Positions 1 through 64,000 of a stretch of 64,000 nt of DNA are shown in pieces; positions within the stretch are counted from its first letter, which is position 1; every line of letters starts with the position of its first letter. A model generated the notes under the pieces. The model searched no databases. It saw only the letters and a list, made by a program, of their open reading frames with translations, and was not told the DNA's origin. The position numbers and the translations under genes were made by a program. Source of the DNA: an uncultured Verrucomicrobiota bacterium (GTDB taxonomy: Bacteria > Verrucomicrobiota > Kiritimatiellia > CAIVKH01); the NCBI GenBank assembly GCA_937872895.1, contig CALMUP010000013.1:124001-188000 (forward strand), given 5' to 3'.

Positions 1-2
1 CC

Positions 3-1265
3 TTGCCGGATCATGCCGAACGGATCGCCGTCTCGTTCATGGGCGACGGTGTGCGCGACAACAACAGCCAGCGCAACTGGTCGTTCCCCGTGGCCGATCC
101 CGTCGCTGTCCGCTGGCCTGCCGCGCCGGTTGCTGCGGTGGGTTCTCCGGACATCACGCCCAATCCACCGGGCGAGTTGCCCGACAACATCGGCGACAAT
201 GTGGACCTGGCGCTGCTCGGCCCGCCGCTGCCCGTCCAGGACGCGCCGATCGGGTTCGGGGCGTTCGGTTCGATCTGGGTCAATGTTGACGCGACCAACC
301 TCTACCTCGGCGGATACGGCGCCGATCTGGGCGGCAGCAACAATGTCATCATCCTTTTCGTCGGCCTCGACACGTTGAACGACAATGCCTGGAACCTGTG
401 GCACAAATCGGGAAAGCCAAACGCTCTTGATTTCCTGCACAACCTCACCTTCACCGCACCGATGGATATCGCGATCGTTCTGGGCGATTCGTTTGGCGAC
501 GGCCCGTCGTATCCCGACTTCAGCATGGGGGGTACCGGAGGGTACAACCACGGGATGGGTATCTTCTACATCGGCACCAACGCCGGCTCCTTCGTGGCGA
601 TGTCCGCCGCGAAATTATCCCAGTTCCACGGCACGGGCACGGTGGCAACCACCACCCAGGGCACGCCCGCGTTTCGTCGCACCCAGCGCTGGGAAGCCGC
701 CCTGCCGTGGAACTCCATGAACGCCTCCGGACCGCACGCGATTTCCAACCTCTTTATCGGCGGGGTCATCGGTTCGGCGTCCGTGCAGGGCAACAACCGC
801 TACCTCTCGAGGGAGGTGCTTGGCGAACGCGCCTGGGGCCTCGTTGACCAGCACCGCCAACACGCGTTTTATCCGGTGACGGTGCGGCCCGCCCAGGTGC
901 ACCTGTTGCACGGCGATGTTCGCGGTGACGGCATCTCCAATCGGTGGCGGCTGGACCACTTCGGTACGCCGGATGGACCGCGCGCCGATGTGGATTCGGA
1001 TGGCGATAGCCAGAGCAACGGGGAGGAGTTCATGGCCGGTACGCACCCCGCCGATCCCGCGTCGCGTTTTACGTTGCAGTGGGTGGCTGCGGCCGGTAGC
1101 GAACCGGCCCGGCTGCAGTGGCCCTTCCTCGCGTCGCGCCGGTACGACCTCGGTTACACCGCCGACCTGCATGCGCCTTTCGCCCCGCTCGCCACCGGCC
1201 TGCATACCAATGTTTTCCCCGTGTCCCAACCCGGCTATTATACGATCACGGTCAGATCGCCCTGA
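3..1265 (+). CDS. Secreted protein with calcium-loop C-terminal tail (5' end missing)
   Basis: The frame is open from the window edge, so the true start and any signal peptide lie upstream; about 420 residues are visible. I recognise no catalytic domain. The visible part is Gly/Asn/Pro rich and beta-like, as in extracellular adhesins or passenger proteins. Around fragment residues 305-350 is a thrombospondin-type-3-like segment with WRLDHFG, the acidic loop DVDSDGDSQSNGEEF and AGTHP, likely binding calcium. A 70-residue beta domain then ends at the stop with YYTITVRSP. This tail architecture recurs in eight other secreted proteins of the window. A GC-rich hairpin follows the stop. Function is unknown; extracellular or surface location is inferred from the tail. 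Confidence 0.8.
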   Translation: MPDHAERIAVSFMGDGVRDNNSQRNWSFPVADPVAVRWPAAPVAAVGSPDITPNPPGELPDNIGDNVDLALLGPPLPVQDAPIGFGAFGSIWVNVDATNLYLGGYGADLGGSNNVIILFVGLDTLNDNAWNLWHKSGKPNALDFLHNLTFTAPMDIAIVLGDSFGDGPSYPDFSMGGTGGYNHGMGIFYIGTNAGSFVAMSAAKLSQFHGTGTVATTTQGTPAFRRTQRWEAALPWNSMNASGPHAISNLFIGGVIGSASVQGNNRYLSREVLGERAWGLVDQHRQHAFYPVTVRPAQVHLLHGDVRGDGISNRWRLDHFGTPDGPRADVDSDGDSQSNGEEFMAGTHPADPASRFTLQWVAAAGSEPARLQWPFLASRRYDLGYTADLHAPFAPLATGLHTNVFPVSQPGYYTITVRSP

Positions 1266-1268
1266 TCC

Positions 1269-1290
1269 CGCCCGACCGCATGGCCGGGCG
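1269..1290 (+). terminator. GC-rich hairpin after the first gene
   Basis: CGCCCG (1269-1274) pairs with CGGGCG (1285-1290), with a partly paired interior, a few bases after the stop of the preceding gene. There is no T-run, so it may be only a weak or Rho-assisted terminator, or an mRNA-stabilising stem ahead of the araC-type gene. Confidence 0.35.
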
Positions 1291-1315
1291 AGGAATGGGA
1301 CAAGGTGCCGGAAAG

Positions 1316-2386
1316 ATGGCGAAGCCTGTTCAGGATGATTATTACGCGAAGGCCCCGTACCCCGGAGGCCGGATAGTCCATCGTGTCCCGGTGGAGGGCG
1401 TCGAACAGCCGTGGGTGTCCGACACCCTGCGCTTTGTCAGCCGCCGTTGGCTGGGTCCGGTACACATCCGCGCCCAGGGCATCGAGTTCCTGATCCGGTA
1501 CGTGGGGGTGCACGAACACCTGCGGCAAGGGCAGCATCCCCTGCACCACCATCCGCACGCCGAATACATGTTCACCCTGAGTGGTTGTGGGACGATCTCC
1601 CTGCCGGATCGGAAAACCGTGGAGGTCTGCCGCCCCGGTCATGTCGTGGCGATTCCCCCGGGGAGTGTCCACCAGACGAAGTGGTCGATCCGGCCTGACG
1701 AGGAGCCGTGGCGCATCATGGTCGTGGATTTCGACATCATCGTGGATCTCGCCCAGGTGTTGATCGAGCAGGGTGAACGCGTGGATCTGGCCTTTGCGCC
1801 GTTTTACGAATGGTTTCTGGTCCGTGAGGGCGCGGGCTTTGATCTCGATGCCGAGGCGCGCGCTGCCGTGCTGGCGATCTTCGGTGAGGTCATCGACTCG
1901 CTGAACTCGCAGGCGTATGGCATCTGCTCCGAGATTGTCGCCGGCCTCATTCGCGCCATGGCCTGGTTCTCGCGCCACCTCCGTGAGGCGGGCTGGGCGG
2001 ACGGCACCAACCTTTCGCCTGCGGTGATCAGCAAGGAGGCCGCGCTGCTCAAGGCCCGCTCCCTGATGGAGCACAGCGGATTCTACGAGGCCGGTTGCGT
2101 CGCCCGCCTCGCCCGCACCATCGGCATGTCCGAGGCACATTTCATCCGCGAGTTCAAGCGGCATTACGGCACGACACCGAAGCAGTACAGCATCGATATC
2201 CTGATGCGCCGGGCCGCCCTGCTGATGAGGCGGACCGATATCAACGTCAAGGATGCCTGCTTCCAGCTCGGCCTGAACGATCCCATCGCCTTCTCGCGCG
2301 CCTTCACCCGGTACCACGGGGTTACGCCGACACACTACCAGAAGCAGGGTGGCGGGCGGATACGTCCCGGGAGCGCCGAGGCCTGA
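1316..2386 (+). CDS. AraC-family transcriptional regulator with cupin sensor domain
   Basis: A 356-residue cytoplasmic DNA-binding protein. The N-terminal half is a cupin (AraC ligand-binding) domain with the His cluster HHHPHAEYMF at residues 77-86 and a second His in PPGSVHQ near 119. The C-terminal ~100 residues form the double helix-turn-helix of the AraC/XylS family (MSEAHFIREFKRHYGTTPKQY and the second unit ending FSRAFTRYHGVTPTHY). Members usually respond to small molecules, often sugars, and activate nearby catabolic or exoenzyme genes. The ATG at 1316 is chosen because it starts just before the conserved region; in-frame ATGs at 1280 and 1295 are alternatives. It lies 50 bp after a secreted-protein gene and converges with a secreted esterase gene, so it may regulate the exoprotein island, which is inference. 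Confidence 0.88.
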   Translation: MAKPVQDDYYAKAPYPGGRIVHRVPVEGVEQPWVSDTLRFVSRRWLGPVHIRAQGIEFLIRYVGVHEHLRQGQHPLHHHPHAEYMFTLSGCGTISLPDRKTVEVCRPGHVVAIPPGSVHQTKWSIRPDEEPWRIMVVDFDIIVDLAQVLIEQGERVDLAFAPFYEWFLVREGAGFDLDAEARAAVLAIFGEVIDSLNSQAYGICSEIVAGLIRAMAWFSRHLREAGWADGTNLSPAVISKEAALLKARSLMEHSGFYEAGCVARLARTIGMSEAHFIREFKRHYGTTPKQYSIDILMRRAALLMRRTDINVKDACFQLGLNDPIAFSRAFTRYHGVTPTHYQKQGGGRIRPGSAEA

Positions 2387-2413
2387 TGCGGGGCATGCAC
2401 GGGTCGGGTGGTT

Positions 2414-5400
2414 TTACGGATTCGCCTCGATGGCATAAAATGCGGAGAGCGCGTCCGGGTCGCCGCTGACCATGTAGGTACACCGGACACCCTTCGGGTG
2501 GATTTCGTGGGCGATCGGGGTCATGACACCGCCCTGCATGGTTTTCGAGCGGAGCAGGTTGTAGGAGATCGGATTGCCTTCGTAGTTCTCCGCCTTGGCT
2601 TCCCAGACGATGGAGAGCTGGTTGCCGTCGAGGGTCACGTCGAGGATTTTCAGATGGGCATCCGGATCGAGCGGGTCGGTGCCGGCCAGGTATTCGGAGA
2701 TGTCGGGAAAGCCGTCGCCGTCGTTGTCGGACTCGGCGGTCACGCGATCCAGCCCCTGAAAGAAGCGCATTTCCCAATCATCCGGTACGCCATCCCGGTC
2801 GCCATCCGGTCCGTGAGCAGCCACGTGGTAGGTATCCAGCAGGCCGGTGCCCTCGAACGTGATGGTGGAGAAATGGGTCTTGGTCTGGTTGGCAAAGCCG
2901 AGGTGGTCGGCGAGCAGGATGTTGTCCTTCCAGATGGACCAGGTCTTGTTCCGGTAATCGAGGCGGAGCCGGATCTCGATCACGGTGTCGAGCGGGAACG
3001 GGTGCTGATCGAGGGTGATCCATCCCCGTACCGAGGGGGTTCCATCGAAGGCGACGAGGTGGCCGTTGGTGTTCATGTACACCAGGGACGCACCTTGCTT
3101 CATGGTTTCGGTAAACGTGGTGTCGATTCCGGGGGTGGGCTGCAGGGAAAGGGTCAGCCAGATCACGGTCTTGGGGCCGGAGGCATAATAGCGGGTGAGC
3201 CGGCAATCGCCGAGCGATGGAAGGATTTCCGCGAGCGATCCCCCATCCGCGCGCTCCACCGTGCGCAGGCGGATGTCGCCGGTGTGGTTCCACTCGTCGG
3301 CCAGGGCATCGGCAAACGAGCCGCCGGAAGGCAGGGAGATTTCATGAAACGGATCCGCCGCCAGCGGATTGAATCCGTGGGCGATCTCCGCGCCGTCGGT
3401 CATCTTGTCACCATCGGTATCCGCCAGCAACGGGTGGGTGCCCCGCAGGAATTCGCGCAGGTTGGTCAAGCCGTCGCCGTCCGGATCGCCGTTGGGGCCG
3501 GTGGCGTCATCGGTGCGGCCCCCCGAGGCGACGTACGCCTGCAGGCCGGTATCCAGTTCCCAGGCGTCCGGAAGATTGTCGCGGTCAAGGTCGTCGGGTG
3601 GTGGTGTAGTTGCCGCCACCATGGAATCGATCGCGATGGGTTGCCCGCTCCAGCTTTCCAGAGCGACGTACGATGGCATGGCGAAAGCCGGGGGCAAACG
3701 AATGGCCGGCCCCGCCGGTTGGCCGTTGAGGATGGTGTGGGAAAGGCCCGAGGAGGCATCGATGGAGAACGTCAGGATGTTCCATGAATCCGGATCGAGC
3801 GGGTCGTGCTGAAGGACCACCCAGTTGGTGAGGCCGGCTTCGAGCGAGTACCGGTTGACCCTTCCCTGCGCATCGATGCGGAACGCGAGCGGGTTCCGGT
3901 CGTACAGCAGAACGGGCGGGGCCGCGTCGCCGCGAGCCGGCTTCAGCAGGATCGAGACATACAGGTTGCTGGTCGGCGGATGAAGCAGGTTGAAGCGGAC
4001 CACATCGTTTGATCCCGCCAATACCAGGGCGCGGTCGCCCGCCGCGCCGGGCAGGTTCATGATGGCGGGCGCTCCGGACACGACGTACGAGCCGGGGTAG
4101 GTGGCCTGCGTGAACCGGCCGGTGGGTTGATCAAGGAAGTATTCGTGCCACGGCAGGACGAGGGTGTTTCCCTGTTCGCGCTCGAGGTCGGCCCGCCGGG
4201 CGTTGATGGCGTTTTCGTTGTAGTCGAAGGGATCATACCAGAACCGGGCCGGCGGCAGCGCCAGGTCGAGGTACGCGTTGGCGGCATCAAGTTCGCCGCC
4301 CAGTAAAGACAGCTCGGCGCGGTTGAAGTAGCCGATCCAGTAGTTGGTGCCGATGGCCATGGTCTGTTCCAGCAGCGATCGTGCGAACTGTACCTCTTGT
4401 TTCGTCCGGTCGGGCTTCTTCATCAGGCTGGATGCATGCAGGGAGAGGGCGTGGTGGTTCGTCGGGTCCAGCGCGATGGCCAACCCGGACAGGAGCCGGG
4501 TCCGGTCGGCGGGAAAATAGACCGTGTCGTAATACGCGGCCCGCTGGTACAGGAGCCGTGCGAACAGGCGACGAATATCGGGCGCGTCGGTAATGGCCGC
4601 GGCGGCATCCTCCGCAGGCACCTGCGCGAGCAGGTCGAGCAGGGACGATTCCGCACCGAACGCATTGGTGGTATAAGCGAATTTCGACAGGACGTCCATG
4701 AACAGGGGTGCGGCGGCGAGCGGGGTGCCGTTGATGCTCACGGCTTCCGCTTCCGCCATCAGTGCGGCAGCCCGCAACTCGGCGTCGGGGAATGTGAAGT
4801 GTACGCCGAACCGCTCGAAGTCCTGGTTCAGCCAGGCGAGCGCTTCATCGGCCAGCGCCGGTTCAGGATAATGATGCCCGCCATCGTGGTTGAACATCCT
4901 GGTCCGCACCCCGTCGCGGTTCAGGATCCGGTCATCGCTGCGAATACTGTTGATCCGATACGCTTCTCCGTTCACGTGCACCACGGCGAGGCGACGTGGA
5001 TAGTACACGTATTCGTCGTAATCACACATCCAGCCAACCACATCCACGACACCGGCGTATTCGCCCCGAAATCCGCGGGCTTGCCAGTAGGCACGGCATG
5101 AACCTCCGGATACACCGCCGACATACAGGCGGCGAATATCATGGCGAACCGTCGATCGGAAGTGCCGGTTGATCTCGCGCAGCAGCCGGCTGGTGTCGGG
5201 TGGCCCCCCGTTACCGATGCTGTGTGGAACCGCAATGATCCATCCCAGATCCTCGACGGAGGGCATCCATACCAGCAAGGGGCCAAGCCCATGCTGCGCC
5301 GCGTTCATGAAAATCATGGCGGGCAGGTCGTTGGTCCCGTCGTACGCCTTGGGAAGATACAGGTAGTAACTGGCGTCGTTGGTGGAAAATCCGGTGACGA

Positions 5401-5572
5401 AGTAGATGGTTCCGCCGCGCAACGGTTCCTCCGGAGTCCATGCAACTGTGCCGTGCCCACCCGACAAGCGGCGCATTTCCTCGTCCGACAATTCGACATA
5501 GCCGGAGGCCTGCTGAAAACTTGCCACAACCAGGAGCATGGCGGCGAAACAGGCAAAATAGGGTGTCTTCAT
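2414..5572 (-). CDS. Secreted alpha/beta-hydrolase (esterase-like) multidomain protein
   Basis: A 1052-residue exported protein. The signal peptide is at residues 1-24 (hydrophobic core AAMLLVVASF). Residues ~50-250 resemble a PHB-depolymerase/feruloyl-esterase type alpha/beta hydrolase: the nucleophile elbow GVSGGS places Ser155 as catalytic, and NHDGGHHYP near residue 228 supplies a candidate His. The middle looks helical (TPR-like) and then LamG-like. DxDxDG loop segments occur near 660-720 (DPDGDGLTNLREF, DTDGDKMTDGAEI) and 920-960 (DNDGDGFPDISEYLAGTDP). A terminal beta domain ends in SAFYAIEANP. The ATG at 5572 is chosen for the signal peptide; the open frame extends far upstream but overlaps the divergent LamG gene only 27 bp away. 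The substrate is not evident; an acyl or feruloyl ester of a polysaccharide would fit the neighbouring exoenzymes. Confidence 0.82.
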   Translation of the reverse strand: MKTPYFACFAAMLLVVASFQQASGYVELSDEEMRRLSGGHGTVAWTPEEPLRGGTIYFVTGFSTNDASYYLYLPKAYDGTNDLPAMIFMNAAQHGLGPLLVWMPSVEDLGWIIAVPHSIGNGGPPDTSRLLREINRHFRSTVRHDIRRLYVGGVSGGSCRAYWQARGFRGEYAGVVDVVGWMCDYDEYVYYPRRLAVVHVNGEAYRINSIRSDDRILNRDGVRTRMFNHDGGHHYPEPALADEALAWLNQDFERFGVHFTFPDAELRAAALMAEAEAVSINGTPLAAAPLFMDVLSKFAYTTNAFGAESSLLDLLAQVPAEDAAAAITDAPDIRRLFARLLYQRAAYYDTVYFPADRTRLLSGLAIALDPTNHHALSLHASSLMKKPDRTKQEVQFARSLLEQTMAIGTNYWIGYFNRAELSLLGGELDAANAYLDLALPPARFWYDPFDYNENAINARRADLEREQGNTLVLPWHEYFLDQPTGRFTQATYPGSYVVSGAPAIMNLPGAAGDRALVLAGSNDVVRFNLLHPPTSNLYVSILLKPARGDAAPPVLLYDRNPLAFRIDAQGRVNRYSLEAGLTNWVVLQHDPLDPDSWNILTFSIDASSGLSHTILNGQPAGPAIRLPPAFAMPSYVALESWSGQPIAIDSMVAATTPPPDDLDRDNLPDAWELDTGLQAYVASGGRTDDATGPNGDPDGDGLTNLREFLRGTHPLLADTDGDKMTDGAEIAHGFNPLAADPFHEISLPSGGSFADALADEWNHTGDIRLRTVERADGGSLAEILPSLGDCRLTRYYASGPKTVIWLTLSLQPTPGIDTTFTETMKQGASLVYMNTNGHLVAFDGTPSVRGWITLDQHPFPLDTVIEIRLRLDYRNKTWSIWKDNILLADHLGFANQTKTHFSTITFEGTGLLDTYHVAAHGPDGDRDGVPDDWEMRFFQGLDRVTAESDNDGDGFPDISEYLAGTDPLDPDAHLKILDVTLDGNQLSIVWEAKAENYEGNPISYNLLRSKTMQGGVMTPIAHEIHPKGVRCTYMVSGDPDALSAFYAIEANP

Positions 5573-5587
5573 GGTGATGGATTGGTG

Positions 5588-5593
5588 TAGGTT
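5588..5593 (+). promoter_or_regulatory. Putative leaderless -10 box (TAGGTT) for the LamG gene
   Basis: TAGGTT ends six bases before the ATG at 5600, where transcription would be expected to start on or next to the A of the start codon. No Shine-Dalgarno sequence is visible, and the whole divergent space to the esterase gene is only 27 bp. Confidence 0.4.
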
Positions 5594-5599
5594 GACGTC

Positions 5600-6550
5600 A
5601 TGAACACGTTTCGTTCCCTGATGGCGTTCGCTTTCCTGGTCATGGCTCCGGTGGTGAAATCGGAAGAAACGGGCGAGCCGGTTTACCTCTCCTTTATCAG
5701 GCAATCCCGGCCGGTAGCGCACTACCGGCTGAATGATAGTACTTCCGAGGCGATGCGCAATCTTTATGCGGGGGCGGAGGGCGGCGGAACCCCTGCGCGC
5801 CTGGTGCACGGCGATGATCCCGTTGCGCGTGTCCCCTCGATGACGCCGCATGAATTCGTGGGCACCAACCGGATCAACGGCTTTGATTTTGACAACACCG
5901 GCTTGCGTTTCAGCCATTCGTTGTCGCGCATCAACAGTGCGGTCATTGTTTCCGGGGTTGGCCTTCCGGATTTCGCCGAGCCGCATGCGGACGAGTTGTC
6001 CCTCTCGGTCTGGGTCAAGGCCGCGCCGGAGCAAGTGGATCGCGCAGGGCTTGTCTCGCGGAAGTCGGGCGATCTGCTGGACAGCTACCAGGTTGCCTTG
6101 TCGGTGTGGGGTGGTTGTTATGACATCGTCATGAACGACGGCGATGGCTCGTTCCGGTCGTTCTATACGTCCAGCCGGCCCAATGGCGCGTGGCAGCACC
6201 TGGTGGTCGTGTTCGACAGCAAGGGCTGGTTCGAGGAATCCGCCGGCATGCTCCGGTTCTACGTCAACGGCGAACGGGTGTTTACCGGACGCACCGGAAA
6301 CCACACCCGGGCCCAGCTTGCCCCCAGCCGCGAAAACCTGATCATCGGTGGCATCGCCTACCAGCAACGGGATCAGGACGGATTGAACAACGGGTTCAAC
6401 GGGATCATCGACGAGCTCACCCTGTGGGATCGCGCGCTTTCGGACGAGGATGTGCGGGAACTCTACGCATCCGCCATCATTGGCCGCCGGCCGATGGTCA
6501 TCATCATCGGCTCGTCCTCGGCCGTGCGCCCGGTCGCAACACCCTACTGA
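5600..6550 (+). CDS. Exported LamG / concanavalin A-like domain protein
   Basis: A 316-residue protein with a signal peptide (MNTFRSLMAFAFLVMAPVVKS). The body matches the LamG jelly-roll fold: an entry motif around RPVAHYRLNDST, then SLSVWVKAAP, WQHLVVVFDSKGW, LRFYVNGERVFTG and the closing FNGIIDELTLWDRALSDEDVRELYA. Such domains bind carbohydrate or protein outside the cell and are abundant in PVC bacteria. After the LamG domain the protein ends with a short hydrophobic stretch (MVIIIGSSS) and lacks the calcium-loop tail of its neighbours. It diverges from the secreted esterase and the two starts lie 27 bp apart, so they may be co-regulated. A terminator-like hairpin follows. Confidence 0.83.
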   Translation: MNTFRSLMAFAFLVMAPVVKSEETGEPVYLSFIRQSRPVAHYRLNDSTSEAMRNLYAGAEGGGTPARLVHGDDPVARVPSMTPHEFVGTNRINGFDFDNTGLRFSHSLSRINSAVIVSGVGLPDFAEPHADELSLSVWVKAAPEQVDRAGLVSRKSGDLLDSYQVALSVWGGCYDIVMNDGDGSFRSFYTSSRPNGAWQHLVVVFDSKGWFEESAGMLRFYVNGERVFTGRTGNHTRAQLAPSRENLIIGGIAYQQRDQDGLNNGFNGIIDELTLWDRALSDEDVRELYASAIIGRRPMVIIIGSSSAVRPVATPY

Positions 6551-6617
6551 TCCCTGCGGGTTGCTCTCGCATGTACCCGTCCGGCCCGGCTCGTGCCGTT
6601 TGTGCAAATAGTGAGGA

Positions 6618-6640
6618 CTGACCCCTTTTCGGGGGGTCAG
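6618..6640. terminator. Bidirectional hairpin between convergent genes (possible repeat-element end)
   Basis: CTGACCCC (6618-6625) and GGGGTCAG (6633-6640) form a perfect 8-bp stem with a seven-base loop beginning TTTT. It lies between the LamG gene and the convergent pseudopilin gene and includes the latter's stop codon. The flank GTGCAAATAGTGAGGACTGA resembles short intergenic repeats often seen beside REP-type elements; that resemblance is from memory. Confidence 0.5.
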
Positions 6641-7347
6641 GGGTGCCAGGCGTCGATGGTGTTGGCGGGGTCGTAGATGGTGGTGAACGGGCGGGATTCG
6701 GCGTGGCCGTCGGCGAAGACGTAGTTGGCTTTTCCGTCGTGGCGGTCATGGGCGCAATCCTCGGCGTCGGCCGGGCTGGACCAGAAGTTGGGCATGATGT
6801 GGTCGGCGTCGCTGTTGTTCTCGGCGAACAGGATCGTGCCGGATGGATTGGGGACGTCGGAGCGGCGTCGCCAGGTCTGCGGGTGGCCGGGGTAGTCGTC
6901 GTCCGCGCCGAGTTCGAAGTACACATTGAGCCCGTAGCTGAGTTGGTCTTTCCGCGTGTCGCGGGGACAATGGTAGGCGGTCTTGCGCAAATCCCGCCAG
7001 GCGGTGGTGGAGGAGCCGAACAGCGGGGCGAGCGCGCGCGCCCAGGGCAGTTCGCCGTGGGCGGCCGCGGAGTGCTGGCTGCGCGGGTAGGCATCGTCGT
7101 TGGTGTCGGCGTAGAGCATCGCGATCAATCCAAGTTGCTTCATCTGGTGGAGGCAGTGGATGGACTGCGCCGACCGCCGCGCCCCCAGCAGGGCGGGAAG
7201 GGCGAGGCCGGCCAGCAGGGCGATGATCGCGATGACGACGAGCAACTCGATCAGCGTGAAGGCGGCGCGGGCCCCGGGTCGCCACGAATGAACACGCCCC
7301 GGTGCGCTGGTCCGATCCGTCGCGCCAACCTGCCGCAAGGTGGTCAT
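6637..7347 (-). CDS. Type II-secretion/type IV-like pseudopilin, H-X9-DG family
   Basis: A 236-residue protein with a prepilin N-methylation signal. After a 29-residue charged leader comes FTLIELLVVIAIIALLAGLALP, with the glutamate at mature position 5 and a hydrophobic helix. The residue before the cleavage site is Ala (RAA-F), not the usual Gly. Downstream are the family landmarks of PVC pseudopilins: NLGLI-type packing (MKQLGLIAMLYADTND), YGLNVYF and near the end DRHDGKANYVFADGHAE, the His-X9-Asp-Gly signature. Such proteins are major or minor pseudopilins of a secretion or surface filament system. ATG 7347 lies 19 bp after the upstream Met-rich gene, so the two probably share a transcript. 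An alternative upstream start would overlap that gene. Confidence 0.88.
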   Translation of the reverse strand: MTTLRQVGATDRTSAPGRVHSWRPGARAAFTLIELLVVIAIIALLAGLALPALLGARRSAQSIHCLHQMKQLGLIAMLYADTNDDAYPRSQHSAAAHGELPWARALAPLFGSSTTAWRDLRKTAYHCPRDTRKDQLSYGLNVYFELGADDDYPGHPQTWRRRSDVPNPSGTILFAENNSDADHIMPNFWSSPADAEDCAHDRHDGKANYVFADGHAESRPFTTIYDPANTIDAWHP

Positions 7348-7366
7348 TCGTGGTTCCCGGCTCCCG

Positions 7367-8179
7367 TCAGTTGGTCTTGCGCATGCGGAAGTGGCGCCCC
7401 GCAGTCTCGTCGGCACGGAGGATGACCGTGGATTGACCATCGATCATCACCGGCGCATTCGTGACCACGGTCCATACCCCGGAAGCCAGCGAGGTGGTGG
7501 CCTCGAGCGCGTAGTTGGTTGCGGATGGATCCCATCCGAGGGCGACTGCAACCCCCATGCCGATCTCCGGGCGCCCGTCCGGCACGTTGGTGAACTGGAA
7601 CAGCATCGGGGCGGTGGCCGAACCCGGCACTTCCTCGCCCGTTCCGGTGTCGACGAGGTAGGCCTCGAAGGCCGCGGTGAACCCGTTGGTGCCGGGCATC
7701 GCGGCGAAGGTCGGATGAAACATCATCAGGTTCCAGGCCAGGGCGTTGGAGCTTCCCGCCGTACCGAAGACCGGTTCCCAGACCCCGGGGGCCGGCGTCG
7801 TGCTGTAGCGGTAGCAGAGCAGGCCGGCCGGACCCGCCGTCTTGCGGAGCCAGATGGCCCGGTGGCCGGGCAGCGGATCGGTGTTGCCGTCCATGACGAA
7901 ACCATACCGGCGGCTGAAGGAAAGGCCGTTGGCGCTTGGATCAAGGTCGGTGAACCAGGGGTGTTCCGCTGAGAACTGATCGGACGGATGGCTCACCAGC
8001 AGCGGGATAAGCTGCGGGATATTGGTCGGCATCATGACGGTAAGCTGGTCGAGACCACTGTTGTAGTTGATCATCGGCATGACCATGCCGCCCTGCATCG
8101 GGACGGAGGTCAAGGTGGCCGCATGCGCGGCGAAGGGCAGCAGGCCGGAGGCCAGCAGCATGAGAATACGGATAAACAT
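7367..8179 (-). CDS. Exported Met-rich protein of unknown function
   Basis: A 270-residue protein with a clear signal peptide (MFIRILMLLASGLLPFAAHA). The mature start is methionine rich (SVPMQGGMVMPMINYN, then LTVMMPTN), and many Met/His residues follow (WNLMMFHPTFAAMPG). I recall similar proteins in Verrucomicrobiota but know no named domain. The last ~60 residues (NYALEATTSLASGVWTVVTN ... HFRMRK) look like the terminal beta domain of the other exported proteins here, but without the preceding DxDxDG loop. The ATG has a good ribosome site (AGGAG). The gene sits between a CPMC-motif membrane or exported protein and a pseudopilin gene on the same strand. A periplasmic or surface role in copper or other soft-metal handling is only an inference from the Met and CxxC content. 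Confidence 0.7.
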   Translation of the reverse strand: MFIRILMLLASGLLPFAAHAATLTSVPMQGGMVMPMINYNSGLDQLTVMMPTNIPQLIPLLVSHPSDQFSAEHPWFTDLDPSANGLSFSRRYGFVMDGNTDPLPGHRAIWLRKTAGPAGLLCYRYSTTPAPGVWEPVFGTAGSSNALAWNLMMFHPTFAAMPGTNGFTAAFEAYLVDTGTGEEVPGSATAPMLFQFTNVPDGRPEIGMGVAVALGWDPSATNYALEATTSLASGVWTVVTNAPVMIDGQSTVILRADETAGRHFRMRKTN

Positions 8180-8210
8180 GGGATAACTCCTGTTGAGGGT
8201 ACGGAAAACA

Positions 8211-8233
8211 GGAGCGCCGCACGGCGACGCTCC
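8211..8233 (-). terminator. Hairpin with T-run between the CPMC gene and the Met-rich gene
   Basis: GGAGCG (8211-8216) pairs with CGCTCC (8228-8233). On the minus strand the stem is followed by TGTTTTCC. It lies in the 77-bp gap between two same-strand genes and could terminate or attenuate the transcript before the Met-rich gene. Confidence 0.45.
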
Positions 8234-8256
8234 GCGAACGAAACGGACGGGATGAA

Positions 8257-8646
8257 TCAGGCGTTCGCGGATCGGGGCGGGGGAGCGAGAGGATGCACCG
8301 GACGGCCGGGCATGGCGGCGGAAGGATGATCGAACCGGCCGAGCAGAACCAGGGTGTGGATCCAATCCGGGACGGACTCGGCCACGTACAACGGATGGGC
8401 CGGGGCGGCAGCCTGCAAGGCGTCGTCGGCCTCGTGGTTGGTGGCGGCGGCCTGGATCGCGGTGCACATCGGGCACGGGTGCTCGCCGTCAAACGTCATG
8501 TCCACCGCTTCGGTGAAGGTGTAGTCGTGGCTGTACGCCACGAGCATGCGTGTCCAGGCCACCACCTGGAATACCGGAAGGTGAAGGTTGACGGTAAACG
8601 CCACCACCATCAGCAGGAGCCAGGAAATGGGTTTCTGGAGCTTCAC
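8257..8646 (-). CDS. Small CPMC-motif membrane/exported protein
   Basis: A 129-residue protein starting with GTG at 8646. The N-terminus is strongly hydrophobic (SWLLLMVVAFTVNLHLPVFQVVAW), a signal anchor or uncleaved signal. The segment TFDGEHPCPMCTAI carries a Cys-x-x-Cys pair flanked by His, suited to metal or redox chemistry, followed by a His/Pro-rich tail. I recall comparable short proteins next to metal-uptake and TonB genes in Verrucomicrobiota, but assign no family. It is the first gene of a minus-strand group with the Met-rich exported protein. A TAGGGT box (8656-8661) upstream and a perfect 17-bp palindrome (8692-8708) suggest a regulated promoter. Confidence 0.65.
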   Translation of the reverse strand: MKLQKPISWLLLMVVAFTVNLHLPVFQVVAWTRMLVAYSHDYTFTEAVDMTFDGEHPCPMCTAIQAAATNHEADDALQAAAPAHPLYVAESVPDWIHTLVLLGRFDHPSAAMPGRPVHPLAPPPRSANA

Positions 8647-8691
8647 GGTGACGAAACCCTACACGAACCGGTCCGGGCGCGCAATACCCGC

Positions 8692-8708
8692 CGGTGTTCG
8701 GAACACCG
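8692..8708. promoter_or_regulatory. 17-bp perfect palindrome, candidate operator
   Basis: CGGTGTTC-G-GAACACCG lies in the 104-bp divergent region between the CPMC protein gene and the nuclease-fold gene, about 45 bases from each start. It could be bound by a dimeric regulator controlling one or both. It is too short of a T-run on either strand to be a convincing terminator. Confidence 0.45.
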
Positions 8709-8750
8709 ACCTATCACGGGGCCGTTCTTTGGGGTATGGTAACACGGTTC

Positions 8751-11603
8751 ATGAACGCTTTGGAGGATGAAGGAGGCCATGGGGAACGGAGGCTACGCCG
8801 GCGAGGCTTGGCCTTCCGGTTGTTTGCGCTGCTGGTGGCGTTCTGGCTGCCGTTGGGCAGCGAGGCCCGGACCGTGCGGGTGGCGACGTACAATGTGCTG
8901 AGCGGTGTCGGTGCGGTCGGGAGCGTCGAGTACAATGCGGTCAAGGCCGTCCTGGCGCGCATCAACCCCGATGTGGTCGCCTTCCAGGAACTGCGCACGT
9001 CCGACCGGCCGAACTGGGAGGCGTTGGCCGCGGAACTCGGATACGGGCACCTGGCCTTCAGCGGTTCGACCGGACTGTCGGGCGGCCTGAACACCGGGTA
9101 CTACAGCCGGTTTCCGATTGCCTCGTCGTTTAACGTGTTTTCTCCGGCGGGCGCCAACGAGATCACCCGGCCCCCGTTCCGCGTGGTGGTGACCGTGCCC
9201 GGGACGGTGCGCCCGCTGGTGTTGTGGACCCTTCACCACAAGGCCTTGAGTTCATCGACGGACCGTTTCCGCCGCGCCATCGAATCCATCCGGTGCGCCG
9301 ACAACATCGATGCCTACCTCGCCGCCAATCCCGGTCATCTCGACCTGGTCGTGCTCGGCGACATGAACGAGGATGTCCGCGCGACCCAACCCGCGCAGTT
9401 CAACAGCCTGCCCTCGGGATTGCCGGCCTCGTACGCACTCGGATCCGACATCACCTTTCCCGTTTACTACGCGACGTTTCCCCGCGACGCCTACGAGGTC
9501 GCCGGCCCCGGTTTCGCCATGCTGGCCGCGGTGCAGGGCACCACCACGAACAGCGCCACCTACATCGGCACCAGCGGCCGCCTTGATTACATCTTCGTCA
9601 GCAGCAACCTCGCCGCGAGCCCGCTCGGCCCGGCGGTCGCCGAGGTGTACAACTCGGTATTTGATGACAGCTCGAACGGACTGGCGAAGGTGGGCGCCCC
9701 GCTCGATGCGGGCATCAGCGCCCAGGCATCGGATCACCTGACCGTGTTTGCCGATGTGCAGATGCAGGACCTGACCTTGCTGTCGGTGTTTCCGGAAACC
9801 GGCATCGCCGCCACCGGCGTGACCGGCTCGGAGTTTTCGCCGACCTCGTGGGTGTATGCCGTGTCCAATGGCGCAGTCGAGGCGGTGGCTTGGTCGGTCA
9901 GCACCCCCGACTGGTTGATCGCGTCGCCCACCGGCGGGCTGCTGGCCGCCAACAGCGCGGACACCTTGATCGTGTCGCTCGATCCCGCGGTGACGAACCG
10001 CTCCGTCGGGCAGTACGCCGCAGCGGTGCGGATCATCGATGGCGCAACCTCGGGCGAGGTGAGCCGCGCCGCCACCCTGACCGTGTTGCCGCCCGCGCAG
10101 CTTGCGGTGAACGGCGCACCGCCGCCCGCATTGGTCAAGTTGCCCGCGGCGCCGTTTGCCCCGGCGGCGGCCGTGCTTACGGTGACAAACCGCGGGTTCA
10201 CGGATCTGGCCTGGGAGGCGTCGGCGGGACTTTTGGTGGACCTTGTTCCGACCAACGGGCTCGTTGCGCCGGGCGGGTCCATGCAAATCACCCTCGCGCC
10301 GTCCGCCCTGGCCACCTCGCTGCCACCGGGCGTCACGACGGCGGTGATCCAGGTGCGGAATGCGGTGAATGGTTTCGGTGATACCAACATTACGGTGACG
10401 TTCTCGGTCATCGACGCTGTCGGACTGTTTGCCGATGTCGATTCGGAAACCACCGGCTGGGCCGCATCGGGTCTGTGGCACGTGACGGATACCGCGACCA
10501 GCGCATGTGCGCGCGCCACCAGCGGCACCGCAGCCTGGTGGTATGGTGTCGAGGCGTCGTGTACCTACGATACGGGAACCACGAATACGGGCAGCCTCAC
10601 CAGTCCGTCCTTCCTCGTGCCGACCAATGCGTTGCTGAGCTTCGCGAGCTGGGAGGTTACCGAGGGCGCGGGCACGTCGTGGGATCGCCGCATCGTGCAA
10701 GTGACCACCAACGACGGCGCCTCGTGGGTCACGCTTTTTGTTTCGCCGGTGTCCGCGCCGCAGTGGCAGTACCACGGCCTGAACCTTGCCCCGTATGCCG
10801 GACGCACTGCGCGGGTGCGGTTTACCTTTGATACGGTGGATCCGATCTCGAACGAGTTCGACGGCTGGTTCATCGATGACATCCAGGTCGCCTCTGCGGG
10901 TGACCTGATCGTGACCGGGTCGTTGCCGGTGCGGCTGGACGGCCCGCAGGGTGGTCCGTTCGGTTCGGCCGCCACCGATCTCGTCGTGCGCAACGACGCG
11001 GCGACGCCGGGGGTCTGGCGGCTCGTGTCCAGTCCGGCGTGGGTTTCCGGCGTGGCCACCCAGGGCGTGTTGTATCCGGGTCAGCAGGTTGCGCCGGCCT
11101 TCGTGGCGTTGCCGGTCGCGACGAACTATACGCCCGGTCTTTACACCGGGGTGGTGGCGGTGCGGAGCGGCTTCACCGGCCCGACCAACGCCCGGCCGGC
11201 GCAGTTGCTGGTGAACGACCAGGTTCCTTCCGCCTGGCGGTTCGCGTTCTTCGGTCACGAGGATCCCCGCGCGGTGGCGTTCAGCCGCGATGTCGATGAC
11301 GCGGATGGCGATGGTTTCGCCAACGTCGAGGAGTACATCGCCGGCACGGATCCGGTGGACGGGGGATCGGCCTTCCTCGCCCCGTTGCTGGTTGGTGATC
11401 CGGAGTCGGGTGCGCTCACCGTGGTGTTGCCCGATACCGTGGCCGGACGAATCTATGACGTGTGGGGCACGGAGCAGTTGCATGACGCCGCGGTCTGGAC
11501 CAACCTCGGAATCAGCGTGTCCGGTACCGGAGGTTCGGTCACGATCCCGGTCACCAATCCGCCCGCGCTGCATCTGTACCGGGGGCGCGTGCGTTTGCCG
11601 TGA
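8751..11603 (+). CDS. Secreted endonuclease/exonuclease/phosphatase-fold enzyme with calcium-loop tail
   Basis: About 950 residues. After a basic n-region and a hydrophobic signal (LFALLVAFWLPLGSEA), residues 40-340 form a complete EEP domain: ATYNVL (Asn48), FQELR (Glu80), LHHK (His162/163), GDMNED (Asp204, Asn206) and ASDHL (Asp328-His329). All metal and catalytic residues are present, so extracellular DNase or phosphodiesterase/phosphatase activity is likely. Residues ~345-560 hold two beta-sandwich units (BACON-like). Residues ~565-720 look like a MAM/immune-inhibitor-A type sandwich (WDRRIVQVTTNDGASWVTLF, FDGWFIDDIQV). Near residue 846 comes DVDDADGDGFANVEEYIAGTDP, then the shared terminal domain ending YRGRVRLP. 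Start choice is uncertain: ATG 8751 follows a TATGGT box (8735-8740), and upstream in-frame ATGs exist at 8694 and 8736. Confidence 0.85.
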   Translation: MNALEDEGGHGERRLRRRGLAFRLFALLVAFWLPLGSEARTVRVATYNVLSGVGAVGSVEYNAVKAVLARINPDVVAFQELRTSDRPNWEALAAELGYGHLAFSGSTGLSGGLNTGYYSRFPIASSFNVFSPAGANEITRPPFRVVVTVPGTVRPLVLWTLHHKALSSSTDRFRRAIESIRCADNIDAYLAANPGHLDLVVLGDMNEDVRATQPAQFNSLPSGLPASYALGSDITFPVYYATFPRDAYEVAGPGFAMLAAVQGTTTNSATYIGTSGRLDYIFVSSNLAASPLGPAVAEVYNSVFDDSSNGLAKVGAPLDAGISAQASDHLTVFADVQMQDLTLLSVFPETGIAATGVTGSEFSPTSWVYAVSNGAVEAVAWSVSTPDWLIASPTGGLLAANSADTLIVSLDPAVTNRSVGQYAAAVRIIDGATSGEVSRAATLTVLPPAQLAVNGAPPPALVKLPAAPFAPAAAVLTVTNRGFTDLAWEASAGLLVDLVPTNGLVAPGGSMQITLAPSALATSLPPGVTTAVIQVRNAVNGFGDTNITVTFSVIDAVGLFADVDSETTGWAASGLWHVTDTATSACARATSGTAAWWYGVEASCTYDTGTTNTGSLTSPSFLVPTNALLSFASWEVTEGAGTSWDRRIVQVTTNDGASWVTLFVSPVSAPQWQYHGLNLAPYAGRTARVRFTFDTVDPISNEFDGWFIDDIQVASAGDLIVTGSLPVRLDGPQGGPFGSAATDLVVRNDAATPGVWRLVSSPAWVSGVATQGVLYPGQQVAPAFVALPVATNYTPGLYTGVVAVRSGFTGPTNARPAQLLVNDQVPSAWRFAFFGHEDPRAVAFSRDVDDADGDGFANVEEYIAGTDPVDGGSAFLAPLLVGDPESGALTVVLPDTVAGRIYDVWGTEQLHDAAVWTNLGISVSGTGGSVTIPVTNPPALHLYRGRVRLP

Positions 11604-11630
11604 TCGTGCGGTGTCGCCGTGTGCGCGGGC

Positions 11631-14600
11631 TCAAGGCGGCGAGACAAGGACGCGGAAGCTGGTTTCGGCGCTCGCGGGGGCGCTGAGGGTGTGGACGTTG
11701 GCGGGCTGGATGCCGGGGATGTTGGTGGCGATGGAGAGGAAGGGTGTGGCGACCAGGTTGGTGCTCGCGGCGAGGCTGTAGGTTTTGCCGGCGATGCCCG
11801 GCCAGGTGACGACGACGTCGCCGCTGCCGGTGTTGCGGTGATCGAGGATCTGCAACAGCGAAGCCTGGTTGGTCGGTTGTGTCCCGGCGAGGAACTCGTC
11901 GAGGTCGGAGACGTAGTCGCCATCGGAGTCCGAGCCGGGCCCTGCCGTCGTCAGGTCGCCGAACTGGCGCATCTCCCACGGATCGGGCATGCCGTCGAGG
12001 TCGGAATCCTCGGCCTCGCAGCACGCGGGAATCACTGCATTGATGTCCAGTTGCCAGCCGCCGGCCAGCGTGCCGCCGTCCTGATCCGACACGTCGTAGA
12101 GGTACAGCAACCAATCGCCGTTCGGCGAAGAACCGACGAATTCCGACAGGGTAAACCCGTACGGGGAACCTGGCGCGGGAGGCTCGAACTCGAGCTCCAG
12201 GAAATAACGGGTGGGCTTGAAGGTCCCCGAGGAAATCGGACTGCCGTTGGGCAGGAACACCCCGGACGCATCGTCGAAGGTCAGGGTTGCATTGGTCACC
12301 GGGAAATTGCCGCCCGCGCCGGTCATCAGCACCACCGACGCACCGGAGGGGCCGACGAGCAGGACGTCGAGATCCTCGGGATAGGAGTGGGCGAAGCCAT
12401 GCAGGGTCACGGTGATGGTTTCGATCACGCCGGTGAATCCGCTCACGGTGTTGGTGGACGGGTAGGGGGAGGCGGGACCGAATTCCGGAATGGGCAGGGT
12501 CGTCGCGTTGGTCCGGCTTCCGGAACTTTGTGATACGGCGCCGAGGGTGAAGGGAAACGTCACGGTGCCGAGGCTCTGGCCACCTTCCGTCAGATCGAGG
12601 GTGACGGCTAGGTGTCCGCCACACGAACCGGCGGCGGTGAAGGAAAAGGTGACGGGCACGGGCGGATCGTCGGGGGCGAGTGCCCCGATGAAGACCGGTT
12701 CGCCGGGGATGGTCACGCCGCCGATGCCGAGCAGGGTTGCGGTCAGGTTCGAGGCGGCGACGACACCGGCGTTGGTCAAGGCGAGGCTGACCGTCACGTA
12801 TTCCCCGGGGTCGATGTCGTTGTTTCCGGGCGGGCAGTCCTCGTCGAGCAGTGCGGCGCCGGCGCCGCGGATCTGCGGCGACTCCAGCGGGATGGCGTTA
12901 TAGGCGATCAGCGCGAAGTCCTGATCCAGTGCTCCGCCTTCGTTGGGAACGCCATCGGAGTTGATGTTGAAGGCGGAGACGATGATCGAGACGATGCCGG
13001 TTGCCCCGACGGGCAGGAACACGCTTTCGGTGTTGTTGCGCGGGTCGGCGGAACCGCCGGGCGTGGAGTACGGTCCGGAAAAGACATTGCCGCGGTAGAG
13101 CACGTTGTCGTGGATCACCACGAGGTTGAGGTCGTTCTTGAACGATGCGCCGATGGTGGAGCCGGGAGCGTCGGTCCAGGTCAAGGTGACGCGGAGGGGC
13201 AGGTCGTTGCTGGCGATCACGGCGGTGAAGCTGCGCGACTGTCCGGAAGCGGTGAAGGTATCGGCCGGTTCCTGGTCGCGTACCAGGCGGGGAGTGTCGT
13301 CGAAGGCCGTGGAGAGATCAAGTCCGCCCATGCCCTGGTGGTTCGACCACAGGGTGTCGTTGGCCGAGGTGCCGGTGAGGTAGCGGGCGCCGACCACCAG
13401 CCAGGCCTTGGTCAGGGCCGGGCTGGGCGCGGGGCGGCCGCGGTTGATCGCGTGTTGGCGGACCAGGGCGGCGGCACCGGCGGCGGCCGGGGTGGAGTGG
13501 CTGGTGCCGGAAGAAACGGAGTACCAGCGCTGGCCGAGCGGGAAAAAGTTGTTCGTGTTGCCGAGGGTGCGGCCTCCTTCCAGCGCGCAGATGCCGGAGG
13601 CGGTGAAGCAGGGGAGGTTCGAGCCGAGACCATCGGGGTTGGATGCCGATTGGGCGATGCCCCCGGTGATGTGGGTGCCGGGGGCGACCAGTTCGGGTTT
13701 CTTGCGGCTGTCGGCGGTGGGGCCTCGGCTGGAGAAACCGGCGATGTCGTTGAAGTGGTCGGCCCCGCTGTCGGAGGTCAGGCAGCCGTCGTTGCCGGCG
13801 GCGTTGTTGCCGCCGTTGGTGGCGGCGAGGGAACGCACGTTTTCGGAGGCGCCGATGGTGATGACGTTCTTGGCGGTGCCGGGGGAGCCGATGGTCTGGG
13901 CGCCGGGGCCGTCGTTGCCGGCGGCGAACACGATGGTCATCGACTGGTTGCCCGGGGTGGCGATGGCGGAGCCGGCGGGTTGGGCATCGCGCACGAGGCT
14001 GTCGTACTCCTGGGCGTCGATGTCGTAGATGCCGAAATTGGGGGCACCCCAGCTGTCGGAGCTGATGCGTGCGCCGTCGCGGTAGGCGCGGGCGATCAGG
14101 TCGCTGTAGTCGGGAAAGGTGAAGCTGAACGGATCAAAGATGACCGAGGCGCCCACCTTCACGAACGGGGCGAGGCCGAGGCCGTAACGGTAGCCGGCGC
14201 TGTCGGTGTGGGGAAAACCGGAGCGGTCGTTGTAGCCGGCGAGGATGTGGGCGTTGATCGTGCCGTGCCCGTCGCATCCCTGCAGGGTGCCACCGGGATT
14301 GCCGGTGCCTTCGAGGCGGTTGTACACCACGCGGGTCGCTCCGGAGGTCGTGCCCAGTGTGCGCAAGCCGGGGTGGTTCACGTTGGTCGTTCCGTTTTCA
14401 ACGCCCGAGTCGCTGATGTTCACGACGAATCCGGATGCGGTGAACTGTTCCTGGGAAAAGCCCTGGCTGTTCAGCCAGGCGAGGTGCCCGGGGCCGGACG
14501 GTTCCCCGCCGCTGGTGTTGCCGGCGATGATCTGGGCCTGCCGTTCATCGGAGGGGATGGGGCGGGTGTAGGGGTTGATGGAGATCACGTCCGGCTGGTC

Positions 14601-15179
14601 GGCCAGGTCGTCGAGGGTATCGGGAGGCAGGGCGACGACGAGGTTGATGTAGTGCCGGTGGGCGCGGATCTTGTGGATCGGGGCGCGTTTGAGGGCATCC
14701 ACCAGGCCAAGGGTGATGGCATTCGCCGGCGGGTCTTCGACCAGTTGCAGGGCGTAGAGGGGTGGTTCGCTCGTGTCGGCGAGATGAAGCGGTGCGGCGA
14801 TGCGGGCCATCGGGTGGACCTTGTCGGTCGCGCGCAGGGGTGAATGCCAGCGGACGCGTGCATGGGTGGTGGAAAGCGCGCGCACGGCGCGGAGGGATCC
14901 GGCACCGGCATAGACGAGGTAGGCGTTGTCGGGAATGTAGTCGATGATGCGTGCGCCGGTGGCGGTGAGGGTATCGATCCACTCCGGCTGGATCGGGCCA
15001 TCCCACTGGATCAGGTGCAGGCTGTTCGGGTCTGTGCGCGCGGCCGACGTGGGGGTGGAGGGCTGGGTGGCGTGGCGGGTGTCGATGGTGCCGGCGTTGA
15101 GGTGGATCAGGGACGACGCGTGCGTGCTGGTTGCAACAAGTGCCAGCAGCCCTGCGGTCGTTCGTATGCGTCGTCGCAT
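11631..15179 (-). CDS. Secreted subtilisin-family (S8) protease with P domain and calcium-loop tail
   Basis: 1182 residues with a signal peptide (MRRRIRTTAGLLALVATSTHA). Residues ~50-210 look like an inhibitor-type propeptide paralogous to that of the next gene. The catalytic triad is intact: Asp257 (NISDSGV), His305 (CDGHGT) and Ser560 (SSGTSHSTP), with the oxyanion Asn in AAGNDG. A pre-peptidase-like and spacer region follows, then a proprotein-convertase P domain near 890-1050 (PEDLDVLLVGPSG, NGDWLLYLYDVSDQDGG). DSDLDGMPDPWEMRQFG and DSDGDYVSDLDEFLAGTQP follow near 1056, then the terminal beta domain (FRVLVSPP). The ATG at 15179 has an AAGGAA ribosome site that lies inside a perfect hairpin. 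It is the second of two tandem subtilase genes, 95 bp after the first, and probably degrades protein outside the cell. Confidence 0.93.
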   Translation of the reverse strand: MRRRIRTTAGLLALVATSTHASSLIHLNAGTIDTRHATQPSTPTSAARTDPNSLHLIQWDGPIQPEWIDTLTATGARIIDYIPDNAYLVYAGAGSLRAVRALSTTHARVRWHSPLRATDKVHPMARIAAPLHLADTSEPPLYALQLVEDPPANAITLGLVDALKRAPIHKIRAHRHYINLVVALPPDTLDDLADQPDVISINPYTRPIPSDERQAQIIAGNTSGGEPSGPGHLAWLNSQGFSQEQFTASGFVVNISDSGVENGTTNVNHPGLRTLGTTSGATRVVYNRLEGTGNPGGTLQGCDGHGTINAHILAGYNDRSGFPHTDSAGYRYGLGLAPFVKVGASVIFDPFSFTFPDYSDLIARAYRDGARISSDSWGAPNFGIYDIDAQEYDSLVRDAQPAGSAIATPGNQSMTIVFAAGNDGPGAQTIGSPGTAKNVITIGASENVRSLAATNGGNNAAGNDGCLTSDSGADHFNDIAGFSSRGPTADSRKKPELVAPGTHITGGIAQSASNPDGLGSNLPCFTASGICALEGGRTLGNTNNFFPLGQRWYSVSSGTSHSTPAAAGAAALVRQHAINRGRPAPSPALTKAWLVVGARYLTGTSANDTLWSNHQGMGGLDLSTAFDDTPRLVRDQEPADTFTASGQSRSFTAVIASNDLPLRVTLTWTDAPGSTIGASFKNDLNLVVIHDNVLYRGNVFSGPYSTPGGSADPRNNTESVFLPVGATGIVSIIVSAFNINSDGVPNEGGALDQDFALIAYNAIPLESPQIRGAGAALLDEDCPPGNNDIDPGEYVTVSLALTNAGVVAASNLTATLLGIGGVTIPGEPVFIGALAPDDPPVPVTFSFTAAGSCGGHLAVTLDLTEGGQSLGTVTFPFTLGAVSQSSGSRTNATTLPIPEFGPASPYPSTNTVSGFTGVIETITVTLHGFAHSYPEDLDVLLVGPSGASVVLMTGAGGNFPVTNATLTFDDASGVFLPNGSPISSGTFKPTRYFLELEFEPPAPGSPYGFTLSEFVGSSPNGDWLLYLYDVSDQDGGTLAGGWQLDINAVIPACCEAEDSDLDGMPDPWEMRQFGDLTTAGPGSDSDGDYVSDLDEFLAGTQPTNQASLLQILDHRNTGSGDVVVTWPGIAGKTYSLAASTNLVATPFLSIATNIPGIQPANVHTLSAPASAETSFRVLVSPP

Positions 15180-15185
15180 CGTTGA

Positions 15186-15222
15186 ATTCCTTGCTCCGGC
15201 GTCGTTCACCGGAGCAAGGAAT
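15186..15222 (-). promoter_or_regulatory. 14-bp perfect hairpin sequestering the subtilase ribosome-binding site
   Basis: On the minus strand ATTCCTTGCTCCGG (15222-15209) and CCGGAGCAAGGAAT (15199-15186) form a perfect 14-bp stem with a nine-base loop. The 3' arm contains AAGGAA, seven bases before the ATG at 15179. No T-run follows, so a translational control stem is likelier than a terminator. Confidence 0.6.
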
Positions 15223-15225
15223 ACG

Positions 15226-15258
15226 GCGGCCATCGGGTTAACTCAACCCGAATCGCCG
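15226..15258 (-). terminator. Second intergenic stem after the upstream subtilase
   Basis: TCGGGTT (15233-15239) pairs with AACCCGA (15245-15251) around a five-base loop, with flanking GCGG/CCGC pairing. It follows the stop of the larger subtilase by about 25 bp. No T-run is seen; it may cap the 3' end of that transcript. Confidence 0.35.
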
Positions 15259-15274
15259 CGCTGTGCTCCGGTCC

Positions 15275-18200
15275 TTATTCCAGCTCGATCCGGTAGATGG
15301 TGCTTCCTGCCGGCGATGCCGGTGAGGTGTAGGTCACCGTTGGCTCAACGCCGGGGATATTCGAGGCGACAGGCACGAAGACCCCTTGCTGCAGGTTGGT
15401 GGTCTGCGAGAGCAGGTAGGATCTGCCGCTGACGCCCGGCCATTGGATCACCATGCCGCCGGGGCCGGATACGGCACCGCCGTCCACCATCAGCAGCGAG
15501 CTGGCGTTGGTCGGAACGGTACCGGCGAGGAATTCGTGCAGGTCGACAAATCCGTCGTTGTCGGAGTCGGTGAAGGCATTGGCGTTGGTCAGGCTGCCGA
15601 AGAAGTACATTTCCCAGGCATCATCGATTCCGTCGCCGTCGGTATCGTTCGATTCGCGGGTGATGACGACCACGGCGCTGGTGGCGGAGCCGGTGCTGTT
15701 CGATCCGGTCACGGTCACGGTGTTCGTGCCGACGGCGAGGGGAACGGACGGGATCAGCCATGCCGGGGCGGCGGCGATCGCGCCCGAGCCGCCGAGGTTG
15801 TTCGCCCAGGTGATCTGGCCGGCCAGGTTGGCCGAGGTTCCGCCGACGGCCAGGTTCGACACCGCGAAGACCACGGTCTGGTTGATGGTGGTGATGACCA
15901 GTTCCGGAGCGGAGGCGGGTTCCGCGCCGGCGGTGAAGCCGGCGAGGATGATGTCGTCGATGCGCCACTCCACGGTGTTGGTGCTGCGGAAGCGGAGCAG
16001 CATGCCGGTGGCGGCCAGGCTGTCCGGGATGGCGTTGGTGCGCAGGTACCAGGTGGCGGTTCCGGTGCCGGTGGGCAACCAGGCGGTCACCGGCGAGATG
16101 CGCGTCCAACTTGTCCCGTTGGTGCTGACCTCCACGATCAGGTTGGTTCCGTTTTCGGTGGTGGTGTTCTTGCGCACGCCAAAGGTCACGGTCAGGTTGG
16201 TGAGGTTCGCGGAATTGATGCCGGCGATCTGGAAGAACTCGCCGAGCGCGTTGAGCATGACGTTGTTCACGCCGGAGGAACCCGGGTATCCGGAGGAGGT
16301 CGAGGTGTTGCGGATGTCTCCGGTGCCGGTCATGGTGTAGTCGTCGTTATCGAAGCGGTTGTTGGCTTCGTGCGTGGCGATGCTGTCGCCATTCGCTCCA
16401 GTGGAGCCGATGGTTTCGGCGAACACGGTGACCGATGTTCCGCTGCCGCCACCGCCTCCTCCGCCACAGGCGAAGGTGAGTTGGATGGACCAGCCGCGGG
16501 CGATGAGGCCGGCGTCCTCGTCCTCCCAGTCGCGCAGGTAGAGCGACCAGGTGCCGTTCGGCGAGGTGCCGATGAAGTGGCCGAGGGTGTTGGTGTAGGG
16601 TCCGGACGGGGCGGGGGCGTCGAGGTCCGAAACCAGGTACACGGAGGGCTGGTACGTCCCGGACGAGACGGTGGCGTTGGTGGCCGGGAGCGGGGCGGGC
16701 GCGGTGGCGTCGAAGGTCAGCGTCGCGTCGGTGGCCACGCCGCCGACTGCGGCGCCGGCCAGCAGCAGCACGGTTTGCCCGCCGGGACCAACCAGCAGGG
16801 CGTCGAGGTCGGACACGTAGTCGTGTGACAGGCCGTCCAGGGTCACGGTTACCTTCTGCAGGTTCTGGGTAAAGCCCGCGACGCTGATGGTGGAGGGGTA
16901 GGGCGACGCGGGGGCGTTATCCACGAGGGTGATCGCCGAGGCATTGGTGTATGCGATGAAGGCCACGCAACCGGTGATCGGTTCGGCCACCACGATCACC
17001 ACGGACTCCGACACCTGGCCGTCGTTGTCGGCGGCGTAGAAGGTGGACGTATAGGTGCCAATCGGTGCGGCGGCGGGCCAGGTGAAGGTGCCGACCGCAT
17101 TGGTGGCGCCGAAGGTGGCACCGGCGGGCAGGTTGCTGACCGACAGGGTGACCGGATCGCCATCGGTCGGGGTGGCGGTGACCGCAAAGGCGAGGGTGTT
17201 GCTGAGGGTGACGGCTTTGTTGCCGATCGGATTAAGGGTCGGCGGGGTTTGCGGCAGGGCACCGCCGGAGGGAATGAAATCGACCTCGAAATTGTCGAGC
17301 AGCATACGTTCGCCGGTCGAGCGGAACAGTTCGATGTAGATGCGTTGACCGGAGGCGGGGGCCAGGTTCAGCGGGCCGGAATCATACAGCTTGTAGGTGC
17401 GGTCCGCCGTGAACCAGCTCCCGTTGGTGGCCAGGAGGGTGGTGTAGGTGCTGCCGCTGTCGGTGCTGTACCGGATCGAGAACTGCGGGGTCGGGCTGTT
17501 GTCCCACCGGGCGAGGTTCATCGAGAAACGCGTGACGGGATTGGTGAGGATGTAGCGGACATACAGGTTCGCGGCGGCGTCGTTGCCGATGCGCCAGGCG
17601 TTGCCGCTGATCACATCGGTGGTGTCGCGGATCGCGGCGTTGGATTCAAACGAGTCGCCGGCCGGCAGGGCGGTGTTGTTCGTGAACGACTTCGCGTTGT
17701 AGGAGCCGGCGGCGCCGCCACCCCAGAAGGAGTTCGTGTCAAAGGTCTCGGCGTAGGTCACGAAGGCGGGCGGATCCTCCACGGCGATGGTGATGGTTTC
17801 GCTGGAGGTTCCGGCGATGTCGCTGGCGTGGAGGGTGACGGTGTAGGCGCCGGTGGGTGAGGCGTTGAGCCAGGTGAGGGTGCCCGAGCCGTTGGTGGCA
17901 CCGAAGGTGGCGCCGGCGGGCAGGTTGCTGGCGGTCAGGGTGATGGTGTCGTTGCCGATCGGATCGGTGGCGGATACGGCGAGGAAGAGGTTGTTGCTGA
18001 CGAAGACCGATTGGTTGCCGACCGGGGTGAGCACCGGGGGCTGGTTCGAGATGCAGGTGATCAGCACGACCTGGGTTGCGGTGCCGTGGATGTCGGTGGC
18101 GAAGAACGACGAGGTGTACACGCCGACCGGGCCGGCATCGGTCCACAGGAACGCACCGGAGCCGGTGTCAAAGGTGGCCAGCGGGGGCAGGTTGGCGGAG

Positions 18201-20737
18201 GACAGGGTGAAGGGATCGCCATCAACCGGGTCGGAGGCGACGACGTTGAAGGAGAGGGTTTTCCCGGCGACGACGGTCTGGTTGGGGATCGGATCGATCA
18301 CCGGCGGTTTGTTCGACGGGGTCGGGTCCACCGCGACGATGACCACCTGGGTGGCGATGGCGAGGGTGTTGCTGGCGGTAAAGGTGAAGCTGATCGCGCC
18401 GGTATCGCCGGGCGGTGGCGTATAGGACAGCAGGCCGGTGCCCGGTGTGAAGGTGTAGCCGGAGGTCGCGGTGGTGGCGGGCAGGGCCAGGGTCGGGATC
18501 GGGTTGCCGCTGGCGCTGACCGTGAAGGCGACGGCGACGCCGGTGGTGGTGCTGAACGGACCGGGGTTCGCGGCAAAGGCCGGAGGGGTCGGGGTGTCGT
18601 CGCGCGGGGCGAGTACGACGAGGGCATAGGCCTGGGTGCCGCCCGAGGGGACGGTGCGGCCGCGGACGCGCACGATGTAGGTGCCGGTTTCGTCCGGGGT
18701 GAAGTCGATCGTTTCGACGTTGTTGGTGGCGTCGAAGGTGTTGTTGCCGTTCGGATACACCACGGTGCCGGAGGGTTTCACGAGGGTGAGGTCGAGGTCG
18801 TTGATCAACCGTTTGCTGCTGCCGGCGGTGGCGAAGTAATCCGAGTAGGCCATCGTGATGGAGAATTTGTTGGTGGTCGCCGCGCTGATCACGAAGGGGA
18901 ACTGGTTGGACTGGCCGGTGGAGAGGCTGTTGGTGTCGTACAGGCTGAGTGCCAGGTTGGTGGACGGCTTGAGGGTGTTGTAGAGGTCGACGTGGCCCCA
19001 GCCCTGCACGTTGTTCGGGCGGTTGTTCGGGATTTCCTGGGTCGATCCGGTGCCGTATTGGCCGGGGGCCATGTTGCGGGCGCCGTTCATCATCAGGGCT
19101 TTGACCAGGGCGGCGCTGGGATTGGTGATGCCGGCGCTGGTGATGATCCATTGACGGGTCAGCCCGGCGGCACCGGCCATCAGCGGGGTGGCCATGCTGG
19201 TTCCGCCCATGAACATGTAGTTGGTGTTTCCGGTGACGGTGCCCCAGCCGGTGTCGGTCGAGGCTTTCGAGCGGGTGGAGATGATGTCGGTTCCGGGGGC
19301 GACGAGGTCCGGTTTGATGCGGCCGTCATCGCAGGGGCCACGGCTCGAGAAGGCGGCCATGCCTTGCGGGGAGTCAGGACTGGAGACGAGGTCCGAGCGG
19401 ATCGGTTCGGCCGGATAATCCGACGGCCACAGGTCGATGCCGTACCGGCGGGTGGAGTAGCCTCCGGTGGTCCGGTAGTTTTCCGCAGCGCCGATGGACA
19501 GGCAGTTCTTGGCGGTGGCCGGGGAGCCGATCGAGTCGAGGTCGATCACGCCATCGCTATTCGCGTCGATGCCCTGGTTGCCGGCGGCTACCAGGATGAG
19601 CATGGTCTTGTTGCTCCAGACGAACATGTCGAGGCTGCGCGAGTCGGTGTTGTAGTACCCGTTGTCATCGTAGCCCCAGCTGTCGGAGTGGATGCGTGCG
19701 CCGTTGGTGAAGGCCTGGCGGAACAGGTTGTTGAGGTCGGTCGGGATGCCGCCGAGGTCGGCTCCGGCGCCCTGGAAGATCAGGTTGGCCTGGTAGGCCA
19801 CGCCGCGGTAGCGGCCGGTGGAGGAGACGCCGCTGCCGGCGACCGAGCCGGCCACGTGGGTGCCGTGTCCGTCGGTGTCCGACCAGCTATTGGCCGCGCT
19901 GAACGCGCCGTTGCGCCAGCCGAAGCCGCGCACCCGGTTGGTGAAGTCGCGGTGCAGGGTGTTGGTGTTGCCGGTGTCGAGTCCGGTGTCGCAGATGGCG
20001 ATGGTCTGGCCGGCGCCGGTGATGCCCAGGTCGAACCAGACATTGGTGACATTCATCTTGTTGCCGCGTACGGCGACATCGTTCCATTTCTGCGGCTTGA
20101 GGTAGGGTTCGATCCATTCCACTTCGGCGCGGGTGGCCAGGTCCGCCACAACGGACGCGGAAAGGGTGGCCCGGATCAGGCCGCGATCGGTCATCGGTTC
20201 CGCGCGCAGGATGACGGTGCCGGGTGCCGCGGCGATTTCCGCGCGCATGGCCTCGACATCGGACGGGTTGAACAGGACGACATTGTAGTCGCGCAACTCC
20301 TCGGTACCGGCGGCGAGCAGGGCCCGGACCGGTCGTGCGTGTTTGTAGGCGGGCAGGGATTCACCCACCCAGGCCACGTCGGGCAGGCGGCTGATGGTGG
20401 ACAAGGCGGCCGGGGTGGCCTTGATCAGGAAGGCATTTTCCGGGATGTACCCCATCAGGGTCGCGCCAGCCTGTTCCATGGCGGTCTTCCATTCCTCCTG
20501 GATCACGTCGTTGAACTGCACCAGCCACGGTGCGGTACCCTGGGAGGAGAGTTGTTGTTGCGGTACCGGACGGGAGGTGGTGCGCAAGGCCCGGGCACCG
20601 GCTTGGAATTCCGGGGCGGAGGTGTCGATGGTGCCCCAGTCGAGCAGGATCGGTGGCGAGGCGGCGGTGGAGAAGGAGGTGGTGGCGAGACTGGACAACA
20701 CGATAGCCGCAGTGATGCGGCGCAGCAATGCAGACAT
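15275..20737 (-). CDS. Giant secreted subtilisin-family (S8) protease with Ig-like repeats, P domain and calcium-loop tail
   Basis: 1820 residues with a signal peptide at 1-26. An inhibitor-like propeptide covers ~60-215. The catalytic domain has Asp250 (AICDTGLD), His291 (TDGHGTHVAG) and Ser514 (GGTSMATP), plus SSRGP and AAGNQG. A C-terminal pre-peptidase-like sandwich (~600-710) is followed by several Ig/cadherin-type repeats of the He_PIG kind (units such as LPAGATFGATNG-S/A-GTFTW and PTGAYTVTLHASD, ~715-1000 and ~1165-1245). A P domain occurs near 1265-1420 (HDYVSDLDALLVGPGG). A W-T/A-N-x-x-x-G-x-x-G Ig-like unit lies near 1590-1680, DTDGDGIDDAWEMYFFG and DSDNDGFVDLHEFLAGTVP near 1696-1740, and the terminal domain ends YRIELE. 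The ribosome site AGGAAA supports the ATG. It is paralogous to the downstream subtilase and probably a surface or released protease. Confidence 0.93.
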   Translation of the reverse strand: MSALLRRITAAIVLSSLATTSFSTAASPPILLDWGTIDTSAPEFQAGARALRTTSRPVPQQQLSSQGTAPWLVQFNDVIQEEWKTAMEQAGATLMGYIPENAFLIKATPAALSTISRLPDVAWVGESLPAYKHARPVRALLAAGTEELRDYNVVLFNPSDVEAMRAEIAAAPGTVILRAEPMTDRGLIRATLSASVVADLATRAEVEWIEPYLKPQKWNDVAVRGNKMNVTNVWFDLGITGAGQTIAICDTGLDTGNTNTLHRDFTNRVRGFGWRNGAFSAANSWSDTDGHGTHVAGSVAGSGVSSTGRYRGVAYQANLIFQGAGADLGGIPTDLNNLFRQAFTNGARIHSDSWGYDDNGYYNTDSRSLDMFVWSNKTMLILVAAGNQGIDANSDGVIDLDSIGSPATAKNCLSIGAAENYRTTGGYSTRRYGIDLWPSDYPAEPIRSDLVSSPDSPQGMAAFSSRGPCDDGRIKPDLVAPGTDIISTRSKASTDTGWGTVTGNTNYMFMGGTSMATPLMAGAAGLTRQWIITSAGITNPSAALVKALMMNGARNMAPGQYGTGSTQEIPNNRPNNVQGWGHVDLYNTLKPSTNLALSLYDTNSLSTGQSNQFPFVISAATTNKFSITMAYSDYFATAGSSKRLINDLDLTLVKPSGTVVYPNGNNTFDATNNVETIDFTPDETGTYIVRVRGRTVPSGGTQAYALVVLAPRDDTPTPPAFAANPGPFSTTTGVAVAFTVSASGNPIPTLALPATTATSGYTFTPGTGLLSYTPPPGDTGAISFTFTASNTLAIATQVVIVAVDPTPSNKPPVIDPIPNQTVVAGKTLSFNVVASDPVDGDPFTLSSANLPPLATFDTGSGAFLWTDAGPVGVYTSSFFATDIHGTATQVVLITCISNQPPVLTPVGNQSVFVSNNLFLAVSATDPIGNDTITLTASNLPAGATFGATNGSGTLTWLNASPTGAYTVTLHASDIAGTSSETITIAVEDPPAFVTYAETFDTNSFWGGGAAGSYNAKSFTNNTALPAGDSFESNAAIRDTTDVISGNAWRIGNDAAANLYVRYILTNPVTRFSMNLARWDNSPTPQFSIRYSTDSGSTYTTLLATNGSWFTADRTYKLYDSGPLNLAPASGQRIYIELFRSTGERMLLDNFEVDFIPSGGALPQTPPTLNPIGNKAVTLSNTLAFAVTATPTDGDPVTLSVSNLPAGATFGATNAVGTFTWPAAAPIGTYTSTFYAADNDGQVSESVVIVVAEPITGCVAFIAYTNASAITLVDNAPASPYPSTISVAGFTQNLQKVTVTLDGLSHDYVSDLDALLVGPGGQTVLLLAGAAVGGVATDATLTFDATAPAPLPATNATVSSGTYQPSVYLVSDLDAPAPSGPYTNTLGHFIGTSPNGTWSLYLRDWEDEDAGLIARGWSIQLTFACGGGGGGGSGTSVTVFAETIGSTGANGDSIATHEANNRFDNDDYTMTGTGDIRNTSTSSGYPGSSGVNNVMLNALGEFFQIAGINSANLTNLTVTFGVRKNTTTENGTNLIVEVSTNGTSWTRISPVTAWLPTGTGTATWYLRTNAIPDSLAATGMLLRFRSTNTVEWRIDDIILAGFTAGAEPASAPELVITTINQTVVFAVSNLAVGGTSANLAGQITWANNLGGSGAIAAAPAWLIPSVPLAVGTNTVTVTGSNSTGSATSAVVVITRESNDTDGDGIDDAWEMYFFGSLTNANAFTDSDNDGFVDLHEFLAGTVPTNASSLLMVDGGAVSGPGGMVIQWPGVSGRSYLLSQTTNLQQGVFVPVASNIPGVEPTVTYTSPASPAGSTIYRIELE

Positions 20738-20756
20738 AATTTCCTGTTCTGGGGTG

Positions 20757-20784
20757 CGTATGTTCGTTGAATCCCCAACGTCAA
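20757..20784 (-). promoter_or_regulatory. Sigma70-like promoter for the giant subtilase
   Basis: On the minus strand TTGACG (20784-20779) is followed after 16 bases by CATACG (20762-20757), 20 bases before the ATG at 20737. The AGGAAA ribosome site lies between. Confidence 0.45.
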
Positions 20785-20896
20785 GAGATACGCCTCCGGA
20801 CGGTTTTTCTCAAGACGGGAGATGGAAACTCATGAAAAATGAACGGAAGCGCGGGGGCGAGGTGGGGCTGGGGCGGTTGCGGGGCGATACGAAAAC

Positions 20897-20931
20897 ACCG
20901 CGGGTCGATCCCGGAGGACGCGACCCGCGGT
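20897..20931 (-). terminator. Rho-independent terminator after the GH57 gene
   Basis: ACCGCGGGTCG (20897-20907) and CGACCCGCGGT (20921-20931) form a perfect 11-bp stem. On the minus strand the stem is followed by GTTTTC. It is located about 55 bp past the stop of the glycosidase gene. Confidence 0.75.
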
Positions 20932-20941
20932 GCGGGGGGGT

Positions 20942-20966
20942 GGTTCCGTCGGAGGGCGACGGAACC
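20942..20966 (-). terminator. Second stem-loop after the GH57 gene
   Basis: GGTTCCGTC (20942-20950) and GACGGAACC (20958-20966) form a perfect 9-bp stem with a seven-base loop, immediately before the main terminator. It probably acts with it or protects the mRNA 3' end. Confidence 0.5.
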
Positions 20967-20983
20967 GGGTGTGTGTGAGGGGG

Positions 20984-23900
20984 TTACGGCGTCGGGATCT
21001 TTACGCCGGTGCGGTAATAACGCAGCACGGCTTCGTTGGTCACCTTGAGGGTGACGGGGCTGTTGTCGGGGTTGCCGCTGACATCCAGGCCGATCGGGGT
21101 CCAGATGCTGTTGAACAGGCTGGTGGCGTAGAACACATCGTAGAGGCGGCCGGTCGAGGTGGGGGACTCGACGCGGACGTCCATGATGGCGGCATCGCCG
21201 ATGAATTCGATGGTGTTCGCGTTGTAGGAGGCGCTGTTGGTCGGGTTGGTGTCAAAGGCGAATTCCTCCCAGTTGCTCCGGCCGTCGTTGTCGGTGTCCT
21301 CGCTGCCGAGGCCGGGGGTGTTCGGGTTCATGCCGTACTGGAGGTACCAGCTGTCGGGGACGCCGTCGCCGTTGCTGTCGCCGCCGCCCGCGCCGGCTTC
21401 GCGCACGATGACGACGGTGTCGCTGGTGGTCACGCCGGCGGTGGTGTTGGAGGACATGATCATCAGGTTGTTGAAGAACACGTCGCGTTCGGAGTTCGAG
21501 CCGGCGTTGTTGTTCCAGGCGCGGAACAGGGTAACGACCGGGTTGGTGTTCGCGTTCAGGCCGCCGGTGTAGGTGCGGGCGGAGCCGCCGTTCGGGGTGA
21601 TCCGGGTCCAGAAGTTGGTCGGGCCGGTCAGGCGGAACTCCACTTCGATGCCGCCGGCGGTGAAGCCGACGTCGGTGGTGCCACCGCTCATGCTGTAGTA
21701 CTGGTCGCCGCCGTTGAAGAAGAATTCCCAGAGGGTGTTGCCCTGGCTGTTCTGCATGGCGATGCCGGCGCCGGCGCCGTTGTCGATGAAGCCGTTGTCG
21801 AAGCTGACGAAGAACGACTGGCCGGTGGTCAGCGGGCTGTTCAACCAGCGCTTGGCTTCGGAGAGGTTGGTGCTGTTGGCGTAGAGGCCCCAGGCGGGGG
21901 TGCCGATGTTCACGGCGGCGCTGTTGGCCATGAAGCGGCCGGCCTGGCTGGGGTTGGTGGTGCTGGTGTAGAGTTGCCAGCCGCCGAAGCCGAAGCCGCC
22001 GTTGTCGGACTCGCTCCAGCCGTCGCCGTAGGCAGCGTTGGCGCCGCGGTCGAAGGCGTTGGTGGCGATCAGCGAAGCGGCGTTGGTGCCGGAGACGGTG
22101 ATGATGTTGGTGCCGACGCCGAGGGGTACCGCGCCGATGGTCCAGTACAGGCCGGCCAGCGAGCCGCCGGAGCCGCCGGTCAGGCTGTTCGTCCAGCGCA
22201 GGTCGCCGATCACGCTTTCGCCGATGCCCTGCAGGTTGTAGGTCAGGGTCTCGTTGCCGACGACGATGTCGCTGGCCGGGTTGGTGATCGAGAAGCCGGT
22301 CGGCGGCAGTTCGCCGATGCAGGTGTTCAGCGGGAAGTTCCAGTCGGATCCGCTGTTGTTATCCCACGGGGAGGTGCCGCCGTTGTTGAAGACGACGTTG
22401 AGCTGGGAGGCGTTGGTGGGCGGCTGGATGGTGATGCGCCACTGGTTGTTGCTGATCTTGGTCATGACCTGGTTCGCGAGCACGACCGACCAGTTGTTGA
22501 AGCCGACGTGGGCGCGGATGTTGGTCGAGGCGGCGAGCACACCGGAGTTCGGGAAATAGTCCACGGTGACCGGCTGGCAGGCCGGTGCGGTGGTGAAGGC
22601 GGCCGTGCCGGGGCCGACCGGGGCATCGCAGTCGCGGATGGCGACCGACCAGTTCAGGCCGTTGCGGTTGTCGGTGATCGTCTCGGCGTTGTTCTGGAAG
22701 TAAACGATGGCCGAGGGGGCATTGTCGGGCACGGTTCCCACGGTGTAGGCGTGCACGCCGGAACCCTGGTTGGTCATGGTGTAGGCGGTGAAGTTGGTGC
22801 CGTTGTTGAAGCTGATCTGGAGCTTCACCGGGGTGCTGTTGCTCAGCGGGCCCTGGTTGGCGGTGTAGGTGACGGTCAGCGGGGCGCAGTCGCGCGGGTC
22901 GCTGGAGAACGTCGCGGTCGAAGGGTTGCCGCTGCTGCCGCCGTCGTTTTCAACCCAGACATGCTGGATTTCCGATTGATGCGTGTTGCCGCGGGTATCG
23001 GTCGCTTCGATGTAGTAGTCGAGCAGCTTGCCGCGGAATCCGGCGACGTTGTTGTCGGTGATCTTGGCGAAGTAGTAGTCGGCCACCTTCGGCTCGGACC
23101 AGAAGGCCGGATCGAACACGAAGTAGTCGATCTCGCCGTTCGAGGCCAGGGCGTTCAGCGCGCTACGGGTCTTGGGCAGTACGCGCTGGGTCATCGGGAT
23201 GGTGATCCACGTGCCGACATCGGCGCCGCCGGCATAGGTCTCGTTCTGGTTGTTGGCCATCGTGTTGACGCCGTCGTTGTCGATGCGGACCTTGAGGTTG
23301 ACCGACTGCATGCCGGAGACGTCGTAGGCGTGGGTCCAGATGTAGAACTCGGAAGGCATGCGCTTCAGGTAGGCGGCATTGGTGCCGGTGCCGAAGGAGT
23401 TGAACCAGCCGAAGGTGTACCAGCCGGGATTGTACGGGAAGCGCTGGGGCTTCAGCACGGTCGGGGCGGTGCGGTCGTTGGTCAGGTTGTTGCTGATGTA
23501 GGTGGCAAGCAGGTCGCTGGCGCGCTTGGTGGCCAGGCCGGGTTTCGTCTCGTCGTCGTTGCCGAGGCCGCCGTAGTAGTTGAAGCCGGAGTCGAGGCCC
23601 TTCAGGTAGATGTGCCAGGCGCGCTCGATGATGTTGCGGTCGCCGTAGCCGTTGCCGTCCCAGTCATACGGGGCCTGGATGACCCACGGACGTACTTCGC
23701 CGCCCTGGTCCTTCCAGATCTGTTCGGCGGTGATGACGAAGTTCGCGCCGGCCATCAGCGGGGCGTAGCTGAAGAATTTCAGCGCGAAGCCGGGGGTTTC
23801 AAGATCGGCGAAGGTGCCGGGGTAGTTGCCGGGAGCGCCCTTGGCCCCGAGCGGGGGCTCGATCCATTTCAGGAAGTTGGCCGAACCGTAGCAGCTTTCC

Positions 23901-25129
23901 GGGAAGATCCAGGCGCCGTCTTCGATGTGGGTAACCGGGGCGTTGTTCTTGAACGCATTCACGAAGGTGCCGGGCATGGTCTTGTTGTAGCCGGCGCTGG
24001 CCGCGCTGTTGAAATATTGCGGGGTGGCTTCCATCCACGAGCTGTAACCGCCGCCCCAGGCGTTGTCGCCGTCGGTCGAAGGCATGACGATGACCGGGCG
24101 GCTCGGGTCGGTGGCGAAGGGCGAAATGCTGTCCTGGATCTTGCTGATGCCTTCGTTGGCGTAGCCGTAGCGGTAGCTCAGGACGTCATCGGACGGAACG
24201 GCAATCATCTCCTTGACCGCGCCGTTGCTCGGATTGATGTACTGGACCTTGTGCAGTTGGTAGGCGAACGGCGATACGTTCCAGGCGGCGTTGCCGGGGT
24301 TCGGCTGGCCATACCACCAGCCGGTGTTGAAGGTCGGGCCGAGCTGGTCGGCCTTGTTCGGCGGGCTGGAGAAGATCTGGTAGGAGCCCTGCGGATTGGC
24401 CACGTCGTTGTAGCTCGGGCTGGTGCGGCTGATGTGATGGCTGGCCACGATGACCCATTCGTACCCTTCGTCGACCAGCACATCGATAATGTGGCGGGAA
24501 TAGCCCATTTCCGTGGGGAAAAAGCCTTTCGAGTGGTCGCTCAGGTTGGCATTGCCGTTCCATGCCTTCCACCAGGCCTGCTTGAAGGTCTGGATTTCCT
24601 TGCGCAACACTTCCTTGGGCAGTAGCGGGGCGAGCGAGTGGTGGTAGGTAAAGCCGACGAGGTCGAGACGGCCCCAGCCGCGCGCTTCGCGGTTGCCCTG
24701 CGCCCAGTTGCTGCCGTAGCCAAGCTGGTTCACGCCGCCGAGCTGGCGCACGTTGTCGATCAGTGAACCCGAATAGCTCAAGGCAAACCCGCCGCCGGAG
24801 AAGGTCGAGAGCGAATCGCGCGGGCGAAACTGGTAGGCGTTGCGCCGGTCATCCAGGCCGAAGATGTCGGTGAGGTTGTTCTGCGGATGGAAGTTCGGGC
24901 TAAGGCCTCCATAGTTCTGGCCCGGCTTCAGCACAATGGAGTCCCAGGCGTACTGGCCGCGCTCGGTCTGCGATCCGTTGCTGTTCCACTCCGGCCAGTA
25001 CAGCGGCTGGTGGTTGTGCCAGAAACGCGTCACGTGTACATTGCCGTTTGCCTGCACATCCTGCACGCCGATCCACCCCGCGATCAGCGCGGCCCCACAT
25101 ACTGTCGTCCATCCAGTCATCCGTTTCAT
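20984..25129 (-). CDS. Secreted GH57-family glycosidase with CBM25-like starch-binding modules and calcium-loop tail
   Basis: 1381 residues with a signal peptide at 1-27. The catalytic region opens with the GH57 hallmark HxHQP (His38-Pro42, HNHQPLYWPE). The conserved region KGFFPTEMGYS offers Glu207 as nucleophile, and STDGDNAWGG near 353 offers the acid/base Asp. GH57 enzymes are retaining amylases, amylopullulanases or branching enzymes. Two ~90-residue modules near 746-835 and 850-936 resemble CBM25 (LQISFNNGTNF, and HVGFNNWSV with WDNNSGSDWNFPL), pointing to starch or glycogen outside the cell. An Ig-like unit and a ~205-residue module (1023-1230) shared with the esterase at 55-58 kb follow, then a DxDxDG tail (EDTDNDGRSNWEEF) and a terminal domain ending near RYYRTGVKIPTP. 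AGGTGAAGGT precedes the ATG. Exact specificity cannot be read. Confidence 0.87.
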   Translation of the reverse strand: MKRMTGWTTVCGAALIAGWIGVQDVQANGNVHVTRFWHNHQPLYWPEWNSNGSQTERGQYAWDSIVLKPGQNYGGLSPNFHPQNNLTDIFGLDDRRNAYQFRPRDSLSTFSGGGFALSYSGSLIDNVRQLGGVNQLGYGSNWAQGNREARGWGRLDLVGFTYHHSLAPLLPKEVLRKEIQTFKQAWWKAWNGNANLSDHSKGFFPTEMGYSRHIIDVLVDEGYEWVIVASHHISRTSPSYNDVANPQGSYQIFSSPPNKADQLGPTFNTGWWYGQPNPGNAAWNVSPFAYQLHKVQYINPSNGAVKEMIAVPSDDVLSYRYGYANEGISKIQDSISPFATDPSRPVIVMPSTDGDNAWGGGYSSWMEATPQYFNSAASAGYNKTMPGTFVNAFKNNAPVTHIEDGAWIFPESCYGSANFLKWIEPPLGAKGAPGNYPGTFADLETPGFALKFFSYAPLMAGANFVITAEQIWKDQGGEVRPWVIQAPYDWDGNGYGDRNIIERAWHIYLKGLDSGFNYYGGLGNDDETKPGLATKRASDLLATYISNNLTNDRTAPTVLKPQRFPYNPGWYTFGWFNSFGTGTNAAYLKRMPSEFYIWTHAYDVSGMQSVNLKVRIDNDGVNTMANNQNETYAGGADVGTWITIPMTQRVLPKTRSALNALASNGEIDYFVFDPAFWSEPKVADYYFAKITDNNVAGFRGKLLDYYIEATDTRGNTHQSEIQHVWVENDGGSSGNPSTATFSSDPRDCAPLTVTYTANQGPLSNSTPVKLQISFNNGTNFTAYTMTNQGSGVHAYTVGTVPDNAPSAIVYFQNNAETITDNRNGLNWSVAIRDCDAPVGPGTAAFTTAPACQPVTVDYFPNSGVLAASTNIRAHVGFNNWSVVLANQVMTKISNNQWRITIQPPTNASQLNVVFNNGGTSPWDNNSGSDWNFPLNTCIGELPPTGFSITNPASDIVVGNETLTYNLQGIGESVIGDLRWTNSLTGGSGGSLAGLYWTIGAVPLGVGTNIITVSGTNAASLIATNAFDRGANAAYGDGWSESDNGGFGFGGWQLYTSTTNPSQAGRFMANSAAVNIGTPAWGLYANSTNLSEAKRWLNSPLTTGQSFFVSFDNGFIDNGAGAGIAMQNSQGNTLWEFFFNGGDQYYSMSGGTTDVGFTAGGIEVEFRLTGPTNFWTRITPNGGSARTYTGGLNANTNPVVTLFRAWNNNAGSNSERDVFFNNLMIMSSNTTAGVTTSDTVVIVREAGAGGGDSNGDGVPDSWYLQYGMNPNTPGLGSEDTDNDGRSNWEEFAFDTNPTNSASYNANTIEFIGDAAIMDVRVESPTSTGRLYDVFYATSLFNSIWTPIGLDVSGNPDNSPVTLKVTNEAVLRYYRTGVKIPTP

Positions 25130-25184
25130 ACCTTCACCTGCCGTTGTTCGTTAAACCGATTGCACACACTCTGCACCCACAAGC

Positions 25185-25196
25185 GTAAACCGTTAC
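25185..25196. promoter_or_regulatory. Operator-like GTAA/TTAC inverted repeat upstream of the glycosidase
   Basis: GTAAACCGTTAC lies 55 bases before the glycosidase start, in a 202-bp divergent region. A second short palindrome, AAGCGCTT, lies at 25266-25273. Both look like half-sites used by LacI-type sugar regulators, but no such regulator is encoded nearby. Confidence 0.3.
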
Positions 25197-25319
25197 ACCC
25201 GTTAAGAAGGTTGGTTTAGGGAAAAATCTCACAAAATCGCCATATTGCCTAAACGGAGCCAGGTAAAGCGCTTGACGGGTTTTGTGGTTGGTTGGATGGC
25301 GCTTGCGGGCCGGGTGTTG

Positions 25320-25325
25320 TAGGGT
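25320..25325 (+). promoter_or_regulatory. Putative leaderless -10 box (TAGGGT)
   Basis: TAGGGT ends six bases before the ATG at 25332. No Shine-Dalgarno sequence is present, so the mRNA would start at or next to the start codon. Confidence 0.4.
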
Positions 25326-25331
25326 GGTTTC

Positions 25332-25778
25332 ATGAATAACTGGTTTGACCGCATTGATCCGGTGGTGGCGGGGTGGATGGAGCGAAACGGGATTCGTTTG
25401 TTGCGGTGGTCGGTGGGGATTGTGTTCGTCTGGTTCGGGGCGCTGAAAACCGTGGGCATGAGTCCGGCACAGGAACTGGTGGCGCGCACGGTGTACTGGT
25501 TTCCGCCGGACGTGTTTATTCCCGTGTTGGGCTGGTGGGAGGTGGTGATCGGTCTCGGCTTGTTGGTCCGACCGATGGCCCGGGTGGCCATTGCGCTGTT
25601 GTTCCTCCAGATGCCCGGCACCTTCCTGCCCTTGGTGCTGCTGCCTGACATTTGTTTCACCTCTATTCCGTTCGGCCTGACCATCGAAGGCCAGTACATC
25701 GTGAAGAACCTGGTGTTGATCAGCGCGGCGATCGTGGTGGGCGGCACGGTCCGCGAACAAAGTGCACGGCGGCTTTGA
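25332..25778 (+). CDS. DoxX/YkgB-like four-helix membrane protein
   Basis: A 148-residue integral membrane protein with about four hydrophobic helices (LLRWSVGIVFVWFGALKTVG, VFIPVLGWWEVVIGLGLLV, VAIALLFLQMPGTFLPLVLL, YIVKNLVLISAAIVVGG). The spacing and the phrase FVWFGALKTVGMSPAQELVA recall the DoxX-like/DUF417 (YkgB) group, whose members sit in the inner membrane, sometimes in respiratory or redox-stress contexts. Another DoxX-type protein occurs at 58.4 kb, but the two are not close in sequence. It is transcribed away from the glycosidase and is followed 43 bp later by a beta-helix gene on the same strand. Function is unknown beyond the family. Confidence 0.75.
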   Translation: MNNWFDRIDPVVAGWMERNGIRLLRWSVGIVFVWFGALKTVGMSPAQELVARTVYWFPPDVFIPVLGWWEVVIGLGLLVRPMARVAIALLFLQMPGTFLPLVLLPDICFTSIPFGLTIEGQYIVKNLVLISAAIVVGGTVREQSARRL

Positions 25779-25809
25779 TCCGCACCTCTCCGTGACGCGG
25801 GTTTCGGGG

Positions 25810-25815
25810 TACGGT
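25810..25815 (+). promoter_or_regulatory. Putative leaderless -10 box (TACGGT)
   Basis: TACGGT ends six bases before the ATG at 25822. There is no ribosome-binding motif in between. Confidence 0.4.
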
Positions 25816-25821
25816 GGTGGC

Positions 25822-27516
25822 ATGCATTGCCGACGTATCCTCGCCGTGGTCGTTGCGGCTCTGGCCGCCTCGGGCATCACGGCCGCACCCGGACCGTTTC
25901 CGTGGTTGGCGCAGCCGCTGGTCATCCTGCATGTCGCGACCAACGGGAACAACACGACGGGCAACGGTTCGCTCGCCGCGCCGTTCCGCACCATCAGCCG
26001 GGCCGCCCAGTCCGCCGCGCCCGGCACGGAGATCCGGTTGCACCCCGGCACCCACGGCGGCGATACGTTTCTCGATCTGCTGCGCGGCACGACGAACCTG
26101 CCGATCTGGATCCGCGGCGATGACCCGGCCAACCGGCCGCTGATCAGCGGGGGAACCGAGGGCCTTCACCTGTCCCGCGCCCGCTACGTGATGCTCCAGA
26201 ACCTCGAGGTGGCGAACGCCTCGGCCAACGGGATCAACTGCGACGACGGCGGCCTTTATGCCGACCCCACCGCCTCCGCGTTCCTCGTGTTCAGCAACGT
26301 CGTGGTGCGCGACATCGGCAGCGGTGGCAACCAGGATGGTATCAAACTCTCCGGCGTCCGGGACTTTTACCTGTTCGACGTGTCGGCCTCGCGGTGCGGC
26401 GGCAATGCCTCCGGCAGTGGGGTGGACCTGGTCGGCTGCCACCGGGGCGTGATCCGGCGGAGTTCGTTCAGCGATCTCTCGGCGAATGCCGTGCAGATCA
26501 AGGGCGGGTCGAGCGATATCGAGGTCAGCCAGTGCATCATCTCCAACGCCGGACAACGCGGGATCAACATCGGCGGTTCGACCGACTTCGTGTTCTTCCG
26601 TCCGCCGCTGGTCACCAACGCCCCGAATGTCGAGGCGCACAGCGTCCGCGTCTTCGCCAACGTGTTCATCGGCGGAACGGCGACCGTGGCGTATGTCGGC
26701 GCGACGAACTGCCATGTCGCACACAACACGGTCATCGAGCCGGGCCGCTGGGTGTTCCGCATCCTGCAGGAAACGGTGAGTTCCGGGGGCTATGCCTTCG
26801 CGCCATGCGGGGCCAATACCTTCGCCAACAACGTGGTGGTGTACCGCCACGCCACGCTGAGCAGCTTCGTGAACCAGGGCGCGAACACCGCGCCATCCAC
26901 CTTCGCCGTGCTGAACAACCTGTGGTACCCGCAAGACAATCCGGGCGCGACACCGCATGCGCTGCCCGGCACGGTGAGCGGCAACCGGTACGGATTGAAT
27001 CCGGCGTTCCTGGACACCACCGCGCGCAACTACCGCATCACGCTGGCGAGTCCGGCCGCGACCGGCGGCGTGGTCAGGGCGGATGCGCCGATCGACCGGG
27101 ACGGCGTGGCCTACCTGACCCCGCCAAGCCTCGGCGCCTACGAGGTCGCGGGTGATGTGGATGCCGATACCTTGCCCGACTACTGGGAGCTCGCGAGCAT
27201 CACCTCGCTGGTGATGGATGCCGTGTCCGATTTCGATGCCGACGGCGCAAGCAACCGCGACGAGTGGGTCGCCGATACGCATCCCGCCCTCGCCGTTTCG
27301 CGCCTGATGCTGCTTGAGGCCTCGCCGGCGGAGGAAGGCCTGATGCTGCGCTGGCAAGGCGGACGAGCCGCCACGCAGTTCGTTGAAACCGCCGCATCGC
27401 CATCCGGTCCCTGGATCGTTTGCGCCACCAACCAGCCCCCGACAGGCGTGACGAACACCTGGTTGTTGCCCGCGGGAGCATCCGCAACCTGGCTCCGTGT
27501 ACGGGCGGCACGTTGA
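25822..27516 (+). CDS. Secreted right-handed parallel beta-helix protein (pectate-lyase-like fold) with calcium-loop tail
   Basis: 564 residues with a signal peptide (ILAVVVAALAASGITA). The mature start LHVATNGNNTTGNGSLAAPFRTISRAAQ followed by PGTEIRLHPGTH is the DUF1565-type cap that introduces a parallel beta-helix. Successive rungs such as VMLQNLEVANASANGI, VSQCIISNAGQRGINI and CHVAHNTVIEPG follow. Such solenoids are polysaccharide lyases, hydrolases or adhesins; I see no clear catalytic set. The tail contains DVDADTLPDYWELASITSL and DFDADGASNRDEWVADTHP, then the shared ~70-residue beta domain ending TWLRVRAAR. It is downstream of a membrane protein and convergent with a longer beta-helix gene. 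A polysaccharide-binding or polysaccharide-degrading surface role is inferred. Confidence 0.85.
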   Translation: MHCRRILAVVVAALAASGITAAPGPFPWLAQPLVILHVATNGNNTTGNGSLAAPFRTISRAAQSAAPGTEIRLHPGTHGGDTFLDLLRGTTNLPIWIRGDDPANRPLISGGTEGLHLSRARYVMLQNLEVANASANGINCDDGGLYADPTASAFLVFSNVVVRDIGSGGNQDGIKLSGVRDFYLFDVSASRCGGNASGSGVDLVGCHRGVIRRSSFSDLSANAVQIKGGSSDIEVSQCIISNAGQRGINIGGSTDFVFFRPPLVTNAPNVEAHSVRVFANVFIGGTATVAYVGATNCHVAHNTVIEPGRWVFRILQETVSSGGYAFAPCGANTFANNVVVYRHATLSSFVNQGANTAPSTFAVLNNLWYPQDNPGATPHALPGTVSGNRYGLNPAFLDTTARNYRITLASPAATGGVVRADAPIDRDGVAYLTPPSLGAYEVAGDVDADTLPDYWELASITSLVMDAVSDFDADGASNRDEWVADTHPALAVSRLMLLEASPAEEGLMLRWQGGRAATQFVETAASPSGPWIVCATNQPPTGVTNTWLLPAGASATWLRVRAAR

Positions 27517-27547
27517 TCCGCGCCGCCACGCCCGTCGCGTTCCCTGG

Positions 27548-30500
27548 TTACGGAAGGGCCACGCGCACGCGGTAGGTGTTGAAGGCCGAAGGCGGGTTGG
27601 TGTCGATGATGGTGGTGGTTCCGACGAGTCCGGTGACGGGACCAGCAAGGAAGGACCAGGCCGCATGGGTGTCCAGGGCGTTGTTGCGGTCGAGTCGGTA
27701 TACGCGTTCGATGACCGAGGGGAAGGAGATAAGCTGGTTGGCGCTGGCGTTGATGAAGGTGATGCGGAAGATGGAATTTGAATCGGTGGGGTCGGTGGCG
27801 GCGATCCATTCCTCGAAGTCGGTGGCGGAGTCGCCATCGGCGTCGGGACCGGGCGCGTTGGAAACCGCCGGGTTGAACCCGTACAGGATCTCCCACCAGT
27901 TGGGCATCATGTCGTTGTCGTTGTCCGTGGTGTACTCCCACAGGATGGTGCCGGGGCTGAATTCGGACGTGCCGTCGGCCTGTGACGTGGCGGTGGCGTA
28001 GATGAAGGCCCCGGTGGCGAGGTTCTGGGCGAATGAGATGTCGAATTCATTGGTGCCGCTGATCGGCAGGACGATGTTGGTGGACCCGAGGTAGACAAGG
28101 CCCTGTGCCGGATCGGTCCCGTAGAATTCGACGAGGTGATTCTGTCCCGGGGTGCTGACCAGGGTGCCGTGGATCACGGTGCTGCCGCGCCGCGCGACCG
28201 TGAGGACCGGATAATTCTGGAAATTGTTGGCGAAGCCGAAATCGGCGTCGGGCGATGGATCGTTGGGGGTCACGCCGTCGCCATGAAGATCGATCGGTAT
28301 GCCGGTGTTGGCATAGATCCGGTTGGCATGGAAGTAGTGGGGAAAGCGCGAACCGTTGAGGATGCTGGTCACGATGATGCCGGGTCCGTTGTTGAAGGCG
28401 ATCACGTTGCCGCCCGCGGGATTCCCCGGGTCTCCGTACAGGTTGTTGTCGCTGGCTTCGACCAGGATGCCGGGACCCTGGTTGCCGCGGTCAGAGAGCG
28501 GGGTGATGCCCGCGCCGATGCGATTCCCCTTGAAGGTGTTGTAGTCGGTGTTGAGGGTCAGCCAGATTCCCGGCCCGCCGTTGTTGGCGATGACGTTGTT
28601 GTTGACGCTGTTGGAACGGCTGTTGTTTTCCATGCGGATACCGGCAAACCGGTTTCCGAGTCCGGCGTGACCGGCCGGGTTGATGCCGATGAGGTTGTTG
28701 ACGATCTCGACGCGGTGGCTGTCGAGCAGATGGATGCCGTTGCTGTTGCCCGAAATGAAATTGCCGTAGTTGGTCAAGGCGCCGCCGATGACGAGGTTGG
28801 TGCGGCAGAATCCGACGAAGATGCCGGAAAGCCGGTTGCTCAGGATGGTGCCGCCGGTGGCGTTGACGCCGATGCTGTTGCCGATGATGGCGACGAAGGC
28901 ATTGGAGGACTGGTTCACGTAGATGCCGTGGTCCATGTTGCCCCCGATGATGTTGCGCGCGGTGGGGGTCGGGCCGCCGATGGTGGTGCTGCCGGGGGAC
29001 TCCAGCCAGATGCCGTGGCCCACGTTGGATACGATCGCGCTGCCGGCGTCATTGACCCCGATGCGGTTGTTGGCGATGACCAGGTTCGATACACCGAAGC
29101 CGAACACCTCGATGCCGTGGCGGTTGTTGCCGGACACGACGTTGTTGGTGATGGTGATGCCGCCGACCCGGTTCGTCAGGTGGATACCGCCGAACAGATT
29201 CCGCATCGTGGCCGAACTGTTGGTGCCCACGCCGATGAAGTTGTTCGCGACCGCGAGGTTGCGCGCGTTGGTGACCATCAGGCCGTAGCGCTGGTTGCCG
29301 GAGATCAGGTTGCGGCCGTGCACGCCGATGGTGATGTTGCTGCCGGCGTGGATCAGGATGCCGTTGCCGATGTTGCCGAGGATGTTGGTTCCGTTCGCCT
29401 TCGGTCCGATGTAGTTGTACTGGATGCTGATGGTGCGGCTGTTCGTGTGGTCGATCAGGATGCCGTGATCGATGTTGCCGGAAATCAGGTTGCCGCCGGC
29501 CGGACCATCCGTCTCGCTGCCGATCTGGATGTCGGAAGCCTGGTGGATGCGCACGCCGCTGCGCCCGTTCGCGACGCCGTTGTTGCCATCGATGTCGGCG
29601 CCGACGAAGCTGTTTGCGATCACGTTGAATCGGCTGTTGGTGCCGGAGATCTCCACGCCATACTGCCCGTTGCCGGAAATCACGTTGCGGAAGATCAGCG
29701 AAGCGCTGCCGATGAGGTTGCCGGGCGCCGAGGCGATCTGCACGCCGTTCAGGTTGTTGCTGATGGCGAAGGTGCCGGACGGTTCCAGGCCGATGAGGTT
29801 GCCGGCGAGGAGGTTGTTGGTCGCGGTGCCGCCGGAGATGAGGATGCCATGGCCGATATTGCCGGAGATGACATTCAGCAGCAGGTTGTTGTCCGGCGTG
29901 TTTTCCAGCATGACGCCGCGTCCGTTGCTGGTGGCCCATCCGTTGCCCATGCGTTGCCCTGCGGCATTCAGGCCGATGTAATTGCCAATGATGGTGTTGA
30001 ACCGGGTGAGTGCGCTGTTGGCGTAGATGCCGTACACGCCGTTGGCGGCGATGATGTTGCGTTCGCTGGCGCTCTCGCCGCCAATCACGTTGTTCGAGGC
30101 GGCGAGCATGCGGATGCCGATCTGTCCGTTGCCGAAGGCATTGGTGCCGGTCGCGTCCACGCCGATGTAATTCCCGATGAGGTCGTTGCCGTGCGCCGTG
30201 GTCTGGTTGAGGTAGATGCCGACGTTGGTGTTGCCTCCGATGATGTTGCGCTGGGCGGCGGTGGTTCCACCGATTTGTCCATCCCGGCCCTGCCAGTGGA
30301 TGCCGGTGTCGTTGAAGGCGATGAAGTTGCCCGACACCACATGTTGCGCGCCGGTGGATGTCACGTGAAGGCCCGATCCCTGGTTGTGGGTGATCGTGTT
30401 GGCGTTGGAGGCGGCGTTTCCGCCGATCGTCGCCGCGCGCGCCGGCGAGCTGATGGCGATGCCATGGTCGTTGGACTGGGCGACGCAGGCGATCACCCGG

Positions 30501-30928
30501 TTGGAGTTGCCGAAGATGCTGATGCCGGCGCTGGAGGGCGGTTTGAATCCGGTGAACCGCAAGCCGCGCACCGTGATGTTGACGCCGTTCAGGCGCAGTC
30601 CCGCCCCGGCATCGAAGAGGTTGGTGCCGGAGAGGGTGACGATCGGCGTACCCGTGAAACCGGGCTGGCTCGCCCCGTTGATCAGCAGGTTGGTGGTCGT
30701 GACGAAGGGCAGCGCATTGGTCGGCAGGATCGTGAACGGCGATGGCACGTTGAAACGGATCTCGTTGGGTGGTGGGCTGATGTTGGCCGCGGTGATGGCC
30801 CAGCGCAGGGTTCCGGTCGCGGAGGAATCGGCGAGGCTGGTGACCGTGAAGGTGGCGGCGCGAGCCGCTCCACCGGTCAACAGCAGCAAGCAGGCGACCA
30901 CCCCCATGCGTATCGAATCCGTCTTCAT
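27548..30928 (-). CDS. Giant secreted right-handed beta-helix protein with calcium-loop tail
   Basis: 1126 residues with a signal peptide (MGVVACLLLLTGGAARA). The mature N-terminus FTVTSLADSSATGTLRWAITAAN is the typical cap of CSLREA/parallel beta-helix proteins of bacterial surfaces. About 850 residues of regular rungs follow, built on N-x-I-x-x-N and GNxIG patterns (for example NRIGVNDAGSAIVSNVGHGI), giving a very long solenoid of the NosD/polymorphic-outer-membrane type. No catalytic residues are evident. Near residue 1000 the chain changes to DNDNDMMPNWWEILYGFNP and DADGDSATDFEEWIAATDP, then the terminal domain ends NTYRVRVALP. GGAGGTG precedes the ATG at 30928. It is probably an adhesin or glycan-binding surface fibre. 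Confidence 0.88.
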   Translation of the reverse strand: MKTDSIRMGVVACLLLLTGGAARAATFTVTSLADSSATGTLRWAITAANISPPPNEIRFNVPSPFTILPTNALPFVTTTNLLINGASQPGFTGTPIVTLSGTNLFDAGAGLRLNGVNITVRGLRFTGFKPPSSAGISIFGNSNRVIACVAQSNDHGIAISSPARAATIGGNAASNANTITHNQGSGLHVTSTGAQHVVSGNFIAFNDTGIHWQGRDGQIGGTTAAQRNIIGGNTNVGIYLNQTTAHGNDLIGNYIGVDATGTNAFGNGQIGIRMLAASNNVIGGESASERNIIAANGVYGIYANSALTRFNTIIGNYIGLNAAGQRMGNGWATSNGRGVMLENTPDNNLLLNVISGNIGHGILISGGTATNNLLAGNLIGLEPSGTFAISNNLNGVQIASAPGNLIGSASLIFRNVISGNGQYGVEISGTNSRFNVIANSFVGADIDGNNGVANGRSGVRIHQASDIQIGSETDGPAGGNLISGNIDHGILIDHTNSRTISIQYNYIGPKANGTNILGNIGNGILIHAGSNITIGVHGRNLISGNQRYGLMVTNARNLAVANNFIGVGTNSSATMRNLFGGIHLTNRVGGITITNNVVSGNNRHGIEVFGFGVSNLVIANNRIGVNDAGSAIVSNVGHGIWLESPGSTTIGGPTPTARNIIGGNMDHGIYVNQSSNAFVAIIGNSIGVNATGGTILSNRLSGIFVGFCRTNLVIGGALTNYGNFISGNSNGIHLLDSHRVEIVNNLIGINPAGHAGLGNRFAGIRMENNSRSNSVNNNVIANNGGPGIWLTLNTDYNTFKGNRIGAGITPLSDRGNQGPGILVEASDNNLYGDPGNPAGGNVIAFNNGPGIIVTSILNGSRFPHYFHANRIYANTGIPIDLHGDGVTPNDPSPDADFGFANNFQNYPVLTVARRGSTVIHGTLVSTPGQNHLVEFYGTDPAQGLVYLGSTNIVLPISGTNEFDISFAQNLATGAFIYATATSQADGTSEFSPGTILWEYTTDNDNDMMPNWWEILYGFNPAVSNAPGPDADGDSATDFEEWIAATDPTDSNSIFRITFINASANQLISFPSVIERVYRLDRNNALDTHAAWSFLAGPVTGLVGTTTIIDTNPPSAFNTYRVRVALP

Positions 30929-30981
30929 CGTACACCTCCAGCTTGTATGAAGCACGGGTACGAACTCTGAAGAATTCAGGA

Positions 30982-31752
30982 TCAACCCGTCAAGCGATCT
31001 CGGATGATCCGGGGCGTGCCCTGTGTTACCGCCACGATCACCCCTTCGACCTCGAGGAGCAGGCGACCCTCCTCGTCCACGCCGCGTACGATGCCGCGCG
31101 CCGGCGCTTCGCTACCGCAGTCGGTCACGACCACGGTTCGGTTCGCGAGGAGGTGGCGTCGCGTCAGGGCTTCCTGCCAGTCGGTGCGGGTGCGGAGTGC
31201 GAGGAGCACCCGCCAAAGGTCGCACAGCACCTCGTCGCGGCGCGGGGGATGCCGCGTGTGGGCGGCCAGCGAGGTGGCGCGGTCGCGGATCTCGCGCGGG
31301 GCGCGGCGGAGGTCGGTCGTCACATTCAGGCCGATGCCGATCAGGTCGGCGTCGCGGCGTCGAAGGCAGAGCAGGCCGGCGATCTTGCGGCCGTCCACGA
31401 ACACGTCGTTGGGCCATTTGACCTGCACGCATTGCCCCGGAAGGTGGTGTGCCACGGCCTCGGCCACGGCGAGGCCGGCGCGCAGCGGGACCTGTCCGAC
31501 CGGCAGCGCGGGGTCGGCGGGCAGGACGAGGGTGATGCAGAGCGAACCGGCGTCGGACCACCAGGTGTGGGTGTGCTGGCCGCGGCCGGCGGTCTGGAGC
31601 GAGGCGGCGACGAGGGCGGGGGCCGCGAGGGTGCCGTCCTCGACGGCGCGCGAGGCGTAGTCATTGGTCGAGCGCAGGCGGGCGAAGAGGCGCACGCGCG
31701 CCGGAGCCAACCGGCTCGCGAGCCACGGGCCGCGCAGCGGATCCCGCGCCAC
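30982..31752 (-). CDS. birA: Biotin--[biotin carboxyl carrier protein] ligase
   Basis: 256 residues, catalytic domain only, without the N-terminal repressor helix-turn-helix of E. coli BirA. The biotinyl-AMP binding loop appears as QTAGRGQHTHTWWS, a variant of GRGRxGRxW. KWPND and GRKIAGLL follow, and GIGLNV closes the active site; the C-terminal SH3-like cap includes the segment ARGIVRGVDEEGRLLLEVEG. It attaches biotin to carrier lysines using ATP in the cytoplasm. The GTG start at 31752 is two bases past the stop of the pyruvate carboxylase gene, so the two are translationally coupled and the ligase is made with its substrate. The degenerate GRG loop is a mild oddity. Confidence 0.92.
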   Translation of the reverse strand: MARDPLRGPWLASRLAPARVRLFARLRSTNDYASRAVEDGTLAAPALVAASLQTAGRGQHTHTWWSDAGSLCITLVLPADPALPVGQVPLRAGLAVAEAVAHHLPGQCVQVKWPNDVFVDGRKIAGLLCLRRRDADLIGIGLNVTTDLRRAPREIRDRATSLAAHTRHPPRRDEVLCDLWRVLLALRTRTDWQEALTRRHLLANRTVVVTDCGSEAPARGIVRGVDEEGRLLLEVEGVIVAVTQGTPRIIRDRLTG

Positions 31753-31754
31753 GA

Positions 31755-34700
31755 TCAGGCCTTCTTCGCCGCCTCGACGACGAGCAGCAGGTCGCGGCTG
31801 TCGACCGACGAGCCGGGCTTGACCCGGATGTCCTTCACCGTGCCGTCGATCGGGGCATACACGGCGGTCTCCATCTTCATCGCCTCGATGCTCAGCAGCT
31901 TGTCGCCCTTCTTCACCGCCTGTCCGGCCTGCACGACGAGCGCCGAGACCTTGCCCGGCATCGGCGAGGCCACCTGGCCCGGCTGGTCGGGGTCGGCCTT
32001 GACGTGGTGCACGGCGGTGCTCTTCAGCGAGCGGTCGGCGATGCGCACGCTGCGTGGCTGGCCGTTCAGTTCGAAGAACACCTCGCGCGAGCCGTCGTCG
32101 TCGGGTTCGCCGACGGTCAGGAACTTGATGATGATCGACTTGCCCGGCTCGAGGTCGGTGGTGATCTCCGTGCCCGGCTTCATGCCGAAGAAGAACACGT
32201 CGGTCGGCAGCAGGCCGGTGTTGCCGTAGGCCTTTGCGTGGTTCACGTAGTCGAGGAAGACCTTCGGGTACATCAGGTAGCAGAGCAGGTCGGTCTCGTC
32301 CGGCTCCTCCTTCATCTTCGCCGCGAGTTCCTTCTTCAGCGCCTCGAAGTCGGTCTTCGGCAGCAGTTCGCCGGGGCGTTTGGTCATGCCGGTCTTGCCG
32401 CGCAGCACGATCTTCTGGAGTTTCTTCGGCCAGCCGCCGACCGGTTGGCCGAGTTTGCCCTCAAACAGCTCGACCACCGAGGCGGGAAACGAGATGTCGC
32501 GGCTTTCGTCGAGCAGGTCGTCGGGTGTGAGGTTGTTCGCGACCATGAACAGCGCCATGTCGCCCACCACCTTGCTGGTCGGGGTCACCTTCACGATGTC
32601 GCCGAACAGCAGGTTGACCTGTTCGTAGGCCCTGGCGACCTCGGGCCAGCGCGGGCCGAGGCCCATGCTCTTCGCCTGTTCCTGCAGGTTGGTGACCTGG
32701 CCGCCGGGCATCTCGTGGCGGTACACCTCGGCGGTGCTGGCCATCATGCCCGACTCGAACGGGTAGTAGAGGGTGCGGACCTTCTCCCAGTAGGCGGAGT
32801 AGGAGGACAGTGCATCGAGGTCGAGGCCGGTGTCGCGCGGTGTGTTGCGCAGGGCCTCGACGATCGAGTTCATGTTCACCTGGCTGGTCAGGCCGCTCAT
32901 CGACGAGGCGGCCACGTCGGCGATGTGGGCGCCGGCCTCGGCGGCCTTCAGGATGCTCGCCGCCTGCACGCCGGCGGTGTCGTGGGTGTGGAAGTGGATC
33001 GGGATGCCGATCTCCTCGCGCAGCGTCTTCACCAGCTTGTGCGCGGCGTAGGGTTTGCACAGGCCGGCCATGTCCTTGATGGCGAGGATGTGCGCGCCGG
33101 CCTTCTCCAGTTGCTTCGCCAGCTTGACGTAGTAGTCGAGGCTGTACTTGTCGCGTTTCGGGTCGAGCAGGTCGCCGGTGTAGCAGATGGCGGGTTCGCA
33201 GATCGCGCCGTTCTCGATGATCGCGTCCATGGCCGGGCGCAGGTTGGGCAGCCAGTTCAGGCAGTCGAACACGCGGAAGACATCGATGCCGTGTTCGGCC
33301 GCGCCCTTCACGAAACGCTTCACGATGTCGTCGGGGTAGTTCGTGTAGCCGACCGCGTTCCCGGAGCGCAACAGCATCTGGAACAGGATGTTCGGGACGA
33401 GGGTGCGCAGGCGGTCGAGCCGTTCGAACGGGTCCTCCTTCAGGAAGCGCATCGCGCTGTCGAAGGTGGCACCGCCCCACATCTCGAGGCTGAACAACTG
33501 GGGTGCGCGGTGGGCGACGAACGGGGCGATGCGCAACATGTCGTGGGTGCGCACGCGGGTGGCGAGCAGCGACTGGTGGGCGTCGCGCATCGTGGTATCG
33601 GTGAGCAGCAGGCGTTTCTGCTTCAGCAGCCAGGCCGAGAACTTCTCCGGACCGAGCTCGAGCAGTTTCTGGCGCAGGCCGGCGGGCGGCGTGCCGTCGG
33701 GCGCGGGCGGGGCGGCGGGTTCGGCGAGGGCGCGCGTATCGGTGCGGCCCTTCACCTCGGGATTGCCGTTGACCACGACCTCGCCGATGTAGGTGATCAG
33801 CTTGGTCGCGCGGTCCTTGCGTTTTGGCCAGTGGAACAGTTCCGGCGTGTCGTCGATGAAGGTGGTGATGACCTCGCCCCGCTGGAAGGTCGGGTGCAGG
33901 ATCAGGTTGTTGATGAACGGGATGTTGGTGCGCACGCCGCGGATGCGGAATTCGCTCAGGGCGCGGTCCATGCGCTGGATGGCCTGGCCGAAGGTGCCGC
34001 CCCACGCGGTCACCTTGACCAGCAGGGAGTCGTAGTACGGGGTGATCACCGCGCCGCTGTAGGCGGTGCCGCCGTCGAGGCGCACGCCGAAGCCCGCGGT
34101 GGAGCGGTAGGTGGCGATGCGTCCGTAGTCGGGGATGAAGCGGTTCTCGGGGTCCTCGGTGGTGATGCGGCTCTGGATGGCGAAGCCGCGGGTCTGGATC
34201 TGGTCCTGCGGCGGGATGGCCAGTTCCGGGTCATCGAAGCCGATGCCCTGCGCGAGCAGGATCTGCGAGCGTACGATGTCGATGCCGGTGACCATCTCGG
34301 TCACGGTGTGCTCGACCTGCACGCGCGGGTTCACCTCGATGAAGTAGAACTCGCCGGTGTCGGCGTTCACCAGGAACTCCACCGTGCCGGCGCAGAGGTA
34401 GTCCACCGCGCCGACCAGTTTCACGGCGGCCTCGCACAGGCCGCGTCGCACGGCCGGGTCGAGGTTCGGGGCGGGGGCGATCTCGACGACCTTCTGGTGG
34501 CGGCGCTGCACCGAGCAGTCGCGCTCCCACAGGTGGCGCACGTTGCCGCGTCCGTCGCCGAGCACCTGCACCTCGATGTGGCGGGCGCGTTGGATGTAGC
34601 GCTCGAGGAACACGGCGGGGTTGCCGAACGCGCCGCCGGCCTCGCGCATCGCCTCCTCGAGTTTCGGCTCGAGGTCCTCGGGTTTCTCCACCACGCGCAT

Positions 34701-35210
34701 GCCGCGGCCGCCGCCGCCGAAGCTCGCCTTCAGGATCAGCGGGTAGCCGACCTTTTCGGCGGCCTTCTTCAGTGCCGGGCCGGGGGTGACCGGTTGGTCG
34801 GTGCCGGGCACGGTGGGGACCTTGGTCTGCAGGGCGATGCGTTTCGCGGCGAGCTTGTCGCCGAAGGTCGCGAGCATCTCCGGGGTCGGTCCGATGAACA
34901 GGATGCCGGCGTCGCGGCAGGCTTTCGCGAAGTCGGCGTTCTCGGAGAGGAAGCCGTAGCCGGGGTGGATGGCATCGACGCCGACCCGTTTGGCCAGCGC
35001 GATGATGCCGGGGATGTCGAGGTAGGCGGCGACGGGGCCCTTGCCTTCGCCGATCAGGTAGGCCTCGTCGGCCTTGAACCGGTGCAGGGCGAACCGGTCC
35101 TCCTGGCTGTAGATGGCCACGGTGTTGAGGCCCATTTCCGCGGCCGCGCGGAACACGCGGATGGCGATTTCACTCCGGTTGGCAACGAGCAGTTTCTTGA
35201 TCGGTTTCAT
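31755..35210 (-). CDS. pyc: Pyruvate carboxylase
   Basis: 1151 residues, the usual length of the single-chain enzyme, which makes oxaloacetate from pyruvate, bicarbonate and ATP for anaplerosis or gluconeogenesis. The biotin carboxylase domain covers ~1-455 (KLLVANRSEIAIRVFRAA, GGGGRGMRVV, the FIEVNPRVQVEHTVTE region). The carboxyltransferase domain starts near 530 (TDTTMRDAHQSLLATRVRT) with metal-site HFHTHDT. The PYC/OADA domain follows, and the C-terminal biotinyl domain has EAMKMET with Lys1112 as the biotin site. The start at 35210 has a strong AGGAG site; the frame continues upstream but without conserved sequence. It is followed directly by birA. Two 11-bp direct repeats lie in the leader region. 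Confidence 0.97.
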   Translation of the reverse strand: MKPIKKLLVANRSEIAIRVFRAAAEMGLNTVAIYSQEDRFALHRFKADEAYLIGEGKGPVAAYLDIPGIIALAKRVGVDAIHPGYGFLSENADFAKACRDAGILFIGPTPEMLATFGDKLAAKRIALQTKVPTVPGTDQPVTPGPALKKAAEKVGYPLILKASFGGGGRGMRVVEKPEDLEPKLEEAMREAGGAFGNPAVFLERYIQRARHIEVQVLGDGRGNVRHLWERDCSVQRRHQKVVEIAPAPNLDPAVRRGLCEAAVKLVGAVDYLCAGTVEFLVNADTGEFYFIEVNPRVQVEHTVTEMVTGIDIVRSQILLAQGIGFDDPELAIPPQDQIQTRGFAIQSRITTEDPENRFIPDYGRIATYRSTAGFGVRLDGGTAYSGAVITPYYDSLLVKVTAWGGTFGQAIQRMDRALSEFRIRGVRTNIPFINNLILHPTFQRGEVITTFIDDTPELFHWPKRKDRATKLITYIGEVVVNGNPEVKGRTDTRALAEPAAPPAPDGTPPAGLRQKLLELGPEKFSAWLLKQKRLLLTDTTMRDAHQSLLATRVRTHDMLRIAPFVAHRAPQLFSLEMWGGATFDSAMRFLKEDPFERLDRLRTLVPNILFQMLLRSGNAVGYTNYPDDIVKRFVKGAAEHGIDVFRVFDCLNWLPNLRPAMDAIIENGAICEPAICYTGDLLDPKRDKYSLDYYVKLAKQLEKAGAHILAIKDMAGLCKPYAAHKLVKTLREEIGIPIHFHTHDTAGVQAASILKAAEAGAHIADVAASSMSGLTSQVNMNSIVEALRNTPRDTGLDLDALSSYSAYWEKVRTLYYPFESGMMASTAEVYRHEMPGGQVTNLQEQAKSMGLGPRWPEVARAYEQVNLLFGDIVKVTPTSKVVGDMALFMVANNLTPDDLLDESRDISFPASVVELFEGKLGQPVGGWPKKLQKIVLRGKTGMTKRPGELLPKTDFEALKKELAAKMKEEPDETDLLCYLMYPKVFLDYVNHAKAYGNTGLLPTDVFFFGMKPGTEITTDLEPGKSIIIKFLTVGEPDDDGSREVFFELNGQPRSVRIADRSLKSTAVHHVKADPDQPGQVASPMPGKVSALVVQAGQAVKKGDKLLSIEAMKMETAVYAPIDGTVKDIRVKPGSSVDSRDLLLVVEAAKKA

Positions 35211-35307
35211 AGCGCTCCTGATAGAGTTCAACGTCCCGTGCATGTCGGCGCGTGCAACAAGGTGACGCAACCGGTTCCCATCATGACAGGTGGGGCATGA
35301 CGGGAAA

Positions 35308-35332
35308 AGCTCGAAAGGCACAGCTCGAAAGG
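35308..35332. repeat. Two AGCTCGAAAGG direct repeats upstream of pyc
   Basis: AGCTCGAAAGG occurs at 35308-35318 and 35322-35332, 14 bases apart, in the 183-bp space between the SOUL gene stop and the pyc start. The spacing is close to 1.5 helical turns. They may be regulator half-sites or chance. Confidence 0.3.
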
Positions 35333-35393
35333 GACGGGAAACGGATCCGTTCGGCCTTGACCTGCGCTGGCGAAGCGGGGGGGGGCGCGAGGA

Positions 35394-35963
35394 CTACCGC
35401 ACCGGGATCATGACCTCGTTGCGGCGCAGGAACCACGGGGTGAACGGTGGATTGTAGCGGGCCCAGACGGCATCGCCGGCCGGTTCGAGTCCCTGCGCCG
35501 CCATCCAGGCGCGCAGCATGGACTCGTGTTCTACATAACGCTTATCGCTCCAGAAACCCGAGTACCGCACCACGGCCATGCGGCGTGCGGGGATCTCCTG
35601 CAACCGCACGGAGGGATTTTCGGGTTCCGGCCAGCCTTCCCGCTTCGCGTCCGCCGGCATGACGAAGGCCACCGCCCATTGCTGGCCGGTGGGCGACTGG
35701 AAAACCGGGGCGGTCATGGGGATTTCGTGACGGGTCCGGTTTTCGCCGGAGATGTAGTTAAACAGGGGGTCGAAGCCGCGGTTTCCGGCCGAGGCGCGGT
35801 CGCCTTCCACGAGGGTCTCCGCGAGGATCATGGCCGCGTAATCGCGGACCTCGAACCGTCCGTCGCGCGAGACCAGCGAGTACACCGCTTCCTCCACCGC
35901 ACCGGCTTGACGAACGAGTCCCATCACCAGCAGGGCCCCCAGGATCCATGATCGTTTCTTCAT
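35394..35963 (-). CDS. Exported SOUL-family heme-binding-like protein
   Basis: 189 residues. The signal peptide is MKKRSWILGALLVMGLVRQAGA. The remainder follows the SOUL/HEBP fold: YSLVSRDGRFEVRDYAAMILAET at the start, FDPLFNYISGENR, the PMTAPVFQSP motif, VAFVMPADAKREGWPEP, and AVVRYSGFWSDKRYVEHESMLRAWM, closing with YNPPFTPWFLRRNEVMIPV. SOUL proteins bind heme or related tetrapyrroles in some organisms; in bacteria the role is mostly untested. The ATG at 35963 is chosen because it starts the signal peptide. A TAGCTT (5-base spacing) or TATGGT (10-base spacing) box precedes it and no clear ribosome site does. It is transcribed away from a STAS-like gene. Confidence 0.87.
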   Translation of the reverse strand: MKKRSWILGALLVMGLVRQAGAVEEAVYSLVSRDGRFEVRDYAAMILAETLVEGDRASAGNRGFDPLFNYISGENRTRHEIPMTAPVFQSPTGQQWAVAFVMPADAKREGWPEPENPSVRLQEIPARRMAVVRYSGFWSDKRYVEHESMLRAWMAAQGLEPAGDAVWARYNPPFTPWFLRRNEVMIPVR

Positions 35964-35994
35964 GCCGGAAGCTACCATACTCCTTCGCGGGATT

Positions 35995-36060
35995 CCAATC
36001 GCCACCAGCGCGGAACATGCGGAAAACGGAATACGGAAAATGGAAAAAGAAATACGCGGA
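35995..36060. repeat. GGAA-rich imperfect repeat tract
   Basis: The segment carries repeated units of the form CGGAAnnnGGAA, for example GCGGAAAACGGAATACGG and then GAAAATGGAAAAAGAAATACG. Its AT content and periodicity stand out from the surrounding high-GC sequence. I recall similar tracts between genes in PVC genomes. It lies between the divergent SOUL and STAS-like genes. Confidence 0.35.
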
Positions 36061-36208
36061 AGCGTGTGGTCGCATGACTGGCGCCGCTCCTGCGTTGATT
36101 CCGGTGCGTCCTGTTTTTGCCGGGTCGGCATTGCCGGTTGGGGCGGGTGTTGGTATGTTTCCGTCCAACGGAACGGCGGTTGGGCGCGGTGTGCGCCGGG
36201 AGGTAGGC

Positions 36209-36592
36209 ATGTCCCTGGGAATCAAGGTGTATCATGTGCAGGATTTCATCCGGAAAAACGAGTCGGGGGTTATTGACGGCCCCCGGTCCTTCGAGCTGGT
36301 GCGGGAGGTCGCCACGGCGGCCTCGTTTCACATCGACAGCAACCTCCTGATCGATCTGCGGGACACCACGCTCACCATCGGCAGCTTCGAGCACATGGGC
36401 CAGCTCACCCAGGAATTCATCCGGTTGATGCCCTCGTTCTCGAACAAGATCGCGGTGCTCACGCCCGACGATCCGGAGCGGATCAAGGTGGGTGCCAAGC
36501 TGGAGCTCTGCATGCGGCTGAAGGGCATCCGGTACAGCATGTTCACCGAGTACGAGAAAGCCATCGACTGGCTCTCCAGCATCAAATCGTAA
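36209..36592 (+). CDS. Small STAS/SpoIIAA-like cytoplasmic protein
   Basis: 127 residues. The pattern is HIDSNLLIDLRDTTLTIGSF, MGQLTQEFIRLMPSFSNKIAVLTPDD, then LKGIRYSMFTEYEKAIDWLSS. It matches the alternating strand/helix layout of STAS/SEC14-like (SpoIIAA-type) proteins, in which the central LIDLR strand is followed by a segment conserved in related proteins of unknown role. There is no obvious phosphorylatable serine at the anti-sigma-antagonist position. ATG 36209 has a strong ribosome site (GGGAGG); the open frame upstream is not convincing. It is a stand-alone gene, divergent from the SOUL gene and convergent with the envelope operon. Function is unknown; lipid binding or a partner-switch role is possible. 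Confidence 0.68.
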   Translation: MSLGIKVYHVQDFIRKNESGVIDGPRSFELVREVATAASFHIDSNLLIDLRDTTLTIGSFEHMGQLTQEFIRLMPSFSNKIAVLTPDDPERIKVGAKLELCMRLKGIRYSMFTEYEKAIDWLSSIKS

Positions 36593-36650
36593 TCCGGGCG
36601 GTCGCATCCGCCCCCCCTCGTCGTCCTCAACGAAGGCCGCTGGCCATGAC

Positions 36651-36700
36651 ATGTTCCAGGCATGGGAAAAGCGGGTCGCCGTTTTGTCCAATGCCTGGAA
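36651..36700. repeat. Inverted pair of a dispersed palindromic repeat
   Basis: TTCCAGGCAT (36654-36663) and ATGCCTGGAA (36691-36700) are perfect inverted copies around 27 bases. Each lies in a smaller palindrome, the right one reading TTGTCCAATGCCTGGAA. Related units lie inside the photolyase gene at 59826-59875. Here the pair sits just past the end of the envelope operon and could also act as its terminator stem. Confidence 0.6.
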
Positions 36701-36712
36701 AAGCGATGCGGG

Positions 36713-37990
36713 TCAGGGTTTGCTGACGTCGGGTTTGACGAGGTTCTTGAGGTGGCGGAAGGTGCCGCCGTTCTTGCGGGCGAGCTGGCGCAGGAAGGCT
36801 TCGTCCTCCTCGAGGGTCTCGTAGCCGATGACGTAGATGCGCGCGGGTTTGCGCTGTTGCTCGGCGTACTGCTTCTTCTGCAGGGCGTCGATGTAGTCGA
36901 GCATGCTTTCGCGCGGCATCTCGGGCCAGCGCAGGGAGGCGACGCCGTATTCGTTCTGCACCTGGGGCGGCAGGCCGCGGCGCGCGCGTTTCTTGTTTTC
37001 CTCTTCGAGCGCTTTCTGCTCGCGCAGCTTGGCCTCCTCGACCCTCTTCATCTCCGACTCGGACCAGTATTTCTCGCGCCAGGCCGCCCACTCCTCCTCG
37101 GTGAGGTGGCGCATCAGGCGCGGCTGGCCGTCGGTGATCATGAAGATCGCGTCGGCCTGCTGGGCCATCGCGGCGGCGAGGGCGAGGTCCTGCCGGGTGG
37201 TACCGCCCTTGTCGGCGCGGCCGACCTTGTAGGTGTCGATCTCGACGGCGAGTTCGGTGTTGGCCGAGTGGGTCTCCACCTGCCCGCCCGGCGTGTTGTA
37301 GCGGGAGAGCCAGGCGATGGCGTTCTGCTTGTTGTCATTGGAGGCGAGGACGAGGTTGTCCTTGAACTGGTCGTAGCTGTGGGCGAAGGCGCCGACGTTG
37401 AAGAAGGTGCCGGGCGAGAGGCCCTTGATCAGGCGGGCGAGTTCGTCGCGCACCAGCTTGAAGCCGTTGTAGCCGCCGCGGATGTCCTCGAGCATGCTCG
37501 AGGAGACATCGACGAGGATGAACACGCGTTCGCCCTGGGCGCGCACGCCGAAGAAGTTCACCGAGGACTGCCCGAGCGACAGGCCCTCGTTGCCCTGGCC
37601 GTCGCCGAGGCCGGTGCCGATGCCGGCGCTGGCGAAGTTGACCATGCGCGGGATGTTCGGGTTCCTGATCGGGGCGACCTCGATCTTGAGGTCGGGCAGG
37701 GGCAGCTCGGAGAGGCGGTCGGCGGTGAGGCGCGGCTGGACCTGCGGGCGGCCGCTGCGTTTCTGCGTCTCCTGCACGTGGACCTTGTACTCGAGCTTGC
37801 GCGGCTCGATGGTGCGTTCGACCTCCGGCGGCGGCTCGAAGTTGACCTCGCGCCGGAAGAAGTACGAGTACAGCACGAGCGGGCTGGCCAGCAGCACGAG
37901 GCCGATGTGGAGCAGCAGGCTGAGGATGAACACGCGGTAGAGCAGCGAGCGCACCTTCAGCGGTTTGGTGGCGGCGGGGGACGGGATCAC
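36713..37990 (-). CDS. Membrane-anchored von Willebrand A domain protein in the TonB position of an ExbBD operon
   Basis: 425 residues. A single N-terminal membrane helix (~19-45) is followed by a Pro/charged linker (EPPPEVERTIEPRKLEYKV) like that of TonB or TolA. A vWA domain begins near 155 with the MIDAS motif DVSSS at 161-165 and a later MITDGQP. A charged helical insert (SESEMKRVEEAKLREQKALEEENKKRARRG) and the final ARIYVIGYETLEEDEAFLRQLARKNGGTF complete it. Domains of this type bind protein ligands through a metal ion. The GTG start overlaps the upstream exbD by 4 bp (GTGA), so synthesis is coupled. It probably replaces TonB/TolA as the moving or coupling arm in the periplasm; the partner is unknown. 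Confidence 0.85.
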   Translation of the reverse strand: MIPSPAATKPLKVRSLLYRVFILSLLLHIGLVLLASPLVLYSYFFRREVNFEPPPEVERTIEPRKLEYKVHVQETQKRSGRPQVQPRLTADRLSELPLPDLKIEVAPIRNPNIPRMVNFASAGIGTGLGDGQGNEGLSLGQSSVNFFGVRAQGERVFILVDVSSSMLEDIRGGYNGFKLVRDELARLIKGLSPGTFFNVGAFAHSYDQFKDNLVLASNDNKQNAIAWLSRYNTPGGQVETHSANTELAVEIDTYKVGRADKGGTTRQDLALAAAMAQQADAIFMITDGQPRLMRHLTEEEWAAWREKYWSESEMKRVEEAKLREQKALEEENKKRARRGLPPQVQNEYGVASLRWPEMPRESMLDYIDALQKKQYAEQQRKPARIYVIGYETLEEDEAFLRQLARKNGGTFRHLKNLVKPDVSKP

Positions 37991-38448
37991 GGGCTTTCCT
38001 CCCCGTCGCCGAGGCCGATCGAGACGAAGGTGATGTCGGCGCCGGCGGCCGCGTTCAGCACGTCCATCAGCCGCTGGTGGTCGGATTTGCCGGAGGCCTG
38101 CACGGTGAGCAGGGCGCGGGCGTTGGCAAGGTCGCTGGCCTGCTTGAAGCGGGTGAGGGTGGCGGTGAGCTGGGGCATGTCGCGCGAGGCGGGATCGTCG
38201 TAGAACTGGTTGTTCAGCAGCACGCGGCCGTCGGGGAGGATCTCGACGATCTGTTCGTCGGGCAGGGCGAGTTGTTCGGTCTGCTGGATGCGGCCGGGCA
38301 GGCGGATGCCGAGGTCGGTCTCGAACTTCTGCAGCGACGAGGTGACCATGAAGAAGATCAGCAGCAGGAAGACGACATCGATCAGCGCGGCCATCGGCAT
38401 CTCGTCGCCGTCGCCGGGGGTGATCAGGCTGTGGAGGTTGATCTTCAT
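37987..38448 (-). CDS. exbD: ExbD/TolR-family proton-channel subunit (second copy)
   Basis: 153 residues. The single transmembrane helix carries the family Asp in MAALIDVVFLLLIFFMVTSS, the proton-pathway residue shared by ExbD and TolR. A periplasmic domain follows (EILPDGRVLLNNQFYDD, ALLTVQASGKSDHQRLMDVLNAA). It works with ExbB to convert proton motive force into motion of a periplasmic arm. ATG 38448 starts 4 bp after the stop of the other exbD; a frame extension to 38475 exists but would overlap it. Its stop overlaps the vWA gene start. The pair of ExbD proteins is probably hetero-oligomeric. Confidence 0.93.
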   Translation of the reverse strand: MKINLHSLITPGDGDEMPMAALIDVVFLLLIFFMVTSSLQKFETDLGIRLPGRIQQTEQLALPDEQIVEILPDGRVLLNNQFYDDPASRDMPQLTATLTRFKQASDLANARALLTVQASGKSDHQRLMDVLNAAAGADITFVSIGLGDGEESP

Positions 38449-38452
38449 CGGG

Positions 38453-38860
38453 TCAGTCGCCGGTGTAGGTGGCAAAGATGATGTCGGAGACGCCGGCCTC
38501 GGCGGCGGTGCGCATCACCGCGCGCACGTGCTCGTGAGGGGTCTTGCGGTCGGCGCGCAGGAACAGCTTGAAGTTCGGGTTCTCGGCGAGGCGGGTGCGG
38601 GCGAGGTCGCCGAGCTGGTCGAGGGTGACCGGTTGCGCGCCGGCGAAGAGATCGCCGTTCGGCTTCACGGTGATGGTGCCGCGGCCGCTCGGGTCCTCGG
38701 GGCGCACGGCGTGGTTCGCCACCGGGATCTCCACCGGCACGCGTTCCTGCTGGTTCATGTCGGCGGCGACCATGAAAAAGATGATCAGCAGGAACACGAC
38801 GTCGATCATCGGCGCCATCTGGAAGGCGGCCGGCGGATCGTCTGGCATCTGGAGTTTCAT
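38453..38860 (-). CDS. exbD: ExbD/TolR-family proton-channel subunit (first copy)
   Basis: 135 residues. FQMAPMIDVVFLLIIFFMVAADMN is the transmembrane helix with the essential Asp. The periplasmic part (GTITVKPNGDLFAGAQPVTLDQL, FLRADRKTPHEHVRAVMRTAAEAG) fits the family, and its length is standard. It lies 30 bp after exbB and 4 bp before the second exbD on the same transcript. It differs clearly from the second copy in the periplasmic domain, which suggests distinct roles within one complex. Confidence 0.94.
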   Translation of the reverse strand: MKLQMPDDPPAAFQMAPMIDVVFLLIIFFMVAADMNQQERVPVEIPVANHAVRPEDPSGRGTITVKPNGDLFAGAQPVTLDQLGDLARTRLAENPNFKLFLRADRKTPHEHVRAVMRTAAEAGVSDIIFATYTGD

Positions 38861-38890
38861 GCGCGGGTTCCGGAGAGGGGGGCGCGGGGG

Positions 38891-39670
38891 TTATTCCTCG
38901 GCGACGCCGCGGCTGGCCGCGTGCAGCGATTCGAGGATGTCGCCGCAGGCGCGGTTCATGCCGGCGACGATGGCGGTGAAGCGGTTGCGGAAGTAGAAGT
39001 AGGCGACCATCACCGGGATGCCGATGATCAGGCCGGTGGCGGTGGTGATCAGCGCCTCGGAGATGTTGTCGGCGAGCAGTTCGGGTTTGCCCATGCCGCC
39101 GAGGGCCATGGCCTGGAAGGCCTTGATCATGCCGGAGACGGTGCCGAGCAGGCCGATCATCGGGCTGATGGTGGCGATGACGGAGAGGTAGTTGATCGGC
39201 TGGAGATGGGTGGCGACCTCCTGCAGCGAATATTCCTCCATGCCCTTCTCGATCGAGCTGATGTGGAGTTCGCCGCTCTTGATGCGGTCGAGGCCGGCCT
39301 GGACGATGTTGGTCACCGGGGCGGGGTTCGAGACGCAGAGCATGCGGGCGCGTTCGATGTCGAGGTCGGCGACGGCGGTCTTGATCTGGTCGATGATCTC
39401 CGGCTTGAGCATCTTCGACGGGCGGATGACCAGGGCGTTGTAGATGGCGAGGCCGATGCCGAACAGCGAGCAGAGGCCGAGCGGCCACATCGTCCAGCCG
39501 CCGGCCTTGAGCATGCCGCCGAAGGTCAGTTGCTGGCCGGCGGCGGGGGTGGCTGGTGCCGCGGCGGCGACGGGCGCGGCGGGTTCGGGCGCGGCGGGTT
39601 GCGCGATCGCGAGGGAGGCGACGGCGAGCAGCAGCGCAGCGGCGAGGGGGAGGAGGCGGGTTGTTTTCAT
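38891..39670 (-). CDS. exbB: MotA/TolQ/ExbB-family proton-channel protein
   Basis: 259 residues. An N-terminal signal-like helix and an Ala/Pro-rich segment (QPAAPEPAAPVAAAAPATPAAG) precede the three-helix ExbB core: MWPLGLCSLFGIGLAIYNAL, then a cytoplasmic loop (ERARMLCVSNPAPVTNIVQAGL), and the hallmark LSVIATISPMIGLLGTVSGMIKAFQAM and ALITTATGLIIGIPVMVAYFYF. The extended N-terminus with its own signal sequence is seen in ExbB homologues of several phyla. Its ATG overlaps the stop of the upstream TPR-like gene (ATGA). With the two ExbD proteins it forms the proton-driven motor. Confidence 0.94.
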   Translation of the reverse strand: MKTTRLLPLAAALLLAVASLAIAQPAAPEPAAPVAAAAPATPAAGQQLTFGGMLKAGGWTMWPLGLCSLFGIGLAIYNALVIRPSKMLKPEIIDQIKTAVADLDIERARMLCVSNPAPVTNIVQAGLDRIKSGELHISSIEKGMEEYSLQEVATHLQPINYLSVIATISPMIGLLGTVSGMIKAFQAMALGGMGKPELLADNISEALITTATGLIIGIPVMVAYFYFRNRFTAIVAGMNRACGDILESLHAASRGVAEE

Positions 39671-40662
39671 CGGGAGGCTCCGGGTGCGGTGGTCGTGATG
39701 GCGTGAGCGGTGGTGTTGGTCAGAACGGGCAGGCGGCCGAGGTCGCGGGTGGCGTCGGCGGCGAACGGCGAGGACGGGAACAGGGTGGTCACGCGCTGGT
39801 AGAGGTTCGAGGCGGCGGTGGTCAATTCGGCGGCGTTCAGCGGCGGGGTGGGCGGCGGTTCCTCGCCGGCCTTGCGGAGCACGACAGGCGGGTGGGCTTC
39901 GTCGAAGGCGGCGGTGGCGGCGAGCCGGTGGTAGGCGGCGGCGGTGCGGAAGAGCGACTCGGGGTAGAGTTCGTGGTCGATGCGGGCCAGCGCGGTGGCG
40001 CGGGCGGCGAGGTCGATGGTGCGGGTGTCGTTGGTGTCGGCGGTGGCGACGATCACCGCCGCGAGGGCGGCGGGCATGAAGCCTTCGTGGCGCGGGTCGT
40101 CGATGGTCAGGCCCTCGATCAGGGCGCGGGCTTCGTTCGGCTGCTGGTTGCGGGCGAAGCCGTAGGCCAGCCAGGCCAGCGCCTGCTCGCGGATGGCTAG
40201 TTCGGCGTGGTTGGTCATGGCGCGGTACACGGACATGGCGGCGGTCCAGGCGTTGTCGCGGCGGAGCCACCCGGCGTACGTGAAGGCGTGGGGCACGACG
40301 CCGTCGGTGGGCAGGTCGAGGTAGGGCAGGATCGGGACGATGACAACGCGCATCTGGCGGGCGGCTTCGGCGGTGTTGCCGGAGGCGGCGGCGGCTTCGG
40401 CCCGGCCGACGGCGTCCGCGGGCAGGTTGAAGGCGAGGCGCCGCACGTCGGCGGTGTCGTAGGTGATGCTGCTGCCGGTCGCGTCGTTCAGGCGCGCGTG
40501 CAGGGTATTGCCGCGGCGGGCGGTCAGCACGATGTCGGTCGCGCCGGGCAGGTTCTTCAGCGCGATGCGCGCGGGGAGGTCGGCGCGCTGGGCCGGCGCG
40601 GAGGCGGTGGCGAGCAGGGCGGCGAAGGCCGTGGCGGCGAGGCGCATGGAGGTTCGGGTCAT
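39667..40662 (-). CDS. Exported helical-repeat (TPR-like) protein of the ExbBD operon
   Basis: 331 residues with a signal peptide (MRLAATAFAALLATASAPAQ). A short beta segment (ARIALKNLPGATDIVLTARRGNTLHARL) precedes helical repeats. The repeats are rich in Ala and resemble TPR/Sel1-type hairpins (NAWTAAMSVYRAMTNHAELAIREQALAWLAYGFARNQQPNEARALIEGL, ... NLYQRVTTLFPSSPFAADATRDLGRLP). There is no enzymatic motif. It probably sits in the periplasm and binds the motor or its cargo. It starts inside the stop of the large TPR gene and ends inside the start of exbB (ATGA at both junctions), so it is an integral member of this operon. Confidence 0.82.
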   Translation of the reverse strand: MTRTSMRLAATAFAALLATASAPAQRADLPARIALKNLPGATDIVLTARRGNTLHARLNDATGSSITYDTADVRRLAFNLPADAVGRAEAAAASGNTAEAARQMRVVIVPILPYLDLPTDGVVPHAFTYAGWLRRDNAWTAAMSVYRAMTNHAELAIREQALAWLAYGFARNQQPNEARALIEGLTIDDPRHEGFMPAALAAVIVATADTNDTRTIDLAARATALARIDHELYPESLFRTAAAYHRLAATAAFDEAHPPVVLRKAGEEPPPTPPLNAAELTTAASNLYQRVTTLFPSSPFAADATRDLGRLPVLTNTTAHAITTTAPGASR

Positions 40663-43418
40663 AGCAGGGCCGCCAATCGTTGCCCGGCGGTGCGGGCGGG
40701 TTCGGTGGCGCGCATGGCCTCGTTGGCGAGCATCTCCTCGTAGGTGGCGATGGCTTCGCGGCGGCGGTTCAGTTTCTCGAGCACGAGGCCGCTTTGCAAG
40801 TAGGCTTTCGCGGCCCATTCGGGGTAGCCGCCGTAGAGGATGTACACGCGCTGGTAGTAGGCAAAGGCTTCCTGCAGCTTGCCTTGCTGCTCGAGCAGGG
40901 TGCCGATGCGGAAGAGCGATTCGGGCCAGAGCGGGCCGCGCCATTCGCGGATCTCGAGGATGCGCAGGTAGTCCTTGATCGCCTCGTCGGTGCGGCCGGC
41001 GGCGGCCTTCAGGTCGGCGGCGTGTTTCAGCGCGGCGCCGGCGTGCGGGCCGGTGGGGAACTGGTCGAACAGGCGTTCGTAGAGGGCGAGAGCGCGGGCG
41101 GGGTCGCCGCGTTCGGTGGCGAGGGCGGCCCAGGTGGCGAGGGCGTCCTCGACCCACGGGCTTTCCGGGAATTCCTCGACGGCTTTTTCGAGCGCGGTGA
41201 CGGCGAGCTCGGGCTGGGAGGTGCGGGCGGTGCGGCCGATCCATTCCAGCACGGCGGGGGAGGCGTGGCGGAGGTCGGTGTCGGCGAACGGGGCGGGGGC
41301 GGGTTCGCTGCAGAAGTCGGCGAGGGCCCAGGCGTAGCGGAGGCGGGCGGCGTCGGATTTCGCCTCGGTGGCGGCGGCGTATTCGGTGCGGAGCCAGTCG
41401 GTCGGCGGGGCGCCGCGCAGGTCGCGGTGGGCGGTGATCCAGTCGCGCAGGATCAGGTCGATGCCGAGGGCGGTGTGGCGGTGGGCATAGCGGCGCACGG
41501 CGTCCTCGTAGGTGGCCAGCATGCCATCGGTATCGCCCTGCATCTTGCGGGCGAAGCCGAGCCGGTGCAGGGCTTCGGTGTACTGGCCGTCCAGCCGGTA
41601 GGTGGCGAGGTATTCGTCGAAGAACGCGGCGAGGTCGGCGTAGCGTTCCTGCAGTTCGAGGATCTTGCCGACCTGGAAGGCGGCGTAGTTGATCTGCTGC
41701 ATCTGGTCGGTGTGGGCGGGCACGAGGCGGTACTGCTCGAGTGCGTCGGCGAGGCGGCCTTCGGCGCCGGCGATGTCGCCGAGGAAGGCGTGAGCCTCGC
41801 TGCGCAGCACGCTGGCCGGGTAGGTCTCGATGAACGAGGTGAAGCGGTCGCGGGCGGTGTCGAATTCGGCGAGGCCGTACGAGGCCACGCCGACGCGGAA
41901 GCGGGCGTCCTCGACGTAGGGGCCGCCGATGTAGCGGGCGACGAATTCGCTGAAGGCGTCGCGGGCCTTCTCGTACTCCTGGCGGAACAGGTGGGTCATG
42001 CCGATCCAGTAATGGGCGCCCTCGTCGGATTCGCTGTCGGGGAATTTCGCGCGGACATCGGTGAAGGCGACCAGGGCCTGGGCGAGGTCGCCCTGCTGGA
42101 ACAGGCTGTAGCCGGAGATGAAGAGCAGGCGGTCCTGGAACGCGTGTTCGGGGTTCTGGGCGAGGGCGCGTTCGACGAGGGCGATGGCGTCGGCGAACTC
42201 CTTGCGGTTCAGGTGCAGGTTCGCGAGGGTCAGGGTCACCTCGTCGAAGAAGTCCCCGGGGCCGAAGGTGTCGATGAAGGCGTAGCCGAACTCGCGGGCG
42301 CGGTCGTGCATGTTCAGTTCGCCGGCGAGGGCGAAGGCGCTGTAGAGGGCCTGGCGGGCGTGTTCGCTGTCGGGCAGGGTTTTCCAGATCGACCAGAAAG
42401 TCCAGAACGCCTCCCATTTACGGTTCAGTTCCACGTACGACTGACCCTTGCGGAAGAACAGCTCCTCGGTGTAGCTGTCGCGGTCGGCGATGTCGGCGCG
42501 TCCGGCCTTCAGGGTGCGCAGCCGGTGGCGCAGGGCGGCGGCGGCTTCGAGGTCGGTGGTGACGGCGCGGCTGCGCAGGTTCGCTTCCGTCGTGGCGATC
42601 TGTTCCTCGTGCCAGGCGAGCAGTTCCTCCTTGGTCAGGGCGAGCTGGTAGAGGAGCAGGGCGTCGTCGAAGCGGCTGGCGTGGAAGGCGGTATCGCCGC
42701 CGTGGATCAGCAGGATGTTGAAGTCGGCCTCGTAGCGGGCGCCGGTCACGGCCAGCAGTTGGGGCAGCAGGGTGACGATGCGGTCGACCTGTTCGAGGGC
42801 CAGGTGGGCGCGGACGAGCAGGGTGGCGGCTTCGCTGCGGCGTTGCGGGTCGCGGGCCTGGGCGAGCAGGGTTTCCAGCAGCGGGACGGCTTCCTCCCAG
42901 CGGCCCAGCTTGGCGAGAGCGGCGGCTTCCTTCGCGGTGATTTCGTCGCGGGCGCGGCCGCGCAGGGTATAGGCGGTGCGGACCTTCCGGTAGGTCGCCG
43001 CCGCGGCGCTGGTATCGTCCAGCGCGGTATAGCTGTCGCCTAACCATTCCAGCGCGAGGGCGGCATCGGCGGCATCGGGGAATTTCGCCGCGTATTTCTT
43101 GAGCACCTCCACGGCTTCGTCGAAGGTTTCCTGCTGCATGTAGGCGGCGCCGGCCAAGTAGTACATCCGCTCGAGTTCCTTGTCGAACTTCGCGCCCTTC
43201 GACGACTCGTAGCGGCGGATCAACTCCTCCAGGTACGGAATCGCCTCGGTCAGGCGTCCGCCGGTGGTCATCCGGGTTACGGTAAAGCGGAGATCTGAGG
43301 AAAGAGCGTCGGGGATGGCCGTCGCGGGAACTTCGGACTGGGCCGGTGCAAATTGTGCGAAAGCGAGAAAAGCCGCCGCCAGCCAACCAGACCGTTTAGA
43401 TGTCCGTGCTACAACCAT
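40659..43418 (-). CDS. Large exported tetratricopeptide-repeat protein, first gene of the ExbBD/vWA operon
   Basis: 919 residues with a signal peptide (LAAAFLAFAQFAPAQS). The rest is an almost continuous TPR array: AIPYLEELIRRYESSKGA, AVEVLKKYAAKFPDAADAALALEWLGDSY, ALVAFTDVRAKFPDSESDEGAHYWIGMTHLF, and similar units up to AIATYEEMLANEA. The pattern is like that of the TolA-binding YbgF/CpoB family, which pairs with Tol motors, but much longer. A strong ribosome site (GGGAG) precedes the ATG. It presumably forms a periplasmic scaffold coupled to the ExbB/ExbD/vWA machinery. The promoter must lie in the 197-bp gap to the divergent kinase gene. Confidence 0.9.
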   Translation of the reverse strand: MVVARTSKRSGWLAAAFLAFAQFAPAQSEVPATAIPDALSSDLRFTVTRMTTGGRLTEAIPYLEELIRRYESSKGAKFDKELERMYYLAGAAYMQQETFDEAVEVLKKYAAKFPDAADAALALEWLGDSYTALDDTSAAAATYRKVRTAYTLRGRARDEITAKEAAALAKLGRWEEAVPLLETLLAQARDPQRRSEAATLLVRAHLALEQVDRIVTLLPQLLAVTGARYEADFNILLIHGGDTAFHASRFDDALLLYQLALTKEELLAWHEEQIATTEANLRSRAVTTDLEAAAALRHRLRTLKAGRADIADRDSYTEELFFRKGQSYVELNRKWEAFWTFWSIWKTLPDSEHARQALYSAFALAGELNMHDRAREFGYAFIDTFGPGDFFDEVTLTLANLHLNRKEFADAIALVERALAQNPEHAFQDRLLFISGYSLFQQGDLAQALVAFTDVRAKFPDSESDEGAHYWIGMTHLFRQEYEKARDAFSEFVARYIGGPYVEDARFRVGVASYGLAEFDTARDRFTSFIETYPASVLRSEAHAFLGDIAGAEGRLADALEQYRLVPAHTDQMQQINYAAFQVGKILELQERYADLAAFFDEYLATYRLDGQYTEALHRLGFARKMQGDTDGMLATYEDAVRRYAHRHTALGIDLILRDWITAHRDLRGAPPTDWLRTEYAAATEAKSDAARLRYAWALADFCSEPAPAPFADTDLRHASPAVLEWIGRTARTSQPELAVTALEKAVEEFPESPWVEDALATWAALATERGDPARALALYERLFDQFPTGPHAGAALKHAADLKAAAGRTDEAIKDYLRILEIREWRGPLWPESLFRIGTLLEQQGKLQEAFAYYQRVYILYGGYPEWAAKAYLQSGLVLEKLNRRREAIATYEEMLANEAMRATEPARTAGQRLAALL

Positions 43419-43615
43419 GCGCTCCCTTCGTCCTTGTAGCGCTTTACTGTGGTCGCTTTTCCCTCAAACTCAAGAAAAACTAACGAAAAGTTCATCGAGC
43501 GGGGCGACCTGTTTTCCATCTTTCGCGAAGGGCGGGCTTTACAGAGGCAACCCCTTGTATCACAATATCAAAAAGGATAACGGCGGTCGGCGTTTGTCGG
43601 CGACCGAATAGTTTC

Positions 43616-46600
43616 ATGACCCACCGCACGAAAATACCCGCTGCAGGTTCGGGCGCGTCCGCGCGTACGGTTGAGTCGCTTATCTTGATCGGGATCGTGT
43701 TGTTCGGGATTTGTCTGACCGTGTGGCGGTATCATCAGGTGGATGCCCGGATGCGCGAGTCGTTGCTGGAGCGCACCACGCTGATCTCCTGGGCGTTGCG
43801 CGCGGACCACATTGCATCGTTGCATGGATCGGAGCGCGATCTCGCGACGCCGCTTTACGCGATGATCAAGGAGCAGTTGACCGAGGCGCGCACCCTGCAT
43901 CCGTGCATTCGTTTTATTTATGTGATGCGGCGGGATGCATCCGCGCGGGTGGTGTTCCTTGTTGATTCCGAACCTGCCGTATCCGCTGATTACTCGCCGC
44001 CCGGACAAGTGTACGAGGAGGCGGTTGCGGACGTGCACCGCGTGTTCGATCGAGGCCAGCCCGTTACCGTTGGACCCATGGTTGATCGCTGGGGAACGTG
44101 GTTGAGCGCCTTCGTCCCGCTGTTTCATCCGCATAACAACGCGTTGGTGGGTGTATTGGGAGTGGACATCGATGCGTCGCAATGGCGTTTGGACAAGATG
44201 CGCGGGGCCATGCCTCCGATTGTCGCGACGATGGTGCTGTTGGGGCTTGCCCTGGTGTTCTTTCGCTTGCGCCGTTTGTCCGAAACACGAACCCTGCTGT
44301 GGCGGTGGGAGGTCATTGTGGCCTCCGTGTTCGGGTTTGTCCTGACCGTGGCGCTTTCCCTGGCGATCAATGAGAACGAATTGTGGAAACACAACCAGGC
44401 GTTTCGTCGGGTGGCCACCGTACAGGCCAGCTCGCTCCAGCAGTTGTTGTTCCGGTTGGGCGACAATTACCTGGAAGGGGTGGGGCGGTTCTTTGATGGC
44501 AGCAATTTTGTCGATCGCGAGGAGTTCCGCCAATACATCGGTTACCTGCTGAGCCGCCCGTATGCGCGTTCATGGTTGTGGGTGGTGGCGGTCATGCCGG
44601 GCGAGCGCGAGGGGTTTGTTTCCGCAGTGCGCGCGAACGGCATGGACGGGTATGAGGTCTGGTCCCTGGATGGAGGGCGGCGGCGTACGATTTCCGATAC
44701 CGGGAGCCTGCATTATGCGGTGTGTTATGTGCAGCCGCAGGGCGAGAAGAATGCCTGGGTTGGTTATGATCTGGCGACCGAGCCGGCGTTCCGGATGGCG
44801 ATCGAGGGGGCCCGGAACACCGGGATGCTGACGGCTTCACCGGCCGACTTCTATCCGGGCCTTGGTGATGGATTGATGAGTGTGGTGTTTCGTCCGGTGT
44901 TCCACCACGGGGAACCCGGGCGGTTGTCCGGCTTGGCCGCCTCGGTGATCGATATGCAGGTGTTGTTGCAACGGGCCTTGAGCCGGGAAAGCGCCTCGTC
45001 GGATCCGATTTCGTACGTGGAGTTCTACGAACTGCTGCCGGACCGGGAACCGGTATTCCTGGCCGCGAGTGATGGTTCCACCCGCAAGGGCCATTTGTTG
45101 TCGGCGACCCGCGACAAGCGGGGCATTGACGGCCTGATGGCCTTCTCCGCCCCGGTGTTCGCCTTTGGCCGCACCTATGCGGCGGTTGCCTTGCCGGAGG
45201 CCGGATTCCTCAACCTCCATCCGGCGCGCGAGGGATGGCGTGCCTTTGCCATGGGCATCGCGCTGACTGTGCTCGGATCCACCCTGATCGGCCTGCTGGC
45301 CACCCGCCGGGCCCGCCTTGAGCAGCAGGTTGCCGAGCGAACATCCGCCCTGCGACGGAGCGAGGAAAGCTACCGCGGCCTGTTCAACGCGATCCAGCAA
45401 TCGATCTACATCCAGGATGCCCAGGGGTGTTTTGTCGATGTGAACGAGGGCGCGGTGACTCGTTATGGATACGCGCGCGAGGAGTTCATCGGTCGCACGC
45501 CGGGATTTCTCGCGGCACCGGGCCGCAACGACATGGCCATGGTTGAGCGGTGCTTCCGGGATGCGTGGGCCGGGCATCCGCAGTATTTCGAGTTCTGGGG
45601 CCGGACCAAGTCTGGCGAGGAGTTTCCCAAGGAGGTCTGGTTGTGCAAGGGCACCTACCTCGGGCAGGATGTGGTGATCGCGATGGCCTCGGACATCTCC
45701 GACCGCAAACGCTCGGACGAGGAGAACCGGCGGTTGCAGTCCCAGTTGCTGCAATCGCAGAAGATGGAGTCGATCGGCCGGCTGGCCGGCGGCGTGGCCC
45801 ACGATTTCAACAACATGCTGCAGGCGATCATCGGCAACGCCAACCTGGCCAAGATGGAGACGCCCCCCGGCTCGGCGCTTGCCGACTTCCTGACCGAGAT
45901 CGAGCTCTCCGCACACCGCTCTGCCCGCCTGACCCGTCAATTGCTCGCCTTCGCCAGCAAGCAGACGGTGCAACCGCGCATCCTCGACCTCAACGACACC
46001 GTCGCCGGCATGCTGAAGATGCTGCAGCGGCTGATCGGCGAGAACATCCAGTTGAACTGGAAGCCGGGACCGAACCTGTGGCCGGTGAAGATCGACCCCG
46101 GCCAGATCGACCAGATCCTCGCCAACCTCGCGGTCAATGCGCGCGATGCGATCCGCGATACCGGGCACATCGAGATCGCCACCGAGAATTATGTGTGCAA
46201 TCCGGATGAATGCCACCGCTCCTGTACGCGGTGCCGCCCCTGCCGGTACGTGGTGATCCAGGTGCGCGACGACGGGTGCGGCATGACCGACGAGGTGCGC
46301 CAGCACCTGTTCGAACCGTTCTTCACCACGAAGGAGCCGGGCAAGGGAACCGGCCTCGGCCTGGCCACCGTGTTCGGCATCGTGCACCAGAACGACGGCG
46401 TGATCGAGGTGGACTCCACCCCCGGCGTGGGCAGCACGTTCCGCATCATGCTGCCGATGATCGACACCCACCAGGTCCCGCAGCCCGCGGCACCGGAGGC
46501 GCAGGACACCCTGTCCGGACGCGAGACCGTGCTGCTGGTCGAGGACGAGGCGGTCATCCTGAACATGGGCATGGTCTCGCTGCAACGCCTCGGTTACACC

Positions 46601-46891
46601 GTGCTGGTGGCGGCCACGCCGACCACGGCGATGCGGATCGCCCGCGATTATCCGGATGCGATCAACCTGCTCATCACCGACGTGATCCTGCCCGACCTCG
46701 ACGGCTTGGAGCTGGCCCGCCGCGTGCGCGAGCTGCGTCCGGACATCCGCTGTCTGTTCATGTCCGGCTACACCGCCGATGTGATCTCCGACCGGGGCGT
46801 GCTGGACGAGTCGGTACACTTCATCCAGAAACCGTTCACCATCGCCGCCCTCGCCACGAAGATCCGCGAGGTGATCGAAGCGAGGGATTGA
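43616..46891 (+). CDS. Hybrid sensor histidine kinase (two periplasmic sensor regions, PAS, kinase, receiver)
   Basis: 1091 residues. Order: membrane helix (~19-38); a periplasmic sensor of Cache type (~40-195, FIYVMRRDASARVVFLVD ... LVGVLGVDI); helices near 200-220 and 235-255; a CHASE-like periplasmic domain (~265-520); a helix near 540-560; PAS (~575-690, GLFNAIQQSIYIQDAQG); then the HisKA core with phospho-acceptor His729 in GVAHDFNNML. The ATPase domain has NARDA, DDGCGM and GKGTGLGLA, and the C-terminal receiver has Asp1022 (LLITDVILPD) and Lys in FIQKPF. Between the N- and G1-boxes lies a cysteine cluster, C861, C866, C870, C873 and C876, possibly a metal or redox site. There is no separate response regulator adjacent; phosphotransfer to an unlinked partner is expected. 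The divergent neighbour is the TPR/ExbBD operon. Confidence 0.94.
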   Translation: MTHRTKIPAAGSGASARTVESLILIGIVLFGICLTVWRYHQVDARMRESLLERTTLISWALRADHIASLHGSERDLATPLYAMIKEQLTEARTLHPCIRFIYVMRRDASARVVFLVDSEPAVSADYSPPGQVYEEAVADVHRVFDRGQPVTVGPMVDRWGTWLSAFVPLFHPHNNALVGVLGVDIDASQWRLDKMRGAMPPIVATMVLLGLALVFFRLRRLSETRTLLWRWEVIVASVFGFVLTVALSLAINENELWKHNQAFRRVATVQASSLQQLLFRLGDNYLEGVGRFFDGSNFVDREEFRQYIGYLLSRPYARSWLWVVAVMPGEREGFVSAVRANGMDGYEVWSLDGGRRRTISDTGSLHYAVCYVQPQGEKNAWVGYDLATEPAFRMAIEGARNTGMLTASPADFYPGLGDGLMSVVFRPVFHHGEPGRLSGLAASVIDMQVLLQRALSRESASSDPISYVEFYELLPDREPVFLAASDGSTRKGHLLSATRDKRGIDGLMAFSAPVFAFGRTYAAVALPEAGFLNLHPAREGWRAFAMGIALTVLGSTLIGLLATRRARLEQQVAERTSALRRSEESYRGLFNAIQQSIYIQDAQGCFVDVNEGAVTRYGYAREEFIGRTPGFLAAPGRNDMAMVERCFRDAWAGHPQYFEFWGRTKSGEEFPKEVWLCKGTYLGQDVVIAMASDISDRKRSDEENRRLQSQLLQSQKMESIGRLAGGVAHDFNNMLQAIIGNANLAKMETPPGSALADFLTEIELSAHRSARLTRQLLAFASKQTVQPRILDLNDTVAGMLKMLQRLIGENIQLNWKPGPNLWPVKIDPGQIDQILANLAVNARDAIRDTGHIEIATENYVCNPDECHRSCTRCRPCRYVVIQVRDDGCGMTDEVRQHLFEPFFTTKEPGKGTGLGLATVFGIVHQNDGVIEVDSTPGVGSTFRIMLPMIDTHQVPQPAAPEAQDTLSGRETVLLVEDEAVILNMGMVSLQRLGYTVLVAATPTTAMRIARDYPDAINLLITDVILPDLDGLELARRVRELRPDIRCLFMSGYTADVISDRGVLDESVHFIQKPFTIAALATKIREVIEARD

Positions 46892-46909
46892 CCACGCGCC
46901 GATCCGGGG

Positions 46910-46915
46910 TAGGTT
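46910..46915 (+). promoter_or_regulatory. Putative leaderless -10 box (TAGGTT)
   Basis: TAGGTT ends five bases before the ATG of the ferredoxin gene at 46921, 19 bases past the kinase stop. No ribosome-binding motif is present. Confidence 0.35.
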
Positions 46916-46920
46916 GCCCC

Positions 46921-47313
46921 ATGCCACGCATCCTGTTTGCCGCCCGATCCTGCGAAGCCCGTCCCGGCGAAACCCTCCGCGCAGCGCTGTTGCGCGCCGG
47001 CCTGTCTCCCTACAACGGTGCGGCTTCGGTGGTGAATTGCCGCGGCCTCGGTACCTGCGGCACCTGTGCGGTCGAGGTGCGCGGCCCGGTAAGCGGCCTG
47101 ACGGCGGTGGAACGGTGGCGACTGGGGTTCCCGCCGCACCGGCGCGGCAGCGGACTGCGCCTGGCCTGCCAGTGCCGGGCCCTGGGCGATGTGGAGGTGG
47201 TCAAGCATCCCGGCTTCTGGGGGCAGGAGACCCCGGCGACGATGCCCAGCATCAGGCCGGAGGCTGCTTGTCCGACTTCTCGTCGTCGAGCCCTTCCTGG
47301 CGACCCTTCTTGA
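46921..47313 (+). CDS. [2Fe-2S] ferredoxin, plant/adrenodoxin-like
   Basis: 130 residues. The cluster ligands are Cys40, Cys46 and Cys49 in NCRGLGTCGTC and Cys83 in LACQC, the C-x5-C-x2-C-x33-C spacing of small [2Fe-2S] ferredoxins. The N-terminal LFAARSCEARPGETLRAALLRAG gives the beta-grasp start. It is a cytoplasmic electron carrier; the partner is not nearby. The conserved fold ends near HPGFWGQ (residues 96-102). The remaining ~28 residues run into and overlap by 62 bp the convergent tatA gene, so this tail is probably non-conserved. There is no ribosome site; a TAGGTT box lies just ahead of the ATG. Confidence 0.88.
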   Translation: MPRILFAARSCEARPGETLRAALLRAGLSPYNGAASVVNCRGLGTCGTCAVEVRGPVSGLTAVERWRLGFPPHRRGSGLRLACQCRALGDVEVVKHPGFWGQETPATMPSIRPEAACPTSRRRALPGDPS

Positions 47314-47428
47314 ATTCACTCAAGCTGCGGCCAAGCGAGCGGGCCAGTTCGGGAATGCGGCGCGCCCCGAACAACAGCACCAGGGCCAGAATGATCAGGA
47401 CAATTTCGGTAACACTGAAGTTTCGCAT
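47252..47428 (-). CDS. tatA: Twin-arginine translocase subunit TatA/TatE
   Basis: 58 residues. The layout is a short N-tail (MRNFSVTE), one membrane helix (IVLIILALVLLFGARRIPEL), the hinge and amphipathic helix ARSLGRSLSEFKKG, then a charged tail (RQEGLDDEKSDKQ). FGARRIPELARSLG matches the family pattern FGxxxLPELxxxLG. It forms the size-adaptable pore that moves folded Tat substrates across the inner membrane. A second ATG directly upstream (47431) is possible, but GGTGGA spacing favours 47428. TatC is not in the window. The 3' end overlaps the convergent ferredoxin gene by 62 bp. Confidence 0.92.
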   Translation of the reverse strand: MRNFSVTEIVLIILALVLLFGARRIPELARSLGRSLSEFKKGRQEGLDDEKSDKQPPA

Positions 47429-47458
47429 CATAATTCCACCGTCTTGCCTCGCCGCACG

Positions 47459-47809
47459 TTAACGGCCGATAAACCAATCGCCGGGCATCGGATGGCCCTC
47501 CAGGATGTCGGCCACGACCCAGTGACCCGAAGCGATCGATCCCACGCGCACACGGCTGCGGTACCTGCGCTCCCGGTCTCGAAATACTGTGATCTCTTCG
47601 CCCATCGATGGCAAGAACGTACATTCCAGCACGACATAACCGCCGGGATCGTTGACCCGAACCACCCGCCCGTACCGGTCATGGGCGACCGGTTCGGCGG
47701 CACCCGCTGGCGGTGGCGCCGCGCCGTGCGGACCGGCACATCCTGCCGCGAGCAGGACGCACACGGCCGCGAAGACAAGGCGATGGATCCATGCGGTGCG
47801 GACGTTCAT
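47459..47809 (-). CDS. Small lipoprotein of unknown function
   Basis: 116 residues. A lipoprotein signal ends in the lipobox LAAGC with Cys24, followed by an Ala/Pro/Gly linker. The ~75-residue mature domain (DRYGRVVRVNDPGGYVVLECTFLPSMGEEITVFRDRERRYRSRVRVGS) is beta rich and resembles a small barrel for binding or assembly. I recognise no named family. Its ATG overlaps the stop of the upstream glycosylase gene (ATGA), and tatA follows 30 bp later, so glycosylase, lipoprotein and tatA probably form one transcript. Confidence 0.75.
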   Translation of the reverse strand: MNVRTAWIHRLVFAAVCVLLAAGCAGPHGAAPPPAGAAEPVAHDRYGRVVRVNDPGGYVVLECTFLPSMGEEITVFRDRERRYRSRVRVGSIASGHWVVADILEGHPMPGDWFIGR

Positions 47810-48516
47810 GGCGGCACCTTACCACGGGAAGGCGCCGGCAGCCAGCGCCGCAACGGACACATGGCGCAGTCCGGCCTGGTGCGGCAGTGGCGCTTGGCCA
47901 GTGCGACGATCAGGGCGTGGTACTCGTTGAAGGCGGGAACGCGCTCCGCTTCGGGCAGCCGTGCGAGGGCGCGGGTGAACCGCGCGGCGAGCGTGTCGTA
48001 GGATTCGCGCGGCGCGGCCCAGCCGTGCCGCTCCATGAACCGCCGCGTGTAGGCGTCGATCACGAACACCGGATGACGGCCGGCGTAGAGCAGCATGCCG
48101 TCGGCGGTTTCAGGGCCGATGCCGTGAACCGCCAGCAGCGACGCCCGCACGGTCGCGGTGTCGCCCCGGAACAACCGCCCGATGTCGCCGCCATGCTCCG
48201 CGACCAGCCAGTCGATGAAATGCTTGATCCGCCGCGCCTTCACCGTGAAGGTCCCCGATGGACGGATGCACGCGGCGATCTCCCCGGTACCGGCGCGGTG
48301 CAACGCGGCCACGCCCAGCAACCGCGCCCGCTTCAGGTTGGCCATCGCCTTCTCCACGTTCGTCCACGCGGTGTTCTGGGTCAGGATCGCCCCGATCATC
48401 ATCTCCAGCCGCGTACGCGCCGGCCACCACCCCTGCGGTCCCCACGCCGCGAACAGGGCGCGGTACACCGCGAGCAGGGGCGGTTGATCGGGTCGGTGAC
48501 GCGGTTTCGTGGGCAT
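47806..48516 (-). CDS. Endonuclease III-fold DNA glycosylase (MagIII/HP0602-like)
   Basis: 236 residues. EndoIII-superfamily marks are AILTQNTAWTNVEKAM (residues 43-58), the helix-hairpin-helix LAVHGIGPETADGML (129-141) and catalytic Asp154 in FVIDAYTRR. The position that holds the AP-lyase lysine in EndoIII is Glu136 here, as expected for a monofunctional base glycosylase such as 3-methyladenine glycosylase MagIII. The C-terminal cluster motif is only Cys211, Cys217 and Cys220 (C-x5-C-x2-C), and the fourth cysteine is missing. The enzyme therefore either lacks the 4Fe-4S cluster or uses another ligand. It excises damaged bases in base-excision repair. A TACGAT box six bases ahead of the ATG suggests leaderless transcription. 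Confidence 0.88.
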   Translation of the reverse strand: MPTKPRHRPDQPPLLAVYRALFAAWGPQGWWPARTRLEMMIGAILTQNTAWTNVEKAMANLKRARLLGVAALHRAGTGEIAACIRPSGTFTVKARRIKHFIDWLVAEHGGDIGRLFRGDTATVRASLLAVHGIGPETADGMLLYAGRHPVFVIDAYTRRFMERHGWAAPRESYDTLAARFTRALARLPEAERVPAFNEYHALIVALAKRHCRTRPDCAMCPLRRWLPAPSRGKVPP

Positions 48517-48522
48517 CGTGCC

Positions 48523-48528
48523 ATCGTA
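48523..48528 (-). promoter_or_regulatory. Putative leaderless -10 box (TACGAT)
   Basis: On the minus strand TACGAT ends six bases before the ATG of the glycosylase gene at 48516, with no ribosome-binding motif between. Confidence 0.4.
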
Positions 48529-48624
48529 GCAAAACCGCCGGGTCCGGCCAATCCCGCGGCGTCCCGCGATCGATTCGCCGCACCCGCCCCGGCTTTGCCA
48601 TAGTCACCCGTTCACGCGTTCTGG

Positions 48625-48630
48625 TATAGT
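48625..48630 (+). promoter_or_regulatory. Putative leaderless -10 box (TATAGT)
   Basis: TATAGT, close to the sigma70 consensus, ends five bases before the ATG at 48636. No Shine-Dalgarno sequence is present. Confidence 0.5.
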
Positions 48631-48635
48631 CCGGC

Positions 48636-50027
48636 ATGACCATCAAGCTGTACTTCCATGGCGGCGCCGACACGGTGACCGGTTCGATGCACCTCGTCGA
48701 GGCGAACGGCCAACGTGTCCTGCGCGACGCCGGCCTGTTCCAGGGGAAACGCGAAGAGTCGTTCCGCATCAACCGCGAGCCGGGCTTCGATCCGGCCACC
48801 CTCGATGCCGTGCTGCTCTCGCATGCGCACATCGACCACTGCGGCAACCTGCCGACCCTCGCCGCGCGCGGCTACGACGGCCCGATCCGCGCGACCGCCG
48901 CCACGGTGAAGCTCGCCGCGGTGATGCTGCGCGACTCCGCCCACATCCAGAACCAGGACGCAGCCTACCTGAACCAGAAGACGAACCGCAAGGGCCTGAA
49001 GGCGATCGAGCCGCTGTATTCCATCGCCGATGCGGAGAAGGCGATCACCCAGTTGCGGCCCCACGCCTACCACGAGCGGATCGAGCTCGCGCCCGGCATC
49101 GCCACCGAGGAGTACGAGGCCGGCCACATCCTCGGCGCGGCGCTGTCGCACATGACCGTGACCGACGGGCCGCGCAGCGTGTCGATCGGTTTCGCCGTCG
49201 ACCTCGGCCGCCACCATCTGCCGCTGATCCGCGATCCCGAGCCGATGCCGCCGGTCGACGTGCTCGTCCTCGAAAGCACCTACGGCAACCGCCGCCACGG
49301 CAAGGCCGAGGACGCCCGCGAGCAGTTGCGCGCGGTGATCGAGCGCACCTGGCAGCGAGGCGGCAAGGTCATCATCCCCGCCTTCGCCCTCGAGCGCGCC
49401 CAGGAACTCGTCTACCACATCGCGGCGCTGATGCTCGAGGGCCGCATCGAGAAACGCCCGGTGTACCTCGACAGCCCGATGGCCGTCGCGGTGACGAAGA
49501 TCTTCGACGAGCACGCCGACTACCTCGACGAGGAATATGCCGCGCTGCGCGACCGCATGAGCTGCCTGCTGTGTCCGCCGTGGATGCATGCCGCCACCAC
49601 CGTCGACGAATCCAAGCGCGTCACCGCCTCGACCGAGCCGTGCATCGTCATCGCCGCCTCCGGCATGTGCGAACACGGCCGCATCCTGCATCACCTCAAG
49701 CACGGCATCGGCAATCCGCGCAACACCGTGGTGATCGTCGGCTACCAGGCCGCCCACACCCTCGGGCGCCGCCTGGTCGAGCAGCAGCCCGAGGTCCGCA
49801 TCTTCGGCGACCTGTTCGCGCGCAAGGCGGAGGTGGAGGTGCTCGATGCCTTCAGCGCCCACGCCGATGCCGACGACCTCGTGGCCTATGCCAAAGGCAG
49901 CGGGGCCAAGCGGATCTTCCTGGTGCACGGCGAGGCGGAAGCCCGCGAGGACCTCGCCGCGACCCTGCGCCGCGTCACCGGGGCCGAGGTCCACCTGCCC
50001 GTGCGTGGCGAAGGATTTTCCTTATGA
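48636..50027 (+). CDS. Metallo-beta-lactamase/beta-CASP RNase-like hydrolase (RNA specificity domain)
   Basis: 463 residues, standard for the Ysh1/CPSF73-like bacterial family. The two-metal site is SHAHIDHCG with His63, His65, Asp67 and His68, joined by EAGHILGAA and the later beta-CASP and RNA-specificity segments (VLESTYGNRRH, IPAFALERAQEL, IAASGMCEHGRILHHLK, DAFSAHADADDL, HGEAEA). Such proteins are endo- or exoribonucleases in RNA processing. The family motif near residue 31 reads LRDAGLFQG, with Ala where DCG is usual. The gene overlaps era by 4 bp (ATGA), so the two are translationally coupled. Confidence 0.93.
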   Translation: MTIKLYFHGGADTVTGSMHLVEANGQRVLRDAGLFQGKREESFRINREPGFDPATLDAVLLSHAHIDHCGNLPTLAARGYDGPIRATAATVKLAAVMLRDSAHIQNQDAAYLNQKTNRKGLKAIEPLYSIADAEKAITQLRPHAYHERIELAPGIATEEYEAGHILGAALSHMTVTDGPRSVSIGFAVDLGRHHLPLIRDPEPMPPVDVLVLESTYGNRRHGKAEDAREQLRAVIERTWQRGGKVIIPAFALERAQELVYHIAALMLEGRIEKRPVYLDSPMAVAVTKIFDEHADYLDEEYAALRDRMSCLLCPPWMHAATTVDESKRVTASTEPCIVIAASGMCEHGRILHHLKHGIGNPRNTVVIVGYQAAHTLGRRLVEQQPEVRIFGDLFARKAEVEVLDAFSAHADADDLVAYAKGSGAKRIFLVHGEAEAREDLAATLRRVTGAEVHLPVRGEGFSL

Positions 50028-50971
50028 CGGACCTGCCTGTCCCGCCGGCATCGCCGGAAAACGCGCCGGACGCCTCGCGCCGTTCCGGCATGGCCGCGGT
50101 GGTCGGCCGCGCCAATGTCGGCAAGTCGTCGATCACCAACGCGCTGCTCGGCGAGAAGCTCAGCATCGTCAGCCCGGTCGCCCAGACCACGCGGTCGGTG
50201 ATCCGCGGCATCATCACCGAACCGCGCGGCCAGCTCGTGCTGGTGGACACCCCCGGGTTGCACAAGGCCCCCGGCGACCTCGGCAAGGTGATGAACCGGC
50301 TCGCGCGTTCCGCGGTCGAGGGCACCGATGCCGTGCTGCTGGTGCTCGACCGTTCGCTGCCGCCGTTCGAGGAGGACGAGGGCTGGATGCGCCGCCTCGC
50401 CCGCGCCGGCCTGCCGGTGGTGATCGCGCTGAACAAGAGCGACCTCCCGGCCGACCGCACGGCCGACCACCGCGCCGCCTGGACCCGCGCCACCGAGGGC
50501 ATCGAGAACGCACCGGTCCCGCAATGGTTGCCGGTATCGGCCGCCTCCGGCGATGGACTCCCCGGCCTGCTCGACACGCTGTACGCGCTGCTGCCGTTCG
50601 GGCCGCTGCTCTATCCCGAGGACATCGTGTCGGATTATCCGCGCCGGCTGAACATCGCCGACATCGTGCGCGAAAAGCTTTTCCTCTCGCTGCGCGACGA
50701 ACTGCCCCACGCGATCGCGGTCTGGGTGGAGAAGTTCGAGGAGACGCCGGACGCGTGGAATGCCCGCGCGATCATCTACGTGAACAAGCCGTCGCAGAAG
50801 GGCATCGTCATCGGCGAGAAGGGCCGCCTGTTGCGCAAGATTCGCCGTGCCGCCGAGACCGAACTGGCGATGATCTACGAGCGGCAGGTGAACCTCGAGC
50901 TGTGGGTGAAGATCGAGAAGAACTGGGACCGGAACTTCTGGCTGTTGAAGCAATTCGGGTATGTCTCCTGA
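50024..50971 (+). CDS. era: GTPase Era
   Basis: 315 residues. G1 GRANVGKSS (28-36), switch TTRSVIRGI, G3 DTPG (75-78), G4 NKSD (137-140) and G5 SAASG are all intact, and a C-terminal KH RNA-binding domain includes GIVIGEKGRLLRKI near 265. Era binds the 3' end of 16S rRNA and acts in 30S maturation. An N-terminal extension of ~20 residues (PPASPENAPDASRRSG) precedes the G domain. The start overlaps the RNase-like gene stop by 4 bp, and the end overlaps the next gene by 11 bp. Confidence 0.96.
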   Translation: MTDLPVPPASPENAPDASRRSGMAAVVGRANVGKSSITNALLGEKLSIVSPVAQTTRSVIRGIITEPRGQLVLVDTPGLHKAPGDLGKVMNRLARSAVEGTDAVLLVLDRSLPPFEEDEGWMRRLARAGLPVVIALNKSDLPADRTADHRAAWTRATEGIENAPVPQWLPVSAASGDGLPGLLDTLYALLPFGPLLYPEDIVSDYPRRLNIADIVREKLFLSLRDELPHAIAVWVEKFEETPDAWNARAIIYVNKPSQKGIVIGEKGRLLRKIRRAAETELAMIYERQVNLELWVKIEKNWDRNFWLLKQFGYVS

Positions 50972-52463
50972 ACACCGCCGCCTCCTGCTGACCGCGCTGC
51001 TCCTGGCCTGCGCGTCGGTGCTGCCGTTCCTGCACGGCCTGCCGCACGCGTGGACCTACGACGACCATGGCGTGATCGTCGAGAACACCTTCCTCGCGGA
51101 TCCCGCGGCCGCGCGCCGCCTGCTCACCCTCGGCACGGTGCGCGACCCGTCGGTGGTGGACGGGCAGCGTCCGGTGGTCGTGCTGTCCTACCTGGCCGAC
51201 CGCGCGCGCGGCGGCCTTGATCCGGCCACGTTCCGCGCGACCAACCTGCTGCTCCATGCCGCCGCGACCCTGCTCGTGTTCGCGTTGTTCCGCCGCCTGC
51301 TCGACCTCCGCCTCGCCGCGCTCGCGTCGTTGCTCTTCGCGTGGCATCCGCTCAACGTCGAGGCGGTGATCGCCCCGGCGTTCCGTGAAGATCTCCTGTA
51401 CGTGGTGCCCGGCCTGGCCTTCCTCCTGCTCGGGTGGTGCGCGGTGCCGTCGCGCACGCGCCACGTCGCCGCCGTGCTGTGCCTGGTCGCGGCCCTGCTG
51501 GCCAAGGAGGCGGCGGCCGCGTTGCCGCTGGTGCTGCTGGCGGGGTGGTGGTGGCAGCCGTCGTGGCGACCGCCGCGGCGCACGATGATCGCCTTCGCCG
51601 CGTGGTCGTTTGCGCTGACCGTGATCGTGTTGGTCTTCCTGCTCGCGGGCCGTCCGGCGCAGGGGTGGGGCGAGGCGTGGAACGGGGTGGCCTTGCGCGG
51701 CGCCGAGGGGTGGCGCACCGCGCCGTGGCTGGCCGTGCACCAGCTTGTGCGGGCGGTGTGGCCGCATCCGTTGTCGGTCGACTACGTGATCGCGCCGGTG
51801 GCCGCGTGGTCCGAGCCGCGCGGCTGGGCCCCGCTCGCCGTGCTCGCCGCGCTGGCCCTCGCGCTCGTGCACCGCCGCACCCCGGCCGCGGTCGCGCTCG
51901 GTCTCGCCTGGTTTGTCCTGTTCTTCGCCCCGGTGTCCAACCTGCTGCCGTTGTACAATCCGGTCGCCGACCGCTATGCCTACGGCATCCTGCCCGGCCT
52001 CGTGCTCGCGTTCGCCGCGGGCCTCGCGCGCTGGCCGCGCGTGGCCGTCCCGGCACTGGTGGTGCTCGCGCTGGCCGCCGGCGTGCGATCGACGGCGCGG
52101 GTAGCGGACTGGCGCGACGACCGGACCTTGTGGACGGCCGCCCTCTCCGTCGAGCCGCGCAGTGCCCGCGCCCACACCTGGATCGCCCTCGAGGAGAAGC
52201 GTGCCGGTCATCGCGACGAGGCCTGGCGGTTGTTGATCGAGGCCGAGCGGCTGAATCCGCACGACGTCGCCCCGCTGGTCAACCGGGCCATCCTGCTCGG
52301 CGAGGCGGGCGACCTCACCGGCGCGGAACTCCTGTTGCGCGAGGCGCTCGCCCGCCGACCTGGTCACGAGCACGCCCGCCGCAACCTCGACCTGTGCCTT
52401 TCTTTGCAGGGGCGTGCGCCGGAGGATGCCGGCCCGGCAGGTTCGCCGTTGACCTCGCCTTGA
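50961..52463 (+). CDS. TMTC-like polytopic membrane protein with C-terminal TPRs
   Basis: 500 residues with about nine to ten transmembrane helices, starting LLLTALLLACASVLPFL. The first loop has the family-type WTYDDHGVIVEN and QRPVVVLSYLAD with RATNLLLHAAATLLV. Later LFAWHPLNVEAV and NPVADRYAYGILPG match conserved loops of the TMTC/O-mannosyltransferase-like group (GT-C fold). The last ~110 residues form TPR helices (ARAHTWIALEEKRAGHRDEAWRLLIEAERLNP). By family these proteins may glycosylate exported proteins from lipid-linked sugars; this is not proven for bacterial members. Its start lies inside the end of era. Confidence 0.83.
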   Translation: MSPEHRRLLLTALLLACASVLPFLHGLPHAWTYDDHGVIVENTFLADPAAARRLLTLGTVRDPSVVDGQRPVVVLSYLADRARGGLDPATFRATNLLLHAAATLLVFALFRRLLDLRLAALASLLFAWHPLNVEAVIAPAFREDLLYVVPGLAFLLLGWCAVPSRTRHVAAVLCLVAALLAKEAAAALPLVLLAGWWWQPSWRPPRRTMIAFAAWSFALTVIVLVFLLAGRPAQGWGEAWNGVALRGAEGWRTAPWLAVHQLVRAVWPHPLSVDYVIAPVAAWSEPRGWAPLAVLAALALALVHRRTPAAVALGLAWFVLFFAPVSNLLPLYNPVADRYAYGILPGLVLAFAAGLARWPRVAVPALVVLALAAGVRSTARVADWRDDRTLWTAALSVEPRSARAHTWIALEEKRAGHRDEAWRLLIEAERLNPHDVAPLVNRAILLGEAGDLTGAELLLREALARRPGHEHARRNLDLCLSLQGRAPEDAGPAGSPLTSP

Positions 52464-52516
52464 GGCCGGGTATGGTTACAGCAAGGATGTACCGTGATGT
52501 TTCAGGAGATGCACAC

Positions 52517-52819
52517 ATGAGCCGTTTGCTGGTTGCCTGGGTAATGATGGCGTGGGCGATGATCGGAGCGGGCTGCGCCTCGCTACCCGCCCTGGATAAC
52601 GGGGGCGATCCGTCCGATACCGCGGTGCGCGTGCGCATCGAACAGCGCCTGTCCAGCGACCCGGTCACTGCGCCGCTTCGGCTCGGCATCACGGTCGATG
52701 ATGGCATCGTCACCCTCAGCGGCCGCATCGACCAGGCCCACGTCCGCCTGCGGGCGGTCAGCATCGTGCGGGGAACTCCGGGGGTGCGCGGTGTCATCGA
52801 CAAGACACTCCAATTCTAG
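52517..52819 (+). CDS. BON-domain lipoprotein
   Basis: 100 residues. A signal sequence with lipobox IGAGC places the lipidated Cys at residue 20. The mature part is a BON domain (TAVRVRIEQRLSSDPVTAPLRLGITVDDGIVTLSGRIDQAHVRLRAVSIVRGTPGVRGVIDKT), the fold of OsmY and BON-secretin modules that binds phospholipid or partners at the outer membrane. A good ribosome site (AGGAG) precedes the ATG. Its 3' end overlaps the next gene by 29 bp. Confidence 0.87.
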   Translation: MSRLLVAWVMMAWAMIGAGCASLPALDNGGDPSDTAVRVRIEQRLSSDPVTAPLRLGITVDDGIVTLSGRIDQAHVRLRAVSIVRGTPGVRGVIDKTLQF

Positions 52820-54005
52820 GCGCGCCGGTCTCGCCCTGCTTGCCGCTGCCCTGTTGGTCTCGGGCTGTGCCACCACCCGGCGCGCCCCCGGCTTCGCCGA
52901 GGAACTCGCCCTCGGGCCGGGTCCGGGCATCCTGCTCACCAACGTGCCGCCGTTGCGCGTCGATGCTGCCCAGGGTGGCATTTCCGCCGTCGCGTCGCTG
53001 TTCGCGCACTGGAACAAACCGGTGTTGTCGTCCGAGGCGGAAAGCCGGCTGATCGCCGCGATGTCCGCGATGCTGATCCCGCCCGAAGAGGTCATGATCG
53101 ATCTCGCCGACCGGCGTATGCTCTGGTCCTATTCGTTCTATGCGACGATGCGCGAGGTCGAGGACCGGTTGCTTTCCGGCATCCCGCTGCTGGTCATGGT
53201 GCAGGATCGCGGCGATGACACCAAAACCCGTCGCTACATGATCATCATCGGATTCAACCAGCCTGCCGAAAAGTTGCTCGTCCACGAGGGCGGCAAGGAA
53301 CCGCGCGTCTATACCTATGCGGAGTTCCGCCCGATCTGGAGACCGGTGCGCAACTGGACCCTCGTGCTATGTCCACCCGACCAGATCGCCTGGACCCTGT
53401 CCACGCGCGAACGGGTGGCCCGCTCACGCTTCTACGAGCGAATCGGGTTGTGGTCCGATGCACTGGCCGACCTTGACGCCCTGCAGCAGGCCGATCCGCG
53501 CAACATCAACATCCTGCTCGCCCAGGCCCGCATCCACCAGCGCGCGCGGGATCCGGCTGCCGCCGAGAAGGCCTACCGCGATGCGCTGGTTATCGACCCG
53601 CTCAGCGCGCGCGCCGCCAACAACCTTGCCTACCTGCTCGGCCAGCAACCCGAACAGCGCCGCGAGGCCGAACGCTGGGCCCGCCGCGCCCTCACCATCG
53701 AGCCGTCGAACCCCGCCTACCTCGACACCCTCGGCATGATCCTGCTCGCCCTCGACCAACCCGCCGAGGCCGCGGTCGTGCTCGAGCGCGCCCGCCACCG
53801 CGCCGACAACCTGCCGCCCTCGAGCCGCCGCGAGATTGAACTCCGGTTGATCCGCGCCTTCGTGCAGAGCGGGCAGCCCCATCTTGCCCGCCAGGTCTGG
53901 CAGGACCTCGTGCGGATGGATGGACCGGTTGACCTGCCCGATGACCTTCGCGCCGTGTTGGGCGAACCGGCGAATCCCGTTGACCACGAACCTTCAAACC
54001 GTTAG
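52791..54005 (+). CDS. Lipoprotein with degenerate C39-peptidase-like domain and TPRs
   Basis: 404 residues with a GTG start inside the BON gene. Lipobox LVSGC gives Cys26. Residues ~50-215 follow the C39-like papain fold: GGISAVASLFAHWNKPV, GIPLLVMVQD, RRYMIIIGFNQPAEKLLVHEG, YTYAEFRPIWRPVRNWTLVLCPPD. The catalytic Cys of the QxxCGP motif is replaced (AQGGIS, residues 60-64), and the His before the GY/F motif is Arg-Tyr, so it should be inactive. Residues ~235-390 are TPRs (FYERIGLWSDALADLDALQQADP, AAEKAYRDALVIDP). It is probably a periplasmic or outer-membrane binding protein that holds Gly-Gly-like peptide segments; that is inference. It lies between the BON lipoprotein and a TPR membrane protein in one transcript. 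Confidence 0.78.
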   Translation: MSSTRHSNSRRAGLALLAAALLVSGCATTRRAPGFAEELALGPGPGILLTNVPPLRVDAAQGGISAVASLFAHWNKPVLSSEAESRLIAAMSAMLIPPEEVMIDLADRRMLWSYSFYATMREVEDRLLSGIPLLVMVQDRGDDTKTRRYMIIIGFNQPAEKLLVHEGGKEPRVYTYAEFRPIWRPVRNWTLVLCPPDQIAWTLSTRERVARSRFYERIGLWSDALADLDALQQADPRNINILLAQARIHQRARDPAAAEKAYRDALVIDPLSARAANNLAYLLGQQPEQRREAERWARRALTIEPSNPAYLDTLGMILLALDQPAEAAVVLERARHRADNLPPSSRREIELRLIRAFVQSGQPHLARQVWQDLVRMDGPVDLPDDLRAVLGEPANPVDHEPSNR

Positions 54006-54017
54006 TTCTGTGTAAGC

Positions 54018-55199
54018 ATGGACACGCCCCGCGCCCCGCGAACCAGTGAACCGTCAACCGCCTTCAAGCCGGGTGGTGGCTACGCGTCCTCGTCCGATCC
54101 GTTCAGCGGCGAACGGTTCTCCGTTCGCGATGTGGAGCAACAGGTGCGGCAACGCTCCCGCGACCGCGACTTCTCCACGTCGCGTTCCCGGCGCGCCCAG
54201 CGGCGCGAAGCCGGCGGCAACGACAAGGTGTTGTGGCTGACCGTGTTTGCGATCGCCATCGGCTATGCCGGCTTTGTCGCCTACAGCGAATTGCGCTACC
54301 GCCGCTCGTCGCCCCCGCCCCCCGCGGCAGCGGAGACTTCCGCGCCGGTTGCCTCCGCCCCGGTCCCGGTGGCGGCACCGGTCGTCATCGCCGAACCCGC
54401 CACACCGGTGGCCCCGGCTCCGGTGGATCCCGGTGGCGGCATTCCGGTTGACCTGGCCGCGCTGACCGCCGACGTGAAGCAATCGTTGCGGCTGCACGAG
54501 GAGGCCCGCCGCTTCGCCCGCGAGCGCCGGTTCGGCGAGGCCGATGACCGTTTCGCCGCAGCGGTGGCGCTGACCCCGCACCGGTTCGATGTGTTGTATG
54601 ACTGGGGGCAATCGCTGATCGAACAGAAACGCTGGGCCACCGCGCGCGATCCGTTGTCGGTCGCGGTGGCCGTCCAGCCCGCCTCGGTGCCCGCCCGCCT
54701 CGCCCTCGCCCAGTGCGCCTTCCAGTTGCGGCAATACCCCGACGCGCTTGCCCTCGCCTCCTGGGTGGTCGAGTCCGAGCCGTATTCCGAACCGGCACAC
54801 CAGATCGCCGCCGATGTGCTGATCGGCATGGAGGACTACGACGCGGCGATCCGCCACCTCGAGAAGCTCGTCGCCCTCAACAGCAACAACCACGTCGCCG
54901 AGAACAGCCTCGGTGCGGTCCACCTCCGCCTCGGCCGCTACGCCCAGGCCATCCGCGCCTTCGAGAATGTCATCCGCGACGAACCCGGCAACTCGCAGGC
55001 CTACTACTATCTGGCCCAGTGTTTCGTACAGAAGAATGAACCGGCGCTGGCCGTCGATGTGCTGATCCGCGCCTCGGCGCGCTTCGGCCGCGACTTCGTC
55101 GGCACCTGGACGAAAGGCCCCGAGTTCGCCTCCCTCGCGCAGTTCCCCGCGTTCCAGGAGAACTTCGCCATTGCCGCGCCGGCGACCGCGACGCCCTGA
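54018..55199 (+). CDS. Single-pass membrane protein with periplasmic TPRs
   Basis: 393 residues. The cytoplasmic N-terminus (~70 residues) is rich in Arg/Ser with RDRDFSTSRSRRAQRRE. A membrane helix covers ~71-90 (VLWLTVFAIAIGYAGFVAYS), and a Pro/Ala/Val linker follows (~95-140). Then come TPRs: ARRFARERRFGEADDRFAAAVALTP, ARLALAQCAFQLRQYPDALALA, AIRHLEKLVALNSNNHVAENSLGAVHLRLGRYAQAIRAFENVI. No catalytic motif is seen. It starts 12 bp after the pseudo-C39 lipoprotein gene and ends the era-led gene string. It is likely an envelope scaffold working with the two lipoproteins. Confidence 0.82.
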   Translation: MDTPRAPRTSEPSTAFKPGGGYASSSDPFSGERFSVRDVEQQVRQRSRDRDFSTSRSRRAQRREAGGNDKVLWLTVFAIAIGYAGFVAYSELRYRRSSPPPPAAAETSAPVASAPVPVAAPVVIAEPATPVAPAPVDPGGGIPVDLAALTADVKQSLRLHEEARRFARERRFGEADDRFAAAVALTPHRFDVLYDWGQSLIEQKRWATARDPLSVAVAVQPASVPARLALAQCAFQLRQYPDALALASWVVESEPYSEPAHQIAADVLIGMEDYDAAIRHLEKLVALNSNNHVAENSLGAVHLRLGRYAQAIRAFENVIRDEPGNSQAYYYLAQCFVQKNEPALAVDVLIRASARFGRDFVGTWTKGPEFASLAQFPAFQENFAIAAPATATP

Positions 55200-55208
55200 G
55201 CCGCGCCG

Positions 55209-58200
55209 CTACGGAAGTTCGACCGCCGTGCGGTAGAACCCGCCCGCCCCGCTGTTGGTTACGCCGATCCACACCGCCCCGCCGTTCGACGCGCCGGGGA
55301 TCCCGCCACCGAGCCGCTGCCAGACGCCTTCGGACAGGTTCGTGCTGAACCATGCCGCGTACACGCGCGTGTTCGTGGTCGGTGGTCCGGCCTGCAGGAC
55401 CAGGGAGGCCGTGCCCTCGGCCGCGGCGATGCGGTTGGTGAAGACCGAGGCGGCCTGGCCCGGATGGGTGCCGGCGATGTACTCTTCGAAGTGGGTCGCG
55501 CCGTCGCCGTCGCTGTCGCCGCCGGCCGTCTCGTTCGTGCCGAGCCCGTACTGGTTCCACCACGAAAGCGGAATGCCGTCGCGCCAACCGGAAGGCCGGG
55601 TGATCGCCACCGTCGCGCCGGTGCTCGAGCCGGCCGCGGTCCGGGTAACCAGCTCGAGGTGGTTGAAGAACACGTCGTAGTCGGAGCCGCTGCCCGCGCT
55701 GTAGTTCCAGGCGCGGAAACGGGTGGCGGCCGTCGAGGCGCGCGGGATCAGGTTGCCGGCGATCTCGCGCACCGTGCCCCCGCGCGGGGTGATGCGGGCG
55801 AGGTACTGGGTCGGTCCGGTCAGGGTGAGCTCGAGGTCGATGCCGGTGCTGGTCCAGCCGATGTCGGTCGCGGCACCGTTGATCGAATAGGTCGCATCAC
55901 CGCCGTTGAAGTAGAACTCCCACAACGTCGCGTTCGTGTCGTTCTGCACGGCGATGCCGATGCCGCGGCCGGTGTCGATGAAGCCGTTGTCGAGGCTCAC
56001 CCGCAGGGTCTGGCCGGGTGCGAGCGGCGCGGCGAACAACCGGCGCGCCTCGGACAGGTTGTCGTTGTTGGCGTACAGGCCCCACGCCGGCGTGCCGATG
56101 TCGACGGCGGCGCTGGTGGCCATGAAACGCCCGTTGTTGTTGACGTTGGTGGTGCTGGTGGTGAGGACCCACGCGCCGAATCCGGATCCGCCGTTGTCGG
56201 CCTCGGTCCAGCCGTCGCCATACGCTGCGTTCGCCCCGCGGTCGGTGGCGTTGGTGGCAATCACCGGGATGGTGTTGCTCGCGGTGACGGTGATGACGTT
56301 GGTGCCCTCGGCGAGCGCCACGCCGGCGATGCTCCACGCCAGCGTGGCGGGCAGGGCTCCGGCCGCGCCGGTCCGTGCATTGGTCCAGGCGAGGTAGGGC
56401 CAGAGGTAGGGATTGGCCACACCGGCCAGGTCGATCGCACCGGTCTCGGCTGCGACGGTCAACGTGGCGCCGGGCGGGTTGGTGACGACGATATCCGGCG
56501 GTGCCGGATCGTTGTCGAGCACGGTGACCGTCGTTGTGCCCGGCGTGCCGAGGCTGGCCCCGGTGGCGAAGGACAGGGCGAGGGTGAACGACTCGGTCAG
56601 CTCGTACAGGGCATCGTTGATCAACGGTACATCGATGAATTTCGCCGCGCCGTCGCCGTTGGTCCAGGCGAGCGACGTGTTCACCGCGGTGAAGTCGGAT
56701 CCGGCCAGCGCCGATCCGTTCACCGTTGCCACCTGCACCGTGGCTCCGCCCGCCGTGCCGCCGAGGCGGGTGACCCAGACCCGTGCCACTCCGCTGGTCT
56801 CCGACACGGTATGGCTCGCGGACTCGAACTGCACGGTGCCGGGCGATGGCGCGGCGTTGGTCTCCAACGTGTTCGCTTCGTCCCACGGATGGAGCAGGAA
56901 GCGGAACGCCCCGGGCACGCGGTTCGCCCACGCCGCCTCGTTGTGCCCCTCGCCGCACCCGATCGCGTAGCGCAGGTCGTCGTTCACCACGTAGCCGTCC
57001 TGCTGGTAGTACCCGAGCACCGGCCAGAAATGATCCCACATCGACGCGCCTTCGCTCGCGCCGGCACACTGCCAGATGCGCACGCCCTTGGTTGGCTGCG
57101 CGCTGATCCAGGTGCGGAAATTCGGTCCGTACCAGTACGACGGCGACACCGCGCCGATCAGCCCGTACACGTTCGTGCTCAACCCGCAATAAGCCGAGAT
57201 CAGCCCGCCGAGCGAAGAACCCATCACCCCGGTATCCATGCGGTTGGTCAGCGTGCGGTACGCCGCGTCGATCGCGGGCTTCACGTTGTGCACCAGGTAG
57301 CGCAGGTAGTAATCGCCGGTGTAGCCGTCCTGCGGTGTGCCGTATTCGCTCATGCGGTTGTTCGAGTTGTTCACCGCGACGATGATCGTCTCGCGCATCC
57401 GTCCGTGCATGATCTCGCGGGTGGCCGCGGCATCGGCCGACCACGAACCGAACGCCCCGCCCGGATCAAACACGTTCTGCCCGTCGTGCATGTACAGCAC
57501 CGGATACCGCTTCGTCGTGTTCTGCGTATAGCCGCGCGGCAGGTAGATGCGGCCGCCGCGCGTCGGGATGCCGTTGCCGGTGTAGCTCGAGTTCCACGCC
57601 GTGACGGAGATGACCTGCGGCGCGGATACCGTGGCCGGCGGCGTGTAGTTGTAGATCTGGCCGTCCTGCACGAACAACGTGTCGAGCGGTGTGTAGTAGT
57701 TGTTGTTCACCCCGCCGGACGCCGGGTTGTCCCACTGCTGGACCCCCGCGACGTTGTAGCCATTCGGCACGAACTCCAGCGGGCGGCCCGCCTCGCCGAT
57801 GCCGTCCACCCGGTACAGGAATTCGCCCGCGGCGCGGCCCGCACCGATCCGCGCCATCGGCGCGTTGCTGAACGTCTCGCTTTCGCCGACACGGAACAGG
57901 ATGAACGCATTGGTCCACGACGTGCGGTAGAAGACCGTCTTGCCGGTGTAGCCGGGATTCCACAACGGCAGGTTGGTGGTGAACGAGGCCCCGGCAAGGT
58001 TGCCGTTGCCGGGCGTGCAGTGGGTGGCGCTGGAGGTGGTGCGCGCGGTGAGCCGGTAGGTCGCGGAGGTCGCCACGGTCGAACCCTGCACGGCCACGCT
58101 GACCGTCCATTGGTTCGCCGACGGCGAGACCATGCGCACCGCGCCGGTCGTGGTCAGCCGGTTCAGTTCCGGCCGGTCCACCGCGAGGTACAAGGCGCTG

Positions 58201-58316
58201 CCGGCCCCGGCGTTTGAGGAAACCGACACCGTCACCGTGTGCAACGGTGGGCGCCCCGCCCAGGCCGAAACAGTGATGACCGCGCCAAGTACTCCCCATC
58301 CAATCGTTGTTCGCAT
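55209..58316 (-). CDS. Secreted esterase (EstD/Fes-like) with starch-binding-like N-domain, Calx-beta and calcium-loop tail
   Basis: 1035 residues with a signal peptide (GVLGAVITVSAWA). The N-terminal ~100 residues (VTVSVSSNAGAGSALYLAVDRPELN) look like a CBM20/CBM48-type beta sandwich. Residues ~235-480 form an esterase-D-type alpha/beta hydrolase: RIYLPRGYTQ, YPVLYMHDGQNVFDP, nucleophile Ser368 in GSSLGG and GEGHNEAAW with the catalytic His. A Calx-beta unit (~500-590), an Ig-like unit and a ~200-residue module (~690-890) shared with the GH57 protein follow. Then come DSDGDGATHFEEYIAGTHP and a terminal domain ending FYRTAVELP. It is likely released or surface-bound and hydrolyses an acyl ester on polysaccharide. 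No ribosome site is seen; TATAGG lies just ahead of the ATG. Confidence 0.88.
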   Translation of the reverse strand: MRTTIGWGVLGAVITVSAWAGRPPLHTVTVSVSSNAGAGSALYLAVDRPELNRLTTTGAVRMVSPSANQWTVSVAVQGSTVATSATYRLTARTTSSATHCTPGNGNLAGASFTTNLPLWNPGYTGKTVFYRTSWTNAFILFRVGESETFSNAPMARIGAGRAAGEFLYRVDGIGEAGRPLEFVPNGYNVAGVQQWDNPASGGVNNNYYTPLDTLFVQDGQIYNYTPPATVSAPQVISVTAWNSSYTGNGIPTRGGRIYLPRGYTQNTTKRYPVLYMHDGQNVFDPGGAFGSWSADAAATREIMHGRMRETIIVAVNNSNNRMSEYGTPQDGYTGDYYLRYLVHNVKPAIDAAYRTLTNRMDTGVMGSSLGGLISAYCGLSTNVYGLIGAVSPSYWYGPNFRTWISAQPTKGVRIWQCAGASEGASMWDHFWPVLGYYQQDGYVVNDDLRYAIGCGEGHNEAAWANRVPGAFRFLLHPWDEANTLETNAAPSPGTVQFESASHTVSETSGVARVWVTRLGGTAGGATVQVATVNGSALAGSDFTAVNTSLAWTNGDGAAKFIDVPLINDALYELTESFTLALSFATGASLGTPGTTTVTVLDNDPAPPDIVVTNPPGATLTVAAETGAIDLAGVANPYLWPYLAWTNARTGAAGALPATLAWSIAGVALAEGTNVITVTASNTIPVIATNATDRGANAAYGDGWTEADNGGSGFGAWVLTTSTTNVNNNGRFMATSAAVDIGTPAWGLYANNDNLSEARRLFAAPLAPGQTLRVSLDNGFIDTGRGIGIAVQNDTNATLWEFYFNGGDATYSINGAATDIGWTSTGIDLELTLTGPTQYLARITPRGGTVREIAGNLIPRASTAATRFRAWNYSAGSGSDYDVFFNHLELVTRTAAGSSTGATVAITRPSGWRDGIPLSWWNQYGLGTNETAGGDSDGDGATHFEEYIAGTHPGQAASVFTNRIAAAEGTASLVLQAGPPTTNTRVYAAWFSTNLSEGVWQRLGGGIPGASNGGAVWIGVTNSGAGGFYRTAVELP

Positions 58317-58456
58317 ACCCTATACCCCAATGGCCGTCGTGGTGCGGTCCGGATGAACACGCGGTGGCGACCGTTGTCCATGATACACCAAAAGGGTTCG
58401 CCGCGTGTACACATTTGCGGCATAAGGGCGGAAACACAGACAGGAAGGAACAATCC

Positions 58457-58861
58457 ATGATGGCTTGGTTGGAACAGGGTTCGTGGTGCCTGCTGCGCGT
58501 CGCGTCGGGCTTGATGATGGCGACGCATGGCTACGGGAAGATCTTCGAGGAGGGCCGCATGGAGCGGTTCACCGCCGGGGTGGGCGAGATGGGATTCCCG
58601 CTGCCGGGCCTGTTCGCCTGGCTGGCCGCGTTGTCGGAACTGGTCGGCGGCATCGCGCTCGCCCTCGGCCTCGGCTCGCGGGTCAGCGCCGCGCTGATCG
58701 CCGGCACGATGTTCGTCGCCGCGTTCATCCGCCACGGCGGCGATCCCTTCGAGAAAAAGGAACTGGCCCTGCTCTACCTCGTGGTCATGCTGTTCTTCGC
58801 CGTCTGGGGCGGGGGACGGTGGGCGCTCGACCGGGTGCTGGGCCGGAACCGTTCAGCCTAG
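58457..58861 (+). CDS. DoxX-family membrane protein
   Basis: 134 residues with four hydrophobic helices: [57 protein letters not shown] and [17 protein letters not shown]. The phrase [16 protein letters not shown] with the later [17 protein letters not shown] is the DoxX signature. Members sit in the inner membrane and are linked to thiol or sulfur oxidation stress in some bacteria. The ribosome site AGGAAGG precedes the ATG; a second ATG follows immediately. The 3' end overlaps the convergent photolyase gene by 9 bp. Confidence 0.88.
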
Positions 58862-60370
58862 CGGGAGATCAAGCTGTGCGCTTGCGCGGGGAGGGGATGC
58901 CCGTCGGCGCGCCGGGCGTTTGCGGCTGCCGTGCTCCTGGTACACGCGGCGCGCTTCCTCGCGGTGTTCCTCGCTGCGGCGCAGTGCGGCAAATGCGGCA
59001 CGCGCGCGACGCACTGCCTCGGCATGATCGACGACGGGCGGGGGATAGGCGCGCGGCGGCGACGCGACCTTCCACGGCGTATGGATCTCCGCGTTGGCCA
59101 GGTCGCGCAGCTCCGGCACCCAGCGGCGGATGAAGTCGCCCGACGGATCGTGGTCCATGCCCTGCTTCACCGGATTGTACATGCGCAAGGTGTTGATCCC
59201 GGTCACCCCGCTCTGCATCTGCAACTGGCTGATGTGGATGCCGGGCTCGTAGTCGATGAACTGGCAGGCGAGGAAGTCGCGCAGGTCCCGCCAGTCGAGC
59301 CACAGGTCGTACGCCGCGAACGAGACGAGCATCGCCCGCATCCGGAAGTTGATCCACCCGCGCGCCTGCAACGACCGCATGCAGGCATCGACGAACGGAT
59401 ACCCGGTGCGGCCCTCGCGCCATGCGGCCAGCCGTTCCGGATAGGCCCCCGGTTCGCGCAGCGATTCGCACGCGCGGTTGAAGCACCGTTCCTCGATGGC
59501 CGGCTCGGCCTCGAGTTTCTGGATGAAGTGGCAATGCCAGTGCAACCGTGCATCGAGCGCACGCAGGTCGGCCTTGCGCAACGCCTGCGGGGCCATCCGT
59601 TCGCGCCGCAACCGCTGCACCACCGTCCGCATGGACACCGCACCCCATGCGAGGTAGGGGCTCAGCCGCGAGCACCGGTGGTACGCGGTGACCGGACTGC
59701 TCATCGCCTGCTGGTAACCGATGCCGCGCCCGCCGAGGAATTCCTCGAACCAGCGCCAACCCTCGGTCGATCCGCCGCGCAGATCCGGCGCGCGCCGTAC
59801 CGGCGCGGCCACACGCGAAGGAAGGTCCAGGGACTGGACAACCACCGCGGGCGGGGTTCCAGGGATTGGACAACCGGGGGCGATCGCCTCCGGCGCCGGC
59901 GTGACCGGCTCGGCCATGAAGGCCTCCCAGCGCGCCTGCCACCGGTCGCGGTCGACCTTGCCGCGCCCGACCCCGTACTTCGGCAGCTCCGTCCACGCCA
60001 CGCCGCGGTTCCGGGCCCACGCCGCCACCGCGCGGTCGCGCGCAAAGGTCCGCTCCACCCCGGTCTCCTGGTGCGACCACAGGTGGGTGAAGCCGGTCTC
60101 GCGGTGCAGCGCCTCCAGCACCTCCACCGCCTCGCCGTGACGCGTCAGCAAACCCGCGCCCCGTTCCCGCAGCGCGGCGTCGAGTTCGGTCAGGCAGGCG
60201 ACGATGAAGCCGGCGTGCAGGGCATCGCTGTCAGGTGCGCCCAGGATCGACGGCTCCGCGATGTACAGGGGGATGACCCGGCCTCGGCGCGCAGCCTCGG
60301 CGAGCGGACGGTGGTCGTCGATGCGCAGGTCGCGCTTGAACCAGACGACATGGAGGTCACGGGACGGCAT
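58853..60370 (-). CDS. FAD-dependent DNA photolyase / cryptochrome
   Basis: 505 residues. The antenna domain starts [17 protein letters not shown] with [14 protein letters not shown]. The FAD-binding helical domain includes [45 protein letters not shown], and [51 protein letters not shown]. This set marks the FAD photolyase family, which repairs UV pyrimidine dimers with light; it looks closest to proteins annotated as deoxyribodipyrimidine photolyase-like. The linker ([27 protein letters not shown]) is encoded by two copies of a palindromic repeat, an apparent in-frame insertion. The start at 60370 has a TACCGT box five bases ahead and no ribosome site. Confidence 0.9.
59826..59875. repeat. 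Two palindromic repeat units inside the photolyase linker
   Basis: On the minus strand GGTTGTCCAATCCCTGGAAC (59876-59857) and GGTTGTCCAGTCCCTGGACC (59844-59825) are near-identical, 13 bases apart, and each is palindromic (TCCA-N5-TGGA). They match the units at 36651-36700. They stay in frame and encode the linker between the two photolyase domains. Confidence 0.65.
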
Positions 60371-60375
60371 GCCCC

Positions 60376-60381
60376 ACGGTA
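60376..60381 (-). promoter_or_regulatory. Putative leaderless -10 box (TACCGT)
   Basis: On the minus strand TACCGT ends five bases before the photolyase ATG at 60370, without a ribosome-binding motif. Confidence 0.35.
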
Positions 60382-60413
60382 CGCCGTCCCGGACGAAGTG
60401 CAACCGGCGTCGG

Positions 60414-60692
60414 TTACTCGGACTTCTTGGTCGAGCTGTACTTGCCCTTGATGTTCTCGCGGTAGTACGTGCCCTGCGACTCGCTGTTCTTCAGGCCCTC
60501 GTGCACCTCGGCCGGAACATCGGCATATTCATAGGTGCCGCGCTCAAACACCACGGTCAGCGTCTTGGCATCCGCATCGTACGTGATCGAGCTGATCGCT
60601 TCGGAGGAGCTGGAGGTGTCGGTGGTTTCGGCCAGGACCGGACCGGCCACGGTCAGGCACAATGCAAACAACAAGCATACGAATGTCTTCAT
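60414..60692 (-). CDS. Exported KTSC-domain protein
   Basis: 92 residues with a signal peptide ([21 protein letters not shown]). The mature part is a KTSC domain: [57 protein letters not shown]. This is a small beta domain with the SxxIxxIxYD and Y-x-Y-x-x-VP landmarks; in the intracellular versions it is linked to lysyl-tRNA synthetase-related or RNA proteins. An exported form is less usual and its role is unknown. The ribosome site GGGAGA supports the ATG. It lies 43 bp upstream of the photolyase on the same strand and diverges from the surA-like gene. Confidence 0.85.
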
Positions 60693-60795
60693 AAGGATCT
60701 CCCGTTGCGTTCCATCATAACGGAATCACCCGCGAATGCAGCATTCTTTTGCCTCCCGGCCCGCGCTAAATCGATTGCTAAAACCGCCGCGGATT

Positions 60796-60808
60796 TGCCA
60801 TGATGGCA
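60796..60808. promoter_or_regulatory. 13-bp palindrome ahead of the surA-like gene
   Basis: TGCCAT-G-ATGGCA is a perfect palindrome ending five bases before the ATG at 60814, in the divergent space to the KTSC gene. It could be an operator or a short stem affecting initiation. Confidence 0.3.
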
Positions 60809-60813
60809 GGCTT

Positions 60814-61803
60814 ATGAAAACGCGTCTCCATCCATGGTTGGCCGGCCTGTTTGCGGTGGTGTGCAGCTTGCAACCGGCCGCCGGTTCCGCCAAGTTGCCG
60901 CTCGACGGCTTTGCCGCCGTGGTCAATGAACGCACGATCACCATCGGGGATGTGATGATGACCATCCACGAGGCCGAGGAGCGCCTGCGTATCCTGTACG
61001 GTGGCGACGAGCTGGATGCCAAGCGCCGCGAGCTGTTCCGCTCGGGTCTGGAGCGGCTGATCGATCAGGCCCTGATCATCGAGGAGTTCGGCACCCGCAA
61101 GGACATGCAGATTCCCGAACGCATGGTCGACGACCGCGTGAACGAAATCGTCTTCGAGCGCTTCAACAACGACCGCTCCGCTTTGATGTCGGCCCTGGCC
61201 GAGGACCAGATCACCTTTGCCGACTGGCGCGATACGATCCGCGACCGCCTGATCGTCATGGCCCTGCGCCGCGTGGAGATCGGCGACCGCATCATCATCT
61301 CGCCCACCCAGGTCCGCCAGGCCTACGAGGAACGCAAGGACCGCTACCACAGCCCCGGCCAGGTAAAGCTGCGCCTGATCTACCTGCCCCTCGAGAACCC
61401 GCCCGAGGCCGCGCATGAGGCGGCCGTCGCCGCGCGCGCCCGCATCGAGGCCGGCGAGGCCTTCGCCGACGTGGCGAAAGAGGTCTCGCAGGACCCGTCC
61501 GCCCCGCTCGGCGGCGACTGGGGCTGGCTCGATCCGGCGATGCTGCGCGAGGAACTGAAGACCGTCGCATCCGGCCTCGCCGTCGGCACGGTCAGCGACA
61601 TCGTGTTCACCCCCGAGGGCTATTACCTGTTGCAGCTCGACGAACGCCGCGACGCCTCGACCAAGTCGTTCGAGGAGGTCCGCGCCGAGATCGAGGCCGA
61701 GCTGCGCGAGCGCGAAAGCGAACGACTTTACGCCGACTGGATGAAGCGGCTGCGCCAGAAATTTTCCGTGATCTACTACATTCCCGTCGAACCCACGCCA
61801 TGA
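60814..61803 (+). CDS. Periplasmic SurA-like peptidyl-prolyl isomerase/chaperone
   Basis: 329 residues with a signal peptide (LAGLFAVVCSLQPAAG). The N-terminal chaperone domain begins AAVVNERTITIGDVM and includes RERLIDQALI-like helices (LERLIDQALIIEEFG, MVDDRVNEIVFERFNNDRSAL). A parvulin rotamase domain follows around 190-280 (YHSPGQVKLRLIYLPLE, AFADVAKEVSQDPSAPLGGDWGWLDP, GTVSDIVFTPEGYYLLQLDERR), then a C-terminal helix. There is one rotamase unit, as in many minimal SurA/PrsA proteins. It assists outer-membrane and secreted protein folding, fitting the many exported proteins here. Its TGA overlaps the pdxA ATG. Confidence 0.92.
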   Translation: MKTRLHPWLAGLFAVVCSLQPAAGSAKLPLDGFAAVVNERTITIGDVMMTIHEAEERLRILYGGDELDAKRRELFRSGLERLIDQALIIEEFGTRKDMQIPERMVDDRVNEIVFERFNNDRSALMSALAEDQITFADWRDTIRDRLIVMALRRVEIGDRIIISPTQVRQAYEERKDRYHSPGQVKLRLIYLPLENPPEAAHEAAVAARARIEAGEAFADVAKEVSQDPSAPLGGDWGWLDPAMLREELKTVASGLAVGTVSDIVFTPEGYYLLQLDERRDASTKSFEEVRAEIEAELRERESERLYADWMKRLRQKFSVIYYIPVEPTP

Positions 61804-62822
61804 GGCAAACCGTCCGCATCGGCATCACCGCCGGCGACATCAACGGCATCGGTATCGAGGTCGCCCTGAAGGCGCTGCACGGCGCGGACCTCCCCGCCGG
61901 CCAGCGTGCGATCCTTATTGGCGACCTCCCGGTCATCCGTGCCCAGTGCCGCCGCTTCCGCCTCCCCGTCCCGCCCGCGTGGGATCCCGCCGAAGGCCCC
62001 GTGCCCGCCGCGCCGGTCGTGGTCTGGGACCCCTGGCCCGGCCAGGGCCTGCGCTGGGAACCGGGCACGTTGCGCGCCGAGGCCGGTCGCGCCGCCGCCG
62101 AGTGGATCACCTTTGGCGTGCAGGCCTGCCAACGCGGCATCCTCGACGCCCTGGTCACCGCGCCGATCAGCAAGGAGGGCCTGCACCGCGCCGGGTATGC
62201 CTATCCCGGCCATACCGAGATGCTCGCCGCGCTGACCGGGACCAAACGCTTCGCGATGATGCTGTTCGGCGGCCCGCTCCGCGTCGTGCTGGCCACCCGC
62301 CACATCCCGATCTCCGCCGTGCCCGCCGCGCTGACCCCCGCCGTCGTGCGCGACGCGGTGCGCATCACCGACGAGGGCCTGCGCTGGATGGGCCAACGCC
62401 GCCGCCGCATCGCGGTCTGCGGCCTCAACCCCCACGCCGGGGAAGGTGGCCACATCGGCGACGAGGACCAGCGCGTCATCGCCCCGGTGGTGCGGGCCCT
62501 GCGCCGCGCCGGCCTCGACGTGCACGGGCCGCTGCCCGGCGACACCGTGTTCCATCACGCCGCCACCGGTGCCTACGATGCCGTTGTCGCGATGTACCAC
62601 GACCAGGGCCTCGCCCCGCTCAAGCTCATCGCCTTCGATTCCGGTGTCAACCTGACCCTCGGCCTGCCCCTCGTGCGCACCTCGCCCGACCACGGCACCG
62701 CCTACGCCATCGCCGGAAAAAACCGCGCGAACCCCGCGAGCATGGCCGAGGCCATCGCCCAGGCCCGCCGCCTCGCCGGGCGCACCAACCCGTGGCGCCG
62801 GAAGCAGACGCCTTCCCGATGA
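61800..62822 (+). CDS. pdxA: 4-hydroxythreonine-4-phosphate dehydrogenase
   Basis: 340 residues, normal length. It oxidises 4-phosphohydroxy-L-threonine with NAD in the DXP-dependent pyridoxal-phosphate pathway. Landmarks are GITAGDINGIGIEVALKAL at the start (a variant of GDPxGIGPE), VTAPISKEGLHRAGYAYPGHTEML, the metal-site YHDQGLAPLKLIAFDSGVN and TSPDHGTAYAIAGKNRANPASM. The first motif has Asn where Pro is common, a mild change. It overlaps the surA-like gene and rsmA by 4 bp on each side (ATGA), the same surA-pdxA-rsmA order known from E. coli. Confidence 0.94.
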   Translation: MRQTVRIGITAGDINGIGIEVALKALHGADLPAGQRAILIGDLPVIRAQCRRFRLPVPPAWDPAEGPVPAAPVVVWDPWPGQGLRWEPGTLRAEAGRAAAEWITFGVQACQRGILDALVTAPISKEGLHRAGYAYPGHTEMLAALTGTKRFAMMLFGGPLRVVLATRHIPISAVPAALTPAVVRDAVRITDEGLRWMGQRRRRIAVCGLNPHAGEGGHIGDEDQRVIAPVVRALRRAGLDVHGPLPGDTVFHHAATGAYDAVVAMYHDQGLAPLKLIAFDSGVNLTLGLPLVRTSPDHGTAYAIAGKNRANPASMAEAIAQARRLAGRTNPWRRKQTPSR

Positions 62823-63676
62823 ACGACCTCCCCAAACTCACCAGCCCCAGCCAGGTCCGCGCCTGGATCGAGGCCAACCAGTTCCTGCCCAGCAAGGTGC
62901 TCGGTCAGAATTTCCTGATCGACGGCAACATCCTGCGCATCATGGTCGAGACCGCCGCGATCGGCCCCGATGACGGCGTGCTCGAAGTCGGACCCGGCCT
63001 CGGCGTGCTGACCGGCCCGCTCAGCGAAGCCGCCGCCCGCCTCGTCGCCGTCGAGAAGGACCCGCGCCTCGCCGACCACCTCGCCGCCGCCTTCCGCGAC
63101 CGCCCCTCGGTCACCCTCGTCCGCGGTGATGCCCTCGCCACCGACCTCGGCGCGCTCAAGCGCGAACACCGCCTCACCCGGTTCGTCTCGAACCTGCCCT
63201 ACTCGGTGGGCAGCCGCGTGCTCGTCGATTGCTTCCAGTTGCCCGACGGCTTCGAACGCCTCGTCGTCACCGTGCAACTCGAGGTCGCCGAACGCCTCGC
63301 CGCCCGCCCCGGCACCGCCGACTACGGCCTGCTCGCGGTCTGGGCGCAGCTCGACCACGAAGCCCGCATCGTCAAGCGCGTCGCCCACGGCTGCTTCTAC
63401 CCGCGCCCGCAGGTCACCTCGGCCATCGTCGAACTCGTGCGCACCCGCGCCCGCCGCGCCGCGCTCCCCGAGCCCGCCCGGTTCGACGCACTGATCAAGC
63501 ACGCCTTCTCCCAGCGCCGCAAACAGCTCGGCACCTCCCTCGCCTCGTTCCGTCATCCCGCCGCGCCCGCCGCAGCCGACGCCGCCCCGCGCGCCGGCAT
63601 CGACCCCACCCGCCGCCCGGAAACCCTCGCCGTCGAGGAATGGATCGCCCTCGACGCCGCCTGTGCCGCACCATGA
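62819..63676 (+). CDS. rsmA: 16S rRNA (adenine1518/1519-N6)-dimethyltransferase
   Basis: 285 residues. Rossmann methyltransferase motif I is EVGPGLGVLT, the acidic motif II VAVEKD, and motif IV is NLPYSVGSRVL, the N-[IL]-P-Y of N6-adenine methylases. KVLGQNFLIDGNIL at the start and CFYPRPQVTSAIV and AFSQRRKQLGTSL near the end are KsgA/RsmA signatures. It dimethylates two adjacent adenines in helix 45 of 16S rRNA during 30S assembly; era also acts on 30S assembly. It is translationally coupled to pdxA upstream and to the PAS protein downstream. Confidence 0.96.
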   Translation: MNDLPKLTSPSQVRAWIEANQFLPSKVLGQNFLIDGNILRIMVETAAIGPDDGVLEVGPGLGVLTGPLSEAAARLVAVEKDPRLADHLAAAFRDRPSVTLVRGDALATDLGALKREHRLTRFVSNLPYSVGSRVLVDCFQLPDGFERLVVTVQLEVAERLAARPGTADYGLLAVWAQLDHEARIVKRVAHGCFYPRPQVTSAIVELVRTRARRAALPEPARFDALIKHAFSQRRKQLGTSLASFRHPAAPAAADAAPRAGIDPTRRPETLAVEEWIALDAACAAP

Positions 63677-64000
63677 AACCCCCGTTGCCGACCAAACCAC
63701 CTAATCCGTGTGACCCCATGACCACCCCTTCCGACGCCGGCATGCTGGACTTGCTTGCCATCTACCACGGGCTGTTCGACACCTCGCCCGATCCGATCTA
63801 CATCGAGGACGAGCAGGGCATCGTGCTCGACGCCAACCGCGCCGCCTGCCGCTTCCAGGGTCTGACCCGGGACGAACTGGTCGGCTGCAACGTGCTCGCC
63901 CTCGTCCCCAGTTCCGAGCGCGACCGGCTCGGGCGCGATTTCCGCCGCTGGTTTTCCGGCGAGCTGACCAGTTACGAAGGGTTCACCCAGCGCCACGACG
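63673..64000 (+). CDS. PAS-domain protein, 3' end beyond the window
   Basis: About 109 residues are visible before the window ends. The ATG at 63673 overlaps the rsmA stop (ATGA), like the other junctions of this operon; an in-frame ATG at 63718 is an alternative start. After a Pro-rich leader, LDLLAIYHGLFDTSPDPIYIEDEQGIVLDANRAACRFQGLTRDELVG is a typical PAS domain entry, continuing LVPSSERDRLGRDFRRWFSGEL. The output domain is not visible; a histidine kinase or diguanylate cyclase is likely by family. PAS domains sense redox, light or ligands. Confidence 0.82.
   Translation, partial: MKPPLPTKPPNPCDPMTTPSDAGMLDLLAIYHGLFDTSPDPIYIEDEQGIVLDANRAACRFQGLTRDELVGCNVLALVPSSERDRLGRDFRRWFSGELTSYEGFTQRHD

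Follow-up and report, generated by a model that had tools for sequence, protein, structure and literature searches.

The photolyase gene of an uncultured Kiritimatiellia bacterium, situated in a stretch of 64 kb that was analyzed as a whole (hereafter, the window), carries two near-identical palindromic units between its Pfam domains DNA_photolyase and FAD_binding_7. The question raised by this locus is whether the repeat entered the gene as a mobile, REP-like element inserted in frame where the protein is flexible, as the initial annotation had read it, or whether the DNA is kept there for another reason. When TTGTCCAATnCCTGGAA was scanned over the window with up to three mismatches allowed, four matches were found versus 0.18 expected by chance, and none of 100 shuffles reached four, so the proposed excess over chance is borne out. 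Two of the TCCA-N5-TGGA units lie within the photolyase interdomain linker and the other two, as matches on opposite strands, in a convergent intergenic gap, both as first described (Table 1). What had been overlooked is the pairing: at both places, the second unit starts exactly 32 bp after the first (59826/59858 and 36655/36687), and this distance is the genome-wide signature of the family. The elements are helically phased palindrome pairs and not insertions, and their DNA is kept even within genes.

Table 1. Coordinates of motif matches, dyads, and genes. Positions without a prefix are those of the window; G000 is the window's own genome.
Feature	Position	Strand	Sequence or remark
TTGTCCAATnCCTGGAA match	36654-36670	-	2 mismatches
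TTGTCCAATnCCTGGAA match	36684-36700	+	0 mismatches
TTGTCCAATnCCTGGAA match	59825-59841	-	2 mismatches
TTGTCCAATnCCTGGAA match	59857-59873	-	0 mismatches
Convergent intergenic gap with the second pair	36593-36712		120 bp, between ORF 35948-36592 (+) and ORF 36713-37990 (-)
Intergenic pair, dyad unit 1	36655-36667		TCCAGGCATGGGA, one mismatch to TCCAN5TGGA
Intergenic pair, dyad unit 2	36687-36699		TCCAATGCCTGGA, 32 bp from unit 1
Photolyase ORF (DNA_photolyase and FAD_binding_7)	58853-60403	-	interdomain linker holds the coding pair
Coding pair, dyad unit 1 (photolyase linker)	59826-59838		TCCAGGGACTGGA
Coding pair, spacer	59839-59857		19 bp; spacers as a class hold little information except A/T beside the dyads
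Coding pair, dyad unit 2	59858-59870		TCCAGGGATTGGA, 32 bp from unit 1
Coding pair in genome coordinates	G000:C13:183826-183870
NadE locus of the own genome	G000:C5:127103-128752		pair in interdomain linker

The motif was counted in the window's own genome (G000, 3.87 Mb), with the same pattern read backwards as a control. TCCAN5TGGA occurs 227 times versus 107 for the control; for the paired form, TCCAN5TGGA-N19-TCCAN5TGGA, the counts are 64 (exact) and 77 (one mismatch), versus none for the control. Since the 64 pairs take up 128 of the 227 units, the unpaired ones (~99) are at background level, and the notion of a dispersed family holds genome-wide, far above chance. Stretches sampled from four genomes show units separated by 31-33 bp and multiples of these, with rare exceptions. 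Within the arrays of one relative (G021), distances of 31, 32, 63, 94, and 126 bp give a mean period of ~31.5 bp, i.e., three turns of 10.5 bp. Information is near maximal in both dyads and near background in the spacer, except for the bases adjoining the dyads. A scan of the own genome over all arm sequences, gaps, and spacings yielded no other phased dyads that stand out, and none of any dialect was found in 200 kb sampled from G018, a nearly closed, motif-free genome. The two N5s of a pair show no preference for being reverse complements, and in two genomes they are less so than shuffled ones (3.32 mismatches versus 2.92 in G000, 2.12 versus 1.53 in G021). This speaks against stem-loop formation by the two units, and an RNA hairpin or terminator made of them was rejected. 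Separately, a 5.4-kb contig of the own genome holds two pairs with near-identical spacers 314 bp apart (G000:C18:487-531 and 801-845), which suggests a local tandem duplication.

The insertion reading takes the photolyase linker for an added segment, and the alignments do not agree with this. Between conserved blocks, the linker measures 34 aa versus 41 and 32 aa in two site-free orthologues (63% and 54% identity to the window's photolyase), and the alignment with the E. coli photolyase shows no insertion at the pair site. (A second, distant photolyase-type gene of the own genome, G000:C28:48449-49840, with best stretches of 28-34% identity, has a counterpart in the congener G001, a genome in which nothing close to the photolyase of the window was found.) Further coding pairs are located at residues 244-259 of NadE, at residues 94-109 of BioD, and in the C-terminal part of BioA, and a comparison with solved homologous structures revealed no added residues at the pair site in any of the three. 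The genes bioD and bioA lie on separate contigs of the own genome (G000:C8 and G000:C9), each with its intragenic pair. The tolerance of the motif where the protein is flexible therefore stands insofar as pairs do occur in flexible linkers, but they were not inserted there, as the proteins are no longer than their site-free homologues.

The most informative case is the interdomain linker of NadE, which could be read in 20 genomes, five of them with a pair at exactly 32 bp (G000, G001, G003, G005, and G007). The stretch between fixed motifs spans 87-127 aa with the pair (n = 5) and 79-124 aa without it (n = 15). In addition, the offset of the pair varies: an SKxW...PxxGxF-like peptide is encoded in G001, G005, and G007, and other frames are used in the own genome and G003. 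Given that the pair stands in different frames and that site-free linkers are equally long, retention acts on the DNA, and what is kept in the NadE linker is the DNA motif, not the peptide. We consider this case decisive against insertion; a repeat within a linker is not necessarily an insertion, and the mistake is an easy one to make. Protein linkers of this kind provide a natural example of selection acting at the DNA level within coding sequence, for which the Kiritimatiellia NadE linkers are a good test case.

A REP-like or MITE-like mobile repeat, inserting both intergenically and in frame in flexible linkers, would nevertheless account for several traits of the family. REPs are likewise dispersed palindromes, mostly extragenic and some of them intragenic, including in repair genes (PMC3733652); one relative, G003, carries as many as 1,440 pairs; and G003 and G021 include some near-identical spacers, more similar than column shuffles, so that part of the copies in these two genomes arose by copying. 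However, the outer tags that mark the GTAG and CGTC families of REPs do not exceed background in G000, G003, G013, and G021, and the link to RAYT transposases is missing as well: no pair lies in any of 10 Y1-transposase loci, of which three are from pair-rich genomes, and Y1 matches are unrelated to pair numbers (86 Y1 versus 14 pairs in G035, 3 versus 1,440 in G003, and none versus 36-48 in G011, G021, and G028). The 86 matches of G035, a genome of 4.8 Mb, compare with 0-21 in the other relatives. Moreover, spacers are not conserved in most genomes, paired units lack the complementarity of a stem-loop, the coding copies (photolyase, NadE, BioD, and BioA) have no added length, and sites of differing dialect occupy the same places in different genera. 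Thus, neither "mobile" nor "REP-like" describes the family, and we regard the mobile repeat as a very unlikely explanation.

Exact pairs are present in 22 of the 38 genomes compared (the own genome and relatives). Their number in pair-bearing genomes of the window's family ranges from 3 to 1,440, with 1,440 in G003, 373 in G013, 94 in G007, 83 in G001, 36-48 in G011, G021, and G028, and 14 in G035; most genomes having sites hold tens of pairs, the typical density being about one pair per 30-60 kb. With a stricter pattern applied to 289 genomes of the phylum, every match fell within the window's class, Kiritimatiellia, and none outside. In a named genome collection, the titles among the matches listed were all those of Kiritimatiellia-type MAGs, which are labeled Kiritimatiellae, Verrucomicrobia, Lentisphaerae, or just "uncultured bacterium". 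The dyad comprises 13-15 bp, TTCCA-N5-TGGAA plus genome-specific dialects, the inner five bases being ATCCC/AGGAT in the own genome, ATCAT in G003, AGCCT in G013, and AACAT in G021, with a central CAT...ATG dialect in G002 and G006; G005 and G007, although of the same genus as G006, have CAA...TTG instead. It is a genome signature of class-wide range, definable by sequence alone, and a natural case of site families that switch dialect between related genomes; a search of the open-access literature for the motif strings or for palindromes in Kiritimatiellia returned nothing relevant.

Lineage dialects bring to mind the DNA uptake sequences (DUS), tags of self-DNA for natural transformation that are kept by biased uptake. 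The DUS of Neisseriaceae also differ in dialect between related genomes, occupy permissive intergenic and intragenic places, and reach 2,245-5,918 copies in the genomes cited (PMC3630211); the copy number of G003 is likewise high. In contrast, most site-bearing genomes hold tens of pairs rather than thousands of single words, and the symmetrical pair at a fixed helical distance is unlike known DUS. An uptake sequence is therefore quite unlikely in our assessment.

Gene context was obtained from the stretches around sites with a simple gene finder and covers 50 of the 64 pairs of the own genome. Although coding sequence makes up 86-90% of the DNA, most pairs are intergenic, and predicted genes are overlapped by 8 of the 50, a few of these gene calls being doubtful; the placement first sketched, mostly between genes and also in flexible coding linkers, is thus supported. 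Pairs are found in 24 of 52 convergent gaps versus 72 of 298 other gaps (pooled p 0.002), and often lie 2-40 bp after a stop codon. Both observations would suit a protein roadblock, terminator, or insulator at the ends of transcription units. Such a function is, however, very improbable, considering that stem-loop complementarity between the units is not kept, that about a quarter of the pairs lie in divergent gaps, and that other sites are located in the middle of genes (photolyase, NadE, and BioD), where expression would suffer.

Divergent gaps show no enrichment of pairs, which, set against that of convergent gaps, also bears on whether the sites are operators or enhancers of a transcription factor, e.g., a sigma-54 activator. 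The sites of such activators can be about three turns apart. Dyad geometry and cooperative spacing are in line with this possibility, as are the pairs directly upstream of conserved genes, namely an aroE-like gene (own genome and G003) and a dapA-like gene (own genome and G021). On the other hand, gene interiors and gene ends account for many of the sites, a single genome can carry as many as 1,440 pairs, and sigma-54-like promoters within 350 bp of pairs numbered 14 versus ~17 expected over the sets, so that the sigma-54 enhancer was rejected for lack of enrichment. We hold operators or enhancers as a class to be unlikely.

The places themselves recur between genomes. Sites were projected from one genome to another via translated alignments, and in 32 of 108 comparisons a pair lay no more than 150 bp from the position thus obtained, versus a mean of 4.3 and a maximum of 14 in 2,000 runs of random placement within the same loci; as both directions of comparison are counted and the loci were partly fetched because of their sites, these numbers serve as supporting evidence and not as a rate. 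In clear examples, G005 and G007 both have a pair downstream of tsf, and the own genome and G006, which use different dialects, have one at a common place.

Taken with the phasing, this placement leads us to favor, with modest confidence, cooperative docking sites of a putative lineage-specific protein that would act chromosome-wide. The element would be a pair, sometimes an array, of dyads with centers 32 (31-33) bp apart, equal to three helical turns. Each dyad would be bound by a homodimer of a putative sequence-specific DNA-binding protein, and the two dimers, aligned along one helical face, would bind cooperatively as a dimer of dimers that could extend along arrays; we infer this from the symmetrical half-sites, the variable center, the three-turn phasing, and the arrays. 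Sites would be placed where harm is small, i.e., in convergent and other intergenic gaps and in variable protein linkers, and the photolyase copy would be a site written in the codons of a tolerant linker rather than an inserted element. Since the sites are apparently kept by selection on the DNA, a chromosome-wide function is most likely, and not control of neighboring genes; such a role fits sites that are indifferent to promoters, use convergent gaps and permissive linkers, and in G007 are spread along 1.4 Mb. Most likely, this would be the organization or maintenance of the nucleoid, as for the site families of Noc, SlmA, and MatP, whose scatter over the chromosome without a tie to promoters is shared by the present sites. 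It would not be universal in the class, because the copy number varies from 0 to 1,440.

Noc of B. subtilis has ~70 sites with a 14-bp palindromic consensus, SlmA of E. coli has 24-52 sites and binds as a dimer of dimers, and the sites of both are depleted near the terminus (PMC4726725). Of the known kinds, these dozens of short dispersed palindromes, each read by a sequence-specific dimer, are the closest in number and form, as DUS are in dialects and placement and REPs in appearance. Here, unlike for Noc and SlmA, the palindromes are paired at 32 bp, reach 1,440 pairs, and are restricted, in the genomes surveyed, to Kiritimatiellia. A terminus gap was not seen on the one contig examined, G007 C1, along whose 1.4 Mb (33 clusters; a contig and not a closed chromosome) pair density shows no trend. 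Regular spacing of pairs is absent along G007 and weak in G003 and G013 (CV below the null at the ~5% level).

Regarding the binding protein, ParB is chromosomal and essentially single-copy in every genome, with or without sites. In copy-number comparisons, no consistent extra ParB/Noc-type paralogue was found in site-rich genomes and counts of Fis-type HTH proteins do not track the sites; on these counts, neither candidate is favored as the binder. Likewise, no recurrent gene lies beside the longest arrays. The two dyads at 32 bp are themselves a ready bait for the putative protein. More tentatively, and as a possibility we would put somewhat below even, the family may belong to a Kiritimatiellia-confined chromosome organizer, in which a putative dimeric protein other than a Noc-type ParB paralogue would form short cooperative filaments on phased dyads, its specificity having changed repeatedly with all sites following, as the dialects suggest. 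Phased pairs were also seen in five IMG/VR viral contigs, one in each and with phage-like gene neighborhoods, which may represent phages or proviruses of Kiritimatiellia.
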